Below, piece after piece: positions 1 through 64,000 of a stretch of DNA of 64,000 nt (the first letter of the stretch is position 1; the number at the start of each line of letters is the position of its first letter). This DNA comes from Asterionellopsis glacialis (lineage: Eukaryota; Bacillariophyta; Plagiogrammaphyceae; Rhaphoneidales; Asterionellopsidaceae), in assembly GCA_014885115.2 (NCBI GenBank), contig WKLE02001169.1:1-64000 (forward strand), in the 5' to 3' direction. The notes beneath the pieces were generated by a model that saw only the letters and a program-made list of their open reading frames with translations, was not told the origin of the DNA and did not search any database. The translations under genes and the position numbers were made by a program.

Positions 1-203
1 GGTTTATTGTTGCCTTGCTTGATTTTGTTTGTCTTGTTCTCGCAGTTGTGTTTCTTTGAATTCAAGACAAGAACGATGTCGTTCTTCGAAAAGTATTCGA
101 AAAGAAGAAACAAAAACGAGCCGCGCCAAAAATGAAGAGTTCGTGGTGTGTGTGTGTGTGCTTGTGTCCGCATGGTCAGTTTTGTTTTTTATCTTGCCCG
201 AGT

Positions 204-263
204 ACAAAACTGAGCTTCAGTTTTGTATTTTTGGAGTGTTCAGTTTTGTATTACAAAACTGAA
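204..263. repeat. Two adjacent palindromes of an 11-bp unit
   Basis: The unit TACAAAACTGA occurs four times in alternating orientation: 204-214 with its reverse complement at 218-228, then the reverse complement at 241-251 with the forward form at 253-263. Each pair could fold as an 11-bp stem with a 1-3 base loop. Function unknown; it could be a foldback remnant or a paired binding site. Confidence 0.8.
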
Positions 264-383
264 ATTGGGCTAATAACCAGTTTATTTTTGTTTTTGTAAC
301 GCGATAAGGATGGAATTTTTGAAAACAAAAACAAAACCTTGTTTTTGTCATGCTATAAAAAAAAATTCTCGTGGACCAAAAAC

Positions 384-423
384 CTGTCCTTAATTAAGGA
401 TTCAGGACCTTAATTAAGGACAG
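384..423. repeat. Inverted repeat, 16-bp stem
   Basis: CTGTCCTTAATTAAGG (384-399) is matched by its exact reverse complement at 408-423, with an 8-base loop. Each arm itself contains the palindrome CCTTAATTAAGG. It lies about 60 bases outside the left arm of the 482-1126 element and may belong to it or be an independent foldback. Confidence 0.85.
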
Positions 424-481
424 TTGGCGCGTAGAAACTAGGACCTACGTACTAACTACCGCAGACAACAAGTATTTACCT

Positions 482-1126
482 GTACGAGCTCCGACTAGCG
501 CAGACTCTGATCCCCCCCCCTCTTGGCTCTTGACAGGTCTTGGCTGGATCACGCGCACATTTTTGCGGAAAGTTGCTGTCCTCTACTGTGGTAACAATGA
601 CATTCACTTTACCGCTGGCCGCCGGCTCATTCTTTCCTAAGACAACAATTTTCTTTCCGTTCCTAAGATGACAATCTTCGTAAGACAATAAGTCACTAGT
701 GGGATGTATTTAGTGTGACTTTTTATATATGTAATTGGTTGATTGTTGATTATCATTGATCTGGAACATTCCCCTAGTGTTGCTACGTGATGTGATGTTC
801 TATCTCGCCCAACACTTTTGCAAAGGGTTAAATCTGCATTTCTGTTGATGTTTGGTAGTCTTGCGGACCATATTGTATCCGTCCCTTCTAAGATGACAAT
901 AAGCAATGTATTCTAAGGCAGATTGTTAGGTTTTTGGCCATGGCGGCGGTGCCATTTGGTCGATCAGTTTGAATTTCCTGATTTTCCCGCCGTAGAATAC
1001 TGTCACTTTGACATTTGAAAATAGGTCATGAGCTTACTTTTGTGTGGAGTTTCTCGCGTAAAATTTTTTTGTGTTGAAATGCACGAGAAGGGGGGGGATC
1101 AGAGTCTGCGCTAGTCGGAGCTCGTA
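482..1126. mobile_element. MITE-like element with perfect ~36-bp terminal inverted repeats
   Basis: The left arm (about 482-519) begins GTACGAGCTCCGACTAGCG and ends in a run of nine C. The right arm (about 1090-1126) is its exact reverse complement, starting with a run of eight G. The element is 645 bp and has no convincing ORF, as expected of a non-autonomous DNA transposon or foldback element. Inside, the motif CTAAGATGACAAT occurs near 664 and again near 888. I could not find an unambiguous target-site duplication: the flanks read TATTTACCT on the left and TTGGTAATT on the right. The superfamily is therefore not assignable. Confidence 0.6.
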
Positions 1127-1545
1127 CCTTGGTAATTTATTTTTTCGCGGAGCATGCTCGAAAGAAAAGGTATCATGATTATGGATGGAGATAAAATTGG
1201 GATTTTTTGGCGAAGGAGTCACATACAACCGACAAAAAATATACCGCAATCTACAGAAAAGAAGAGGTTCCTTGTATTTTACATGTAGAACCAAAATTCT
1301 TGGCTGGTGTGTCGTGTGTCGTCGCCCTATCGCGTTCGGTGGTTCTTCTTTGCACCGTTTCGATTTTTTCGAACATGGGACATCTAAAGAAAGCGCAGAA
1401 GGAAATAACTTGCCGTTCCACTTGGTTGTCATTCTTTAGTTTTAGTTTCCATCAAAGAGAGCAAGCAAGCATAGCATTTATTGCTAAACGACAAGCACGT
1501 CCTAACTACAAAGTGTAACTATTGACTGACTGCCTTTCTGTAAAG

Positions 1546-4500
1546 ATGGGACGCAGTAAGAATGCACGACCTAAACGTAGGTCTGATTTTACAGTTTTGG
1601 ATGAGTCATCGTCGTTGTCGTTATCATCATCTCTTACTTGTTCTTCTTCTACAACACAACGTGAGGCTACAAATGATCCTACAACAACAGTCCCACCACC
1701 ACCACCTTCTACACCTCCACAACTGCCTGAACAATTATTAGATTTGGAAACGAAATCAAAAAGTAACAATGCAACTTCGAATAAGAAACGAAAACGTCGT
1801 CTTGTACGTTTGGCCGATAAACTCCCAAATGGAAAGGAAAAAGAAAAACACGAATCACCAAATAATGTGAATGGTGATGAAGATGATAGTGAAGATGATG
1901 TTACATTATGGAATCAAAAAGACTTGGGACTAGAATTCAACAAAGAACAAACAAATGAAAAAGAAGACAAGAATAATGATGGTAATGTTGGAAAAACAAC
2001 AAGCACGAAATCAACAACTGTCGAAGAACCATTGACATTACCTGAACTTACAATTGAGTCGTTGTCGTCAAGAGGAGACTCATTCATCTTGCGAATATGT
2101 TCTACACAAAACAATAATTCTCCTTTGTCGTCTTCTGCAACAACATATCATGAGGAAGCCTTTTGCATGGATAATGTTTATCAACATCGCCATGTACTTC
2201 AAAGATATCACTTGAATGGAACAACATTGGAAATCTTTCCACAAAGAACAAAAAATAATAAAGACGATGATAGTGAGAATGACGATGAACATGACAACAA
2301 CGTATCACCTACTATGCCAATTACAATTCAGTCATATGAAGGAGCTCTTACATTGATTCATCATTGCATTAAAAGTTGTTATAACGAAGAGGGTTTATCC
2401 TATATGCAACAAGAAGATATAGAAACTATTGCTATGGCTGTTCAAGATAAGACGATTGGTGTAGAGTTAAAGGAAGTTTGTAACAACGACAACGTCATTC
2501 ACGTGAACCTATATGTAACAAAGAAAAGTTATTTGTTATGCTCACCAGGAATGTTACCAATCACATCTCAAGCATCACGAATTGCAAGATCTAATAAGTA
2601 TAAACCAATAATACGATTCCATCAAGGTATTGTCGCAATTCTTTCTCAACAAGAGTCATCTTCGATACTTGGAAAAGTCATGAGGTTCCCCAAATATTCA
2701 ACTAGTAGCACACTTGGGAACAAACAAAAGAAGAACAATGAAGCAATTACAGCTAAAATGGTATATGATGTAATAGACAATGTCAAATTGAATGAATATT
2801 ATGATGCAAAGGAAGCATACACAAATGAAAATGATAATGACAATGAGCCCATGAAAATCAAAGGTCTTGTGCCTACACTTCGTCCATACCAAAAGGCGGC
2901 TGTTCAATGGATGCTTCGACGAGAAACAGGAAAGGATACGGCTGAGTTCTCGAGAAATTGTAATGAATGGGAGATGGCGTGGTTTGTTGTTACAACTTGT
3001 GACAATACCCAAACAGAGGATGACAGCTGTAAAGTAGTTCAAGCAAAGTGTGTACCTCTTCCTGAATGGAAGAACTCAACAAAGGATACAAATACGTCAT
3101 TGCTCATATTCTTTTCACCCTCTGTGGGGTGGCTTGCTCAAACATATGAAGAAGCACGGAACTATACGATTCAGGATGTAGTACCTACTTGGAATCCTTC
3201 CATACAACATCATCCACCAATTGTGTCCGGTGGAATATTAGCAGAATCCATGGGACTTGGGAAGACAGTTGAGGTTCTTGCCTGTATTCTTGCCAATCCA
3301 TGTCATTTGAACGAGCAAGAAACAAAAATATTTACGACATTTGCTACATTTTCTTCGGCATCGTCAACTGGAAAAATGTTTCTTGGGAAAGAAGTAGAAT
3401 TTAAAGAAGAGAAGAAGCAAGATGATTATAAGGATGACAACACCACTATATCTTACGCTCCTCCTGTTGACAACATAGACAATCATGATGACAAAGAAGA
3501 TAATGAGATGGATATTACGTCACAAGATAAAGTTGTAGATTGTATTCACCATTTGGGAGAATGCATTTGTGGTAGATCATCCAAATTCAAAAATTGTCTA
3601 TCTTCAGTGGTTTGTGACAAATGCCTTGAACCTATGCACGGCCTTTGTGCAGGTTTTGCTTCAGAAGCTGAAATAAATGCAGAAACAAAGATTCGAGCCA
3701 TTTTTGTAAATGGTATACGAATTGTATGTCGTGTATGTACCTATGACAGATGCCCATGTTGTATGGCAGGACAATGTACTACTGGGTCACTATCCAATCA
3801 TGGGAAACAGAACTTGATCGAAAGTAGAGCAACTTTAATTGTGACACCTCCTGCAATATTGAATCAATGGGAAAGAGAGATAAGCCGTCATACTGTCATT
3901 CCAAAAAGTAATGCTGATTCTTCTGTTCCGTACTCTATAGAAGTGGATTCACCAGCTATCGGTGCTTCTGCATCATCAATGTCGACTAAACCGCTGAGAG
4001 TTGTAGTGTATCCAGGTGTTCGTGAGCTTAGTCAAAGTGTAGGAAATCCAAATAGTAGACGTGCCAGAGGAGTGGAGCAAGGGTCGTTATCTACCGAACG
4101 CACAGGGATCCATTTGATACACCCCAAAGTATTAGCTGATGCGGACATTGTTTTGATGACATTCAATGCGTTGATGCAAGATTTAGGACACTCGTCCGAC
4201 AACCCGTTCGTTGCAGGTTCATCGTCCGAAACAGGTTCAGGACGTAGGAATTTGAGAAGACGCAAGCGTTATCGTGTTGTCCCATCTCCACTCACTAGTA
4301 TCAAATTCTGGAGGGTTTGTCTTGATGAGGCACAACGCATCGAAGCTCCAACTGCAGCTTCGGCTAAAATGGCCTTGAAGTTACAATGTCAACATCGTTG
4401 GTGTGTCAGTGGTACACCCATTGGGAAAGGAAAATTGGAAGACTTGTATGGACTTCTCCTATTTCTTGGGGTTGTTCCATATTGTAGTAGAGTGTGGTTT

Positions 4501-7500
4501 ACAAACACCTTACGTCCGTCTTATCCAGATGTCATGGAAAGAGTAAAACATTTGCTACACAATATATTTTGGCGTTCGACGAAGGCTAGTGCCAAAGTAA
4601 GAGAGCAAATGGGTATCCCCGAACAAGTTGAGCGAAAAGTTGTATTGCAGTTTTCGTCAATTGAAAGGCATTTTTATGATAGACAACGAGAAGAAACGAT
4701 GCTAGCAGCAAGCAAGGTTGTTGGGGTGGACGTTGAGAAAAGGAAGTCGTCACAAACAGCATTGCTGGTGAGTCAATTACATAAATTGCGCGCAGCATGT
4801 TGTCATCCTCAAGTTGGATCCCATGGTATTGGCCACAACATGAGGAGGGGGCATAATGCACGCTATGGCGGTGACGGCTACAATGCCGTTAGCATTGGCT
4901 CACGTGTCCTCTCTATGGAACAAATTCTCCATCGACTTATTGATGATGCCAGAATAAAATGTGAGGAAGCCCAACGGTACGTAAAGAGTCAACGCGTCAA
5001 TTTTATTTTTTGGTCTAAATCCGACTCACAAAATTTATTTCTTTTTTACTGATGTAATATTAGTTTTGCTGTGATGCATACCAACGCTTTAGCTTGCCTA
5101 GCTAAGCTCAAAATTGAAGCAAAGGCTCAGCATCTTCTTCAGGTGACAGATGATGATGAATCACTATTGGTTCGGTCCTGCAGAGAATATATGGAATCGC
5201 TTGCACTGACAGAAAACAATGCAAAACCTACGCTGGTGCTGGGCGAAGCTAATTTGAGCGGGTGTTCTGGATTTCGATCATCGAAAAAGATGATGAAGGA
5301 TGGAAGAGCCATCCTAGATTGGCAGATGAAAGTTCATGAAGATTCATCTTCACAAATGAGTCCAAATCTTCGTGAAGTTTGGTCTCGAATTGATTTTGAA
5401 GGACCGTCTAAAAGGCTGATTGGAGTCAAAGTTCGGCCCATCTGCAGTATTCCTAGTGATCTATCGGAAGGTAATGGGTTATGGCGTTTACTGGAACCAA
5501 AAGACTGCATTCTGCAGGTTTCAAACTCCTCGGTTGGTGGCGAGTTTGTAAATGTTGTATCATTTACCTTGCCTCAAAGAGGTATTGATTCAATTGATGA
5601 AAATGACTGGAAATCGTTTGGTGGGTTCCGAACAAACAAATCGAAAAGTTGGCGTCTGCTAGTGAAAAATTACCATCAAGATAATCCTTCGAGTATGATA
5701 GCCTCGAGTGTTCAAGCCTACTTTATTGGAGTCGAAATCCAGTTGTTGGAGTCTGATATTGCAGTGGACAATCTTCAACGACTTCATACACTGCATAACA
5801 CCACATTAGCCTTAACCTCTTTACAACAGCTCAGGCAGGTAAGTGACGATACAGCGGCAAGAACAAATTGTCTAACGATCGGTGGTCAGTCTCTGGATAT
5901 CTCTAGCAGTGCCTGTATTGAAGAGAAAATAAAATCTATGCAAATGGAGTGCGCCAAGCTGGAGTCTCTGTATATGGATGCAGCGAGAACAGTACACAAA
6001 GAAAGTCAGAGGCAACTATATGAGGCAAGCAAAATTAGAGGACAGCACGAAGCTGATCTGTCAAAAATGACGACTCGTGTGAAACCAAGTCACAAAAGAA
6101 CTGGTGTTAAGACTGAAAACAGTTTCTGGACGGATTCTTGGTGGGATGACTTGCTTTCAACGTGCTTTTTAAAAGGGTCCCTTCAAGAACGAGTTTCGCT
6201 TTGTGATACAGTAGGCGAGGAAATTAACGACTTTTACACTGATACATTAGCTGGTCAGTCCAGTCGCAAACGTTTCCCTTCTTTCCATGATGTAGATGGT
6301 CTTAGAGTTGCCCTTGGCATATATATAGAAGAGGTTGGGGCCTCTACAGCTTCCCATGCATTACAAATTGAGTCTGTGCGAAAACTATGCCCGCATCCAA
6401 CTGAAGCTGAAATTTTCGAAAACAGTCACTGTGGAAATTGTAGGGCTGATTGGCATCAAACTGGTCCAACTTGTTCGCATTGTAAATTGGATAAGGCTTT
6501 GGAAAAACTAGAAAACGATCCTTTACTTGGTCTGGTCCTTTCGGCAATGTCTAAATGGGTCAAAGACTTGCGACCTTCCCAAGCCCTTGGATCAGCACTT
6601 GCAGCGGCACGGGTGCATGAAAGAGCAAATAAATTTCTTGATATACTCAAGTCGACAGAAAAGGAGAGACGGGTAGCCAGAGTTGCATGGAGAACACATT
6701 TTGACTTACTCAGTGACATTGATGAGTTAAATCAGTGTAAGCAAACTATGAGATTGGTTCAGGAAGGCGAGGACGTAACAAAACTATCCGAAGAAGAGCT
6801 CAACTTTATAGTTGCTCCCTGGGACTTAGCAAGCAAAGTTATGGAGCACGAGGCAAAGCAGGCCATGTCATTGGCAGATCTTCGGCGGAGCAAGGACACT
6901 TTGAGGTACTTGAAGAATCAGAATGTTGACCAGCAAAACAAATCAGATACCGGAAGCAAAGAAGGGAATGAAGATGATTCTGCAAATTGTATGGTCTGTC
7001 TCTCAGCTTTCAAAGGCGAGCGAGCCGTACTGGTGAGTTACCTATCATCCTTGTTGAGATGCTTCCACTTTTTCATTTTTAAAAGTATCTCTCATCGCTT
7101 TTTCCTGATCATTATGGTACCAGCGCTGTGGGCACTCTTTCCATTATTCACCTTGTCTTGAAAATCTGATGAAGAGATCAGGCAATCTTCAAGTTATCCG
7201 TTGCCCTCTACGGTGTACAGTACAAACCAAACGTGATGAGGTAATGATAGCTACTAACAAAAGGAAAGACGATGGAAGCAAGACAGATCGGACATTAAAG
7301 GGGAGCTGGGGAACAAAAGGTAAGGAAGCCTATGGGGTGGTAAGACAACTATATTCTCTTTGATCTGTATATTTTTAATTTTTACTAATTGATTCTCCTG
7401 CCTGCATTGTTCAAAGTGACACGATTAGTTAGTGATGTTATGGATGTGTCGGATTTGGGAGAGAAAAGTATTGTGTTCTCACAATGGGAGGACATGCTTG

Positions 7501-8164
7501 AAGTTGTTGAGCAAGCATTAGATATGAATAAAATCACATATGTCAGAGCAAAGAGCCTTGCTCGCATTGGAGAAGCTTTGAAGAAGTTTCGGTCAAACGA
7601 GTGCACCGTTCTCCTGCTGAACGTAAAGAATGGTGCAGAAGGATTAACTTTGGTAGAAGCAACCCATGTGTTCATGGTGAGTGGAATAATGGTGTTTTTT
7701 GATCAATTGTGTATGATCTGGGAATATTTCCACTGAACAATAATGACTCATTGTCGCTGCTTGATTATGGTACAGGTTGAGCCATTACTGAATTGTGGTA
7801 CGTTACCCTTTTCAGTTTCAAGTTTGTTTGTTTGTTATTTGCTCGTTGACATATTATTACTGACTGTTTTACCCGCTTTTTGCCTCACTGACAACGTGTT
7901 TTATGTATCGCCGATTAAGGTTTGGATAATCAGGCAATAAATCGCATTCATCGAATCGGTCAAACATGCAAGACATTTGTCCATAGGTATCTTATCGATG
8001 ATACAATAGAGATAAAAATTGATAAGATGCGAGTTGAACGACAAGAGGATCAACTGGAAGATGCAATCCAAGATACCAAAAAGAAGCATGATTTTAGTGC
8101 TGGAGGCATTGATGGTGGATTTAGCACTTCAGAACTGGAAGAAGTTTTGAAAGATGATAATTAA
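1546..8164 (+). CDS. SHPRH: SHPRH-like SNF2 ATPase / E3 ubiquitin ligase (SNF2-PHD-RING-helicase C)
   Basis: Six exons inferred: 1546-4976, 5064-7032, 7124-7319, 7417-7676, 7776-7797 and 7920-8164. All junctions are GT-AG and in frame, giving 2040 aa. The start is the first ATG of the open frame (MGRSKNARPK). A Ser/Asp/Asn-rich N-terminus is followed by the split SNF2 ATPase with Walker A MGLGKT (569-574), a PHD-type Cys/His cluster inserted after it (about 666-735, CICG...CDKC...HGLC), the Walker B variant DEAQ (927-930), a C3HC4 RING (about 1786-1831, split by intron 2) and helicase C (about 1881-1975, ending NRIHRIGQT). PHD plus RING inside a SNF2 protein is the SHPRH arrangement; in the known family it polyubiquitylates PCNA during DNA-damage tolerance in the nucleus. 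It is longer than human SHPRH. No linker-histone domain is evident to me. RAD5/HLTF is less likely because of the PHD. Tail-to-tail with the sterol reductase. Confidence 0.9.
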
Positions 8165-8460
8165 TTTAAAAACAAGCTCCTGGTGGCGATTGTGTTGTAA
8201 AATAAAACCATTGGACCTCTCTCATATATATATATGACCCCAAGCTTCGCGCCCAGTACGTGGAACATGTCTGAGACTTTTTCGAAAGAATCATTAGTAA
8301 CGATGACTTTTAGACACAACTTTCGAGTCAATGGAGAGGAATTAAAGACGACATTTTCAAACTATTGCAAGTGCTATTATAGCTTTCTGTACTCGTACAC
8401 TTTTTATCTTTCGTTTGCCTAGATGTTATAATTCTTAGAGAATTGAGAATAAATAGACCA

Positions 8461-9873
8461 TTAAACTAGACCTGGAATGAAGCGGTAGGGGACTAATTTC
8501 TTGTAGGTTTGCCAATCATCTCCATATTTTGCTTGGCACATGCAATCATCACGAATCGACCGATGAACTAGGAGGATTGCAAAGTAGATGGCATAATAAT
8601 ATGGAACAATACTGTTGAAACCACAAACTAAGCACCAACTCAATCCCATGATCCAATCACCAGTATAATTGATTTTACGTGCCATACCCCACCATCCACT
8701 TGTTAATAATTTCGTTCCTCTCTTGGTTTGTAAAAATTGTAAATGTGATACACTCGAATCATTTGGATTTCGACGGAATGCATCCTTTTGTCCATTGGCA
8801 CCACGAAAGATTGAATATCCAATAAAATTACAACCGACAATACCTAAAAGCGATACCCATGAAAGATGCGGATCATGATTGACCAAATACCTTGCTTGGA
8901 CTGTATATGTAAAAGGAACCCAAGCCAAATCACCAAAACATAACATAAATCCAAAACCATCTGTGGTAATATCCATTGTTGTCAAGATGGCACGTTCTTG
9001 GAACAGGGCATCCCAAACATAAATTCCCTGAAAGGCATTCAATAATATCATGGATCCTGTAACATGACCTAACTTTTGGTATTGCTGAGCAATGCAACTA
9101 AGATTAATAAGCATCCAACCAATTAAGCCAGGACGGAGTTCGCAAAATACCTTCCAATCGAATGATCCCCAACGTGGATTAAGTTCTCTTCCCATGAAAA
9201 AGTCGTAGATTGGATTACCACTATTACCACCATCTGCCAAGATTTTCCCCCTTGTAAAGGATGATAAGTATAGATACAAACTCATGAGTGTACAGTATAA
9301 GGAAGTAACGAATGCCAATTCACTGTAATTATCAAAGATAGTACCAATAGGTGCAGAACTTAATTGCCATGTACCACTTTCTTCATGCCATGTAGGCCAT
9401 CCGGTGTTAACAAAAAGTAATGTAACCCAAAAGGCCAAGTGTCCATTGATACGATAAGTCAAACGATGGTTAGGATTACCCTTGATTGGTGCTCCCTGTA
9501 CAAGATCACAGGGTAAGAATCGTTCTAGTATAACTTGGAATAGAAAATATCCCAATAGGCCTAATGCAGCATGAATTAATGTTTCGTATGTTTCTTCTTG
9601 ACAACTTGGACAAAAGACTGGAGATTCTAGTAATGCATTCCAAAATCTTTGTTTTGTGAAGCTATTTAAAAAGGTAAGATCGACATATCCCACGTAGGAC
9701 CAGTGAGATAACATGAGACATACAAGTGGTAAAAAAAGAGTTGTTGCCAATGTTCCAATAGGACCACCAAATTCGTATTCAAAATCTTCTTGTTTTTGTT
9801 TTTTATTCGGCAAGGAAGAATTGGACTTTATATCATTGTCGTCCTTTTCTTGATTGGTTATATTATTCGTCAT
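8461..9873 (-). CDS. ERG24: Delta(14)-sterol reductase (ERG4/ERG24 family)
   Basis: 470 aa, single exon, ATG at 9873 and TAA at 8461. The protein is polytopic, with about eight to ten hydrophobic segments after a short hydrophilic N-terminus. The family signature GRELNPRWG followed by FCELRPGLIGW is present; CELRPGL fits C-14 reductases better than DHCR7, which has a different residue pattern there. A late GDWIMGLSW segment and a C-terminus ending VPYRFIPGLV are also typical of the family. It should reduce the C14-C15 double bond with NADPH in the endoplasmic reticulum, after CYP51 demethylation in sterol synthesis. It ends 296 bp from the end of SHPRH (convergent) and is divergent from the SGNH-like gene. 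A C-24(28) reductase (ERG4) is the main alternative within the family. Confidence 0.85.
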   Translation of the reverse strand: MTNNITNQEKDDNDIKSNSSLPNKKQKQEDFEYEFGGPIGTLATTLFLPLVCLMLSHWSYVGYVDLTFLNSFTKQRFWNALLESPVFCPSCQEETYETLIHAALGLLGYFLFQVILERFLPCDLVQGAPIKGNPNHRLTYRINGHLAFWVTLLFVNTGWPTWHEESGTWQLSSAPIGTIFDNYSELAFVTSLYCTLMSLYLYLSSFTRGKILADGGNSGNPIYDFFMGRELNPRWGSFDWKVFCELRPGLIGWMLINLSCIAQQYQKLGHVTGSMILLNAFQGIYVWDALFQERAILTTMDITTDGFGFMLCFGDLAWVPFTYTVQARYLVNHDPHLSWVSLLGIVGCNFIGYSIFRGANGQKDAFRRNPNDSSVSHLQFLQTKRGTKLLTSGWWGMARKINYTGDWIMGLSWCLVCGFNSIVPYYYAIYFAILLVHRSIRDDCMCQAKYGDDWQTYKKLVPYRFIPGLV

Positions 9874-10844
9874 GGTTATGGTTATAATGTAATATTATTT
9901 TTGGACTTGGTTGTCTTTTATGTGCGGTATTTGGGGTCAGTCAGTAAGTGTCGATTACTGTATAGTATCTCGCTCAAGTTGTTATTGTCATTGGCGACTG
10001 CCGCGAATCCTCTCCTCTCCTCTGGAGGTGCAGGATGACACGGAGTCGATCTCTACGATGATTTTTACTAGGAAAAAAATCGAAAACTAAAAAAAATTAT
10101 ACTGTAATATAATTAGCGAGAATCAGACATCAATCGTGCGTCGGTATTATTGTGTTATTTACATTAGCATTCGGGGTATGACAGAATGACTGATTTATGA
10201 CCTGTTCAACGGACCACTAAGCATTTAACATACAGGTACCACGTACCGGTACTACCTGTAAGGGACATACCTGGTACCCTGGGTTGTAAAGGTACCAAAG
10301 TACCAGGTAACTTACCAAGTACCAGGTAGGTTCCTACATGGAAGATACTGGTATATCCAGATTGGTCGTCCATCATCCGTCTCTTGTCCATCTGCTTGTC
10401 CTGTCGCTGGGTGAGATCGATCCCTTCCTTATCGTTTGTTTGGTTGACGTTTTGGTAAGTACCAGAATCAGGCAGACATGGCCTGTTGTTTCTTGAACTT
10501 TTTGTCCTCGTCAAAACAAAGAGTCAAGCACAACAACAACAGAGAGAAAGCCAATAGCGCAAACAAATCATTTTCATGGCATTCGTAATGCTACGAATAC
10601 TCAACAAAAAAAATAAATTTATTATTCATTGCAACCACCATTCCATTTTTTTAAAAAAAAGGCACAGACAGCAACGACGACAAGGACACTGACTGTTAAG
10701 CAAGAAAAAAAAAAAATCATCATTCATTTCCAAAAATTTATTATATTTGCACTGATCTGATCTAATCTAATCTGATCCGTGTTGTGAGCTGTGTGCAGTG
10801 AGCTGTGTTGTGGTCAGTGATATCTATCTACAATCTCTACAAGA
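9874..10844. other. Divergent intergenic region with a GTACC motif cluster
   Basis: Spacer between the sterol reductase (-) and the SGNH-like gene (+), presumably holding both promoters. No gene is supported. At 10234-10330 about seven GTAC cores lie within 97 bases, mostly as GGTACC or AGTACC, the same motif family seen in other spacers here. Around 10755-10785 there is a short degenerate repeat of ATCTGATCTA. A(n) and T(n) tracts are common from 10600 to 10740. Confidence 0.6.
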
Positions 10845-12216
10845 ATGGAAAGAAAGATATCACCATTGTCCCATGGTAATAGACAAAAAAATGTCATGAG
10901 CAAACGAAAACAATTGTTAATTACAACAAGGAATACTCATTCCATGTCATCATTATCTCCTCGTCAAATCTCCTCCAAGACGACACCGCAAAGTTCAAGT
11001 TTGAATCATACAAATAATAGTACCAATATTAATACAGTTGTTAGTAATAATGCAACTAATAATAATAGCAATCACAAAAGAACAAGTAATAATGATAATA
11101 ATAATAATAAGCCGACAATACTACGAATACTTACAAGAGGAAGTGGTGGTAAAATTGGATGTTTCATCATGAGTACAACCTTGGGATGTATGATTCTTTT
11201 AATTCTAATACAAGGATCATTATTATGGGCAGAACATCAACAAATAACAACAACAACACTATCAAGTAGTAGTAGTACTAGCAGTACACTACCAGAGAAT
11301 GATTCATTGTTAGTGTCATCGTTACGGGGATCTAAACAACAACAAGAAGAATCATGGGAAAAACAACGAATACATCTTGAAAAAGTGCTATCACAGCTGA
11401 TACAAAGCTCATCTCAAAGTTCTTTTGAAACAACAACAACAACATTATCAACGATTTGTCAACAAATACAGTCATCAGATTCAACAACTACTACGACCAA
11501 GGAATTATGGATCAAATATTTTCTTTCTATAGTCAAGGCATCTCAACATCCAAGTGATTCTAATTTTATATATGAAGAATGGACACAAAAAATATTATCC
11601 ATACTATTGACTGAACAACAAGAAGAGTCAAGAAGCAAAGACACAACTACATCATCATCGTTGTCGTCGTCGTGGGAAGAACAATTACAACAACTTGTCA
11701 ATAATTCAAAACTACAAAAATCTATACATCGAATAGTACAGATTATACAAACTCGATTAGCAGCAGCAACCGCAGCCATTAATACTGCTGATGCTGTATC
11801 CTCATCGTCTCAACAACAACAACAATCGCTTCCTCTAACATCTTCTTCGGTAGTAACATTACCTAAAAAGTTACACATTGTTATTGTAGGTGGACGTACG
11901 ACTGAAGGATTAGATGGGTGTTCCATCTCATCGATACCTGTACCAGATAAATCAAGTATGATTAATCCATCCTTATGTTCATGGTCGTATCGATTAGAAA
12001 CATTTTTGAATTCCTTCTTGGGTGTAGAGTGGGTCAAGGTAACAAATAGAGCCATGGAAGGTACAACAACAAGTTTCATGATACCCTTTGTGCAACATGC
12101 ATTATTATATCAAAATCATCATGATCCTCCAGATATTATTATACATTCCTATCGTACAAGTGATTTTTATTATTATTATTACTACTACTACTACTATTAT
12201 TATGGACAATATGTGC

Positions 12217-12252
<36 letters not shown>

Positions 12253-13373
12253 CGCAACAAAAACAAATACAACAACAAGTTAAACAATTGATGAAATCAG
12301 AATTGATACGATTTCTTCATACAATAGAAACATCAAAGCCATCATGTACCAATAATGGTCAAGAGAAAGATGATGATACAATATTACCTCTTGTAATTCA
12401 TTTATCAGAAGAAGACGAGAAAGAAGAAGGAAACAAAGAAGAAACTACAAGTAGTGGTACTACAACAACCGCTACTGCTACTACTTTTCCTGACAATGTC
12501 ATATCTATTCGGTATAAACGTCCTGTACAAAAGGCAATACAAGTAGATGAACAACAACGACAGCAGCAGCAACAACAAAGAGGATTAAGCAACAATAACC
12601 AATTATTTCAACCATTTACCATGGCAGGACATATGACACTTGCATGGGTAGTTGTATTTCATCTCATGGAACTCATGTCAAAGTATTGTTCATCGTTGTC
12701 ATCTCCTACTGCTACTGCTGCTAAAACGACAGGTTGTCAATCATCGTCGTCGTCGTCAACATGTCCATTTGCATTTTTTGCAAATCCAACCAAAAGTGTT
12801 GGAACAGTGACGAAAGTAAAGGAATTGAATAATTATTTACAACCCTACACAATTTATAATTCAGGTGGGTGGCAAGTCATGTCAGATATGACTAGTACAG
12901 GTTCTTGGTCACATAAACTTGGTTTAGTTGCTATACAACCAAATGCAACTATAATCTTTGAATTGAAAGATATTCCACAAGATATACAATACTTTCATTT
13001 AATGACTGTTAAAACAGGTACAACAATTGGACAGCATTATCAACAACAACAACAACTACCACCCGTAGAAGTACAGCAACAACCAGGACAACAACAACAA
13101 CAACAACAGTGGCAGATGGCAAATACGGCACTAATCCAACAAAGTAAAGCACGATTTAAATTACAAAGCAATCCGAATATCAAAGATAAACAGGGAATTG
13201 AAACCGTGTTTGATATTGAAGGGAGTCATACCGTATCACCGAATCCTATGACCTATCCGTTTAGTTTAGATCTAGGTGAAAACAAAGTAACTGTTGGAAG
13301 TGATGTAATGCTTTCCATTGAATTAGTTGAAGGTTCAAGTTTCAAAGTACTGGGTCTGATGCTTTGTTCTTGA
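10845..13373 (+). CDS. SGNH/GDSL-like type II membrane protein with poly-Tyr and poly-Gln tracts
   Basis: 842 aa, one exon, ATG at 10845. A basic, Asn/Ser-rich N-terminus of about 100 residues precedes a single transmembrane segment (about 105-127, CFIMSTTLGCMILLILIQG), suggesting a type II signal anchor with the bulk in the Golgi or secretory lumen. From about 340 the pattern KKLHIVIVGGRTTEG, a later WSYRLETFL, and NRAMEGTTTS (from 401) resemble SGNH-hydrolase blocks seen in diatom proteins. The usual nucleophile GGS/GDS reads GGR here, so catalysis is doubtful. Residues 442-453 are twelve consecutive Tyr, followed by a Gln tract of about twelve; more poly-Gln, poly-Ser and poly-Thr runs follow. 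A late AGHMTLAWVVVFHLMELM segment fits the fold's C-terminal helix. The enzymatic role is not established. Confidence 0.75.
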
Positions 13374-14217
13374 ACTCTTTACAACAATCCGTCTCGGCTA
13401 CTCGCTGGTACCCATTAGTCTCTAGGTCCTAGTATGACCAACGGAAGCCATGTAAAATGATCGGTCCAATGGAAAAGTTTGAAAACGGCCTACCTCTTCG
13501 AAGACAACCTCTTCGGTCTATGACACGGTGTTAGATCTCTGGCGCTTTAATTCACCTCGTACACAGTCTATGTGGCTATAGTGTCGCAGCACCATCTGTT
13601 ATAGCCCTCGAAACCATGGCGCTCCGCTATGTTTGCAAAAGGAAAATAATCTCAAGAAACTAAAACAGTGAAACAAAATAATATATCGATACTATTGTGA
13701 CGTCTAGATTTAAATTGTACAAGAGCTACACTTCTTTTATGGAAGTAAGTGTTGCCTATTGTGTGAAACTTGTGTGTATGTAGTAAGTATGAACATCAGT
13801 ACATCAGCAGTAGTTGCCTTGTGTCAGAACAAATAATTTAGCCAAAGATTTTTGAGAAGGACCCCGCCCAGATTCGGCCTTTCATTAGGTCAGCGGACGA
13901 TATGGGTGCCTTCATGACAAGTAGTCTTCATGAGGTGTATTCAACACCATCTTTTTAATTCCTCGTTTAATATCCCATTTTTTCTCTTTTAAATTTTCAA
14001 TTTCGTTTGTTTCCATTGCCATATTTTCCATTACGCTCCTATTCGGAGAACCCCACTCCCGCCTGGTTATAAAATTACGAAACTTGAACAGAACTCTTCT
14101 CTCTTTTCCCCAACTTCCTTTTTTGACAGCACGCGACAGCTTCTGATGATTTTAGATATACAAGTTATGCAGTGTTTCACATTTAATGGCAGCACCTACC
14201 CCCTAATGCGGGAGGGC
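13374..14217. other. Intergenic region, nothing recognised
   Basis: 844 bases between two convergent genes. I see no coding frame, tRNA or repeat worth naming; there is a pyrimidine-rich stretch at about 13960-14040. A 66-codon frame at 14146-14346 overlaps the minus-strand gene and looks like its shadow. Confidence 0.6.
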
Positions 14218-15104
14218 CTAGTACCATGTAATGGACCCACTCCAGAAGCTGTCGTTGTCAAAAAAGTCGTCCGATATGTCTTTTTGGGCAATGGACTTTA
14301 CTGGTACAGAGCAGGAAGGTTCTTGATGATTAAAAAATGTCTCTAGTTTGTCGTTGTGCACAACGACAACACGTGAGATACGATGACGATTGTTTGGAGA
14401 CTGTTCTGGTAGAAGCTCTGATAGATCCTCAGAGTCTACCGGATACGTCGCCGGATCGACGTCGAGTTCAGAGAGAAGCTTTCTTTCCAATCGGTACTCT
14501 TGACGAAACCTGAGCGAGAGAGAGAGAGGCATCGAGATGTTAGTCAAAGATATCAAAACATGGTGTCAGTGGCAACAGCCTTGGTGTCAACGAGAACTCT
14601 GGGAAGATACAGGGAATTCCGGCAAAAATAGCGTACGTGGACTTCGTTCTACACATAGCTAATTTTTTCGCATGAAAAAATCCTTGCAATCCTGCTCTCT
14701 GATTGGCCCCCATGGCGTTGTTTTCATTCAGCTTACCTTGCTGTTTCATCGCATGAGTAAAAGAGGTTTGGGATCTCCTCCCGTGGAGTCCGTAGCCTCG
14801 TCCATTCCTCTGTTACCAGAGGGGCTGCAAACGATACATGTCTTGTCTCTGGTTCAGAGAAAACGGTGGAAGAAGATGCTGTTGTAACAGTGCAGTCATC
14901 ATCAAAACACTCGCAGTCCTCTACGTAGGATGGATACCGCAGAGAACGTACAAAACCGTCGTTACTGTTACTACATGGCAGAGACGACTCATCGATGATC
15001 TCCTCGTCTTTTCGACGCAGTGAGCTTGATGATGGTTCTAGCGGTGCTTGTGCCTTGCTTGTTAGGACACAAAGGAGGGCTTCTTGCTCTATCTTGATTG
15101 TCAT
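14218..15104 (-). CDS. Hypothetical protein, two exons (diatom-type LFYS/FRQEYR family)
   Basis: Exon 1 is 15104-14737 and exon 2 is 14509-14218; the intron (14736-14510, 227 bp) has donor GTAAGC and a pyrimidine-rich acceptor ending CTCAG. The spliced product is 219 aa, starting at the internal ATG (MTIKIEQEALL), because the longer frame upstream has no ATG start. The junction gives an uninterrupted stretch VSFAAPLVTEEWTRLRTP, then IPNLFYSCDETAR joined to FRQEYRLERKLL and DVDPATYPVDSEDLSELL. The pattern of a VSFA strand, RTP, LFYS and a charged FR-E helix is one I associate with uncharacterised, family-expanded diatom proteins, often stress-responsive. This is family resemblance only; no domain or catalytic residue is recognised. 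No signal peptide or membrane segment, so probably cytosolic or nuclear. Confidence 0.65.
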
Positions 15105-16918
15105 GGTGTGGAGTATTGGAGAGCACAAAGGCTTCAAAGAGGTTGGTTCCCGGGTAGGTTGGGGAGGTTACAAAAATTTTTACTTTTTTTTATGGACACA
15201 CCTATGCACGGGCACGATCGACTGGCGAGCCTTTGTTCCCTCTTTCTGCTTTCTTTTTTGACTGGACTGGCTCTGTACTTGTGACCCAGTTAAAGCAGTA
15301 CTTTTCTCTCGTTCAAGGTACTCCTTGACGTAGGATCTACGAAGAACTTCGCTGATACTACACGAATACTTAAGGGAGGCCCAACGCTCTGCAGTTTTTT
15401 AGGATACACACGACCTATGCTGAAAAATTAATCGCTACCCCTCTAATTTCTCCATTCGCACATAGGCACTTCAACATAATTGTACGTTGAGAAAGTACTA
15501 GCATCCGTTTTTCCTCGAACAACCAATCAGAAGCTACAGGTTTACTCAATCCAGCAGTGAGGAATTAATACCGTTTCTCAACGTACGACTAAACAAGTCC
15601 CGTAGGTTTTCTACTCATTCACACTGAGAAAAATTCGCTTGACTGTCTTCGAGGCTGTGTATATTCTATATTTTGATTCCCGTTTCACGATCCAACGTTA
15701 TTAATTATGACCCGGTGTCTGTGTCTGTCGATTATGGACGCTTCCCATCGTTTGATCACCTATTCCAGGCATAAATACTCTTAAATTCATATATAGATTT
15801 TATCTTTAGTAGACCTCTAATAAATGCAAATGGCAAACATAGAGCACTTCAATGTATTTTGATAATTTTTTTTGGTTCCGACGTTCGAGCTCTCAAAACC
15901 TATTCTTTTCATTGTATAAGTATTCAATCCTATGCGATGAGGAGTGCGTAAGGCTTATTATTTAATACGATGATACTCCGATCGTTACATACCAGGTACA
16001 GATCATATCAGGTACTCTGTACCTGGTACCAGGTATCTGCTAAAAGCTACCAGGTACGAGCGCTTGGTACAAATATTTAGCGCCCGATATCACCAGACAG
16101 TCTAAAGCGAATTAGGTACCAGGGGGTACCGGTACTCATTAACATTAGTTATTTATGGTACTGAACTTAACTTTTTATATAATAACATTAGTTTACTGTG
16201 CATGGTACAGTACCCAGGTATTTGCTCGGGGCTTTGTATCAACACATGCCTGGTACCTATGTAAAGTTTATAAGGTACGACACGTGTAGTAAAGACCACT
16301 AAATACGCGGGTAAGAACCGGTACTCACATACGTGTTTTCTATCTCTCTAAAAAAAAAGTATTTCTTGGATTCGCCTCTTCCTCTGCGGTCTTGGGGCAT
16401 TCAAGGTAACTCGTAAAAGTAAGTACCAGGGTCTACGAGTCGAGCTTGTGATGTCTGATTTCTTTTTTCTGTCGTTTGGTGATGTACAGAAATCGTCTCT
16501 CTCTAGCTAGAGGACCTAGTAGTAGAAGTGGGACCTAAGTCCTAGAGAGAGAGGAGGGTTCCCATCCAAGAGAGTCGGCCGCACTACTTCACTTCCGTGA
16601 CAAGAAGCCACGCATAGTGATACCGAGTATTACACTTTCTTGGCACACACGGTACAGGTATTGAAACTAGATACTTTTGCTGGTAATAACATCGCTAATA
16701 TACCCCTGATCTTTTTCTCCGTTTCGTGTTTCCTTCCACGGAAAGAGAACTTCAAGTCTGGAAATTCTGACGAGAAAATTCTTTACGGAATATCTCTCGA
16801 GTCCAAAGGGTGTCTGAAAAGAAATCAAGAAACCTGAAATCAATCAAGAGACGTCCTAGCTAGCACCTCGTCGAACTGTCGTGGGAGAAAATCAAGCAAG
16901 AGCCCTCTAAAAGTCACC
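15105..16918. other. Long intergenic region with inverted repeats and GTACC cluster
   Basis: Spacer between the two-exon hypothetical (-) and the Yae1-domain gene (+); no gene supported. Contents: a spaced inverted repeat, GTACGTTGAGAAA near 15482 against TTTCTCAACGTAC near 15574; the GTACC cluster at 15990-16340 (listed separately); a purine/pyrimidine inverted repeat of CTCTCTCTAG (about 16498) against CTAGAGAGAGAG (about 16540). A 65-codon frame at 16640-16837 has no convincing coding character. Confidence 0.55.
15990..16340. repeat. Cluster of GTACC-type palindromes
   Basis: Many copies of TACCAGGTAC, GGTACC, GTACCTGG and close variants are packed into about 350 bases. They include a perfect 16-bp palindrome TACCTGGTACCAGGTA at 16020-16035. 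The same vocabulary recurs in other spacers of this window (10234-10330, 39371-39492, 54060-54470, 59065-59215) but not in coding sequence. Confidence 0.8.
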
Positions 16919-17452
16919 ATGGCTGACCTTCATGAAAAAGATGATGAATTCTTTGGTGACATGACAGGTGATTGTGATGATCAGGACAACTGCTACCTGA
17001 TGACCAAGGACTATACCGCAACAGCACAAGAAGCAACGGCAAGAAATCAAGATGGCGGCGGTGGTGGTATGTCTTTTTATGAAGAACGTGCCAACAATGA
17101 TCGATTTCATAATTTAGGTTATCATGAAGCTTATGAAATTACAAAAGAAGAAGCATTACAAAAAGGATTTGAAGATGGATATAAACAATCTATTAATATA
17201 TCCTATCAAATCGGTGAACAAGTTGGTAAATTAGGAACCGTGCTGTTGCAAAGTCAACAAAAGGCAACACCAACGAACGGACCAGAAGACCAAGACAATA
17301 ATAATGAACTTTTAAGTCAAGCACAAGATGTTACCAAGAAGATACTGGAATTTTCAAATGAACAAAATGCAGATACAGTATCAGAGGTCAAAACTTCTGA
17401 TGTTGTCCAGTTACACCAAGACATTAAAGAAAGGTTGCACCCAATTGTATAA
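16919..17452 (+). CDS. YAE1: Yae1-domain protein (Fe-S assembly adaptor)
   Basis: 177 aa, ATG at 16919. A polar, acidic N-terminus is followed by the core (about residues 65-112): LGYHEAYEITKEEALQ then KGFEDGYKQSINISYQIG and EQVGKLGTVLL. This repeats G-x3-type spacing (GY, GF, GY, IG, VG, LG), which is the deca-GX3 signature of the Yae1/Lto1 domain. In yeast and human, Yae1 with Lto1 forms an adaptor that brings the ribosome-recycling ATPase Rli1/ABCE1 to the cytosolic CIA targeting complex for Fe-S cluster insertion. The extra LGYHEAYEITKEEALQ lead-in fits Yae1 better than Lto1, but Lto1 is possible. The C-terminal 60 residues are Gln/Asn-rich and of no recognised fold. No targeting signal, consistent with the cytosol. 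Confidence 0.7.
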   Translation: MADLHEKDDEFFGDMTGDCDDQDNCYLMTKDYTATAQEATARNQDGGGGGMSFYEERANNDRFHNLGYHEAYEITKEEALQKGFEDGYKQSINISYQIGEQVGKLGTVLLQSQQKATPTNGPEDQDNNNELLSQAQDVTKKILEFSNEQNADTVSEVKTSDVVQLHQDIKERLHPIV

Positions 17453-18625
17453 TAGATGAGCTACTACTACTTCTACTCTAGAGAGCTAGCTACCAATCAA
17501 CCTATCACGAAAGTTGCTTTAGACAAGGTGACTGCATAAATTTCAACATATTTTGCCATTTTTCACTAAAACTACAGAAGCAGCATGCATTTTTGTCTTT
17601 CTCCAGTTCCGCAAGTGATTTCAAATTTCAAAAACAGAATGTTGCGTGTACCTTTGTTTAGGTATCAACTCCACGACACTTGATTCTCTATTTTATGTTT
17701 TCTTAATCATTCACATCGTCATTCTAAATGAGAGATGTCCTGTCGAACATGGCCATGTTTTCTTCAACTCGAAGGAAGACAACATCTTGGAGGGAGACGG
17801 CAGGCGGGCCGGAGCGGAGGGAAAGATCTCCCTTTTTTTCGGTTGACACGTAAGTAAAAGTATTCGTGAGTGTGTTTTCATTAGTACTAAATCTATGTAG
17901 CTTTCTACGTAATGAAATCTTTTTTTCTTGAAACAGAACTCTGACACGACACCCTTGTTCGGCTTGGTTGATGTCGAAGTGTCACCAGTCACCATGCCGA
18001 ATCGAAAATGCACCGTCGTCTCTCTTGCGAGTCTAGCAGGAGAAAATACATTGATGGACTGCATTGAATGAAGCTAGCAAAATATCCAAAATTACAAAAG
18101 AAATGTACAATGTAACGTACAAAATGGTACTACAAGAGCACTGTAGTGTTGTGCATGCCATCGTATTTTTTTTGACAATGTCGAGTTTTGTGCTCTCTTG
18201 CTTGCGATAATCTTTCTTGGATAGAATTTGTCACGAATGGAGTGATAGGTGACTCTCCATTGAGCGTTGTCTTTCACGACGAATATGGGTGTCGAAGAAC
18301 CTGACAATCAACTATTTCATTATTTTTTGGTAGAAAACGAACACATCCAAAAAATGAGTTCCTACTCTATCTACACTCAAAATAATTGTCTCGTCGAAAG
18401 GTACACCAAACCGTACCGCTATACTATTATAATATTGCGTGTCTAGCGATTTAATCCATCCAACTTTTGCCTTTCAAAATATCAAACCCATGTGAGGTTT
18501 TCGTTTTAAAAGTGGTGCGTAATGTTTGTTCTTTTCTTCTTCTTGGTTGTTCATAATGTTCTTTTTCTTCTTCGAACTGCCTATAGAGTAGAGAAAAAGA
18601 GCGCTGTGAATTCATTTTTTTTATC
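17453..18625. other. Intergenic region with one exon-like frame
   Basis: No gene I can assemble. On the plus strand, a good acceptor (CTTGAAACAG, ending at 17937) precedes an open frame 17938-18071 that reads plausibly as protein (NSDTTPLFGLVDVEVS) and ends in TGA. A donor GTAAGTA sits at 17850, but the phases do not match in any frame I tried. The minus strand is also open at 17711-18064. I leave this as unresolved rather than calling a gene. Confidence 0.35.
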
Positions 18626-19324
18626 TTACTTTTTTTTAATCAATGGTTTAAGGAGTGGTCGAAAATATAAAAATGTTGATTCATCATCATCACTACTGGA
18701 ATCATCGCTTTCACTATCACTACTGTCACTACTACTGCTGCTGTCATCGTCATCGTCCGATGAGGATGAATCATCATCGCTGCTACCTTTATCGTCATCG
18801 CCCCAAAAGTCAGTTTTATCTTGCTTTTTTCTATTATTGTTTGTGAGGTGACTTGATTTTGTTTTGGCAAATGTGGATTCGTGTAAAAGATACCAATTTC
18901 GGAATGCCATGGCAGATTCTTCCAATGCAGAACGGCGAGTCATGGTTGCTGTTGCTTCTTTACTAGTAGCAATCGCAAGTAATGATGCTGGGTCTTCTGG
19001 TATTGTTGTTGGTGATACCATCCAAAGATTGTTATTGTTCTTGTTATAACTGGGATATGCATTGTGATGATTTATATCATATTTAATAGTTACAAATTTT
19101 GTTGGATTGAATATACTTGTAGGAAAATTACTGCTAGAATGTTCGGAAAAGGATGCCCCCGCAGCTGCTGCAGCTGCGGTGAAAAGACTTACACGAGACT
19201 TGGAAGCTACACCAAAATATGGATCATCATGGCTAGTACTACCACTAGTAGTAGCAGTAGTAGCAGTATCATCCTTCCAAGAAGATACCATGACGATGAT
19301 TATTAGTGTTAGACGGATATTCAT
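18626..19324 (-). CDS. Putative secreted hypothetical protein with Ser/Asp tail
   Basis: 232 aa from the ATG at 19324; the frame is open upstream, but there is no earlier in-frame ATG. The first residues MNIRLTLIIIVMV form a short basic-hydrophobic signal-peptide-like segment. A low-complexity Ala/Ser/Thr region and a central part with RRSALEESAMAFRNWYL follow. The C-terminal third is a run of alternating Ser and Asp with a final basic LLKPLIKKK. Ser/Asp-rich secreted proteins can bind cations or be heavily phosphorylated, and in diatoms some are wall-associated, but that is only an analogy. No homologue recognised. The Ser/Asp repeats make antisense and shifted frames open as well, so those are ignored. 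Confidence 0.5.
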   Translation of the reverse strand: MNIRLTLIIIVMVSSWKDDTATTATTSGSTSHDDPYFGVASKSRVSLFTAAAAAAGASFSEHSSSNFPTSIFNPTKFVTIKYDINHHNAYPSYNKNNNNLWMVSPTTIPEDPASLLAIATSKEATATMTRRSALEESAMAFRNWYLLHESTFAKTKSSHLTNNNRKKQDKTDFWGDDDKGSSDDDSSSSDDDDDSSSSSDSSDSESDDSSSDDDESTFLYFRPLLKPLIKKK

Positions 19325-20115
19325 TCGTCTTCTTGGTGACGTTGCTGCTTGTATTGTTGCTTCTCCATTTTTCAAAACCGTTGCACTTTTGTTTTTCGGA
19401 TTGATCTGACTTCAAATACGTGCAAGAGCAAATCTTGTATGTGTAATTATTCCTCAGGGACGGGAAACAACTCACGCACAGTTAATCAGTGCGTCGTTGA
19501 CATCTAGGCTTAAAATGATTGTTTTACAGAAGCAGTACTTGCTTATATTATGTTTGATGTGTGATGCATCTTTCGTTCTCAGATTCAATCTCACCTATCG
19601 TGTGACAACTGCGTGCGGGGGTGTGTAAGGAGAGAGTAAAGAATCCATATCATGACAAAAATATCAAATAATGAGAACCCTCTTGTGTCTGTGGTCTTTC
19701 CTGTCGTGTTTAGAGTTCGAATTAAAAACCTACCCAGTATTTAGGGATAGAATTTTCAGAAAATAGAGTCATATGTACGTACTGACTGTCTGTAAAATGA
19801 CAATACAGTCCTTGTAGTTAGGACATTTCACATATATGCTTTGACGTGATGTTTCTATTTTCAGGTTTTCGAAGATTCTTTTTGAGTCGCCCTCGTTCGT
19901 TCCCACTGACCCGTTTGCAGCAAACAACGTGTCAATCACAGCACCCTCATCTCTTTCCGAGAACTCACACGAATAGATCCAAACACGCGCCCATCATTCA
20001 ATACGCTTCAATATATATTAGAAGCAAAACAGCATCTGTTTGTAGTATTACAACAGTGTTGAATGTCTCAAACACATCATTAACAAAGCATTCTAACTCA
20101 CTGCCAAAAATAAAA

Positions 20116-21873
20116 ATGAATAGCACTACCACGAAAAGTGCCAAAAAACCTAAAAAAGAAAAAACGCAAGAAGAAGAAGAACTTGATATTGTGCGTAATT
20201 ATATTTTACAATGTAATCTTGTTTCCAAGGATAGTCGTGCCATTCAAGCAGCTCTGAAAGGTCTTGATACGGAAATGAAACGTATCGAACGTGATGCTAA
20301 ATTGAGACAAAAATTTTCGAAATCAGCAGTAGCTACAAGTACAGAAGAATCAGAACCACAAACGGTAATGAAAGAGAAACAATCCTTAAGTGATAGTTAT
20401 GGTTCGGGCGATGGTGTTGTAGAAGTGAATCATAGTGATGTTGTGGATGATGCAGCCTTGATGGAATGGCAAGATGTTGGTAATGATACTTCAACTACAG
20501 AAGGTGTTGCTGTAGATAATAATACAGGTACAACTGGCAGTAGCACGGAAGACTGTTATACGGATTCACAATTAGTACATCCGCATAAAGGTCATAAGGA
20601 TGTGAATACAGCAAATGACAATAGCTTGACTCATCATGATTCTGTACTTGGACGACAATTGGCACAAGGTGCCATTACATCCATGTCGAATGCAAACATA
20701 TATGTCACAACACCGTTGGCTGCCATAGCCTTGGCATTACATGCTGCACTGGTGGACAAACTTGAATTTGCTTGTACAGGGATTCCACCTACAGAGAGCG
20801 AAGCGAAAAAAATGTCAGGATTTGCACCACCTATACGTGTATTGCCCAAAACAAAATTTGTACCAGATAATTGGGATCAATATGCATCAACCACCATGAA
20901 TGAAGCTCCATGTCACGTTGCTTTACGATATCGTAAGGATGGGATTGGTGCAGTTGTATTAAATATAACATTAGAAGAATCGTCATTAGGACAAGAAAAG
21001 GGAGGAGAAGGAATAACAACAACCTCGGCGACTAGCAGCAGCAGTACTACTAGTAATCTAAGCAAGGTACATGTAGAAATGAAACCTGCCAATACGAAAG
21101 AACCACAACCAAATGATGGACTTGTATTTGAATTACATGAATATATCAATTTTAATTCATTTACAACTGCTCTCCAGGGATCCCAACTCAAGAAAGGAAA
21201 AGGCATATTACCTGCATTACATTACAAACAATTACACCAATTAATGCAACGATTTTGTACTGCATTTGATTTAGGACCTATTGAAGATAATGAAGATAAC
21301 AAGAATGATGCATCCATAGGTATTCCTGTACCTGTTTCGTTTCCAAAGACGTCAACTACTACTATTATGACAGCATCGTCGAATAATAGAAATTACCCAC
21401 CATTGATGGTTGAACCTGTAGGTGGTACAAGAGGAAACAATAATCATGGTATTCCTACCATTGATCAATTTACAAATGATAATGATCCTTATCGGAATGG
21501 TGATTTTCAAGGCGATTTAATACCCGGTGGTCCACCAGGGGGACCTTCCATCGGTGGTGGTAATTTGATGGGACCCGATCATCCCATGTTTACGGGTGGT
21601 GGTAATGGTGAGTATGATGGCAGCGGTATGGGTATCAACATTCCTCGTGTGGGTGGTGGCAATTGGATGCAACCTAGATTTGACCCGTATGGTCCTCCCG
21701 GTGGTCCAACAGACCCAGCCTTTCCAGGACGAGGAGGTCCTGGACGTGGTCATGGTGGACGAGGTCGAGGACGTGGACGAGGTCCTACGAGACCACCACC
21801 TGGAGGTTCAGGTGATCCTAATCCTGATCACCAACGTCCACCATCCGATTTGGGCAATCATATGTTCATGTAA
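20116..21873 (+). CDS. PSMF1: PI31-like proteasome regulator
   Basis: 585 aa from the ATG at 20116 (MNSTTTKSAKKPKK). The frame is open back to an ATG at 19849, but that ATG sits just before a TTTTCAG/GT sequence that looks like a splice acceptor, and the 89-residue extension is not expected in the family. The middle holds an FP-domain-like region: PLAAIALALHAALVDKLEF, then RVLPKTKFVPDNWD, YRKDGIGAVVLNITL and a YINFNSFTTAL helix. The C-terminus is the PI31 signature: a proline/glycine-rich segment with RFDPYGPPGGP, an RGRGRG tract, and the end GDPNPDHQRPPSDLGNHMFM. PI31 binds the 20S proteasome through this tail and also bridges to FBXO7 and dynein light chain in animals. It is longer than animal PI31 (about 270 aa) because of Ser/Thr/Asn-rich inserts. 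Cytosolic or nuclear. Confidence 0.85.
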   Translation: MNSTTTKSAKKPKKEKTQEEEELDIVRNYILQCNLVSKDSRAIQAALKGLDTEMKRIERDAKLRQKFSKSAVATSTEESEPQTVMKEKQSLSDSYGSGDGVVEVNHSDVVDDAALMEWQDVGNDTSTTEGVAVDNNTGTTGSSTEDCYTDSQLVHPHKGHKDVNTANDNSLTHHDSVLGRQLAQGAITSMSNANIYVTTPLAAIALALHAALVDKLEFACTGIPPTESEAKKMSGFAPPIRVLPKTKFVPDNWDQYASTTMNEAPCHVALRYRKDGIGAVVLNITLEESSLGQEKGGEGITTTSATSSSSTTSNLSKVHVEMKPANTKEPQPNDGLVFELHEYINFNSFTTALQGSQLKKGKGILPALHYKQLHQLMQRFCTAFDLGPIEDNEDNKNDASIGIPVPVSFPKTSTTTIMTASSNNRNYPPLMVEPVGGTRGNNNHGIPTIDQFTNDNDPYRNGDFQGDLIPGGPPGGPSIGGGNLMGPDHPMFTGGGNGEYDGSGMGINIPRVGGGNWMQPRFDPYGPPGGPTDPAFPGRGGPGRGHGGRGRGRGRGPTRPPPGGSGDPNPDHQRPPSDLGNHMFM

Positions 21874-22194
21874 CAAACCCCAGAAGAAAGAATAAACAGA
21901 GAATTTATCGTTTGTTCTGATTCCGCATAAAATATTGCATGATATAATATCCGTTGTTGGAATATACCTCAGTTGATTACCAGGTAGTGTTTTTCCTAAA
22001 CGCGTGGATGGGAAACGATGTACAAGAGCACTTATATTTCAGTATATACATTCTTGAAAATATTTAAAGTTATATTTTTTAAAAACACCAAAAGTGGAAG
22101 CTTTTATATTAATTTATGAAATCTGTACATCAATTGCAGTTCAGTGATGAATTCTTTCATTTTTATTACGTCCATTCTTCTTATGCCTGGTTCT
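21874..22194. other. Intergenic region, AT-rich
   Basis: 321 bases between the convergent PI31 gene and the small membrane protein gene. It contains an AATAAA at about 21890, just after the PI31 stop, a plausible polyadenylation signal. Nothing else recognised. Confidence 0.5.
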
Positions 22195-22479
22195 TCATTC
22201 ATCATCTTGTTGTATTGTCGACTTCTTGATGTCGCTGTTGTTGTTTTTATTATTGAGAGAATCTATCAATTTAGATGTTCCTGCACAAATTAAGTAAAAC
22301 CCAGCAGCATAACCTAAAAATCTCAATGCCTTACCAGTCCCTTCTGATGACTTACCAAACATTATTAAAGCTTTTCGAACAGGTTCCTCTAAGGATGCAG
22401 CCACAGATAATATGAGTGTATGTTCTATGTTCAGTTTGTCATTGCCGCCATAACCATATTCAGATAGTGGATTTCCCAT
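22195..22479 (-). CDS. Small hypothetical membrane protein
   Basis: 94 aa from the ATG at 22479 (MGNPLSEYGYGGND). The frame extends upstream to 22572 through a His-rich stretch but without an ATG. Residues about 55-75, RFLGYAAGFYLICAGTSKL, could be a single membrane-associated segment. The tail is Asn/Asp/Lys-rich. No family recognised. Its 5' half lies in the 816-bp repeat that also carries the 5S gene. The second copy of that repeat (29145-29353) keeps part of this frame, but its start codon has changed from ATG to ACG and the rest of the gene is missing, so this is the parent copy. Confidence 0.5.
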   Translation of the reverse strand: MGNPLSEYGYGGNDKLNIEHTLILSVAASLEEPVRKALIMFGKSSEGTGKALRFLGYAAGFYLICAGTSKLIDSLNNKNNNSDIKKSTIQQDDE

Positions 22480-23179
22480 GATGATCAGATGGTGGTGGTG
22501 ATGATGTGTTGGATTGGGATGAGGTTGAAGCTGTCTTTGTTGTGTGGAATTTTGTGTGTCATCTATATCCAACAGATGTGTGTTGTTGGGATTTTTGCAT
22601 TGGAGGGTGGATGGAGTCTCCTTCTGTCTCTCTTCGTTTTGTCTTGTTCTTTTGGGTATTTTGGTGATGATGATGTCGTTTACCAGTGTTTATATAATTT
22701 GACGACAAGCTTGTCGGCAGGAACGACCATACAAAGATGACAGCACCGCTTCCCGTCTGCTCAGCGAAGTTAAGCATCTTCTGGCCCGGTTAGTACTACG
22801 GTGGGGGACCACGTTGGAATCCCGGGTGTTGTTCTTTTGCCATTTTTGCCTTTTTTGCACCCCTTAAGCACTCGTAGAGGTCCTACCCGTCGTTCTCTTT
22901 TGGTCCTGTTGAAGAAAGCCTCCACCACCATCAGCATTCATCTACGCAGCCTTTTGAATTGAAAAAGAATAATCAGGTGGAAAACAATATACATGGCTAC
23001 TGACTGCTTCTGGGGCTTCTTTAAGTTCTACTGTAACAATGCCCACCCACTCCAGCCAACTCTTTTGAGTGCTTGCTATGTAAGTTTCTTAACAAAAAAG
23101 AACTAATTCAATATCTCTACTATGTATGTCTGTATAAATGTGTACCCTCTATCATCTAGAGAGCCTGCCACAGAAAATA
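22364..23179. repeat. 816-bp direct repeat, copy A (contains 5S rRNA)
   Basis: This block is repeated at 29145-29960 with a constant offset of 6781 bp and no net indel. I counted about nine substitutions, all in the first 200 bases (22371-22563); the remaining roughly 616 bases, including the 5S gene and over 300 bases of 3' flank, look identical by eye. It begins inside the small membrane-protein gene and ends at CAGAAAATA. Confidence 0.9.
22720..22835 (+). rRNA. 5S ribosomal RNA, copy A
   Basis: The sequence matches the eukaryotic 5S pattern. The 5' end GAACGAC (22721-22727) pairs with the 3' end GTTGTTC (22828-22834) to form helix I. CGTCTGCTCAGCGAAGTTAAGC and CCCGGTTAGTACTACGGTGGGGGACCAC cover the internal control region and the conserved 3' half. 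A T4 run at 22835-22838 is the expected Pol III terminator. Length is about 116 nt; ends are uncertain by one or two bases. It is the RNA of the large-subunit central protuberance. It lies inside a duplicated block rather than a tandem 5S array. Confidence 0.92.
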
Positions 23180-23225
23180 AATGAATAGCTGCCTGCATCT
23201 TCACTAAGGGGTCTTTCATAGCAAA

Positions 23226-23262
23226 TGTGCAGTGTGCAGTGTGCAGTGTGCAGTGTGCAGTG
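23226..23262. repeat. Heptanucleotide tandem repeat (GTGCAGT)n
   Basis: Five near-perfect copies of the 7-mer GTGCAGT lie in tandem, just outside the end of repeat copy A at the edge of the CpG-free block. A slippage-type microsatellite. Confidence 0.9.
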
Positions 23263-24265
23263 ATTGTTGATTTATGGTAATTATTGTGATGAATACAAAT
23301 ATAATGAGGGTTCTAATACTTCTTTTCGTTCTATTGTTGAAAACTTGATGAAGTGTCATATACCTAATACTCAATTGTGATGCACATTTTTATTTGTAAA
23401 TGATAGATCTTAATGGTGCCAAAGTAAAAATGTTGATTAACTTTTTTTACTAAAATGTTGTCACAATACTAGAGTACTGTATAGTGATAATGTACCATTA
23501 TAGCCACTCCAAGCTGTTTACCTCATTGAGGGCAGCAGGAGCTTGAACCATGAAAAACAACAATCACACTGTTCCAATGGGTCCACCTCTTCACTAAAAC
23601 AAATAAGGAGATATCTTGGTCAACAAAAAATCAGCAGCATATTACCTTAATTCCTTAGTTAAGTAGGAAAAGGTGCTCTTAATAAATCATTATAAAAGCT
23701 AGAGTATAAAGAAAAGCAAAACACCAAGATGTGGGCTGGTAAAATACAGGGAAAAGAACACAAAATTCAATTTTGTAGTACCCTTGTATTATAATGAATC
23801 ACCAGTGAGATATGTTAATGGTACTGGTTTGAGATTCTATTTATTCTCCTGTAGTCCACACACAGCAATAAGAAATGGTCAGGTTTTTATCCAGCTTAAA
23901 ATTGCTTTTAAAAACAGGAGAATTTCAAACTACACTTAAGCAACATTTCTTAGTTGATGACAACACTATGATGTTGCAACTAAAAGAACATCAATAAATA
24001 TAAACAGAATTTATCTTCTTGGAATTTTCCTTTCTAGGTAATATATCCTAATGTAAATTTTCAAAATTTCAAACAAATCCTTAATTACCACTGTTGATAA
24101 GGTATGTAACTTCCTCTGTGTATGAACAAATTATGAAAGATGATGCAATTGGAACATAATACAAAAGCATCATTACCTTGTTATTTTTGAAAATTTCCTA
24201 ATACATTAAAACTACTTTTCTACTACTACCAAATACTATCAAATAACTTTAATCACTCATACTAT

Positions 24266-24836
24266 TTACATAGTTGCTTTCATCCTTCTCATTTTGTTGC
24301 TGCTGGTATCATCCTCATCATAAACACTTTTTTCTTCACTCAAGTCTTTACTGGGGTCAAGAGGGTCCTCCTCTCTCTCAACTATACACCATACTCCTGC
24401 CTCAATCACTTGATCCATTTCCTCCATAAGTTCATCATTCCACTGATCATACAACAAATTACAGAAATTATGCTTTGTCAAATATCTTCTCCTTCTGTGA
24501 TTCAAATCATGTGACCAAGAATATAAACCATTGTCCTGATAGTAAGTCAAACAGGGAGCTTTCCATGCACCTGGTGGTTCCTTTTTTGTTTTGTTGACAT
24601 TTTAGAACAGGGTTGTATGTTTCCCTTTTCCCATCCAGTACTCCACAAATACACTACCTTGGATCCAACCCTTGTGAATTTTGTCATTTCATTGAGACAA
24701 TTTTGGCACAAGTAGTGCTCATCTGACAAGTACATCTTCAGGTCAACCAATGGTTCTTCTTCTTCTTCCTTATCCTCGGAAGAGGAGCCATCTTCACATA
24801 TATCCTCTTGTTGCTCCTGCTTGTGCCTGCAATCCT
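24266..24836 (-). pseudogene. Coding remnant, unidentified, one frameshift
   Basis: On the minus strand an open frame starts after TGA at about 24850, just behind an acceptor-like ATGCTCAG, and reads through an acidic segment (EDKEEEEEPLVDLKMYLS), DEHYLCQNCLNEM and VVYLWSTGWEKG. At an A6 run near 24585 the frame slips by one base and continues as EPPGAWKAPCLTYYQDNG, HDLNHRRRRYLTKHNF and WNDELMEEMDQVIEAG, to a stop at 24266. The two halves together are about 190 codons with amino-acid use typical of a real protein. All Arg codons that I checked are AGA/AGG, as forced by the CpG-free background. I do not recognise the family. It could be a decayed transposon gene or a degraded cellular gene; a sequencing slip in the A6 run is also possible. 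Confidence 0.4.
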
Positions 24837-27800
24837 CTGAGCATGTTGATCACAACAAAAGAGGCAGGAATATATCAGTGATTTCATTAAGTTGACTATT
24901 GGAGACTTGACGGAAAAGTCTAGGTTTACATTGTGTACTAGCCAGCATCAAAGATGAAATTACTATGGGTTGTATGAGCAAATAGAGGAAAGAAGAGAAG
25001 GATAGTACATTGAACAAAAAGAAAAATTGAATGGATGACATCATTTCACACACCAATCAGAAGAGAGTATTTCTACAGTATTTAGTACAAATGGGTAACA
25101 GGTTGATTCTAGCATAAATTTGTATTGATTCATAATGAGTAGGACTAATACTAATTAAATTATGCCATGACAAAAAAATTTACTTATTAGCAAGACCAGA
25201 TGTAGAATGCCATTCTGAAATCAAATATGCTGGATAAACAACAATTTCAAACTTTAAGCTTGAATTTGCTTAATTTTAGCCAATTTTTCAAGCTTGAAAA
25301 TGAAACACAAAGTTTCTTATTGGTTTGTGTAGACTGTAAATCAAATTTTCAAGTTCAGAACAGAAAATACATTACCTAAATTATGCTTAAAACTAGCACA
25401 AGTACAACTAGTACCAAAATGAGAAAAAAATTAGTCATTAGCCAAAATAAGGAGACACAGAGTATGAAATCCCATTACCAATATAATGGATTGTCTTTAA
25501 GCATTTTGAATGGTACTTGAAGATTCTGTAGTTTTGTAACATGGTAAAAAATTCATTAGGTTGTACATTAATTTTTTGTCCTCTGTGGAAGCTTTCTTTG
25601 TAACATGCTTGTCAATTCACTTATTTAATCAGTTTTTATTTCGTTGTTGAGATTAATTACTGCAGAAAGTTCTTAGATGGCTGCTCTTCTGATGGGGCAT
25701 TCCACTTCCCTGTTCTTGTTGTAACTTTAGCCCACTAAGGGTATAAAAATGATAATTTACAGCTTTGGTTGTTGCTGCATTGGTCATATTCTATCTAGCC
25801 ACCTCTGTTTATCTTTTGGTTGTAGGGAGTAATAACTTCATTAACTATATGAAGATAAAGAACTCAATATGTTGTTGTGTAGTGGCAATTTTTTTTAGTA
25901 TTCCTAAAGAGGGCTGTTCTGGTTACTAAAATAGCACTGTAGTACTAATCAAACAACAATTCTGAAAGTGTTGATACAAGAAAAAAACCTTTCATGCTTG
26001 GTAAACATTGAGCTTGTACTGATTATTGCTTAGTGTGATCTTAGGACTACTGTAGTACTAATAAAACAACAATTCACTTGTACTATTGTTACATGGAAGA
26101 CCTATCATCATCAGCAATTACTATATATAATGTATCTATATTTATCTTGTATGTTGTTTCAAGATACAGCAAGTACTGTAGTCTAGTGATTATGCTCATA
26201 TATGCTTCAGCCAGTATTGACTTTGTTGCATGTTACACTACATAGAGTACTAGATAAGGCAATTTTAGGATTGTTCTATTTTATACTACTGCTGTGTACA
26301 TTATAGATCTGGAAATCCCACTAATGCAAACAATAGGGATCATCTCAGTGTCAAATGAAAAAGAGAAGAAAGCCACTAATAAAGTTTTTTTACAGGCAAC
26401 AATGGAGGAAGAGTAGGCAATTGACCTGTCTCAATGGATGTGGTTCAAAATGGTGACAACATCATAAATGTAACAATAATTTTTTTTAAAGTCCTCTATT
26501 ATACTGTTTGTAATGTCTTTGAAGGGGTAGTATATTAAAAATCCTATTTTTAGGAGTACAAGTATACTAATAGGTAGTAATAAAGCTTTAAAAACAATTA
26601 GGGAAATCAAGAGGTGTTATGCATCTTGAAAATAACTGCTTTTGAACAACCTTCTGGGGGCAATATTTGAAGAGGAAAAGTTTTATTTCTTCTAGAATAA
26701 CAAATGGTACTATGTAATGAAATATTTTGCCTTGCTGGAGGTAAGACAGTTGTGGTGCAGTATTTGTTCTATAAAAGATAAAAAAATCTACCTGGCACAT
26801 AGTTTTTTTTAGCTATTATTTGATAATATGTTTTTCTGATTAAAAGGAATGAAATGGATCTTAAACAAGAATATACAAGCATGGTATGTGGTAGCTCTCT
26901 GCAGGCCATGGTGTTGGTGCAGTAAGCAGGTTTATATTCTACCATGTTCTACTGTTGTAGTAGTAGAACCTCCCCTCAGGGTCAAGTTATCAGTCAGTCT
27001 TTTGTTTTCTATTTTGTTGGTCACTCTGTTGTACCATATGTTTGTTAATTAATCTGAATGTGGCTCTGCAGCTGCTATTCACCATATAGATTAATTGTGT
27101 GTTCTTTTCTAGTAGTACCTGTATGCAAGAATATGCCAGTAGCATCTTCTTGTACTTTTTATTCTTGTTTAAACAAAAACACTAGTTATTCATGATCTGT
27201 ACAGAGTTAATTGACACACAGCTGCAAATAGTAGTGCAGTAAGAATGTGTGGTAATCTAAGGGGACAAGCAGGCTGGTGCAGAAGTTGTACTTATTTTTT
27301 TTGTTCTGCTGAATTTGCTTTTTCCTTTTTCCAGAAATACAGCACAAAATTGTTTTTTTAACAATACTCATATAATGGTTTACTAATCTCCCCAATATTT
27401 TGTGATATGTGATCAATATGCCCAAGACATGAATATACTATATGCTATTGTTGGTTACTCCAATATATTATATGATTCCATCCCATCATAGCTGGTCAGT
27501 GTTCTGTGGTCATAAAATTTGACTTACTTGCATCTTAGATCTCACTTGTCAGTTCTCAGTTCTCAGCTTTCAACATTTGCAATTAGATATCCACTATTGA
27601 CTTCACCTTTTAATTCCAGAATTATAAGATGTAATACTAACTCTAGTTAGTGGTGCCAATGTGCAAACCATTATATTTCAGTTCCTCACCCAAAGACCTC
27701 CATTAACCACATCTTAATATAGTCCTACCTCCCAGTAAATATAGTTTCTGGTGTATTGGTGTGGGTTATATACCTTACACCCTCACAATAATAAAATAAA

Positions 27801-29144
27801 ACAGATATTTATAGCTTTTCAAGAATAGAGCACTGTATCTATTTTGCTTCTCCTCTTTTCACTAGTCCAGGTAATCATAAAAATCTGTGCTGTAGCAGGA
27901 GGAGTTATAAATACAACAATCACAAATAAATACAGTAATAACCTCTAACACAACAAGACCTGGACATACAGTGAATAATATACATGGTATATTCTAAAAA
28001 AACAAAACCAGGAGATTTGGATAAATGTACCATTCCTAAAGAACCATTCTCAATAGTATTCCAAAACTACTATTCTGCTCCTAGAATTGGAGGAGTCCCC
28101 TGTTTAGAGATGATATATCATTGTGTGTATACATGGTGCTAGTAGTAGTAGACAAAATACTACTGTTTGAATTAAAGCTCCTAGAACAGGAGCAGAGAAG
28201 AAATAGACTACCTAAAACCATGATTTTGCAGTAATAACCTATAATCCACACATATTATCTTTAACAGAGATACATACTGCAACTACACCAGCATTGTTGA
28301 AACTTGACTTACTTTATTTCTTGAATGCAAAAAATCATATCAGGAGGAGGATTGAAAACACTTACTTAATTAAAAAAGTAAATTTGATGGAATTATTATC
28401 AAATATATTCTTTCTACTGGTACTTCCATATGACCTCTGAGCATTCTGGAAGTCACCTTTCTAGACATATTTTATGACTGATGGTGGTGATGACAGATAA
28501 TGTGTGTAAATGCTGATGGATAAAATATTATCATTTTAAAAGAGATAGCATAGCCTAATTATTAAAATAATGCACATTATTGTTTTCAAAAATAGTATAC
28601 CTTAACAATTATTATAATATATCTATTCATAATTTTATTCATGTATAATGAGAAAGTTATATGTTACACAAAGAAATTTTTGTTAATAAATCAATAAGAG
28701 TAAGACCAAGAACAAAAAAGAAGATGAAACAAATACAATAGGGAAGAACAAAAAAAGAGGAACAAAAAAGAACACCATGCAAAGAAGATTTGCTTGATGT
28801 AATTTGGTTGAACATTGCTGAGCCAACCCACATAAAACAACTAAACCAACCTACAACTGGTCCAGAGATTAAAAAACTGATTTGTCTAGAATATATAGTC
28901 TCATTTATTGCCATTTATATATCTGTTTCTGGGTCTGCTGTTGCCACTGACAACAGTGGACCATCTATGAAAATGGTTACCATTTTAAAAAGTTAATTAA
29001 TTTTTGTATTTATTTATAAAAAATTAGTTATACCAACATGTGAAGCCTTCATAAAAGTAGCAGACATAATAAATATAGATAACACAAATAAAATAAGAAC
29101 CTGTATCAATAGACAAGAACAAGAGATCACCCCCCCCCAAAAAA

Positions 29145-29353
29145 ATTAAAGTATTTTGAACAGGTTCCTCTAAGGATGCAGCCACAGATAATATGAGTGC
29201 ATGTTCTATGTTCAGTTTGTCATTGCCGCCATAACCATATTCAGATAGTGGATTTCCCGTGATGATCAGATGGTGGTGGTGATGATGTGTTGGATTGGGA
29301 TGAGGTTGATGCTGTCTTTGTTGTGTGGAGTTTTGTGTGTCATCAATATCCAA
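29145..29353 (-). pseudogene. Truncated duplicate of the small membrane-protein gene
   Basis: Contains the His-rich leader and the GNPLSEYGYGGNDKLNIEH segment of the gene at 22195-22479. The codon equivalent to its start is ACG instead of ATG, and the coding sequence beyond SLEEPV is lost at the repeat boundary, running into unrelated CpG-free DNA. Not expected to make the protein. Confidence 0.7.
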
Positions 29354-29500
29354 CAGATGTGTGTTGTTGGGATTTTTGCATTGGAGGGTGGATGGAGTCT
29401 CCTTCTGTCTCTCTTCGTTTTGTCTTGTTCTTTTGGGTATTTTGGTGATGATGATGTCGTTTACCAGTGTTTATATAATTTGACGACAAGCTTGTCGGCA

Positions 29501-29616
29501 GGAACGACCATACAAAGATGACAGCACCGCTTCCCGTCTGCTCAGCGAAGTTAAGCATCTTCTGGCCCGGTTAGTACTACGGTGGGGGACCACGTTGGAA
29601 TCCCGGGTGTTGTTCT
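29501..29616 (+). rRNA. 5S ribosomal RNA, copy B
   Basis: Identical by eye to the copy at 22720-22835, with the same helix-I ends and the same T-run terminator. Offset is 6781 bp. Both copies look intact and should be transcribable by Pol III. Confidence 0.92.
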
Positions 29617-30103
29617 TTTGCCATTTTTGCCTTTTTTGCACCCCTTAAGCACTCGTAGAGGTCCTACCCGTCGTTCTCTTTTGGTCCTGTTGAAGAAAGC
29701 CTCCACCACCATCAGCATTCATCTACGCAGCCTTTTGAATTGAAAAAGAATAATCAGGTGGAAAACAATATACATGGCTACTGACTGCTTCTGGGGCTTC
29801 TTTAAGTTCTACTGTAACAATGCCCACCCACTCCAGCCAACTCTTTTGAGTGCTTGCTATGTAAGTTTCTTAACAAAAAAGAACTAATTCAATATCTCTA
29901 CTATGTATGTCTGTATAAATGTGTACCCTCTATCATCTAGAGAGCCTGCCACAGAAAATATTATACCCATCCAAACTATGTCAGCAACAAAAAAACCCTA
30001 TTTCTCCTCCTCTATTTTCACCACCGTCTTTCACCCTCTTTTCGTCCTTCTTTCACCTGTGTCTCATTTATACTTCGCCTCTCTTTCTCATTTTAAAATT
30101 AAT

Positions 30104-33025
<2,922 letters not shown>

Positions 33026-36000
33026 ATGTTTAATAGGATAGTCATCGCATCCAAGGCTTTTACGCCAAAGACAACGTTCATCCGAAGTGCTACTTGTAGC
33101 AGTAGTGGTATTATTCGGCGTGGGTTGTTATTACGTGGTACTACTAGAGGTGCCATACCATGTGCCTATGATCGATTGTTCAGTACTGCTACTCCCAACA
33201 CGGAGAATCCCAAGAAAAAAGGTTTAGTTGTTGGAATGTTACGTGAAACCTACAACAAATGGGAACGTCGTGCACCGTTAACACCCCAGCATGTCCAAAG
33301 TTTGTTACAACGTTTGACACCATCGTTGTTATCCGATATTATTGTCCAACCAGCATCACACCGTATCTTTACAGATTTAGAATATGAACAAGCTGGTGCT
33401 ATATTAAAAGATGATCTTAGTCAAGCTGACTTGATTTTAGGTGTGAAACGTCCCATGACTAATGATTACATGTATCCCGAAAAGTCGTACATGTTCTTCT
33501 CTCATGTTATTAAAGGTCAAGCGGAGAATATGCCCTTGTTGCAGCACATTTTAGATAAAAAAATACAATTATTTGATTATGAATGTATCGTAGAAGGTGG
33601 TATGTCACGCAGTTCCACATCGAACGAACGGAAGAAAAAACGCATGGTAGCTTTTGGCAAATATGCAGGCATTGCAGGTATGGTAGATTCCTTCCAAGCT
33701 TTAGGACGACGATTGTTATCATCCAAGTTTTCTACACCGTTTTTGAATTGTCCACCTGCCTATATGCATTATGATATGAATGAGATGAAAAGTTCCTTAT
33801 TGCAAATGGGATCACACATTGTTCAATATGGACTACCACCAGACTTAGAACCATTGGTATTTTGCTTCACAGGTCAGGGTGGGAATGTATGTACGGGTGC
33901 GTTAGAAATCTTTAAATTATTACCACATAAAATGATTACCCTGAAGGAATTACAAGAAATGCGGTTGGATAAAGAAAGAATGAAGGGTCCACATAAAAAG
34001 GTATATGGTTTAATTGTGGAACAAGAAGATTTAGTACGGCATAAAGATCAAGACAAGCAAAACCATCCGTTCCAAAAGGAACACTATAGAGAGAATCCAT
34101 CAGAATATGAATCAGCCTTTTACGATGAGATTGCACCTCATATCAATGTTTTAGTAAATGGCATGTATTGGGATGAACGTTTCCCAAGACTTTTAACGAA
34201 GGATGAAATGAGGAATCTGTACCATGCAGATAATAAAAGGTTAGTAGAATACGTGCACTGATGTAAATGCACTTGTGTTGATATGGCTTGAGGAAGAGTG
34301 GGCAAATTGTCACAGATCTTCCATCTTTCCCTCTCTTTCCCTTATGAACTAACTTTTTTCGTACTAACCTTTTTGGCTTGATTCAAATTGATTCACTGCG
34401 TGCCCGTCTCAACAAACTACTGCTCACATGGGTGTCCTCACTCTTGATGATCGTGAAAATATATACTATTGCGTGTAGACTTTATGTAGTTGCAGATGTA
34501 AGTTGTGATGTAAATGGTGCTGTTGAATTTCTTGAAAAGACAACAACCATTGAGCATCCATACTTTCATTATGATCCTATCTCCAAGGAAGTTACAGAAG
34601 ATATTCGTGATGAAGGTGTCACTGTTTGTGGTGTTGATATTCTACCAACCGAGATTGCACGTGAAAGTAGTGCACACTTTGGAAACGCTCTTCTCCCTGT
34701 ACTCGAAGATCTTATTTGTTCCAAAGGGGACGAGAAAGGTGGTAGCATTGATGCAGCATCAGCAGTAGCTCCCTTTCAAGAATCAACTGCATGTTTGCCA
34801 GTAGAACTTGTAAGTTCCTCTTTATCTTTGTATTTGTATTCATTACATTGTTTTGCGCTTTTCCAATTTTTATGGTTCTTCCTCACACAACCGATTCATT
34901 TCTTTATGAATATTCCATATATCTTACAGCGTAACGCCTGTATCGCCCTGAAGGGATCTTTGACGCCAGATTTTAAATATATTGAATCCTTAATGCATAG
35001 GCCTCATCATCAGCCTACTACTGCTGAGGAACCACATTTACTCATTTGGCTTGATGGGCATTTGTTCGATTCTGGTTTAATCAATCAAGTCCTTGATGTC
35101 ATTGAAAACAATGAATGTCATTTCGTATTCCAAGAATGTACTGCGGGTGGCAAGCCGGGCAGTTTAACAAATAGTTCGGCGTTGATTCGTGTTTCTGGAA
35201 AGGTAGAAGACCTCTTGGAAGTTGAAAGCAAGATTGAACAACTTGTTGACCTTATATCCAAAGCAGAAGCAACAATGAAATGTTATAAACAAGGTTTAAA
35301 AGATGCCAAAGGGACTGTTACTGTTGAATCATCCGAAGAAGAAAAAACTGTACTTCTTTTGGGGGCAGGACGTGTATCCAAAAGTTTTGCAGAATTACTT
35401 GGTAGGTCAGATAGTCGTAATATTGTTGTTGCAGGTGCTAATGAAGAGGAGGCACGTTCTGTTGCAGCGGAAGCTTCAAAGGGGCGCCATGTCGTTTTGG
35501 ATGTTCACAACGATTGGAATCTTTTAGCCAAGTTAATTAAGGATTCAGATGTGGTTGTAAGTCTCCTTCCTACCACTATGCATTCCATTGTGGCAGAAGA
35601 ATGCATTGGTATGAAGACCAATCTCGTTACTGCCAGTTACGAAAATGATGATATGCGTAACCTCGGTGAGAGAGCCGCCACCGCAGGTATTTCTGTTCTC
35701 AATGAAGTTGGTTTAGATCCTGGGTTGGACCACATGTGTGCCATGAAAATTATTGATGACATTCATGAACGCGGAGGTAAAGTGACTTCCTTTTCAAGTG
35801 TTTGTGGCGGTCTTCCTGCCCCCGAAGCTGCGAACAATCCTCTCTTATACAAATTTAGTTGGAGTCCTCTAGGTGTACTCTCAGCTTGTCAGAATGATGC
35901 TGTCTACCGTATACAAGACCAAGTTAGATCAATAGACGGTAAAAACTTGTTGGCTTCTGCTTCCAGCTTTAATGACGCGTGGCCTACGCTGCATCTTGAA

Positions 36001-36797
36001 ATTTTGCCTAATCGCAACTCCTTGTTGTATGGTCCAAAGTATGGTATTGAGGATGCATCCACATTGTTCCGTGGAACTCTCCGATACTATGGTTTCTCAA
36101 AACTCATGAACGTGTTCGCTCAAATGGGTTTGTTCAACGACTCTTCTTCTGTAGGGGCAACATGGTGTGACCTTATGGATCACCTTGCCCGAGACAAAAG
36201 TAGCAGTAATTTGGACGAATTCTTACTGTCCTGCGCGAGCAGCAATCAGAAACTTGCAAATCAAGCTAAAGATTGCTTGCAATGGTTAGATATGATAGGA
36301 AACTCGAGTGTTTCACATCCAGAGAGTGTACGTAACTCATTTTGTAATGTGCTGGAGAACAAACTTACCTTGGAAGATCACGAACGGGACATGGTACTTA
36401 TGCATACGGGGGTTGAAGCATCATTCGAAGATGGGACACTGGAAAAACACCAGTCAAGCTTCCAAATCTATGGCGACGAGAATATGACAGCAATGTGCAA
36501 AACAGTTGTAAGTTTTTCATTGCTCTATGCCCGGGTTCTTCCATATTAGCAACATGCTGTCTCATATATTTTTAACATACTGCTTGTCAACAACTTTTCT
36601 CATTCCTCTTTTAGGGCTACCCCGCCGCACTTGCTACGGACCTCATGCTGGGTGGAACACTCTCAGACAGAAAAGGACTATTATTGCCCACTGCTAAAGA
36701 TATTTATGTCCCTATTTTAGGTGCTTTAGAGAAAGAAGGAGTTTCCTTTGATGACAGTGTATACGTTAATTCGCCTCCAAAGGAACAAGCAATCTAG
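33026..36797 (+). CDS. AASS: Bifunctional lysine-ketoglutarate reductase / saccharopine dehydrogenase (LKR/SDH)
   Basis: Four exons: 33026-34239, 34479-34809, 34930-36507 and 36615-36797, all GT-AG and in frame, giving 1101 aa. The start MFNRIVIASKAFTPKTTFIR begins a roughly 55-residue Arg/Ser-rich mitochondrial presequence. The LKR half (from about 66) opens GLVVGMLRETYNKWERRAPL, the alanine-dehydrogenase-like N-terminal motif, and continues past CFTGQGGNVCTGALEIF and VVADVSCDVNGAVEFL. The SDH half starts near 654 with the Rossmann motif VLLLGAGRVSKSF and contains VVVSLLPTTMH, NEVGLDPGLDHM and SVCGGLPAPEAANNPL. It converts lysine plus 2-oxoglutarate through saccharopine to 2-aminoadipate semialdehyde plus glutamate. 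The same two-domain fusion occurs in animals and plants. Intron 2 (34810-34929) is 120 nt and open in frame, so its retention would add 40 residues. Confidence 0.95.
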
Positions 36798-37117
36798 AGA
36801 GAATGTGTTGCATATAATTTAAAATAAGAATTTAGGATAGTCTAAACATTGCATATGGTATAAAGTCAAATCCAAGATTTAGATCGACAGCAACGCCATA
36901 TAAACCATAGCCTTAGATTCTAGTACTTCAAGGTCCGTGTATTTTCATTATTATGATCTACCGATGATATTGTCGCTCATGGATTCCAAAATTCATAGTG
37001 TAAGGTCGAAGTAAAAGGATGCGTATTGCTATTTCAATAGCTCTGTGGAGCCCGTTTCGCTTTACTGTTCTATAGATGCATGTTCTATTTTTCGACTGTT
37101 TTTGTCCGTCTAAGAAG

Positions 37118-37390
37118 TCATACTTTCCTCTTGCGTTTCGAAAGGACCCTTTCAAGTTTCCTAAATTCTTTTCTGACACAGAAACCACTTAGAAAAGCAT
37201 CATCTTCCTTTTGTTGTTCACACCATTGAAGTATCTGTCGATTTGTACACGCTTTGGAAAGTTCATTTCGTGATCCTTCCATTGCAGTTACTCTTCGTTT
37301 TTTCGCTGATGATGACAAATCGAAGAAACTATCAGCCAGGCAGTAATCTCCCACCGCGTTTTTTAAGTCAATGAATGGTTTCCGAAACAT
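37118..37390 (-). CDS. Small basic hypothetical protein
   Basis: 90 aa, ATG at 37390 (MFRKPFIDLKNAVGDY), convergent with LKR/SDH. Lys/Arg-rich with a patch SSAKKRRVTAMEG and a C-terminus RKLERVLSKRKRKV; helical and possibly nucleic-acid binding or nucleolar. No family recognised and no introns seen. It may be a real small gene or the last exon of a longer one. Confidence 0.35.
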   Translation of the reverse strand: MFRKPFIDLKNAVGDYCLADSFFDLSSSAKKRRVTAMEGSRNELSKACTNRQILQWCEQQKEDDAFLSGFCVRKEFRKLERVLSKRKRKV

Positions 37391-38146
37391 GTATCTCTAC
37401 AGATGTGCGAGGGAGACATTATTTATAACAGTGTTTGTTATCTGTGGCATTTTCATCAACATAATCTTTTACGGCAAAATCCTACGTAAGTGGTTCTAGT
37501 AGGCTCTCTAGAAATGGTTTATATCATATTTTGGTCTCTCGGTCAGAAAGTTGTTTTACGTAGTATATTGGTGCAAGGGAAGGACACACTTAAATTTCCC
37601 TACAGAATGCATAGCGTCCTGATGATTTATTCGGATGTACCTGTGCATCTTGATCTAGGGTGAGTTTGTTGTGACTGTCTAGAGTAAGTTGTCCGAAGAC
37701 CTAGCACTAAAGAGCAGCAATGGAGCCCCGAGAGATTACTGTAGACGGCAAGCGTCAACCTGCAGATATTCGCACAATTAGCAAAGACAATACTGTATCT
37801 CCAAAACGAATTGAAAGTAACAAGGATTCAAAGAACTTCATTCATAATTAGATCTTGTAAAGTAGTTGTTTTTGCGTAGTGACCCAATATAAGAGATATG
37901 AATGATATAAAGTACGAGTACTCTGAAAAGATCTTTGGTCAATAAAGTAGCCATGATTGGTTTGCAAGTCTTACCAATTTCTCACTGATATTGAGTAGGG
38001 ATCCCTTGTGTTGTTGAATGAAATTCGTTGGAGAACGCACTAATGATCCGACAAAAGTCTGTGTGTTACGTTTTCTTATCCGAACATAACAATTCTGAAT
38101 CCAATTGATAACATTTATTTGTGGGAAACCAGCCCATACATTGCTT
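37391..38146. other. Intergenic region with one small ORF
   Basis: Mostly unremarkable. A 43-codon frame at 37720-37851 (MEPREITVDGKRQPADIRT, ending at TAG) has coding-like composition and a clean ATG, but no recognisable family; it could be a short gene or an exon remnant. Nothing else seen. Confidence 0.35.
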
Positions 38147-39217
38147 TTATGAAGAATCTAGGATCCATTCTACCAACTCTTGTCTAACTACTTCGTTGTC
38201 GATTGGTATAGCATTCCCCCCAGGATGGGTACACGACGATACTCGGAAACCAGCCTTTTCAAATGACGTTTTCACACGCTTAGCACTATCAGGAGGGCTA
38301 GTTTCATCCTTTGAACCAATAATGATGAACATTTGAGGTCCTACACATTCCTTCCCCCCCTTTTTAGTTAGTTTCAAACTACGTAATTCTCTTTCAAAAG
38401 GCTTGGGCCAGGCGACACCATTCAAAACGTACCCCAATCGTGGATGCTTGGATATTCGTCCCAAGGCTAACATGGCAGATATCAATATAGCTCCCTGAGA
38501 ATGTGCTAAAATTAAATCTGGATTTTCCATTTCTATTTCTGATATCACCATGTTACAACTTGCTTCAAAACCAATATATTCAAATGCACTGTAGGACTGC
38601 TGACCGTAGGGCACGGTCCACCACGACGATCCATATTCCTTTGGTTTCGACCATGGAGCCCACGGTGCTGTTATTTGTAAGTCAAGTTCGTGTTCTTCCT
38701 TCATAACTTCTTGGATGGGTTCCAAGGTTTGAGCAAAGTCGATCCCTGTACTTTCACTATCATGTAGCGCTAGAACTTTAAGAACAGGCAATTCAGGACC
38801 GGGGGGTTCATCATCCTCTTGATCCTCATTGTTTTTGTCTTCTGGTACCTCTTTAGCATCTGTAACCATATATCCAGGTATAGCCATAATCTTACCACAA
38901 TAATATGTATTTTGATAAGACGGTGACGTAGCTTTGTTATTGTTTTTCTTAATGTTGTTGTCACGATACTTGTTAGGTCGCCGACATGATACCAATGACG
39001 ACAACGACGATAAAGGTACTTGGACCGAAAAAGAATTCACTCCATGACAGTGCGACAATACTATTATAGTAGTCAACAGCTTAAACAAGGCAAAAAACGA
39101 GACCATTCCAAGCTTGTTATCTTTTCTAAGTGTCCTGTTGTGATAGGATTCGTTTATGCTTATTGACATACAATCCCTTTTTCTTATGTTATTATTTCTC
39201 TTCAATGGACACAACAT
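38147..39217 (-). CDS. FSH1-type alpha/beta serine hydrolase with atypical His site
   Basis: 356 aa from the ATG at 39217; in-frame ATGs at 39169 and 39106 are alternatives. The one at 39106 begins a clear signal-peptide-like MVSFFALFKLLTTIIVLSHC, with NSF/SV following that resembles the S-F cleavage context of diatom plastid proteins (inference). The hydrolase domain starts near 143 (LPVLKVLALHDSESTG). The nucleophile elbow is LAHSQGA, Ser240. The acid is probably Asp304 in IIIGSKDETSPPDSA. The FSH1 family normally has HxGGHxxP near the end; here it reads HPGGNAIP (331-338), so the usual catalytic His is Asn335. His331 might substitute, or the enzyme may be inactive. Substrate unknown. Confidence 0.7.
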   Translation of the reverse strand: MLCPLKRNNNIRKRDCMSISINESYHNRTLRKDNKLGMVSFFALFKLLTTIIVLSHCHGVNSFSVQVPLSSLSSLVSCRRPNKYRDNNIKKNNNKATSPSYQNTYYCGKIMAIPGYMVTDAKEVPEDKNNEDQEDDEPPGPELPVLKVLALHDSESTGIDFAQTLEPIQEVMKEEHELDLQITAPWAPWSKPKEYGSSWWTVPYGQQSYSAFEYIGFEASCNMVISEIEMENPDLILAHSQGAILISAMLALGRISKHPRLGYVLNGVAWPKPFERELRSLKLTKKGGKECVGPQMFIIIGSKDETSPPDSAKRVKTSFEKAGFRVSSCTHPGGNAIPIDNEVVRQELVEWILDSS

Positions 39218-39370
39218 TTCGCATTGACGTTCTTACTCGGAATGACGGAACAGACCGATGCAACACCGAATTCTATGAAAAAGAAATTCTGACCCTGCAA
39301 CTGTAATGCAGATGCTGCTGGCTCTGCTGATGGCTGAAGGATAGTGTCTGTGCTGTGACTGACACTAGAG

Positions 39371-39492
39371 AGTACCTGGTACGTATTATAACTGTACGTC
39401 CTACCGGTACCTACGAAGTAGGACTGCTGCGAGACTCCCATGAAAATCACTATCTGGTACCGTACCTGTACTGGTACCGTACCTTGGTACTC
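39371..39492. repeat. Cluster of GTACC-type palindromes
   Basis: About ten GTAC cores (GGTACC, CGTACC, AGTACC, GGTACG) in 122 bases, in the divergent spacer between the serine hydrolase and signal peptide peptidase genes, so inside a likely bidirectional promoter. Confidence 0.8.
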
Positions 39493-39695
39493 GTAGACTA
39501 CTGACATTACATCCCTCTGGTCTGTCCTCCTTCCCTCATCTGGAGGAACCCGACCCAAGTTCAGAATACCGCGTGAGCGTCAGGCGAACCGACTGGGCTT
39601 TCTTGACCGCCTCATCCGCCGATCATAATTTGTTGCGGGACAGCCAACAAGGAATCACTTGGTAATCGTACGGCCCAACAAAGTTTACCGACACC

Positions 39696-41014
39696 ATGAC
39701 CGACTCGACGCCGGTAAAGTCCACAAATCTTTTGTTGGTACTGTGTTATCTTACAATTCCAGGTCTATGGGGTGCTTCTCAAGTTATCTTGATTCCTTAT
39801 GTGGTCCATCTTTTAGTTCTGGTGACGGCGATTCTGTACATTGCCTGCCATTGGAGTCTTGTTCTCCGTGAAGAACCTACGGTTGACGAGGATGGAAACA
39901 GCACAAGTGCTTCCTCTGCGGGAGAAACACTACGCAAAGAAGATGCTATGCAATTCCCTATTATGGGCTCCCTCTCGCTGTTTTCTCTCTACCTTGCGTT
40001 CAGGTTTTTGGATAAAGAGATGGTCAATCTTATCATTGGTGGTTATTTTGCTCTAGTTGGAACCATGGCGCTGACGGCAACTATTGCGCCTGCCCTTTCT
40101 TTCCTCATCCCCCTTAATATCCTGAAAAAGAAATTCCATTATGGCACCCAAATCAACCACTCCTTGCCAGCATTTTTAGCCGGAGAGTCCCCATGGGAAA
40201 TTGAAATTGAATTTTCTACCGCTGAAGCCCTTGCTTTCATCAAGAGTGTCGTATTCTGCTACTTTTATGTCACAACAAAGAGCTGGCCTCTCAACAACAT
40301 ATTGGGTATTTGCTTTTGTATTCAGGGTATCGAAAGATTTAGTTTGGGTACCTACAAAATCGGAGCAATTCTTCTCGTTGGCTTGTTCTTTTACGACATA
40401 TTCTGGGTATTCGGAACCGATGTTGTAAGTTTCTTCACCACCAGAAATCATCCTTGTTCCTGTTTGTTTTGTTTTGATAACTTCCCAACCAACCAGAACA
40501 CCTTCTCTCATGCGTGTGGTTTTTTTTTAAAAAATAATAGATGGTTACTGTGGCAAAGAATCTTGATGGTCCAATTAAAATCCTCTTTCCTCGTTCTTTA
40601 ACACCAAATCCTGAAACAGGAAAGATTGATCTTTCTCTATTAGGTCTTGGTGACATTGTTATTCCTGGATTCTTTTTGGCTCTTCTTTTGCGTTTCGATG
40701 CTCACAAAAGTAATGTCTCAACAATTGCACCAACAAATGTACACGCAAGTTTTCCAAAGCCATACTTTCATTCATGTCTGATTGCCTACATTTTGGGTCT
40801 TGGAACTACCCTTTACGTCATGATTGCATTCAATGCTGCTCAGCCAGCATTATTATATTTAGTCCCAGCATGCTTAGGAAGTTCCTTGTTGTGTGCTGTA
40901 GTACGGGGAGAGCTAAAGGAACTGTTTGATTACTCTGAAGAGGAGGAGGAGGAAGAAGAAGAAGAGGAACAAAAAACAGTGAAAAAGGATGAAGCAGCCA
41001 AAAAGGACGACTAG
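39696..41014 (+). CDS. SPP: Signal peptide peptidase (presenilin-type aspartyl protease)
   Basis: Two exons, 39696-40424 and 40541-41014 (116-bp intron, donor GTAAGT), 400 aa, ATG at 39696. Multi-pass: about nine hydrophobic segments starting LLLVLCYLTIPGLWG. The GxGD-protease motifs are complete: YD in LVGLFFYDIFWVFG (Asp234), GLGD in LLGLGDIVIPG (Asp281) and PAL at 345-347 (QPALLYLVP). The orientation and the conserved stretch GTDVMVTVAKNLDGPIK identify SPP rather than presenilin. It cleaves signal peptides and other type II transmembrane segments in the ER membrane. The C-terminus is a poly-Glu tail ending AAKKDD, a KKxx dilysine ER-retrieval motif as in animal SPP. Tail-to-tail with an exon-like frame only 35 bases downstream. 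Confidence 0.95.
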
Positions 41015-41048
41015 CTAAACAAGTCTCAATAGTAAGCAAAGTCTTGTT

Positions 41049-41184
41049 CTAGAATGTGTTTACTTTACGTCTTCTATATTTTCCACCAGTTTGTTTCAAA
41101 GCAAAGTCTGTATGAGCTACAAAATACCCCTCTGCTGTAAAGGGTGCAAATCTTGGAACGGGAGCTTGTTTGTCATTTATAGTT
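41049..41184 (-). other. Possible terminal exon of an unresolved minus-strand gene
   Basis: After a pyrimidine-rich acceptor (CTCTCTTCAG) the frame reads TINDKQAPVPRFAPFTAEGY then HTDFALKQTGGKYRRRKVNTF and stops at 41049. It looks like a real basic C-terminus. Upstream, an exon-like segment at about 41341-41383 reads LLTTDLEAQIVRLEGAG with a donor GTGAGT, but its phase does not match this exon in the way I can join them. I do not recognise the protein. Confidence 0.3.
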
Positions 41185-41511
41185 CTGAAGAGAGCGAAAG
41201 AATGAGAATAAAAAGATTTGTTTTTAAAGTCGTCAGTCAAATTTCCATTGCTGACCATCAAATCTCTTTAGAAAGCAAATTACAAAGCAATAGAAATTTA
41301 CTATAGTATACACGAATCAAATCATATATAATACTCACACCCGCCCCTTCTAATCGAACAATTTGTGCTTCCAAATCTGTTGTGAGCAACTAGAAGAACA
41401 AGAAAAAAGAAACTCTTTAGAGACCCAGAAGTATTGCCGGCAACTTGTCGATATCTTTTTTCAAACAAAATACTCCATATCAGTCGTGGCAAACAAAGGT
41501 CCACAAAGACG

Positions 41512-41811
41512 TAATGCTGGTTCCTTGGCCTTTGCTTCCAAGCCTATGAGGTGCTTACCATTACCCATGCTCGGGGTAAGGATAAACCGGATATGATGAC
41601 AAATTTATTTACAGGTGGCATGGCAGGTGTAGGGAATTGGATTGTTGCGATACCTATAGATACCATTGAATCACGTCTTCAAACGACAAACAAAGTTTTT
41701 TTGAAATTTATCATGCTTTGGTATTGCCTTATTCCATGGTTTATCACCAGCCTTTCTTTGTGCCTTCCCCGCTAATGCTGCGCATGCTTTACAGGTGTCA
41801 AAACTATGCGT
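41512..41811 (+). pseudogene. Broken mitochondrial carrier (SLC25) fragment
   Basis: One frame reads LTITHARGKDKPDMMTNLF then TGGMAGVGNWIVAIPIDTIE and SRLQTTNK, the PxD-type signature (P-I-D-T-I-E-S-R) of a carrier repeat. About 30 bases later another frame gives ALFHGLSPAFLCAFPANAAH, the matching SLC25 stretch that usually reads like YRGFGPALARAFPANAA. The two pieces are separated by a T7 run and a frame change, and neither the other carrier repeats nor a start codon is present. I read this as a pseudogene fragment of an acyl-carnitine/ornithine-type carrier. An unrecognised intron with GT...AG is the alternative. Confidence 0.55.
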
Positions 41812-42517
41812 GAATTCATGAATTTAGATTGAGACATTTAAAAAAAAATCAATAACAATTGAAATCAATAGGTGCTCAATAGGTGCACAATCTTGAATCA
41901 AGGTAATCATATTGTGTAGTCCACTATTTCGTATGTATCAGGGAGGAAGAAGGGATTTTAAAAAGATATCAACGTTAGAGAATGCGGTTTGGTTTTGACA
42001 ACAAGTCAATAGGATTCCTATCTGCATAACCGACTTCTTGTTAGTATAGTATGTGGCCGCAATAAAACAGACGTATCAATGATGATCACAGTAGTAATGG
42101 CAGGTAAAAAAGGAAACTACCTTCTTTGCTACCAGGTACCTTCTTAATTCTAATTTGGTTGCTACTCCAAAGTCAGTTATGAACACATATTATATTACGT
42201 ATAAGTTATTACTTTCTCTACATCACTGTTAGTTTGGTATGTCTCTTTTGCGCACTCTTTTCACTCTTTTTTCTTGTTTTTCACTATTTTCACTTGTATC
42301 TTACTGTAGTAACGCTTGTTCTTGCGTATCTTTTTTGCTCACTCTTTTATTCTTACTTTTACTTTCTGTACTTCATTAGGTTGGTATGTCTCTTTTTCTT
42401 ACTCTTTTCAATTAACTTTTGTTATCTTCTGTCTACTCTTTTCTTCTTACTTCAGTTTTCGATTTCTTTTTCAAAATTAACTTGGGAAATGCACTTGCAT
42501 GTGCCACATTTGACCCC
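41812..42517. other. Intergenic, strongly T-rich strand
   Basis: No gene. From about 42230 to 42470 the plus strand is a pyrimidine-rich run built from degenerate repeats; TTGGTATGTCTCTTTT followed by CACTCTTTTC-like sequence occurs near 42235 and again near 42382. Long frames here are low-complexity artefacts. Confidence 0.6.
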
Positions 42518-43359
42518 TTACATCAAAATACAGGTGTTTTGCCGGGGAAGGCAACCAATTTCTTCGGTGCGCACAATGAGCTCTTCACCTGGTTCTCCTA
42601 CTTTTCCATCTGAATCTTTACAAAACAACTGAATACCGTACGTGGAACCTGGTTTAAGACCTGATAGAGTAGCCAGGGTCATCATGCTAGATGCTGAAAG
42701 GTTTCTTGCGCTTGGTCCATTTTCTAGATCAGAATAGGACTTCCACTGCAGTTCATACTCTGAGATATCATGAGCAGCTTCAAACTCTACAGAAATTTCT
42801 GTCTCAACAGCAGAAATTAATTTTAATTTTGGCCCAACCATAATGGGTGTGGGTGTGGTTGGTTTCACACCAACCGATTTCAGTTTTGGTTCAGGCTTTG
42901 CCATTTCCTCAAGAGATTCAGTCGTTGCTCCTGTCATAGTAGATATTTTTGTTTGCAGATGTCCAACCGCAGGATCAACCTGGTGAGTTTTGATATTGTC
43001 CCAGTTCACGGAACACTCGTTTTCATTCCATGTGTAGAGAGCAGATTCTTCAGGGTACACTTTCTTGATTCTTGGCACGTCACCAGCAAACAACCAGGTT
43101 CCAAAAACAGCGTCCCAATTCATTTGTCCAAAGTAGTTTGTACCATAGAATCCAAAGTTTGTGGTCACCACTTGATGATGAGTGGCATGTTCCAGTGTGA
43201 ATGGAATCCGAGAGTGTCCTATCACAGCAACAAACAAAATAGAAAGAACTGAGAATAACCAGCCCCAAACATTGTTTGCTCCAACAATGAAGAGTGGTCC
43301 GAATAGATATCCAACACTTGTCCACAAAGTCTCAACCCAGTTGTTAGACAAAGCTGTAA
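42518..43359 (-). CDS. Fatty-acid-hydroxylase-like protein with FN3-like domain and CaaX end (5' part in gap)
   Basis: C-terminal 280 residues visible; the 5' part is lost in the gap at 43360-44192. After two hydrophobic segments (VGYLFGPLFIVGANNVW, LFSVLSILFVAVIG) come the histidine motif HATHH and NFGFYGTNYFGQMNWDAVFGTW, matching the last box of the fatty acid hydroxylase / sterol desaturase superfamily (HxxHH...NFG...D.LFGT), an ER-membrane di-iron fold. About 80 polar residues then lead to an FN3-like domain: PTPIMVGPKLKLISAVE, YELQWKSYSD and LSGLKPGSTYGIQLFCKD are the strand pattern of fibronectin type III. The last four residues are CILM before TAA, a farnesyl-type CaaX box. The catalytic half cannot be checked because of the gap. 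Substrate unknown; sterol or fatty-acyl hydroxylation is inference from the superfamily. Confidence 0.7.
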
Positions 43360-44192
43360 NNNNNNNNNNNNNNNNNNNNNNNNNNNNNNNNNNNNNNNNN
43401 NNNNNNNNNNNNNNNNNNNNNNNNNNNNNNNNNNNNNNNNNNNNNNNNNNNNNNNNNNNNNNNNNNNNNNNNNNNNNNNNNNNNNNNNNNNNNNNNNNNN
43501 NNNNNNNNNNNNNNNNNNNNNNNNNNNNNNNNNNNNNNNNNNNNNNNNNNNNNNNNNNNNNNNNNNNNNNNNNNNNNNNNNNNNNNNNNNNNNNNNNNNN
43601 NNNNNNNNNNNNNNNNNNNNNNNNNNNNNNNNNNNNNNNNNNNNNNNNNNNNNNNNNNNNNNNNNNNNNNNNNNNNNNNNNNNNNNNNNNNNNNNNNNNN
43701 NNNNNNNNNNNNNNNNNNNNNNNNNNNNNNNNNNNNNNNNNNNNNNNNNNNNNNNNNNNNNNNNNNNNNNNNNNNNNNNNNNNNNNNNNNNNNNNNNNNN
43801 NNNNNNNNNNNNNNNNNNNNNNNNNNNNNNNNNNNNNNNNNNNNNNNNNNNNNNNNNNNNNNNNNNNNNNNNNNNNNNNNNNNNNNNNNNNNNNNNNNNN
43901 NNNNNNNNNNNNNNNNNNNNNNNNNNNNNNNNNNNNNNNNNNNNNNNNNNNNNNNNNNNNNNNNNNNNNNNNNNNNNNNNNNNNNNNNNNNNNNNNNNNN
44001 NNNNNNNNNNNNNNNNNNNNNNNNNNNNNNNNNNNNNNNNNNNNNNNNNNNNNNNNNNNNNNNNNNNNNNNNNNNNNNNNNNNNNNNNNNNNNNNNNNNN
44101 NNNNNNNNNNNNNNNNNNNNNNNNNNNNNNNNNNNNNNNNNNNNNNNNNNNNNNNNNNNNNNNNNNNNNNNNNNNNNNNNNNNNNNNNNNNN
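43360..44192. other. Assembly gap (833 N)
   Basis: Run of N. Its left edge cuts the hydroxylase-like gene and its right edge abuts a tandem repeat, which may be why assembly failed. Confidence 1.
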
Positions 44193-44210
44193 ATATATTG
44201 CATACCAGGT

Positions 44211-44340
44211 ACAGGATTTGCATTTTTTGAACTTAATGTATGTAGGATTTAAATCACGTATCATACATTATTGCATACAGGATTTGCATGTTTTGAACTT
44301 ACTGTATGTAGGATTTGAATCATGTATCATACATCAGGTT
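44211..44340. repeat. Tandem repeat, about 66-bp unit, at the gap edge
   Basis: Two diverged copies of a unit beginning ACAGGATTTGCAT and containing TTTTGAACTTA.TGTATGTAGGATTT, then ATCA.GTATCATACAT: about 44211-44276 and 44277-44336. More copies may lie inside the adjacent gap. Confidence 0.75.
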
Positions 44341-45117
44341 TTGCTTATTTCATGAAATTCTCAAGTCAGGAGGATGTTTTTTAAATTGCAGTAGATTGAG
44401 GTATAAATACAGTAACGGCCTCTTGAATACCCGCCAAACCCCATGCACACCAACCTACTACTGACATCACTCTTAAACCACGTATGACATTACTACTACT
44501 GACGTCAATCTTAAACCACGTGTGAGATAAAGCACATACTAAAGGATATTCTGTAGTTAGCTGATCTCTGAAGAATATAATATACACCAAAAGTTATAAC
44601 AAACCTTTAGGTCATCATCACATAATTTATTATCTACAGTAGAATTCTTTTCCAAAGTCATCAGATGCCACGTAGCTGAAACTTCAAGATCCTAGAGTAC
44701 CTGGTAGTAGGAAATCTCCCACTGATTATGAGCTTCTTTTCAGGATCTCCCACTCAAATCTGTGGGAGAAGGTTGGTACGAGCTACAGAAAATCTACGGA
44801 GTACTTGAACAAAATAAAAATACCATTTGGTACTTTTACTTCTCCCACTTGTCTGTCCGTTGAGTTAGTGGGAAACAAGGGGTATCTCCCTCCCACCCTG
44901 GTATGTGAATCTCATTATTCCCAATGTTTAAGTGTAAAAACACCTTAAGTGGAAAATGTCTCAACGTATGTTGACTGTAGATTTGTACCATGATACAATG
45001 TACGTGTTCCTGGTACAGTACTGTACAGTTTTTTTCTTTTCTTCTTGTCTTTTTTTTCAAACAAAAATTCAAAAAATCGACATGCAATTGCAAGGTCATG
45101 GACTCCATGAGCGTCAA
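44341..45117. other. Intergenic region, nothing coding
   Basis: Contains a repeated TCTTAAACCACGT (near 44470 and 44509), several copies of GATCTCCCACT/TCTCCCAC (44715-44850) and scattered GTACC motifs (44700, 45012). No gene supported. Confidence 0.5.
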
Positions 45118-46770
45118 AGACAAACCATCCCAACAACAACAGATGAGCCTATTCTTGGCTCAGATACTGTTGTTAACAGTAATAAAAGATTGGGAAGGTG
45201 GGAATTATTTAATGAATGTAATGCTGGCAATGTCTTGGGATGTGGCCATTAGGTCTTTTGCTTCAGGGTGAGATATATTAATCTATAGATTTATATGGTC
45301 ATTCTTCATCTTTTAGTGAGCACTTTTGACACAAAGAACTTGAGAGGATGAGTATGGATTTAAAGGCAGGAGATTATGTGAAGGTTGTCAGCAAGAAGTA
45401 TCAAGGGGCAAATGGGCAGGTGAAGCATAGAACTCCGTGCTATATTTTCCTCAAGGTAAGTGGGATGGAGGATATTATCAAGGTCTGGCATACTTTGGCT
45501 AAATTGAATATGGTGAGGACATGGGTTGGTATCAGGAGCTGTGATGCTGTTGGAGGTGTGAGTGTGAGTCCTGATGACATTGTTGCCAGTGGTAGGGATG
45601 TCATGGATAGTGATTGGACACTACTATTTGCTAATACAAAGCCTGGTAGGTTGGTTCAAATTGATCAGGATTAGGTTGGACAATCCTAATTCTTGGTATC
45701 TTGAAGGGATTATAAATTGTGTCAAGTCATGAGAAGATGTTGGAATGTGCAGGGTAAAATGGAACCAAAATTGAATAGAATTTTAGAAGGAAGGAAGTAG
45801 GGTGGGGAAGGGGAAATAAAAAAGTTCAGATGGGAGAGTGTCAAAATAAAGGTATTGTCTTGAGGTAGGGGTGACTTAGTCAACATGGTCAGCAGACTAT
45901 TTCCAGGAGGAATGAGAAATAAGAAACTCTTGGAATTTCTTTGGAGGGTAACAAGGGGAATTGTATGTCTGTTTATGGCTTGAAGAACCAAGAATGGAAT
46001 GATCTAAATTCATTGTTCACGACTATAGACATTTTTGAGGAGGTAGGGATGATATTATTTTATAGAAGATATACCAGAGAGAACATGACTTAGTAAGTTA
46101 CATTAGGGCATCCTACTGACTGGGGCAAAAGATCTCTGAACCATATCTTTTCTACTTTGAAACATAGTAGAATTTTGTCATTTCATAATCCATTCCATTT
46201 TTATAGTGTTTCAGTACTAAGAATTCTTTACCTACATATACGGTTCCAAGCACCCAACTGTCCCTACCTATGCCTTCTAACTAACTAGAGTTTCTTTTCT
46301 TCCATTTTAATTTAGTATTTCAGGGCATCAAAGACCCACAGATTCCCATTTTTCCAAACACAACAAACATTAAGCTTACTTTTCACAACAAACACACATA
46401 TTTGAACACACTTGTCTTCAGTGTTCTCCTATATGATCAGGTAAGGTTGGAGCAAAAAATGGCCCTTGTAATGCTCCCAATGATTCATTCTTGCCTGCAT
46501 ATCTATTTAATAGCCAGGGCCCTCAACACCATTATGCGGGTAGAAGCAATACCTCATACTACTTGAGCTCCAGCATGGTTTGCTCTGTCATTGGATGGTG
46601 ATGATTCTGTAGCTTTGTTTGTTTGAGAGCAGTGTCTATTGTTAGATCATGTGCCACACAATGAGTACCCTCACAGCATGGATTATGCCAATATATCATC
46701 ATGGTGCCAGAGCAGTGTACCACTCTGTGGATACCAGATGTTTTCTCTGCATATGTAGGATTTTTTTTTC
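45118..46770. other. Second CpG-poor island
   Basis: Only about four CpG (near 45435, 46020, 46240 and 46537) in 1.65 kb, although GC is near 40 percent. It has the same signature as the large block at 23180-29144. It includes the ORF at 45348-45674. Confidence 0.6.
45348..45674 (+). CDS. Hypothetical ORF with KOW-like start, in CpG-poor DNA
   Basis: 108 aa, ATG at 45348. The opening LKAGDYVKVVSKKYQGANGQV has the V-x-V...G-x-x-G-x-V spacing of a KOW motif, found in ribosomal and transcription-elongation proteins and in some transposon proteins. Later VWHTLAKLNMVRTWVGIR and IVASGRDVMDSDW have normal protein composition. A GTAAGTGG donor-like site lies directly after CYIFLK, so part of the frame could be intron. 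The almost CpG-free codon use suggests a silenced transposon gene rather than a host gene. Function unknown. Confidence 0.35.
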   Translation: MSMDLKAGDYVKVVSKKYQGANGQVKHRTPCYIFLKVSGMEDIIKVWHTLAKLNMVRTWVGIRSCDAVGGVSVSPDDIVASGRDVMDSDWTLLFANTKPGRLVQIDQD

Positions 46771-47262
46771 ACCCCGAAATATTCCTTTTTTGACTTGGCC
46801 CATTATGAATTTAAAAAAAAGATGTCTGCCAGTCTATCCTAAAATACTAACCTTCATACCCCTCCCCCGTGTCCCCCTCCAGGCTCCGGCAGAGTGGAGC
46901 CCATTGGGTTATGAGTTTTTAGTAGCATTGTGGTCCAAAATTGCACGGTCAGGGCAAGAGTTACGTTCAACATGTACGAAAGGGTACGCACCGTGAATAA
47001 CCCTACCTACGATACGATAGACAACCACCGCACCCGAGACAAGAGACTCCTCTCGTTGAACGACAGAGAGACCACTGTTGCTCCTGAAGAACTGATTTGG
47101 AGGTAAAGAGGCGCACACCAACAAGGGGGCAAAAAGGCTCTTCGTTTAATTTTGTCCCGCACGTGTCTCGTTGTCTCTCTCACCTCTCACCCTTTGTTGC
47201 ATTGTTGAACATAGACAGCAATTACTTTCTCCATTTACAAGAGATAAGTACACCAAAACAAG

Positions 47263-49413
47263 ATGGCTCCCATGTCTGAAGCCGATATTGCATCTGATTT
47301 AGCCGATGAGGCAGCTGCATTAGATGGATACTTTAGTGATGCACCATTGGATCCTCAACCCAACTATCCTGATTTAAGGGATACATTTGAAAATGCTGTG
47401 ATTATATCCAATTTACCCAAGGTGAAAAAAGAAAAAGTTGACAAATTAACCAAGGTGGTCATGAAATTGGTATCACGTATCGGACCATTGGTGAACGATC
47501 CCGATATCGGGTATACAGGTGTTGATATGCCATTCAATGAAGAGCAAAATTCTTCCTTGGGTTTTTGCTTTGTCGAGTACGAAACTTTAGAAGAAGCCAA
47601 GAATGCTGTAGAAGTTTTAAATGATTACAAGTTTGATAAGAACCATTCCTTGGCTGTCATTCCCTACATGAGAGCACAACAATTGGCCAAGGTTGAAAAG
47701 AAAGAATTTCAACAACCTGAACCTGCACCCTTTGTGGAACGTCCCAATACCACATCATGGTTGGAGGACCCCAATCAACGTGATGCCTTCCTTACCCGTC
47801 AAGGCAAGGAAACTGCAGTATACTGGAACGATGGGAAGAATGATCCTGTCGTGGACTATGATGGAAGTCGTGAAAAGGAAGCTGGTGTAGCATGGTGTGA
47901 ATACTATGCTCATTGGTCACCCAAGGGTAGTTACCTAGCAACCCTGGTTCCCTCCAAGGGTGTGATTCTATGGAGTGGTTCCAAATACGAAAAGTCTGGA
48001 CGATTCCCATGTCCAGGGGTTGAATTCATTATGTTTTCACCACAAGAACAATTCCTATTGACAAGTAATAACCGAAGAGATGACCCTAATGCTGTCAAGG
48101 TATTCAATGTTCAAACTGGTAAAATACTTCGTGCCTTCCCCTTGTACCCTACCAATGTATCCATGGACGGACCACCACCACCCTTCCAATGGTCACATGA
48201 TGATTCGTACTTGGCACGCATGGGCAATGACTTGATTTCTATTTTTGAAACACCGTCCATGAAACTTCTCGATCGTCGGTCCTTGGCCGCCGATGGGATT
48301 CATGAATTCCAATGGTCACCCAAGGCCAATATCCTTGCCTATTGGGCACCCGAACACGGGAATGCACCAGCTCATGTGGATTTGATTGAAATCCCCTCCC
48401 GTAATAAGTTGCGTCAAAAGAATTTATTCAATGTTACCAAGTGTAGTATGGTATGGCAAAATGATGGTGAATTCCTTGCCGTCAAGGTCACACGTCACAC
48501 CAAGTCTAAAAAGACCTTGTACAATAACATTGAATTGTTCCGTTTGAATGAAGCAGGTATTCCCGTGGAAATGTTAGATGTTAAGGATGCCGTCATGGCC
48601 TTGAGTTGGGAACCACGTGGATCAAGATTTGCCATGATTCATGCCGAGAACCCATCGTCCACCAAGGTGGATGTTAGTTTCTATGATATGATGAAAAAGG
48701 TAGAACCCACAACCCAAAAGAAGGGTAAGAAGGGTGGTGTACAACCCAAGACTGAAGTAGCAGAATTGAATCTAGTCGAAACCTTGGATGGAAAGCAATG
48801 TAATTGTATCTTTTGGTCACCTGCCGGTGGTACCATCATTTTAGCAGGATTAGGTGATTCTGCATCTGGAACATTAGAGTTTTATGATGTCAATACCAAA
48901 AACTTGGTTGTGAAGGAGCATTACCGTGCCAATCAAGTATTGTGGGACCCATCTGGTCGTACGGTTGCTACCGTCGTATCACAACCCATCGGTGGTGGAC
49001 ACTTTAAATTTGCCATGGACAATGGTTACATTCTTTGGACGTTCCAGGGCAAACAATTGTATCAACAATCGTACGAAACCTTTTATCAGTTGGTATGGAG
49101 ACCACGTGAAAACCTACTTTCCAAAGCTGAAATTAAAAAGGTACGCAAGAACCTCAAGAAATACGAGAAACAATTCGATAAGGCTGATAAAGAACGTCAA
49201 CGTGCACTTAAATTGGAAGAAACGAAGGGCAAACGCGCACTCCGTACAACCTATCGCCAATTGCTTGCACGTTTGGCTGAGTACCGTGATCGTCAAAAGG
49301 CACAACGCGTGGACTTACTCAATGGCTATGATAGTGATGATGAATCAAATTATGTTGTTTCGGAACAAGTTATTGAAACTGTATTGAATACCAAAGAAGA
49401 AGTTGTTCTTTAA
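47263..49413 (+). CDS. EIF3B: Translation initiation factor eIF3 subunit B
   Basis: 716 aa, single exon, ATG at 47263 in context AACAAGATGG. An acidic N-terminus is followed by an RRM (about 43-130, NAVIISNLPKVKKEKVDKLT to LGFCFVEYETLEEAKNAVEV), which binds eIF3j/eIF3a. Then comes a nine-bladed WD40-like beta-propeller (about 160-620) with repeated segments such as GVILWSGSKYEK, FQWSHDDSYLARMG, EFQWSPKANILAYWAP and CIFWSPAGGTIILAG. The C-terminus is a charged helix (KKVRKNLKKYEKQFDKADKE) that binds eIF3i/eIF3g in the known complex. Length and order are as in other eukaryotes. It scaffolds the eIF3 module on the 40S ribosome in the cytosol. Confidence 0.95.
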   Translation: MAPMSEADIASDLADEAAALDGYFSDAPLDPQPNYPDLRDTFENAVIISNLPKVKKEKVDKLTKVVMKLVSRIGPLVNDPDIGYTGVDMPFNEEQNSSLGFCFVEYETLEEAKNAVEVLNDYKFDKNHSLAVIPYMRAQQLAKVEKKEFQQPEPAPFVERPNTTSWLEDPNQRDAFLTRQGKETAVYWNDGKNDPVVDYDGSREKEAGVAWCEYYAHWSPKGSYLATLVPSKGVILWSGSKYEKSGRFPCPGVEFIMFSPQEQFLLTSNNRRDDPNAVKVFNVQTGKILRAFPLYPTNVSMDGPPPPFQWSHDDSYLARMGNDLISIFETPSMKLLDRRSLAADGIHEFQWSPKANILAYWAPEHGNAPAHVDLIEIPSRNKLRQKNLFNVTKCSMVWQNDGEFLAVKVTRHTKSKKTLYNNIELFRLNEAGIPVEMLDVKDAVMALSWEPRGSRFAMIHAENPSSTKVDVSFYDMMKKVEPTTQKKGKKGGVQPKTEVAELNLVETLDGKQCNCIFWSPAGGTIILAGLGDSASGTLEFYDVNTKNLVVKEHYRANQVLWDPSGRTVATVVSQPIGGGHFKFAMDNGYILWTFQGKQLYQQSYETFYQLVWRPRENLLSKAEIKKVRKNLKKYEKQFDKADKERQRALKLEETKGKRALRTTYRQLLARLAEYRDRQKAQRVDLLNGYDSDDESNYVVSEQVIETVLNTKEEVVL

Positions 49414-49725
49414 AAAGGGGACGAGAGCTTGTGGTAAAAAGAAACGAAGGGAGGATTAGAGTAGTCTTTGTCATGGTATCAAATAATGCTGGTCAAGAAA
49501 GGATTAAAAGGTATTTGATTTATGATACCTTATTATTTTTATTTATAATAGCTCGGAAAGAAGATAAAATTTAGAATAATAATGGATGCCAAACATTGTT
49601 AACCTTTACAGTATTTCCATTCAACCTACTTTTGCTAGTAGGACGCGGGGCCCCACAGTGTACATGACAATATGTGCTGCTCTAATTATCACAAACTAGC
49701 CTAGACTGGATTGCATGGGACGGGC

Positions 49726-52122
49726 CTAACGATGTGGTCGTCGTACTGGTAAAAGTCTTCCTCTTGCGCCCCCGGCACGATTCTTAGTAGCAACCGCTTT
49801 TGTTGCAGGTTCCCCCAAAAGAGTATTTACATCAATTCGGACTTTACCATCTGATGCTTTCCTTTTCTTATCGTTGTTGTTGGTATATGCTGGTGCTGTT
49901 GTTTCTGACAATAAACTATCTTCTCGAACTTGTTCTGCAGCTGTTATACCAGCTTCACGCATAGCACGTTTGTCATCTTCTTCATTGTTACTATACAAAG
50001 GGCAGCCTTTACATTTTGATGGATCGGTATGTTTACAGTGCGGTGTTTGGCAAAAATGTTGATACCCAACACTTTTAGGAATTTCTTTCCGACAGACGTA
50101 ACATACATGTGTCCCACAAGAACATGTCATTTTATTACACCCACTTTCTTTGATAAACTTTTTACCACATTTCGGTTTAGGACATGTCCGTATTTTAGCT
50201 TCCGTAATAGCCTCTTCGACACGGCGGCGTCCATCAGTTTCATGACGTTTTTCAACTTCTTCACAGCGTAATGGTATGTGTGGTTCTTCACCACATTTAC
50301 GACATTGGGAATGTCCACAACCTTGTATGGGACATACAAATATCATTTCAGTAGGTGGCAGCATTGCCGGATAGTCGCATTTACGGCATTTGCATATAGT
50401 ATCATCTAATCCTGCCTGTTCTAATACAGCTGCTGCTTGTATTTCATTATACTTTTCCATGGTCTTGGCAGGCAATGCTTTTTGTAAATGATCAGGTTCA
50501 AAGGATGATGTACACCCTTCACCATGCATACATTGTAATTCTATGTTAGGTTTGCCAGTTTCTTTATCAATTCCAAAGTTACCATCACCAAATACTTTAG
50601 TTTCTGCATGTCGTCGTAAACAATCCACACAAAACAAATGTCCTTCTACCTTACAGGAGATCATTTCTTCCATAGAGACATCACCATAACAACAATTGCA
50701 TTCCATGGTAGATCCTGTGATTTCAGATAAATGACGGGCTTGACGTCGTTCTATACGAACTTCAATTTCATTTTTCCATTCTGCAAATTTATGTTGAACG
50801 TAGCCACGTTCATCTTTTAATGTTTCATTTTGTATTTGATATGGTGATGCCTTACGAACACGTCTTGGTTTAGTCAAAGTTGTTCGTTGATGTTGTGTAG
50901 TTGGACCTTGCAATCGATCGCGTTGTTCTGCATTTAATTTTCTACCTGATATGGCATACATGAGTAAATGGTATTCTTGTTCCTCTTGAGGAATTTCATG
51001 GTCATCATTACTGTTATTAGTATTGACACTTGCACTTTTTGTGGTAGCACCATTTACGTCTTTTCCCATTACTAAGTGACATATTCGTTCATGACAGACA
51101 GCATAATGCTGTTGACATGCCTCAAAGAAATATTTAATACCATACTTTGATAAAAATGGAAATTCTAATTCTAACAACTCTAGGGATTGTTGAATATAAT
51201 CTTTGGTAGGTTCAAAAGAGGATGTTGACATGTAATCATATTTACGTTGACGTGACAATAGTGTTCCGGATGGTTGTATCACACCACTGCTAGCTTTGGT
51301 AGTGGTCGTAGTTTTACTTTTAGGATAGGATGGATTCTCGGCCAGGTGGGATATCACAAGTTGTATTATTGGTTCAAAAGAAGCATGGAACTCAGGTTGA
51401 ATTGGATCATTGATACGTGTTGGATTCATACCATTTTGTGTAAATATTTTTTGGGTATATGATAAATCAACATCAGGAAAGATTTCTAATATCCGATGCA
51501 TAGGTGTGGTTATTATTGGTTCTGATTCTGATACGGATTGGACAACTTGCATCATTTCAATTTCATCACCATTGTCATCGCTCTTATAAGGGTTGACTTG
51601 TTGTTGTTGTTGTTGTTGTTGTTGTGACGATGATGATGATTTTTGTCTAAGTGCCATTATGCAATCATCGTCATCATTTACATATTGTGTTAGTGCTGCA
51701 TATTGACTCATAATAATACGATCATCATGATTATCACTGATAGTGTGCTCAGCATTATCAATATCAATAATGTCAATTTGAATTGTTTTATTTTTGGTAG
51801 CAGCACTTAGCTTTTTATCCTTGTTTTTATTGTAATTGTCATTATCATCATTGCCATCTTCATCTGTGATTAAAATAAAATCTAAAGCAGAAGTAGCATT
51901 GTTGACATTCTTTCTATTGTTACTGTTTGTTATCGTCATTTTTTGATGTTGCCGTCTCCGTTTTTTATTTGGACGACTTGAAAAGTTACCAGAACTTGAA
52001 GGGTCTTTGCCATTAGTAGTACTTTCTAAGATAGTGACAACCTCATCATCATCTTCCAGATTACTACTATTACCTCCTGTCAAATCAAACACATCATTAT
52101 CATTCGCAGGTGCAACAGACAT
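49726..52122 (-). CDS. RNF216: RBR-type E3 ubiquitin ligase, RNF216/TRIAD3-like
   Basis: 798 aa, one exon, ATG at 52122. The N-terminal 460 residues are largely disordered (Asp/Asn, poly-Gln), with a SUMO-interaction-like DVFDLTGG near residue 10 and a second acidic-hydrophobic IQIDIIDIDNAE. The RBR module follows: RING1 (about 473-535, MECNCCYGDVSMEEMISCK...FCVDCLRRHAE), IBR (about 570-625, ICKCRKCDYPAML...CPIQGCGHSQCRKCGE), a helical linker, and RING2 (about 643-690, CPKPKCGKKFIKESGCNKM then TCSCGTHVCYVC). Cys667 in NKMTC is the expected catalytic cysteine that accepts ubiquitin. Cysteine-rich sequence (HFCQTPHCKHTDPSKCKGC) follows RING2, as in RNF216, which assembles Lys63-linked chains. 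Convergent with eIF3b. Confidence 0.88.
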   Translation of the reverse strand: MSVAPANDNDVFDLTGGNSSNLEDDDEVVTILESTTNGKDPSSSGNFSSRPNKKRRRQHQKMTITNSNNRKNVNNATSALDFILITDEDGNDDNDNYNKNKDKKLSAATKNKTIQIDIIDIDNAEHTISDNHDDRIIMSQYAALTQYVNDDDDCIMALRQKSSSSSQQQQQQQQQVNPYKSDDNGDEIEMMQVVQSVSESEPIITTPMHRILEIFPDVDLSYTQKIFTQNGMNPTRINDPIQPEFHASFEPIIQLVISHLAENPSYPKSKTTTTTKASSGVIQPSGTLLSRQRKYDYMSTSSFEPTKDYIQQSLELLELEFPFLSKYGIKYFFEACQQHYAVCHERICHLVMGKDVNGATTKSASVNTNNSNDDHEIPQEEQEYHLLMYAISGRKLNAEQRDRLQGPTTQHQRTTLTKPRRVRKASPYQIQNETLKDERGYVQHKFAEWKNEIEVRIERRQARHLSEITGSTMECNCCYGDVSMEEMISCKVEGHLFCVDCLRRHAETKVFGDGNFGIDKETGKPNIELQCMHGEGCTSSFEPDHLQKALPAKTMEKYNEIQAAAVLEQAGLDDTICKCRKCDYPAMLPPTEMIFVCPIQGCGHSQCRKCGEEPHIPLRCEEVEKRHETDGRRRVEEAITEAKIRTCPKPKCGKKFIKESGCNKMTCSCGTHVCYVCRKEIPKSVGYQHFCQTPHCKHTDPSKCKGCPLYSNNEEDDKRAMREAGITAAEQVREDSLLSETTAPAYTNNNDKKRKASDGKVRIDVNTLLGEPATKAVATKNRAGGARGRLLPVRRPHR

Positions 52123-54722
52123 GATTATAAAAAATCAAATTGGAAAATCTTCACACAAAAATTCGAAAATCGAAGAATCAATCTGTCTTTTTCTTTTTCA
52201 ATTTGACTGCAATAGAGAGCTCTGCTGACTGTAAGGTTAAGCGAGAGACTCTTGGAACAAAATCAATAACAACAAATTTGATTCCTATTATTTTGGTGAT
52301 GTTCTTTGTTGTCTGATCTGCTGCGTGTTCTTTTCAGCAGCGCTGTGTTTTCCTTGTATTTCGAGATTGTTGCCAACTTGTTTGTTGCCCCTACTGCCTT
52401 GGGGATGTTTTTTTGAAATTGAAGTAGGAGGGAATTCAGTGACACTCCCATATGTTACCGTGACTGGACTGGCGTTCTTCGAGACAGTCGAATGTGTAGG
52501 AGTGGTCACCGGAGAGAAAGTCAAAAGTTCCACACGTACGATGACAGACAAAAAATAGTAGACTAAAAACAAAACATCGAAACATGAAACATCATCTGGA
52601 AACATCATCTGAACATCATAAACTCGGAGATCATGAATAAGAAACACAGGGCACTGTCTGTCTGTAATCATAACTCTGATACCTGGTACAACATACTAGG
52701 ACCTAAGGAGGAGTCATCCATTAAAACTGGCTGATCCTTCAAAAATATGAATACGAACAACACTACAGTAGTTAGCAATGATCATGGCTACAGTACTACA
52801 CACCAAAGCAATGATACGTTCATTGTCTATCCAAAAAATAATACAGTACATCCATTAAAAATGGCTCATACACTATATCACATGACGTCCTTCAAAAATA
52901 TGAATACAAAGAACACTACAGTAGTGTTACCAATGATCATGGCTACAGTACTACACACCAAACAATGATTTGTTCATTGCCTATCCAAAAAATGATACAG
53001 TACAAGTACTTGATAGAGGAAAGAACATGCAATGCAACGATTGATAAATGCCTACTGGAAGTGTCAGATTCATTATTTGTAGAAAGGGAGTATGACATAT
53101 TTCCATGGTTGTTGGTCATCAGTTCTACCTCTACCTGCTGGAAGTGCCACCAAATCTAATAAAATTTATTCTTTTATAAAAAATTAGACGCAACTTTCTT
53201 TGGATAGAAAATGCATTGATTGTTGTAGAATAGACCATAAAGTTCCGGAAAAAGGAAATGATGACCTTCCTTGAAGTTGAAGGTATGATGATTCTTTGAC
53301 GAGGAAAAAGCTGGTTTGAACACAGCACGAGTACGGGAAGGCTCTCTCTAGAGACTCTATCTCTCTAGAGACTATTGATCAGGGAAGTCAAGAGTCCAAT
53401 GATTTCATATTTTACAGGTATAGTGCTATGCAATTATTTGATTCCCAACCCTGCACGCGTGTCGCCTCGATCGGACACAAAAAGTGACGAAGACGACCCA
53501 CATAAAATCGATGTTATTCTTTCGGAGCTAGGTAACTATCGTCATACAGTAGACAAAAAAATAAAAAGTAGGTCCGAAAGGCCTTTGGTACCGGATTGTT
53601 TCTCCCGGACTAATACATACACCACGTCATCCAGAGAACTAGGGGCTAAATAATTTTATAGAAAAATGATTTATTTTCAAGAGAACGATGCCTAAAAAAT
53701 GATATTGATGTGATTATTCCGTTATTAGGGCGACACTTATTATTAGTGCTGGAAGTTCGCAAGGATCATTCCACGGATGGTTTTGTTGAATATGACAGTT
53801 CCCCTCCGAAACTTAAACATCCGCAGAGCGACAAGAATTTCTTTATATTTTATAAAAAGAATAATACTTCTCCAAACTTTTTTTGAACCAATGCAGTGCA
53901 AATTTGTAAGCTTTTTAGATTATGCAAAGATGCGAAAACATTGAAATTTTAAAAAATAATAGCCACTTGTACGTGTATCCAGACTTAAATAGGTACGAGG
54001 TAGATTTACTGTAAATAAGCAGTACCGAATCTGTGTGCCTAGAGAGTCTTTTTGAACGAACTGTACCTGGTATGGTCCTTGTTTCATTTGTAGACTACTT
54101 TAAAACACACACGTTTACGACTACAATGTTCCTTGCATCAACTGTAATTTATAGAATACTTTTTAAATCACCCACGTTTACGACGATAATATTCCTTTCG
54201 TTCGTACGTGTTCGTACGTAACAATCGTGTCTGGTTGTACCAGGTACAGGTACGATCATCGAGCTGTTCCGTTGTTAAGTAACTAATGTACCAAACCGGT
54301 CCTATCTGTTTCCTATAATGTCCTTTTTTTCATTTCGATACCTGGTAGTAAGATGCTTTTTGAACAAGCACGTTTACGATTATATTTTTTGTTCGTAAGC
54401 ATGTCTCATACCAGGCTGTTCCTTGTGCTAGGTACCAAGTACAGGTATTAATACCTGGGTACATGGTGTTTACTTCTGGTATTACAGTTCGTAATCGATC
54501 TATCCTACTACTAGCTGTAAGAATAAGAGGATCTAAGCCCTTTAAAGGCAGTAAGTGGCGAAAAAAGAATCATGAGAATCCCCCCTGTAGAAAATGCGTT
54601 CACTGTTTTACCGCAAAAGACACAAATACCACAACATCCGAACCGTTTTCGATTTTCTTGTCAAACATTCTTTTTGACCCACCATTGAAAAGCGAGGACT
54701 TTTGGTGAACAAGAGTGTTAAA
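52123..54722. other. Long intergenic region with repeats and coding-like scraps
   Basis: No gene I can assemble. Contents: the tandem repeat at 52736-53006; a doubled CTCTCTAGAGACT near 53343-53371; an open frame at 53375-53653 (ARVSPRSDTKSDEDDPHK) and a start-less frame at about 53661-53886 (LLGRHLLLVLEVRKDHSTDG) that could be exons of one broken gene; GTACC motifs from 54060 to 54470; a doubled CACGTTTACGA...ATATT near 54110 and 54170. The last 250 bases are probably the promoter of the CRAL-TRIO gene. Confidence 0.45.
52736..53006. repeat. Tandem repeat, 153-bp unit, two copies
   Basis: CCTTCAAAAATATGAATAC begins each copy, at 52736 and 52889; both continue through AACACTACAGTAGT, AATGATCATGGCTACAGTACT and CTATCCAAAAAAT.ATACAGTACA. 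The copies differ by small substitutions and short indels. No coding content. Confidence 0.85.
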
Positions 54723-56142
54723 ATGATGGAAACCTATTTCAGAAGTGTTCCCAGGTTTTCCGAGGGAGATGTAGAACAGGAAAGAAAAACATTGACAACG
54801 GAGGAAAGATGTGACATTCAACAGGATTTGCACCCCGACAAGTATAGTTCTACGGCCGAACCCCTCTCGACAAACTACGAACAATGTGGAGACAACCCGC
54901 ATCGAGTAGTAACACGAGAAGAAATCGATGCAAGAATTGCTCAGATGCGAGATGTAATTCATAACAATCTTTCTCTTGAAGAAAAAAGTGCCTTCATGGA
55001 AGCAGAACGATTATGCCAAGATGAGATCACAAACAAGCGTTTCGAACTGTTCCTCAATCGCGAAAATATGGATCCAGTTGTAAGTTTTCAGTTTCACCGA
55101 AGATCACATGTTGTTGGTAGTGCTTGTTCAAGTGTATATTTTCATGAGTACAGTGTTTTACATATGAAAGATTACTGAACAATTTTGTGTATATCTATGT
55201 CTCGTGTGAACATTTAAAATGAGCAGAAAGCAGCAAACCGTTTGATGGCGTATTGGACAGAACGAAAGAGAATCTTTGGTCCTGACAAGTGGTATTTGCC
55301 TATGACCCAAGCTGGTGCATTAAGAGATGATGGTGTTGCACTTCGAAAAGGTTACATACGTATAGTACATTCCAAAGATAATAGTGGAAGGCCGATAATG
55401 TTAGGAACTCCTAGATATCACACAAGGGATGGCTACGACACTCAGAGTATGGTAAGATTTGGGTTGTCAACAATTTTGAATGTGGAATACACCGCATTGT
55501 CTTGTGACAGAAACAATGCTTTTGGCTGTTATTGAATGCCCTTGCTCATTGTCGATTGTATAACATGCTCCTTTTTCATTGTGCAGATTCGTGTGGTTTG
55601 GTACATGTATGAGTGTTTCATAGATGAATACCCCGAAGCTAGTATGGGTGCAGTATGGCTCAGTTGCAACAAAAATATGGTGCCGAACCAGAATTTTGAT
55701 CGAAAGGTAAGAACTGGGAACACTGTCTGACCACTTTCAGATTCCGTTGTGATTTATTTCGTTACTTATTTTACACGCTGTCTTCAAATCCTATTTTTGT
55801 ACTCGCTCCTTCTTTATTTCATTTTCGAAGCTTGTCAGAACTGGTATTATATTTGAAAGGGATTACTTTCCCTTTCGTTTTGCTGCTGTGCACGTTTGCT
55901 ATTCGCCTGGACTTTACCAGGACTTTGTAAAACCAATTCTTTTCTTTGTCCTGGGGAAATATTTCCGAACACGTTTTATAGCTCATAATGGACCGGCTGA
56001 TGCTCAGGTTTTGGAATCACTGGAATCTTATGGAATTCCGGCCGATGCAATTCCTGCTGAAATGGGTGGTAAGGTGCACCTGGACCACATGAGTTGGCTG
56101 GAAAAGAGAGCCGAAGCTGAACAATACAGGCAAAGAGATTAG
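54723..56142 (+). CDS. CRAL-TRIO (Sec14-like) lipid-binding domain protein
   Basis: Four exons: 54723-55079, 55227-55451, 55587-55706 and 55831-56142, all GT-AG, phase 0, giving 337 aa. The start is the first in-frame ATG (MMETYFRSVPRFSEGD). The N-terminal helices (EEIDARIAQMRDVIHNNLS, FELFLNRENMDPV) form the usual CRAL-TRIO-N part. The lipid-binding domain follows: KAANRLMAYWTERKRIFG, IRVVWYMYECFIDE and RFAAVHVCYSPGLYQDF, ending FIAHNGPADAQVLESLESYG then IPADAIPAEMGGKV. The last is the conserved IP..LP.E.GG gate and terminal segment of Sec14-like folds. It should bind and transfer a hydrophobic ligand such as a phosphoinositide or tocopherol-type lipid in the cytosol; the ligand is not predictable. 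No membrane anchor or GOLD domain is seen. Diatoms carry many relatives with the FGPDKWYLPMTQAGALRDD motif. Confidence 0.85.
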
Positions 56143-56373
56143 GGATTCCCAGACCTATCACAGGGAATGGTCACAGCACTACGAGCAGATTGATGAGACA
56201 AATACTCCAGTGACAGTTAGAAGCGTAATTTCAAACACAAAGTAACCACGATCAAATAGAATAGAAGAGTATTTATGTAGATTCGAACTACAGTACCATG
56301 CATCGGGTTCCAGCGTAAGTTCGATATGTTTAGTGGAGAATCAACTCCTTAAATGTAGTAGCCTAATTTTTTT

Positions 56374-58466
56374 CTACACCATCTGCTGAGTAGGTTCAGA
56401 ACTATCAATTGTCACGGTTATGGATCCGCTCATAGGTATGGACGTTTCTAGCAAAAAGGTACAATTTTTCGTTGGACTTGCCACCGCAATTGGAAATCCA
56501 GTTGGGCTCATCACAAATACCAAAGCTATTGCAATACATGGAAATACTAAGGCAGGACAAAAGTCAAATATCCAATGGGTAGATGGCTCACTTTTCGACA
56601 TCGTCATGATTCGTACTCCTTTCACAACAAGCAGTACTTTGTTGTTGTCTTTCTCTTCGTTGCTAGTAGAAGACATTAAGCTTAATGTCTTTCTGACCCT
56701 GCTACTGCTGTGATGCTTTACTAGGGAAGAAAGAAATCGTATGTTCATTTCTTGAATAGTCATTATGTTCTGTCGTCGAAGGGAACATGGCTGAATATTT
56801 TCTACCCGTTAGTGCATCTATACTTGAACAATGATGGATTGAGACTGAACCAAAAACTGATTTTCAGTAATCTGCAATCCAGGTCCAATGACATCACCAA
56901 CAAGCGTTATACCCGATGCTGTTGTATTAGATGCTTCTTTGCCACCTTGACAACACTCGAATCCCTGGGTCCATGTATTGTACGTTGTAGCATCTTGAAA
57001 ATTAGGATTATAAAGCGAATTGAATATAGCTCTTCCCGTCAATGTAAAACCAATAAAATCGATTTCCGCCGCGTGTTATATGAAAAGCTGCTGTTGTCGG
57101 AAAGGTTGTAGCATGATTGAGAGGGAACCATACGTGAACACCTGATATATAATTTGTCGCACCTGTCGTGTTATTACATTTTGTATGATGTAGCATTATT
57201 GATGTTAAATTTGTGCATGAAATACAATATCGGGAAAGGGTAAATAGATCATAAAAAGGTGTGAGTGCATGAGTGAGTAACTGTGTACGTATGTGAGAAA
57301 TTCAGCTTCATGGATATGAAAGTTTTAACATCCAGGTATTTCGTTCTACCAGTAAGTACGTATACTCTTACCATTCACTTGTATACCAATTTTGGAAGAG
57401 AACACGATGGTATTCATAATGTAATGGTCGTTACCATTAATTTCGATAGCTATTGCATTAGGTGGTGACTTTTGATGGAGGTGATCAAAATCAAAATTTG
57501 TTTCACCTAACCAACATTGATCGATTAATACTTCATGTCCTTGATTGATTTGTAATCCATATAATATAATTTGTAAAAATTTAAAAAGTACCCCCCCCAG
57601 GCCCAATCGTAACGCCCATGACATTATTGATTTGCATCATACCCCAAGGCTTTACTGGATCCGTCTAAAAATAATTGTGGAAAATGTAGATCTATATTAC
57701 AGGAACCTTGTGGAGAATGACAACTATCTTTCTTTCCAATATAAAGTAAGAATGTTCCTTGTGCATCATTGGTAGTAGTATTGTCGGTGGGACCATTACT
57801 GGGAAATTTTGTGGGGTGTGCAATAAGACTGCCATATCCTAATTGAAAGTTGGCAATCATTTCAGGTATACGTAAAGGTTTGGATATCACAATTCACCAC
57901 CTTCCAAGTCAACTGAACATCCACCTGCATTACGTACAGGACTCAAGGTAGGTGTTGTATCCTGTCCTGGAAAGTATCCATTAGGAGATAATTTGGATTG
58001 AATTCAACATGTTTCCGAAGCTTGATTCAAGGCATCCCAACTATCATGTACTCCAGTAGGATCACCACCAAACGATTTAGGTGTTAAATGAAGATTACTG
58101 TTGTTGATTTTATCATTATTGTTATTGTTCGGAGGAGAAGCTGTGTAAGAAGTAAGAATATGACCATTATAATTAGCAAACATTTCATTAAACATGGGAT
58201 GATACGAATGGAGTAGGTTATGAAACATAAGAGAAGTAGGATTAGATTGTGTAATACGACGGATTAAGGATGTAAGAGCATGATTTTGTGGATGATGGAT
58301 GATGATCAACTGGGTGGCGGTGACGATAATGAGATGTTGACGAAGATACTGTTGCCGCAACACGCACATGAATCAATAGTTTGCAAGATTTGATGCTGTC
58401 TGTGTTTGCATCTTCTAATGTGATGATAGAAGTATTATGATATGATGGAATGTACGGGACTTGCAA
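56374..58466 (-). pseudogene. Pectate-lyase-like beta-helix protein, multiply disrupted
   Basis: Pieces of one protein lie in order on the minus strand but in different frames: a hydrophilic N-terminus (58466-58340); HLTPKSFGGDPTGVHDSWDAL (about 58090), the opening of the Pectate_lyase_3 / GH55-like beta-helix domain; an in-frame TGA at about 58006; LSPNGYFPGQDTTPTLSPVR (about 57960); a slip near 57887 to VISKPLRIPEMIANFQLGYG; another slip near 57600; then VLIDQCWLGETNFDFDHLHQ and YIMNTIVFSSKIGIQVNG, ending at a plausible GTAAGA donor; ISGVHVWFPLNHATTFPTTA; a slip near 57040; WTQGFECCQGGKEASN and GITLVGDVIGPGLQI; and a C-terminal TGFPIAVASPTKNCTFLLE to the stop at 56374. Other genes in the window are intact, so assembly error is a weaker explanation. 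If ever functional, a secreted or surface polysaccharide-binding protein. Confidence 0.7.
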
Positions 58467-58529
58467 AAATTTTGAAATGTTGGATTGTTCTTTGTATCTT
58501 GATTAGCGTGAGGGTTTATTTTAAAAAGA

Positions 58530-58748
58530 TGACGTAAGAGTGACCGAAGAGTGACGCGATGAATTGTCAGTTGCTGACGTGTACAAACCGCAATTCCGTT
58601 CCTCTCTTTTCGTCATCATGACGTCGTTCAATAATTGCTGACGTATTATTTTCAGTCAAGGTTCTCTGATCCACCAATCCAATCTTTCAAAACGAACGGC
58701 CCATAGTGTGCCAACACAAGATAAGATGGTCAAAACTACGCCACGTCA
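58530..58748. promoter_or_regulatory. Cluster of TGACGT/TGACGC (CRE/CCRE-like) sites
   Basis: TGACGT at 58530, 58575, 58619 and 58639, TGACGC at 58552, and inverted ACGTCA at 58743: six cores in 219 bases. Two of them share the longer TTGCTGACGT. In Phaeodactylum tricornutum, elements TGACGT, ACGTCA and TGACGC (CCRE1-3) bound by bZIP factors confer CO2/cAMP response on a carbonic anhydrase gene. Position is just upstream of the broken beta-helix gene (-) and about 0.9 kb upstream of the apyrase gene (+). Function here is inference. Confidence 0.55.
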
Positions 58749-59064
58749 TTTTCATACGTTTGTACAATTTCGAAAAAAATAGTTCATTTTTGACCAGTGA
58801 AATCTTGTTGCCGGTAACGTTTGTGTTGAACATGATCTTACGGGCCAATCAAGTTGCAGTTTGTTAATTAAAATATCACTTCAGAGATACACAGAAAACT
58901 GTTCTAAAATACATTCCAAAATCTTATCTATTTTATTGAATACGATGACTTACTCTGAGAAACTGTACATGAGACAATCCGTCCCCCTCCGAATGTCGGT
59001 TGGCGTTCTAGCTCTCTTGGAGCAGATGCTGCTGGACTATCAGAACGGAAATTTGATGTGTCTC

Positions 59065-59260
59065 TACTGGTACCAGTAGGATCCTACTATCCAATCATTT
59101 AAGACACAAAGCCAAGAGCGACTCAAACAACTGAAAATGAGCGCGCATCCTGTAAAGGTACTACCGGTAGATGGTATCATAGCTACCAGTAAGTAGTCCT
59201 ACCAGTTACCTGTACGATCACTTCACGACAAACTAGCTGGTAGTCCTACCCGGGTATACT
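59065..59260. repeat. GTACC/CTACCAGT motif cluster
   Basis: TACTGGTACCAGTAG, GGTACTACCGGTAG, GCTACCAGTAAGTAG and CTACCAGTTACCTGTAC lie within 200 bases upstream of the apyrase gene; same motif family as the other spacers, with more CTACCAGT variants. The rest of 58749-59624 shows nothing I recognise. Confidence 0.65.
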
Positions 59261-59624
59261 GTATTCCTGTTTGCACCAATAGAAATCAACAAGACTCTTG
59301 TTTCCCTTTGCAACAGCTCTCAACATGCAAGCTTTCTCGTGCCTTGTTTTTTTTTGCTTGTGGACAGAATTATTTTCTTCCACCTTCTTGGACAGGAATC
59401 CCACTACTGACTATTCATCGCGTTTAACAGAAGATTCAATCGGAAAAAGAAAGAACATTGCTAACCACAAACTCGAGAGAACAGAAACAACTCTCGCAAA
59501 GAACTAGAGAAAGTCAGTAATTGTTAATTTTGGCTCTCCTTTGCTTTTCTCAATCCCTGTCACGCTGTGGAAGAAAAAATAATATCATACTGTATTCTCT
59601 GTCGGACATTTTTGATTTTGAAAA

Positions 59625-61784
59625 ATGATGTACGATTCAAAGAATATTACATTCTTATGGCTATTGCCATTTTGTTTGGCATCAGCACAATCGATGTCTC
59701 CTTATCGAATTGTAAGTAGTAACAGGGTTGTTCGTCATTGTCTTGTCAGGGTTAACAAACCTATCCCAACGAAAAAGAGGACATTTTATCGGAAAAAATT
59801 AAGTAATGCACGAATGCTCTACGTAGGAACACGTAGGAATCCGTACTACAGCTGATGGAAAATTACCGAACATGTTTGCCTTTCCTCTCATGATCGATAA
59901 CAGATGGGATAGGGGGATTTTGACGATGATAGATCCATGACCATGGAACTGGGGAGTAGCTCGTTGTTACCACATCTTTCAGATGTTCCATGGGGACCCA
60001 TGAATGTGTTTGAAATTGAATTTCATAACTTTCGTGTACCAAGATTCCCCAGATTCGTTTCTCAATATTTTTTTGGAAGAAAATGTCATATGTTTTGTTA
60101 CTTATCATCAAGCTTGAACTTGTACCATTGCAGTATCATGTAGCCATATCTCACCTCCAACTGTTTCTTTCGCAAAAAAAAAATCAAAAATATTCAGGTA
60201 ATTGATGGTGGTTCTACAGGATCACGTCTTCATGTCTTTGAATTTGTTGAAGATGAAGACACCAATGAAGTAGAATGTATTCGTCGTGGATCTTCTCGTG
60301 CCGATGTTCCCTTGTCTGCTTTTGGTCGCAGTGATAGCAGCATTGATAGCAACAGTACAAACAATGACAATGGTGGTCAAGGTCTTTTACCTCAAGTGGT
60401 TGCAGAACATTTGTTACCCTTGTTTGAATATGCAGCTAATGTCATTCCATCTATTCATCACAATTCAACACAAGTGAAATACCAAGCTACAGCTGGAATG
60501 AGATTGTTAACACCAGAGGGGCAAGAAGAAGTTTATGATGCCTTGTATCAAGGTTTGGTAGAATCACCTACCTTTGTATTTGACTCATTGGAACGAAGCG
60601 ATATTGCAACACTAAGTGGTGAATTAGAGGGATTTTATGGTGCTATTGCTGCAAACTATTTACAGGGTATTGTTGATGTCAATTTACATACCAAAGTGCC
60701 AGTGGGAGTGAAAGAACACGAACAACAACAACAACAGAAGGGAGGTCACCAGCAGCATCATGGTCCTATTGGTGCATTAGATATGGGAGGGAGTTCTACA
60801 CAAATCGTGTTTTCAACCAAGGAAGTGGAAGCAACCATGTCATGTCCTGCAGCAGATTCAGATAATGATGTTGAAGAGACATGCCCTATTCAACCATCTC
60901 GGTTAGACGGTGATGATTTCTTTGCAACATCTTACCTTTCTTATGGTGTAGATCAATTCCGTGAACGTTTGTGGACAACATGGGTAAATGATCAACGACA
61001 GTATCAAGATTCTAGTTCTTGTATATCCAAGGTTATTGATAATCCATGTACCTTCAAGGGATATGAAATTGAATGGGAGGGATACACATTGATTGGCACT
61101 GGTGATGCGCATGAATGTGTCAAACAAGTACAACGCCTTATCCCACATCATGAGGAAGTATATGATCATCAAGATGATTCGGTGAACAGTGAGGATGGTG
61201 AAGAGTTCTCCTTTGTGGTGGGTGGTGTACAGCATCCACCGCTTCAAGGTAAATTCTTTGCCATGTCATTATATTTCTTTACCTTGGATAGTTTGCGGGA
61301 ACTATCCCATCCATCCAAGGAGGCACATGAAGCATTAAACTTATCATGGCCAACACCTAGTATTGATGAACTATTCAATGCCTTGGATGGATTGTGTTCA
61401 CGAAGTTGGGAAGGTGATTTAGAAGAAATACAACATGAAGCACATGCATTTACCAAAGCTGAGGTTTTACCACATCGATGTTTAGAAAGTGTATACATGG
61501 TTACCTTGCTGAGAGATGGATTTGGTTTTCATCCCGAATCAAGAGATATTACATTTACGTTTTTGGTGGATGGAAGTGAGGTTGAATGGTCGTTAGGTAT
61601 GGCGCTTTCTTTATATGCGGAAGAACAACAGCACGCCCAAAGTGATGGTACTTCTTCTCATTCTTCTACAGTCACTACTGGTGGTAGTGAAACCAACATG
61701 ACATCCGATGAAGAAGATGAAGAATCTCAAGATTGTGAATTATCAAAACATACTAGCATGACTTGTCCTTCGTTACTCTCATAA
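59625..61784 (+). CDS. Apyrase (GDA1/CD39 family nucleoside phosphatase), secreted
   Basis: Exon 1 is 59625-59711 and exon 2 is 60198-61784; the 486-bp intron has donor GTAAGT and acceptor TATTCAG, giving 557 aa. Exon 1 encodes essentially only the signal peptide (MMYDSKNITFLWLLPFCLAS AQ...YRI), and the splice completes ACR1 VIDGGSTGSRLHVFEF (30-45). ACR2 is ATAGMRLL; ACR3 is GELEGFYGAIAANYLQG with the catalytic Glu kept but the usual Trp replaced by Ala; ACR4 is GALDMGGSSTQI (221-232). Several Cys pairs (SCPAADS, ETCPI, SSCISKVIDNPC) fit an oxidised extracellular or Golgi-lumen enzyme. It hydrolyses NTPs and/or NDPs with divalent metal. A poly-Gln/His insert (about 203-217) is species-specific. 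No C-terminal membrane segment, so probably soluble; the tail is acidic. Confidence 0.88.
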
Positions 61785-62777
61785 AAAGGAGCTGAGAACA
61801 GAACAATCTTTTGTTTCTGCATCTGTCACTTTCTCTCCTTGGTTCTGTTGTACCATTATACCACTACGCACATCATTATCGGTCATATCACACAAATGTA
61901 GTCAGTCCAATGGAACCTTTCACTGAAGAGTGAAAATAAGGCTGCATCTACTGCACTATGTGTCTGGAATAAAAGAGAAAAAATCGTGGAGATGAAGACG
62001 GCATCCCACTGGTTGGGAATCATCATCTCATGATAATGTATTTTCTCTCTTTGAAATTGAAACAACCAAAAGCTATTATTCCAACCGTCATCATGATTGA
62101 TGAAAATCCAGAAAACATATCGGCAGTATTCGTGTTTCAAAACGCTTGTACACTGCAATATTTGTACATTCCAAGTTCTTCTATTGAATTAATGTAACAT
62201 TACTATTTAAAAAAAGAAAAGAAGCTAACCGCTGTTTTACACTCTATTTGTGTGGTGTGCATTTATGATTGTATTCGAAGATATATCTATATATCTATAT
62301 TGATTGTCATTCCGTTTATCAAAAGAAAAACTAATTTTTGTGTATCAAATTAATGTACAGACCATGACTCTTTCGAGATCTCATTGCGGGTTGTACGACT
62401 CACCGGGGTCAGGTTCGGCACCCTCCTCCTGTTTTAACCAGAAGCCAACTTTGGATTAAGAGAAACTCTCGGAACAGTAAAATTCTTTGTGACTTCATTC
62501 TCTGGAGAGGCAGATACATGCCACCTTCCATCGTAGCAAGAAGTGATGAACTTTGCAATCTTGCCCCCTTCCTTTTCATAGACGGGCTAAAAAAATGTGT
62601 TGTAAATCTACTCATAAGAGAAAGTAATGCACAACGATACCGCATTTATTACGATTGTAGTGCTCGTATCAGACTTTACTTTCTCTGCAAGCGCTTCAAT
62701 AATTTTTGCATCATCAACAATTAGACCTGAATCACGAACACGACCAAGAATCTCCTTGGCTGATATAAGACGCAATA
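61785..62777. other. Intergenic region, nothing recognised
   Basis: 993 bases between two convergent genes. An AT-rich ATATATCTATATATCTATA microsatellite lies at about 62282-62300. No gene, RNA or repeat family supported. Confidence 0.55.
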
Positions 62778-63974
62778 TTAAAATCGATGGTTTTCATTAG
62801 AATTCATGCGATGGTTAGGTGTGAAAGTTACAAACCAAAAACCGACCAGTACAGCAAAAGCCCCTAAAAGGGCTTCTACTTGTGGACTGCCTTTTCCAGT
62901 TAACCAGTCGGTCAAAAAGGCAAAAGGAATTGTGAGAGCTAAAGCAAAACTGGCAATAGTTCCACTTGTTAGGACAGCTGATTTTGCCCACAAGAAGTCA
63001 GAGAGAACATTGTCAAACAGTCCCTTGCATGTAAGCCATCCAATGATCGGTAGTGACAATGCGGATAAATCCACCACTTGGATGAAACCAAGAAACATCA
63101 TCAAAGGACCAAGTATAAGTGTGAGCACTATACCTATATAACCGAGGAGTACTTCCATTGAAAGTCTTTCATGATTCGCTTTAGCTTCGATAACTGCCAT
63201 ATAAGCACCATACCCAATAGCTGAACAAACGGCTGCAACGTCCCCAACCAAGCGAGTACTTGCTGATCTATGCTCGCCGTTATTGTCCAACATGATGTCG
63301 TTTCCACAAACATCTTTACCGCTGTCTGAATCCCCAAATGCAGTCATGGCGCTCCCCACAACGCAAAGAATAACTCCTAAACTAACTCTATTTGTAAACT
63401 CCTGATGCCCACTAAATACTGAAAAACCGTAAGCAAACATCGTTGCTGTCGTAGAAATGATGTTGGCAGATGTTAAACTTGTAAGTGATAAGCTAAGATT
63501 GTATAAGTAGTTGGATAGGAACCAAAAGGGGGCAACATAAAGCGCAATGCGAAATGTATCAAAATCAAAATATTCCAGCAGGACTGATTTCGTATCCGTA
63601 TCAATTTGGTGACCATCAGTGATTTCAAGACTGTAGGATGATAAATTGTTGGGATTTGATGGTAGAGGCACTGCTGAATAGTCAACCTGAGATAATAATT
63701 GAGAGCTGTTTGTAGAATTCACCTGCTTTTCTTCATTCTTTTCCGGTGTTTTGGCATTTGTATCACTATTTCTGGTATTCAAAATAGCTTCACGGGAAGA
63801 TTTGAACGGTAAGAGAAATATGAAGAGAAAACTGCACCAAAAGGTAAGGAAAAATGGCTCATTGAATTTCAATTCGCAGTAAATATATTGAACAAGTACT
63901 GAACATGCAGCCCATATGAGGACACAAAGAAGTAAAAAGAATAGTCCCAGGGCGACTGTCGTTGAGACGGCCAT
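62778..63974 (-). CDS. SLC35F-type / EamA-fold transporter
   Basis: 398 aa, one exon, ATG at 63974, TAA at 62778. About ten hydrophobic helices: MAVSTTVALGLFFLLLCVLIW at the start, a polar loop (about 60-130), then YVAPFWFLSNYLYNLSLSLT, TSANIISTTATMFAYGFSVF and VSLGVILCVVGSAMTAFGDS. The stretch N-Y-x-Y-N-x-S-L...T-S-A-N-I-I-S-T-T followed by VGDVAAVCSAIGYGAYMAVI resembles SLC35F5 / fungal Thi74-type members of the drug/metabolite transporter superfamily. The last repeat contains TSGTIASFALALTIPFAFLTDWL. It probably moves a small metabolite across a Golgi or vacuolar membrane; substrate unknown. No cleavable signal peptide. Confidence 0.8.
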   Translation of the reverse strand: MAVSTTVALGLFFLLLCVLIWAACSVLVQYIYCELKFNEPFFLTFWCSFLFIFLLPFKSSREAILNTRNSDTNAKTPEKNEEKQVNSTNSSQLLSQVDYSAVPLPSNPNNLSSYSLEITDGHQIDTDTKSVLLEYFDFDTFRIALYVAPFWFLSNYLYNLSLSLTSLTSANIISTTATMFAYGFSVFSGHQEFTNRVSLGVILCVVGSAMTAFGDSDSGKDVCGNDIMLDNNGEHRSASTRLVGDVAAVCSAIGYGAYMAVIEAKANHERLSMEVLLGYIGIVLTLILGPLMMFLGFIQVVDLSALSLPIIGWLTCKGLFDNVLSDFLWAKSAVLTSGTIASFALALTIPFAFLTDWLTGKGSPQVEALLGAFAVLVGFWFVTFTPNHRMNSNENHRF

Positions 63975-64000
63975 AGTGTGCCATGTGTCAGGGGGGAGAA

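Follow-up and report, generated by a model that had tools for sequence, protein, structure and literature searches.

Among diatoms, the closest described systems are Cyclotella cryptica, in which methylation is mostly at CpG and spans repeat regions of up to 30 kb (PMC5124317), and Phaeodactylum tricornutum, in which the methylation of repeats is reported to depend on DNMT5a (PMC9998398). The latter paper also describes the DNMT4 enzymes of diatoms, of which nine have chromodomains, as related to the enzymes of the fungal MIP and RIP processes. In the accessible parts of both papers methylation is mapped, and CpG extinction is not described. Our search of the diatom literature, with most subscription papers outside it, turned up no account of transposon tracts in which CpG is extinct. 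C-to-T changes are focused on repeats in RIP of Neurospora, and in the RIP-like hypermutation at TpCpG that is reported from Microbotryum fungi (PMC5381629).

Here we describe a tract of 6281 bp in Asterionellopsis glacialis from which CpG has almost disappeared. It lies in a 64-kb window, by which we mean the whole stretch of DNA analysed (64,000 nucleotides of one contig). One protein coded in the window, eIF3b, is matched by a nearly identical MMETSP transcript and has relatives in named diatoms. The process is of a known kind, and is unusually complete here. As in vertebrates, and as in the 5mC decay of methylated transposons, the loss is specific to CpG, is accompanied by a gain of TpG and CpA, and affects DNA presumed to be methylated while genes are spared. 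The loss is more complete than in vertebrates (observed/expected ratio, o/e, 0.02 in the block and about 0.06 in pooled void windows), and is known here from its mutational trace. The division into repeat-rich and gene-rich tracts, the CpG context and the presence of DNMT5-family enzymes are shared with the two diatoms (PMC5124317; PMC9998398); there methylation was mapped, whereas here there is the mutational trace. The C-to-T changes in repeats recall the fungal processes, but the (CpA+TpG)/(ApC+GpT) index shifts in the direction opposite to that of RIP at CpA, and a preference for TpCpG, the pattern described for Microbotryum (PMC5381629), is weak at best among the CpG that remain (p 0.08).

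CpG content of the tract

The tracts concerned are as follows.

22946..29226, no strand: CpG-void tract, o/e 0.024, with 4 CpG against 169.7 expected
45112..46775, no strand: second, smaller CpG-poor tract, o/e 0.08 over 45100-46537

An earlier note on this DNA had claimed that CpG is nearly absent from about 6.28 kb, and counting confirms this. There are four CpG (at 23327, 24777, 24911 and 25642), the expectation being calculated from the frequencies of C and G in the block itself. From 25643 up to the next CpG, at 29227, there is none, although 94 would be expected. The Poisson log10 P for the depletion of the block is -66, or -47 when the background o/e of 0.73 is used as the null. The note had further claimed that GpC is not depleted and that low GC (0.33 in the block) does not explain the loss. 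Both claims are borne out: GpC has an o/e of 1.01 and GpT+ApC of 1.02, and the depletion is specific to CpG and bears the mark of decay from CpG to TpG/CpA. TpG+CpA is modestly raised, at 1.32 as against 1.23 in the remaining DNA of the window. Elsewhere in the window, o/e in 1-kb bins lies between 0.44 and 1.08; the exceptions, with 0.12 and 0.28, are two bins at 45-47 kb, which mark the second tract. A 256-bp piece of the second tract has a match at 77% on contig C1.

Many other CpG-poor tracts exist in the assembly (40.3 Mb), and the block is not tied to 5S genes. In a spaced sample of 158 windows of 500 bp, genic and intergenic DNA mixed, CpG o/e is below 0.2 in 18 windows and at least 0.4 in 126, so that a ratio near 0.1 is not general in this genome. 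When windows are classed by their CpG o/e as void (112) or normal (283), the ratio for CpG is 0.06 in the former and 0.80 in the latter; TpG and CpA stand at 1.38 against 1.20-1.21, GpC at 1.05 against 0.90, and TpA at 0.74 in both.

Transposon remnants

Two parts of the block can be distinguished.

23853..25339, minus strand: decayed terminal-inverted-repeat DNA transposon of about 1.5 kb (ends approximate), with minus-strand coding remnants, within the void tract
26150..29146, no strand: second half of the tract, with zero CpG, no ORF longer than 85 aa and almost no relatives

The block is probably old DNA that is at least partly transposon-derived, its first half having relatives in other CpG-poor DNA. 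The transposon has 19 other matches in the genome (68-86%), which cover both ends and the middle, and its ends pair as inverted repeats (40/55, with 3 gaps). Over 57 aa, the minus-strand stretch 24547-24750 shows 58% identity to one part of a longer relative (L049), and another part of this relative matches DDE_1, slightly below the cut-off (E 1.7e-4; 21.6 bits, cut-off 22). Six ORFs of the block and the small ORF at its flank were also searched against Pfam, and none has a match above the cut-off. Relatives of the block form 20 matched stretches on 15 other contigs, and these contain 10 CpG in sum where about 72 would be expected. To the question raised in the note, of whether CpG-void blocks have sequence in common, the answer is that several other CpG-poor tracts carry relatives of the block's transposon. 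The second half has a single other match in the genome (contig C247, 80% over about 80 bp), and is probably older relic DNA.

The low GC content led us to consider a foreign or organelle-derived insert with a CpG-poor composition of its own, for which the direct repeats at the flanks and the lack of a long ORF could also be cited. Such an origin is very improbable for the block. Dispersed repeats in other CpG-poor parts of the assembly match the first half, and the TG/CA trace described below indicates that CpG was formerly present and then decayed; the idea was set aside on these two grounds. In addition, the void edge is contained in the repeat copies. Since the second half is almost without relatives, a foreign origin could still apply to that half.

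Trace of CpG decay

In 31 alignments between the core and its relatives, TG stands opposite CA 47 times, where 6.7 would be expected for independent sites, and in the mirror control GT stands opposite AC 5 times (6.7 expected); the alignments overlap on the core, so the TG/CA events are not all independent.

The same trace is found in Copia reverse transcriptases (RVT_2), for which 9 of 50 matches were read for CpG o/e. Seven of the nine copies are CpG-depleted (0.06-0.44) and two are not (0.94 and 0.98). Six pairwise alignments among four depleted copies give a total of 46 TG/CA and 0 GT/AC. Three of the five stop-free copies read are already depleted (0.17-0.33), and CpG loss does not simply run parallel to decay of the reading frame. 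The CpG-rich copy L085 was compared with four related copies, the direction of change being assumed: at its CpG sites the relatives have TG/CA in 59 of 101 aligned cases and have kept CpG in 10, while at its GpC sites the matching transitions number 14 of 65 and GpC is kept in 40 of 65 (summed).

In the core, TG and CA together outnumber CG by 216 to 1 (Poisson range 84-793). The same ratio, (TG+CA)/CG, is 76 over 98 further void windows, which were chosen for low o/e, as compared with 4.4 over 187 normal windows. Passive deamination at rates like those of vertebrates would be expected to produce a smaller loss.

DNA methyltransferases

Matches to PF00145 were found on six contigs. Contigs C368 and C1019 match chain 7r76, which we take to be fungal Dnmt5. 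The genome is thus predicted to code for more than one DNA cytosine methyltransferase, and two of the predicted enzymes are DNMT5-like. The DNA methylase on C398 has a chromodomain-like segment slightly below the cut-off, and the gene on C466 is DNMT2-like and was left out of the count. Absence of a methyltransferase had been named in advance as evidence against methylation, and such genes are present. A search for the UDG family gave two matches.

Origin of the CpG loss

We consider it likely that lasting CpG methylation of transposon relics, together with deamination, emptied the block of CpG. Old nuclear DNA, at least partly derived from transposons, would have been kept for a long time in a CpG-methylated silent state. 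Deamination would convert the methylated cytosine of CpG to thymine on either strand, so that nearly every ancestral CpG would now be TpG or CpA. Genes and 5S units, which are assumed to be unmethylated, would have retained their CpG. We infer that the void tracts carry 5mC, that its upkeep there is due to an enzyme of DNMT5 type or with a chromodomain, and that the mutations come from spontaneous deamination and not from an enzyme. Sustained methylation with deamination had already been suggested in the note. The suggestion draws support from the CpG-specific loss, the decay trace and the methyltransferase genes, but not in its form of a single element between 5S repeats. The graded CpG loss among reverse transcriptase copies, the recurrence of void tracts and the methylated repeat regions of C. 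cryptica (PMC5124317) also speak for methylation with deamination. Against it stand the modest size of the TpG+CpA rise in the block, the depletion already seen in stop-free reverse transcriptase copies and a loss stronger than expected from passive decay at vertebrate-like rates. The level of 5mCG and the depletion of CpG do not always go together, which also tells against this reading: prasinophytes have high 5mCG and are nevertheless enriched in CpG, and Naegleria has low 5mC and is nevertheless depleted (PMC12695648).

The completeness of the loss, as expressed by the (TG+CA)/CG ratios above, would also fit a CpG-directed, RIP-like mutator, perhaps a chromodomain or DNMT4-type methyltransferase, producing bursts of change from CpG to TpG/CpA in repeated DNA. 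The methylase on C398, the reported kinship of diatom DNMT4 to fungal MIP/RIP enzymes (PMC9998398) and the TpCpG pattern reported from Microbotryum (PMC5381629) all point in this direction. So does the base before residual CpG, since T falls from 33% to 25% in void DNA, the direction expected from a TpCpG preference; but the 5' base preference is not significant overall (p 0.08). Former CpG sites in one reverse transcriptase copy (L090) are 11 TG to 1 CA, but in the other three of the four depleted copies (L086, L087 and L088) the two products are interleaved. The same end state would moreover be reached by passive decay of a steadily methylated tract, and the classical indices discussed below do not show the RIP pattern. 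On balance we regard a mutator as unlikely. We are similarly doubtful of a genome-defence mutator that would amount to RIP at CpG, in which transposons are the targets of a methyltransferase, of DNMT5 type or with a chromodomain, that brings their CpG near to extinction at about 40 to 100+ times the reverse rate.

Classical RIP at CpA lowers (CpA+TpG)/(ApC+GpT) and raises TpA/ApT. Here the first index is 1.434 in void and 1.183 in normal windows (1.278 in the core), a rise where a fall is predicted, and the second is nearly unchanged in pooled void windows (0.815, as against 0.785 in normal windows), though raised in the core (0.941). Classical RIP was therefore rejected, and the repeat-induced mutation mentioned in the note finds no support in this form.

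If the depletion is due to 5mC, as in the methylation reading that we prefer, this would be a diatom in which transposon tracts nearly emptied of CpG lie next to normal genes, and CpG o/e in a raw assembly could map long-term silenced diatom DNA where methylation has not been mapped. So strong a loss also raises the testable question of the rate at which CpG mutates in diatom DNA that is methylated, and of a possible contribution by an enzyme.

Flanking repeats and 5S genes

The block is flanked by two direct repeats of 816 bp.

22364..23179, plus strand: direct repeat copy 1, with the start of a small minus-strand ORF, a 5S gene and a 234-bp CpG-free tail
22719..22837, plus strand: 5S rRNA gene of copy 1 (RF00001, 100.8 bits)
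29145..29960, plus strand: direct repeat copy 2, 99.0% identical to copy 1
29500..29618, plus strand: 5S rRNA gene of copy 2 (RF00001, 100.8 bits)

The repeats had been described as CpG-normal. This is correct for the gene and 5S part, but not for the 234-bp tails. The last 234 bp of copy 1 (22946-23179) contain no CpG, where about 5.9 would be expected at the background ratio, and the tail of copy 2 lies within 29727-30024, a stretch across the end of that copy that also has none (about 7.1 expected). The void starts in copy 1 and stops in copy 2, whose first 82 bp are CpG-free. The edges of the void therefore fall inside the repeats, one of them 108 bp beyond the 3' end of the 5S gene in copy 1, the other 273 bp ahead of the 5S gene in copy 2. 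The 816-bp repeat itself includes a piece of void DNA. With edges in these positions, and with many similar tracts elsewhere, several of them with transposon relatives, the idea of one sharply bounded element between 5S repeats is not supported.

The closeness of both edges to 5S genes might suggest that DNA between 5S units is special, as a spacer, an insulator or a homogenised array. Besides this contig, seven contigs carry 5S above the cut-off, and two of them (C207 and C584) also adjoin void DNA within 1.5-kb flanks; the other five have no void within those flanks, and the contigs listed by the 5S search include none of the 15 that carry relatives of the block. We therefore attach very little probability to such a role. 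The arrangement would also be in keeping with the idea, raised in the note, that the 5S unit is protected from methylation.

Because two direct repeats flank 6 kb, an LTR retrotransposon with 5S-bearing repeats was also considered. It was rejected, as the full 816-bp unit is not found at many loci: a genome search with the unit gave 15 matches, of which only the two in the window are complete, and the remaining 13 cover all or part of the 5S region. We read the repeats as a separate event, a local duplication of a segment in which the 5S gene was already present together with the beginning of the void tract. The two copies differ by 8 mismatches and no gaps, and all 8 lie in the first 201 bp of copy 2; the right three quarters of the repeat would have been homogenised after the duplication.

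The CpG-void tract

The block at 22946-29226 contains 4 CpG against 169.7 expected, and the part of it at 25643-29226 contains none against 94 expected. The log10 P of such a deficit is -66, or -47 when the background observed/expected ratio (o/e) is taken as the null, and chance is excluded. CpG alone is depleted, with GpT+ApC at 1.02 and GpC at a normal 1.01, and the near-absence of CpG reported in the earlier note is real and well described. TpG+CpA is 1.32 in the block and 1.23 in the rest of the window, so that the gain within the block itself is modest. The longest CpG-free run, 3,585 bp, is also found here, followed by one of 1,970 bp in another stretch of the assembly, L051 (measured on non-overlapping pieces, most of them only 3-4 kb). 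The window has a second CpG-poor tract at 45112-46775, with a relative on contig C1 (256 bp, 77%), and 833 N at about 43300-44250, where minus-strand frames enter unread letters.

If two copies of a sequence lose an ancestral CpG through decay on different strands, their alignment places TG opposite CA. The core of the block was compared with 15 loci picked to avoid overlap, giving 31 alignments and 3840 dinucleotide columns. TG lies opposite CA 47 times against 6.7 expected from independent sites, though not all of these events are independent, because the same part of the core aligns to several loci; the mirror control, GT opposite AC, is seen 5 times, with the same 6.7 expected. The TG/CA excess is direct evidence of CpG decay.

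Probable transposon content and recurrence

Block DNA was used to search the assembly that contains the window (40.3 Mb in 1503 contigs), the match counts being lower bounds. The first half has at least 19 other matches (68-86%), and the second half at least one. Matches to the first half outline one repeat family with ends near 23853 and 25339, which pair as inverted repeats (40/55 with 3 gaps). A longer relative on contig C204 encodes a piece resembling DDE_1 (E 1.7e-4; 21.6 bits, below the cut-off of 22), and 24547-24750 on the minus strand resembles another piece of this relative (58% over 57 aa). With moderate confidence, the first-half repeat is predicted to be the decayed remnant of a DDE_1-type DNA transposon.

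The 20 stretches matched, which lie on 15 other contigs, have 10 CpG in total against about 72 expected, and at some loci, for example L003 and L007, normal CpG resumes no more than a few hundred bases from the match. Sampling of the assembly was spaced, not strictly random: 25 stretches were taken from numbered contigs, 2 of them were set aside as mostly N, and the rest gave 158 windows of 500 bp, genic and intergenic pooled. CpG o/e is below 0.2 in 18 windows, 0.2-0.4 in 14 and at least 0.4 in 126. The CpG-void tract is a recurrent class in the assembly.

In the core, (TG+CA)/CG reaches 216 (Poisson range 84-793), and across 187 normal windows it is 4.4; the value of 76 in 98 other void windows is biased upward, these having been picked for low o/e. 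On a simple two-way balance, we estimate that C-to-T change at CpG outpaces the reverse change by a factor of about 40 to 100, or more, and the core value would be a lower bound if the tract began richer in CpG. In bulk vertebrate DNA such a ratio is near 15. It is chiefly the excess over this level that keeps in consideration a CpG-directed, RIP-like enzyme driving the loss in place of passive deamination, which we regard as improbable. As judged from sequence, the void is best explained as an unusually complete form of a known process, in which 5mC at the CpG of silenced transposon DNA would deaminate and CpG be lost.

Copia reverse transcriptase copies

Nine of the 50 matches to the Copia reverse transcriptase were read, with CpG o/e of 0.98, 0.94, 0.44, 0.36, 0.33, 0.25, 0.19, 0.17 and 0.06. 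For TpG+CpA, the two CpG-rich copies have o/e of 1.24 and 1.13, and the other seven 1.25-1.59. Mismatches among four depleted copies sum to 46 TG/CA and 0 GT/AC (6 alignments), and those between these four and the CpG-rich L085 to 13 and 2 (4 alignments). Of the five copies free of stops, three already show CpG depletion; the loss of CpG thus precedes that of the reading frame, which counts against simple ageing. L086 (contig C1403) and L090 (C760) have stop-free frames with CpG o/e of 0.25 and 0.33. The CpG changes in L090 are 11 TG versus 1 CA, a bias that perhaps comes from codon position or selection.

DNA methyltransferases

PF00145 matches are found on six contigs of the assembly, C44 among them. 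Two pieces on C368 (E 1.8e-40 and 2.4e-66) and one on C1019 (E 8.8e-26) match PDB chain 7r76, titled 'DNA repair protein Rad8', which we take to be the fungal Dnmt5 structure. On C398 a chromodomain-like segment (24.9 bits, below the cut-off of 25.1) is joined to a methylase closest to DNMT1 chains; the methylase of C466 is DNMT2-like, and that of C597 is closest to bacterial HhaI among solved structures:

L052 (contig C597) 1480-3087, minus strand: candidate DNA methylase of this eukaryote, one open frame of 535 aa, PF00145, HhaI-like

A diatom survey (PMC9998398) describes marine microeukaryotes as having DNMT3, 4, 5 and 6, and diatoms as having DNMT4s with chromodomains.

The 816-bp repeats and the 5S genes

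22364-23179: direct repeat copy 1, with a complete 5S gene inside
29145-29960: direct repeat copy 2, with a complete 5S gene inside

The two copies differ by 8 mismatches and no gaps over 816 bp. Sharp edges at these repeats had been proposed: the void is indeed flanked by repeats carrying 5S, but it does not stop at them, since copy 1 has its final CpG at 22945 and ends with 234 bp of void, and the matching stretch of copy 2 likewise lacks CpG. As this void end is common to both copies, the void most likely already bordered the 5S unit at the time of duplication. The 8 mismatches are all confined to the first 201 bp (P about 1e-5, computed once the pattern was seen), the remaining 615 bp including the 5S gene being identical; two of the eight are CG versus TG or CA. 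We read the repeats as a probable local duplication, followed by gene conversion across 5S. An ORF at 22195-22572 on the minus strand (125 aa), for which a Pfam search as far as E 1 gave no match, has its start duplicated in copy 2, where the frame (29024-29353) extends into void DNA.

Ten 5S matches exceed the cut-off, eight of them outside the window on seven contigs. Only two of these seven, C207 (L040) and C584 (L043), have void DNA in the flanks examined, on one side, with the last CpG before the void 297 bp and about 90 bp from the 5S gene, respectively. The suggested link to 5S biology is thus incidental, and 5S is not the cause of the void. The 5S genes outside the window (loci among L038-L048) have CpG o/e of 0.87-0.95, which selection alone could explain.
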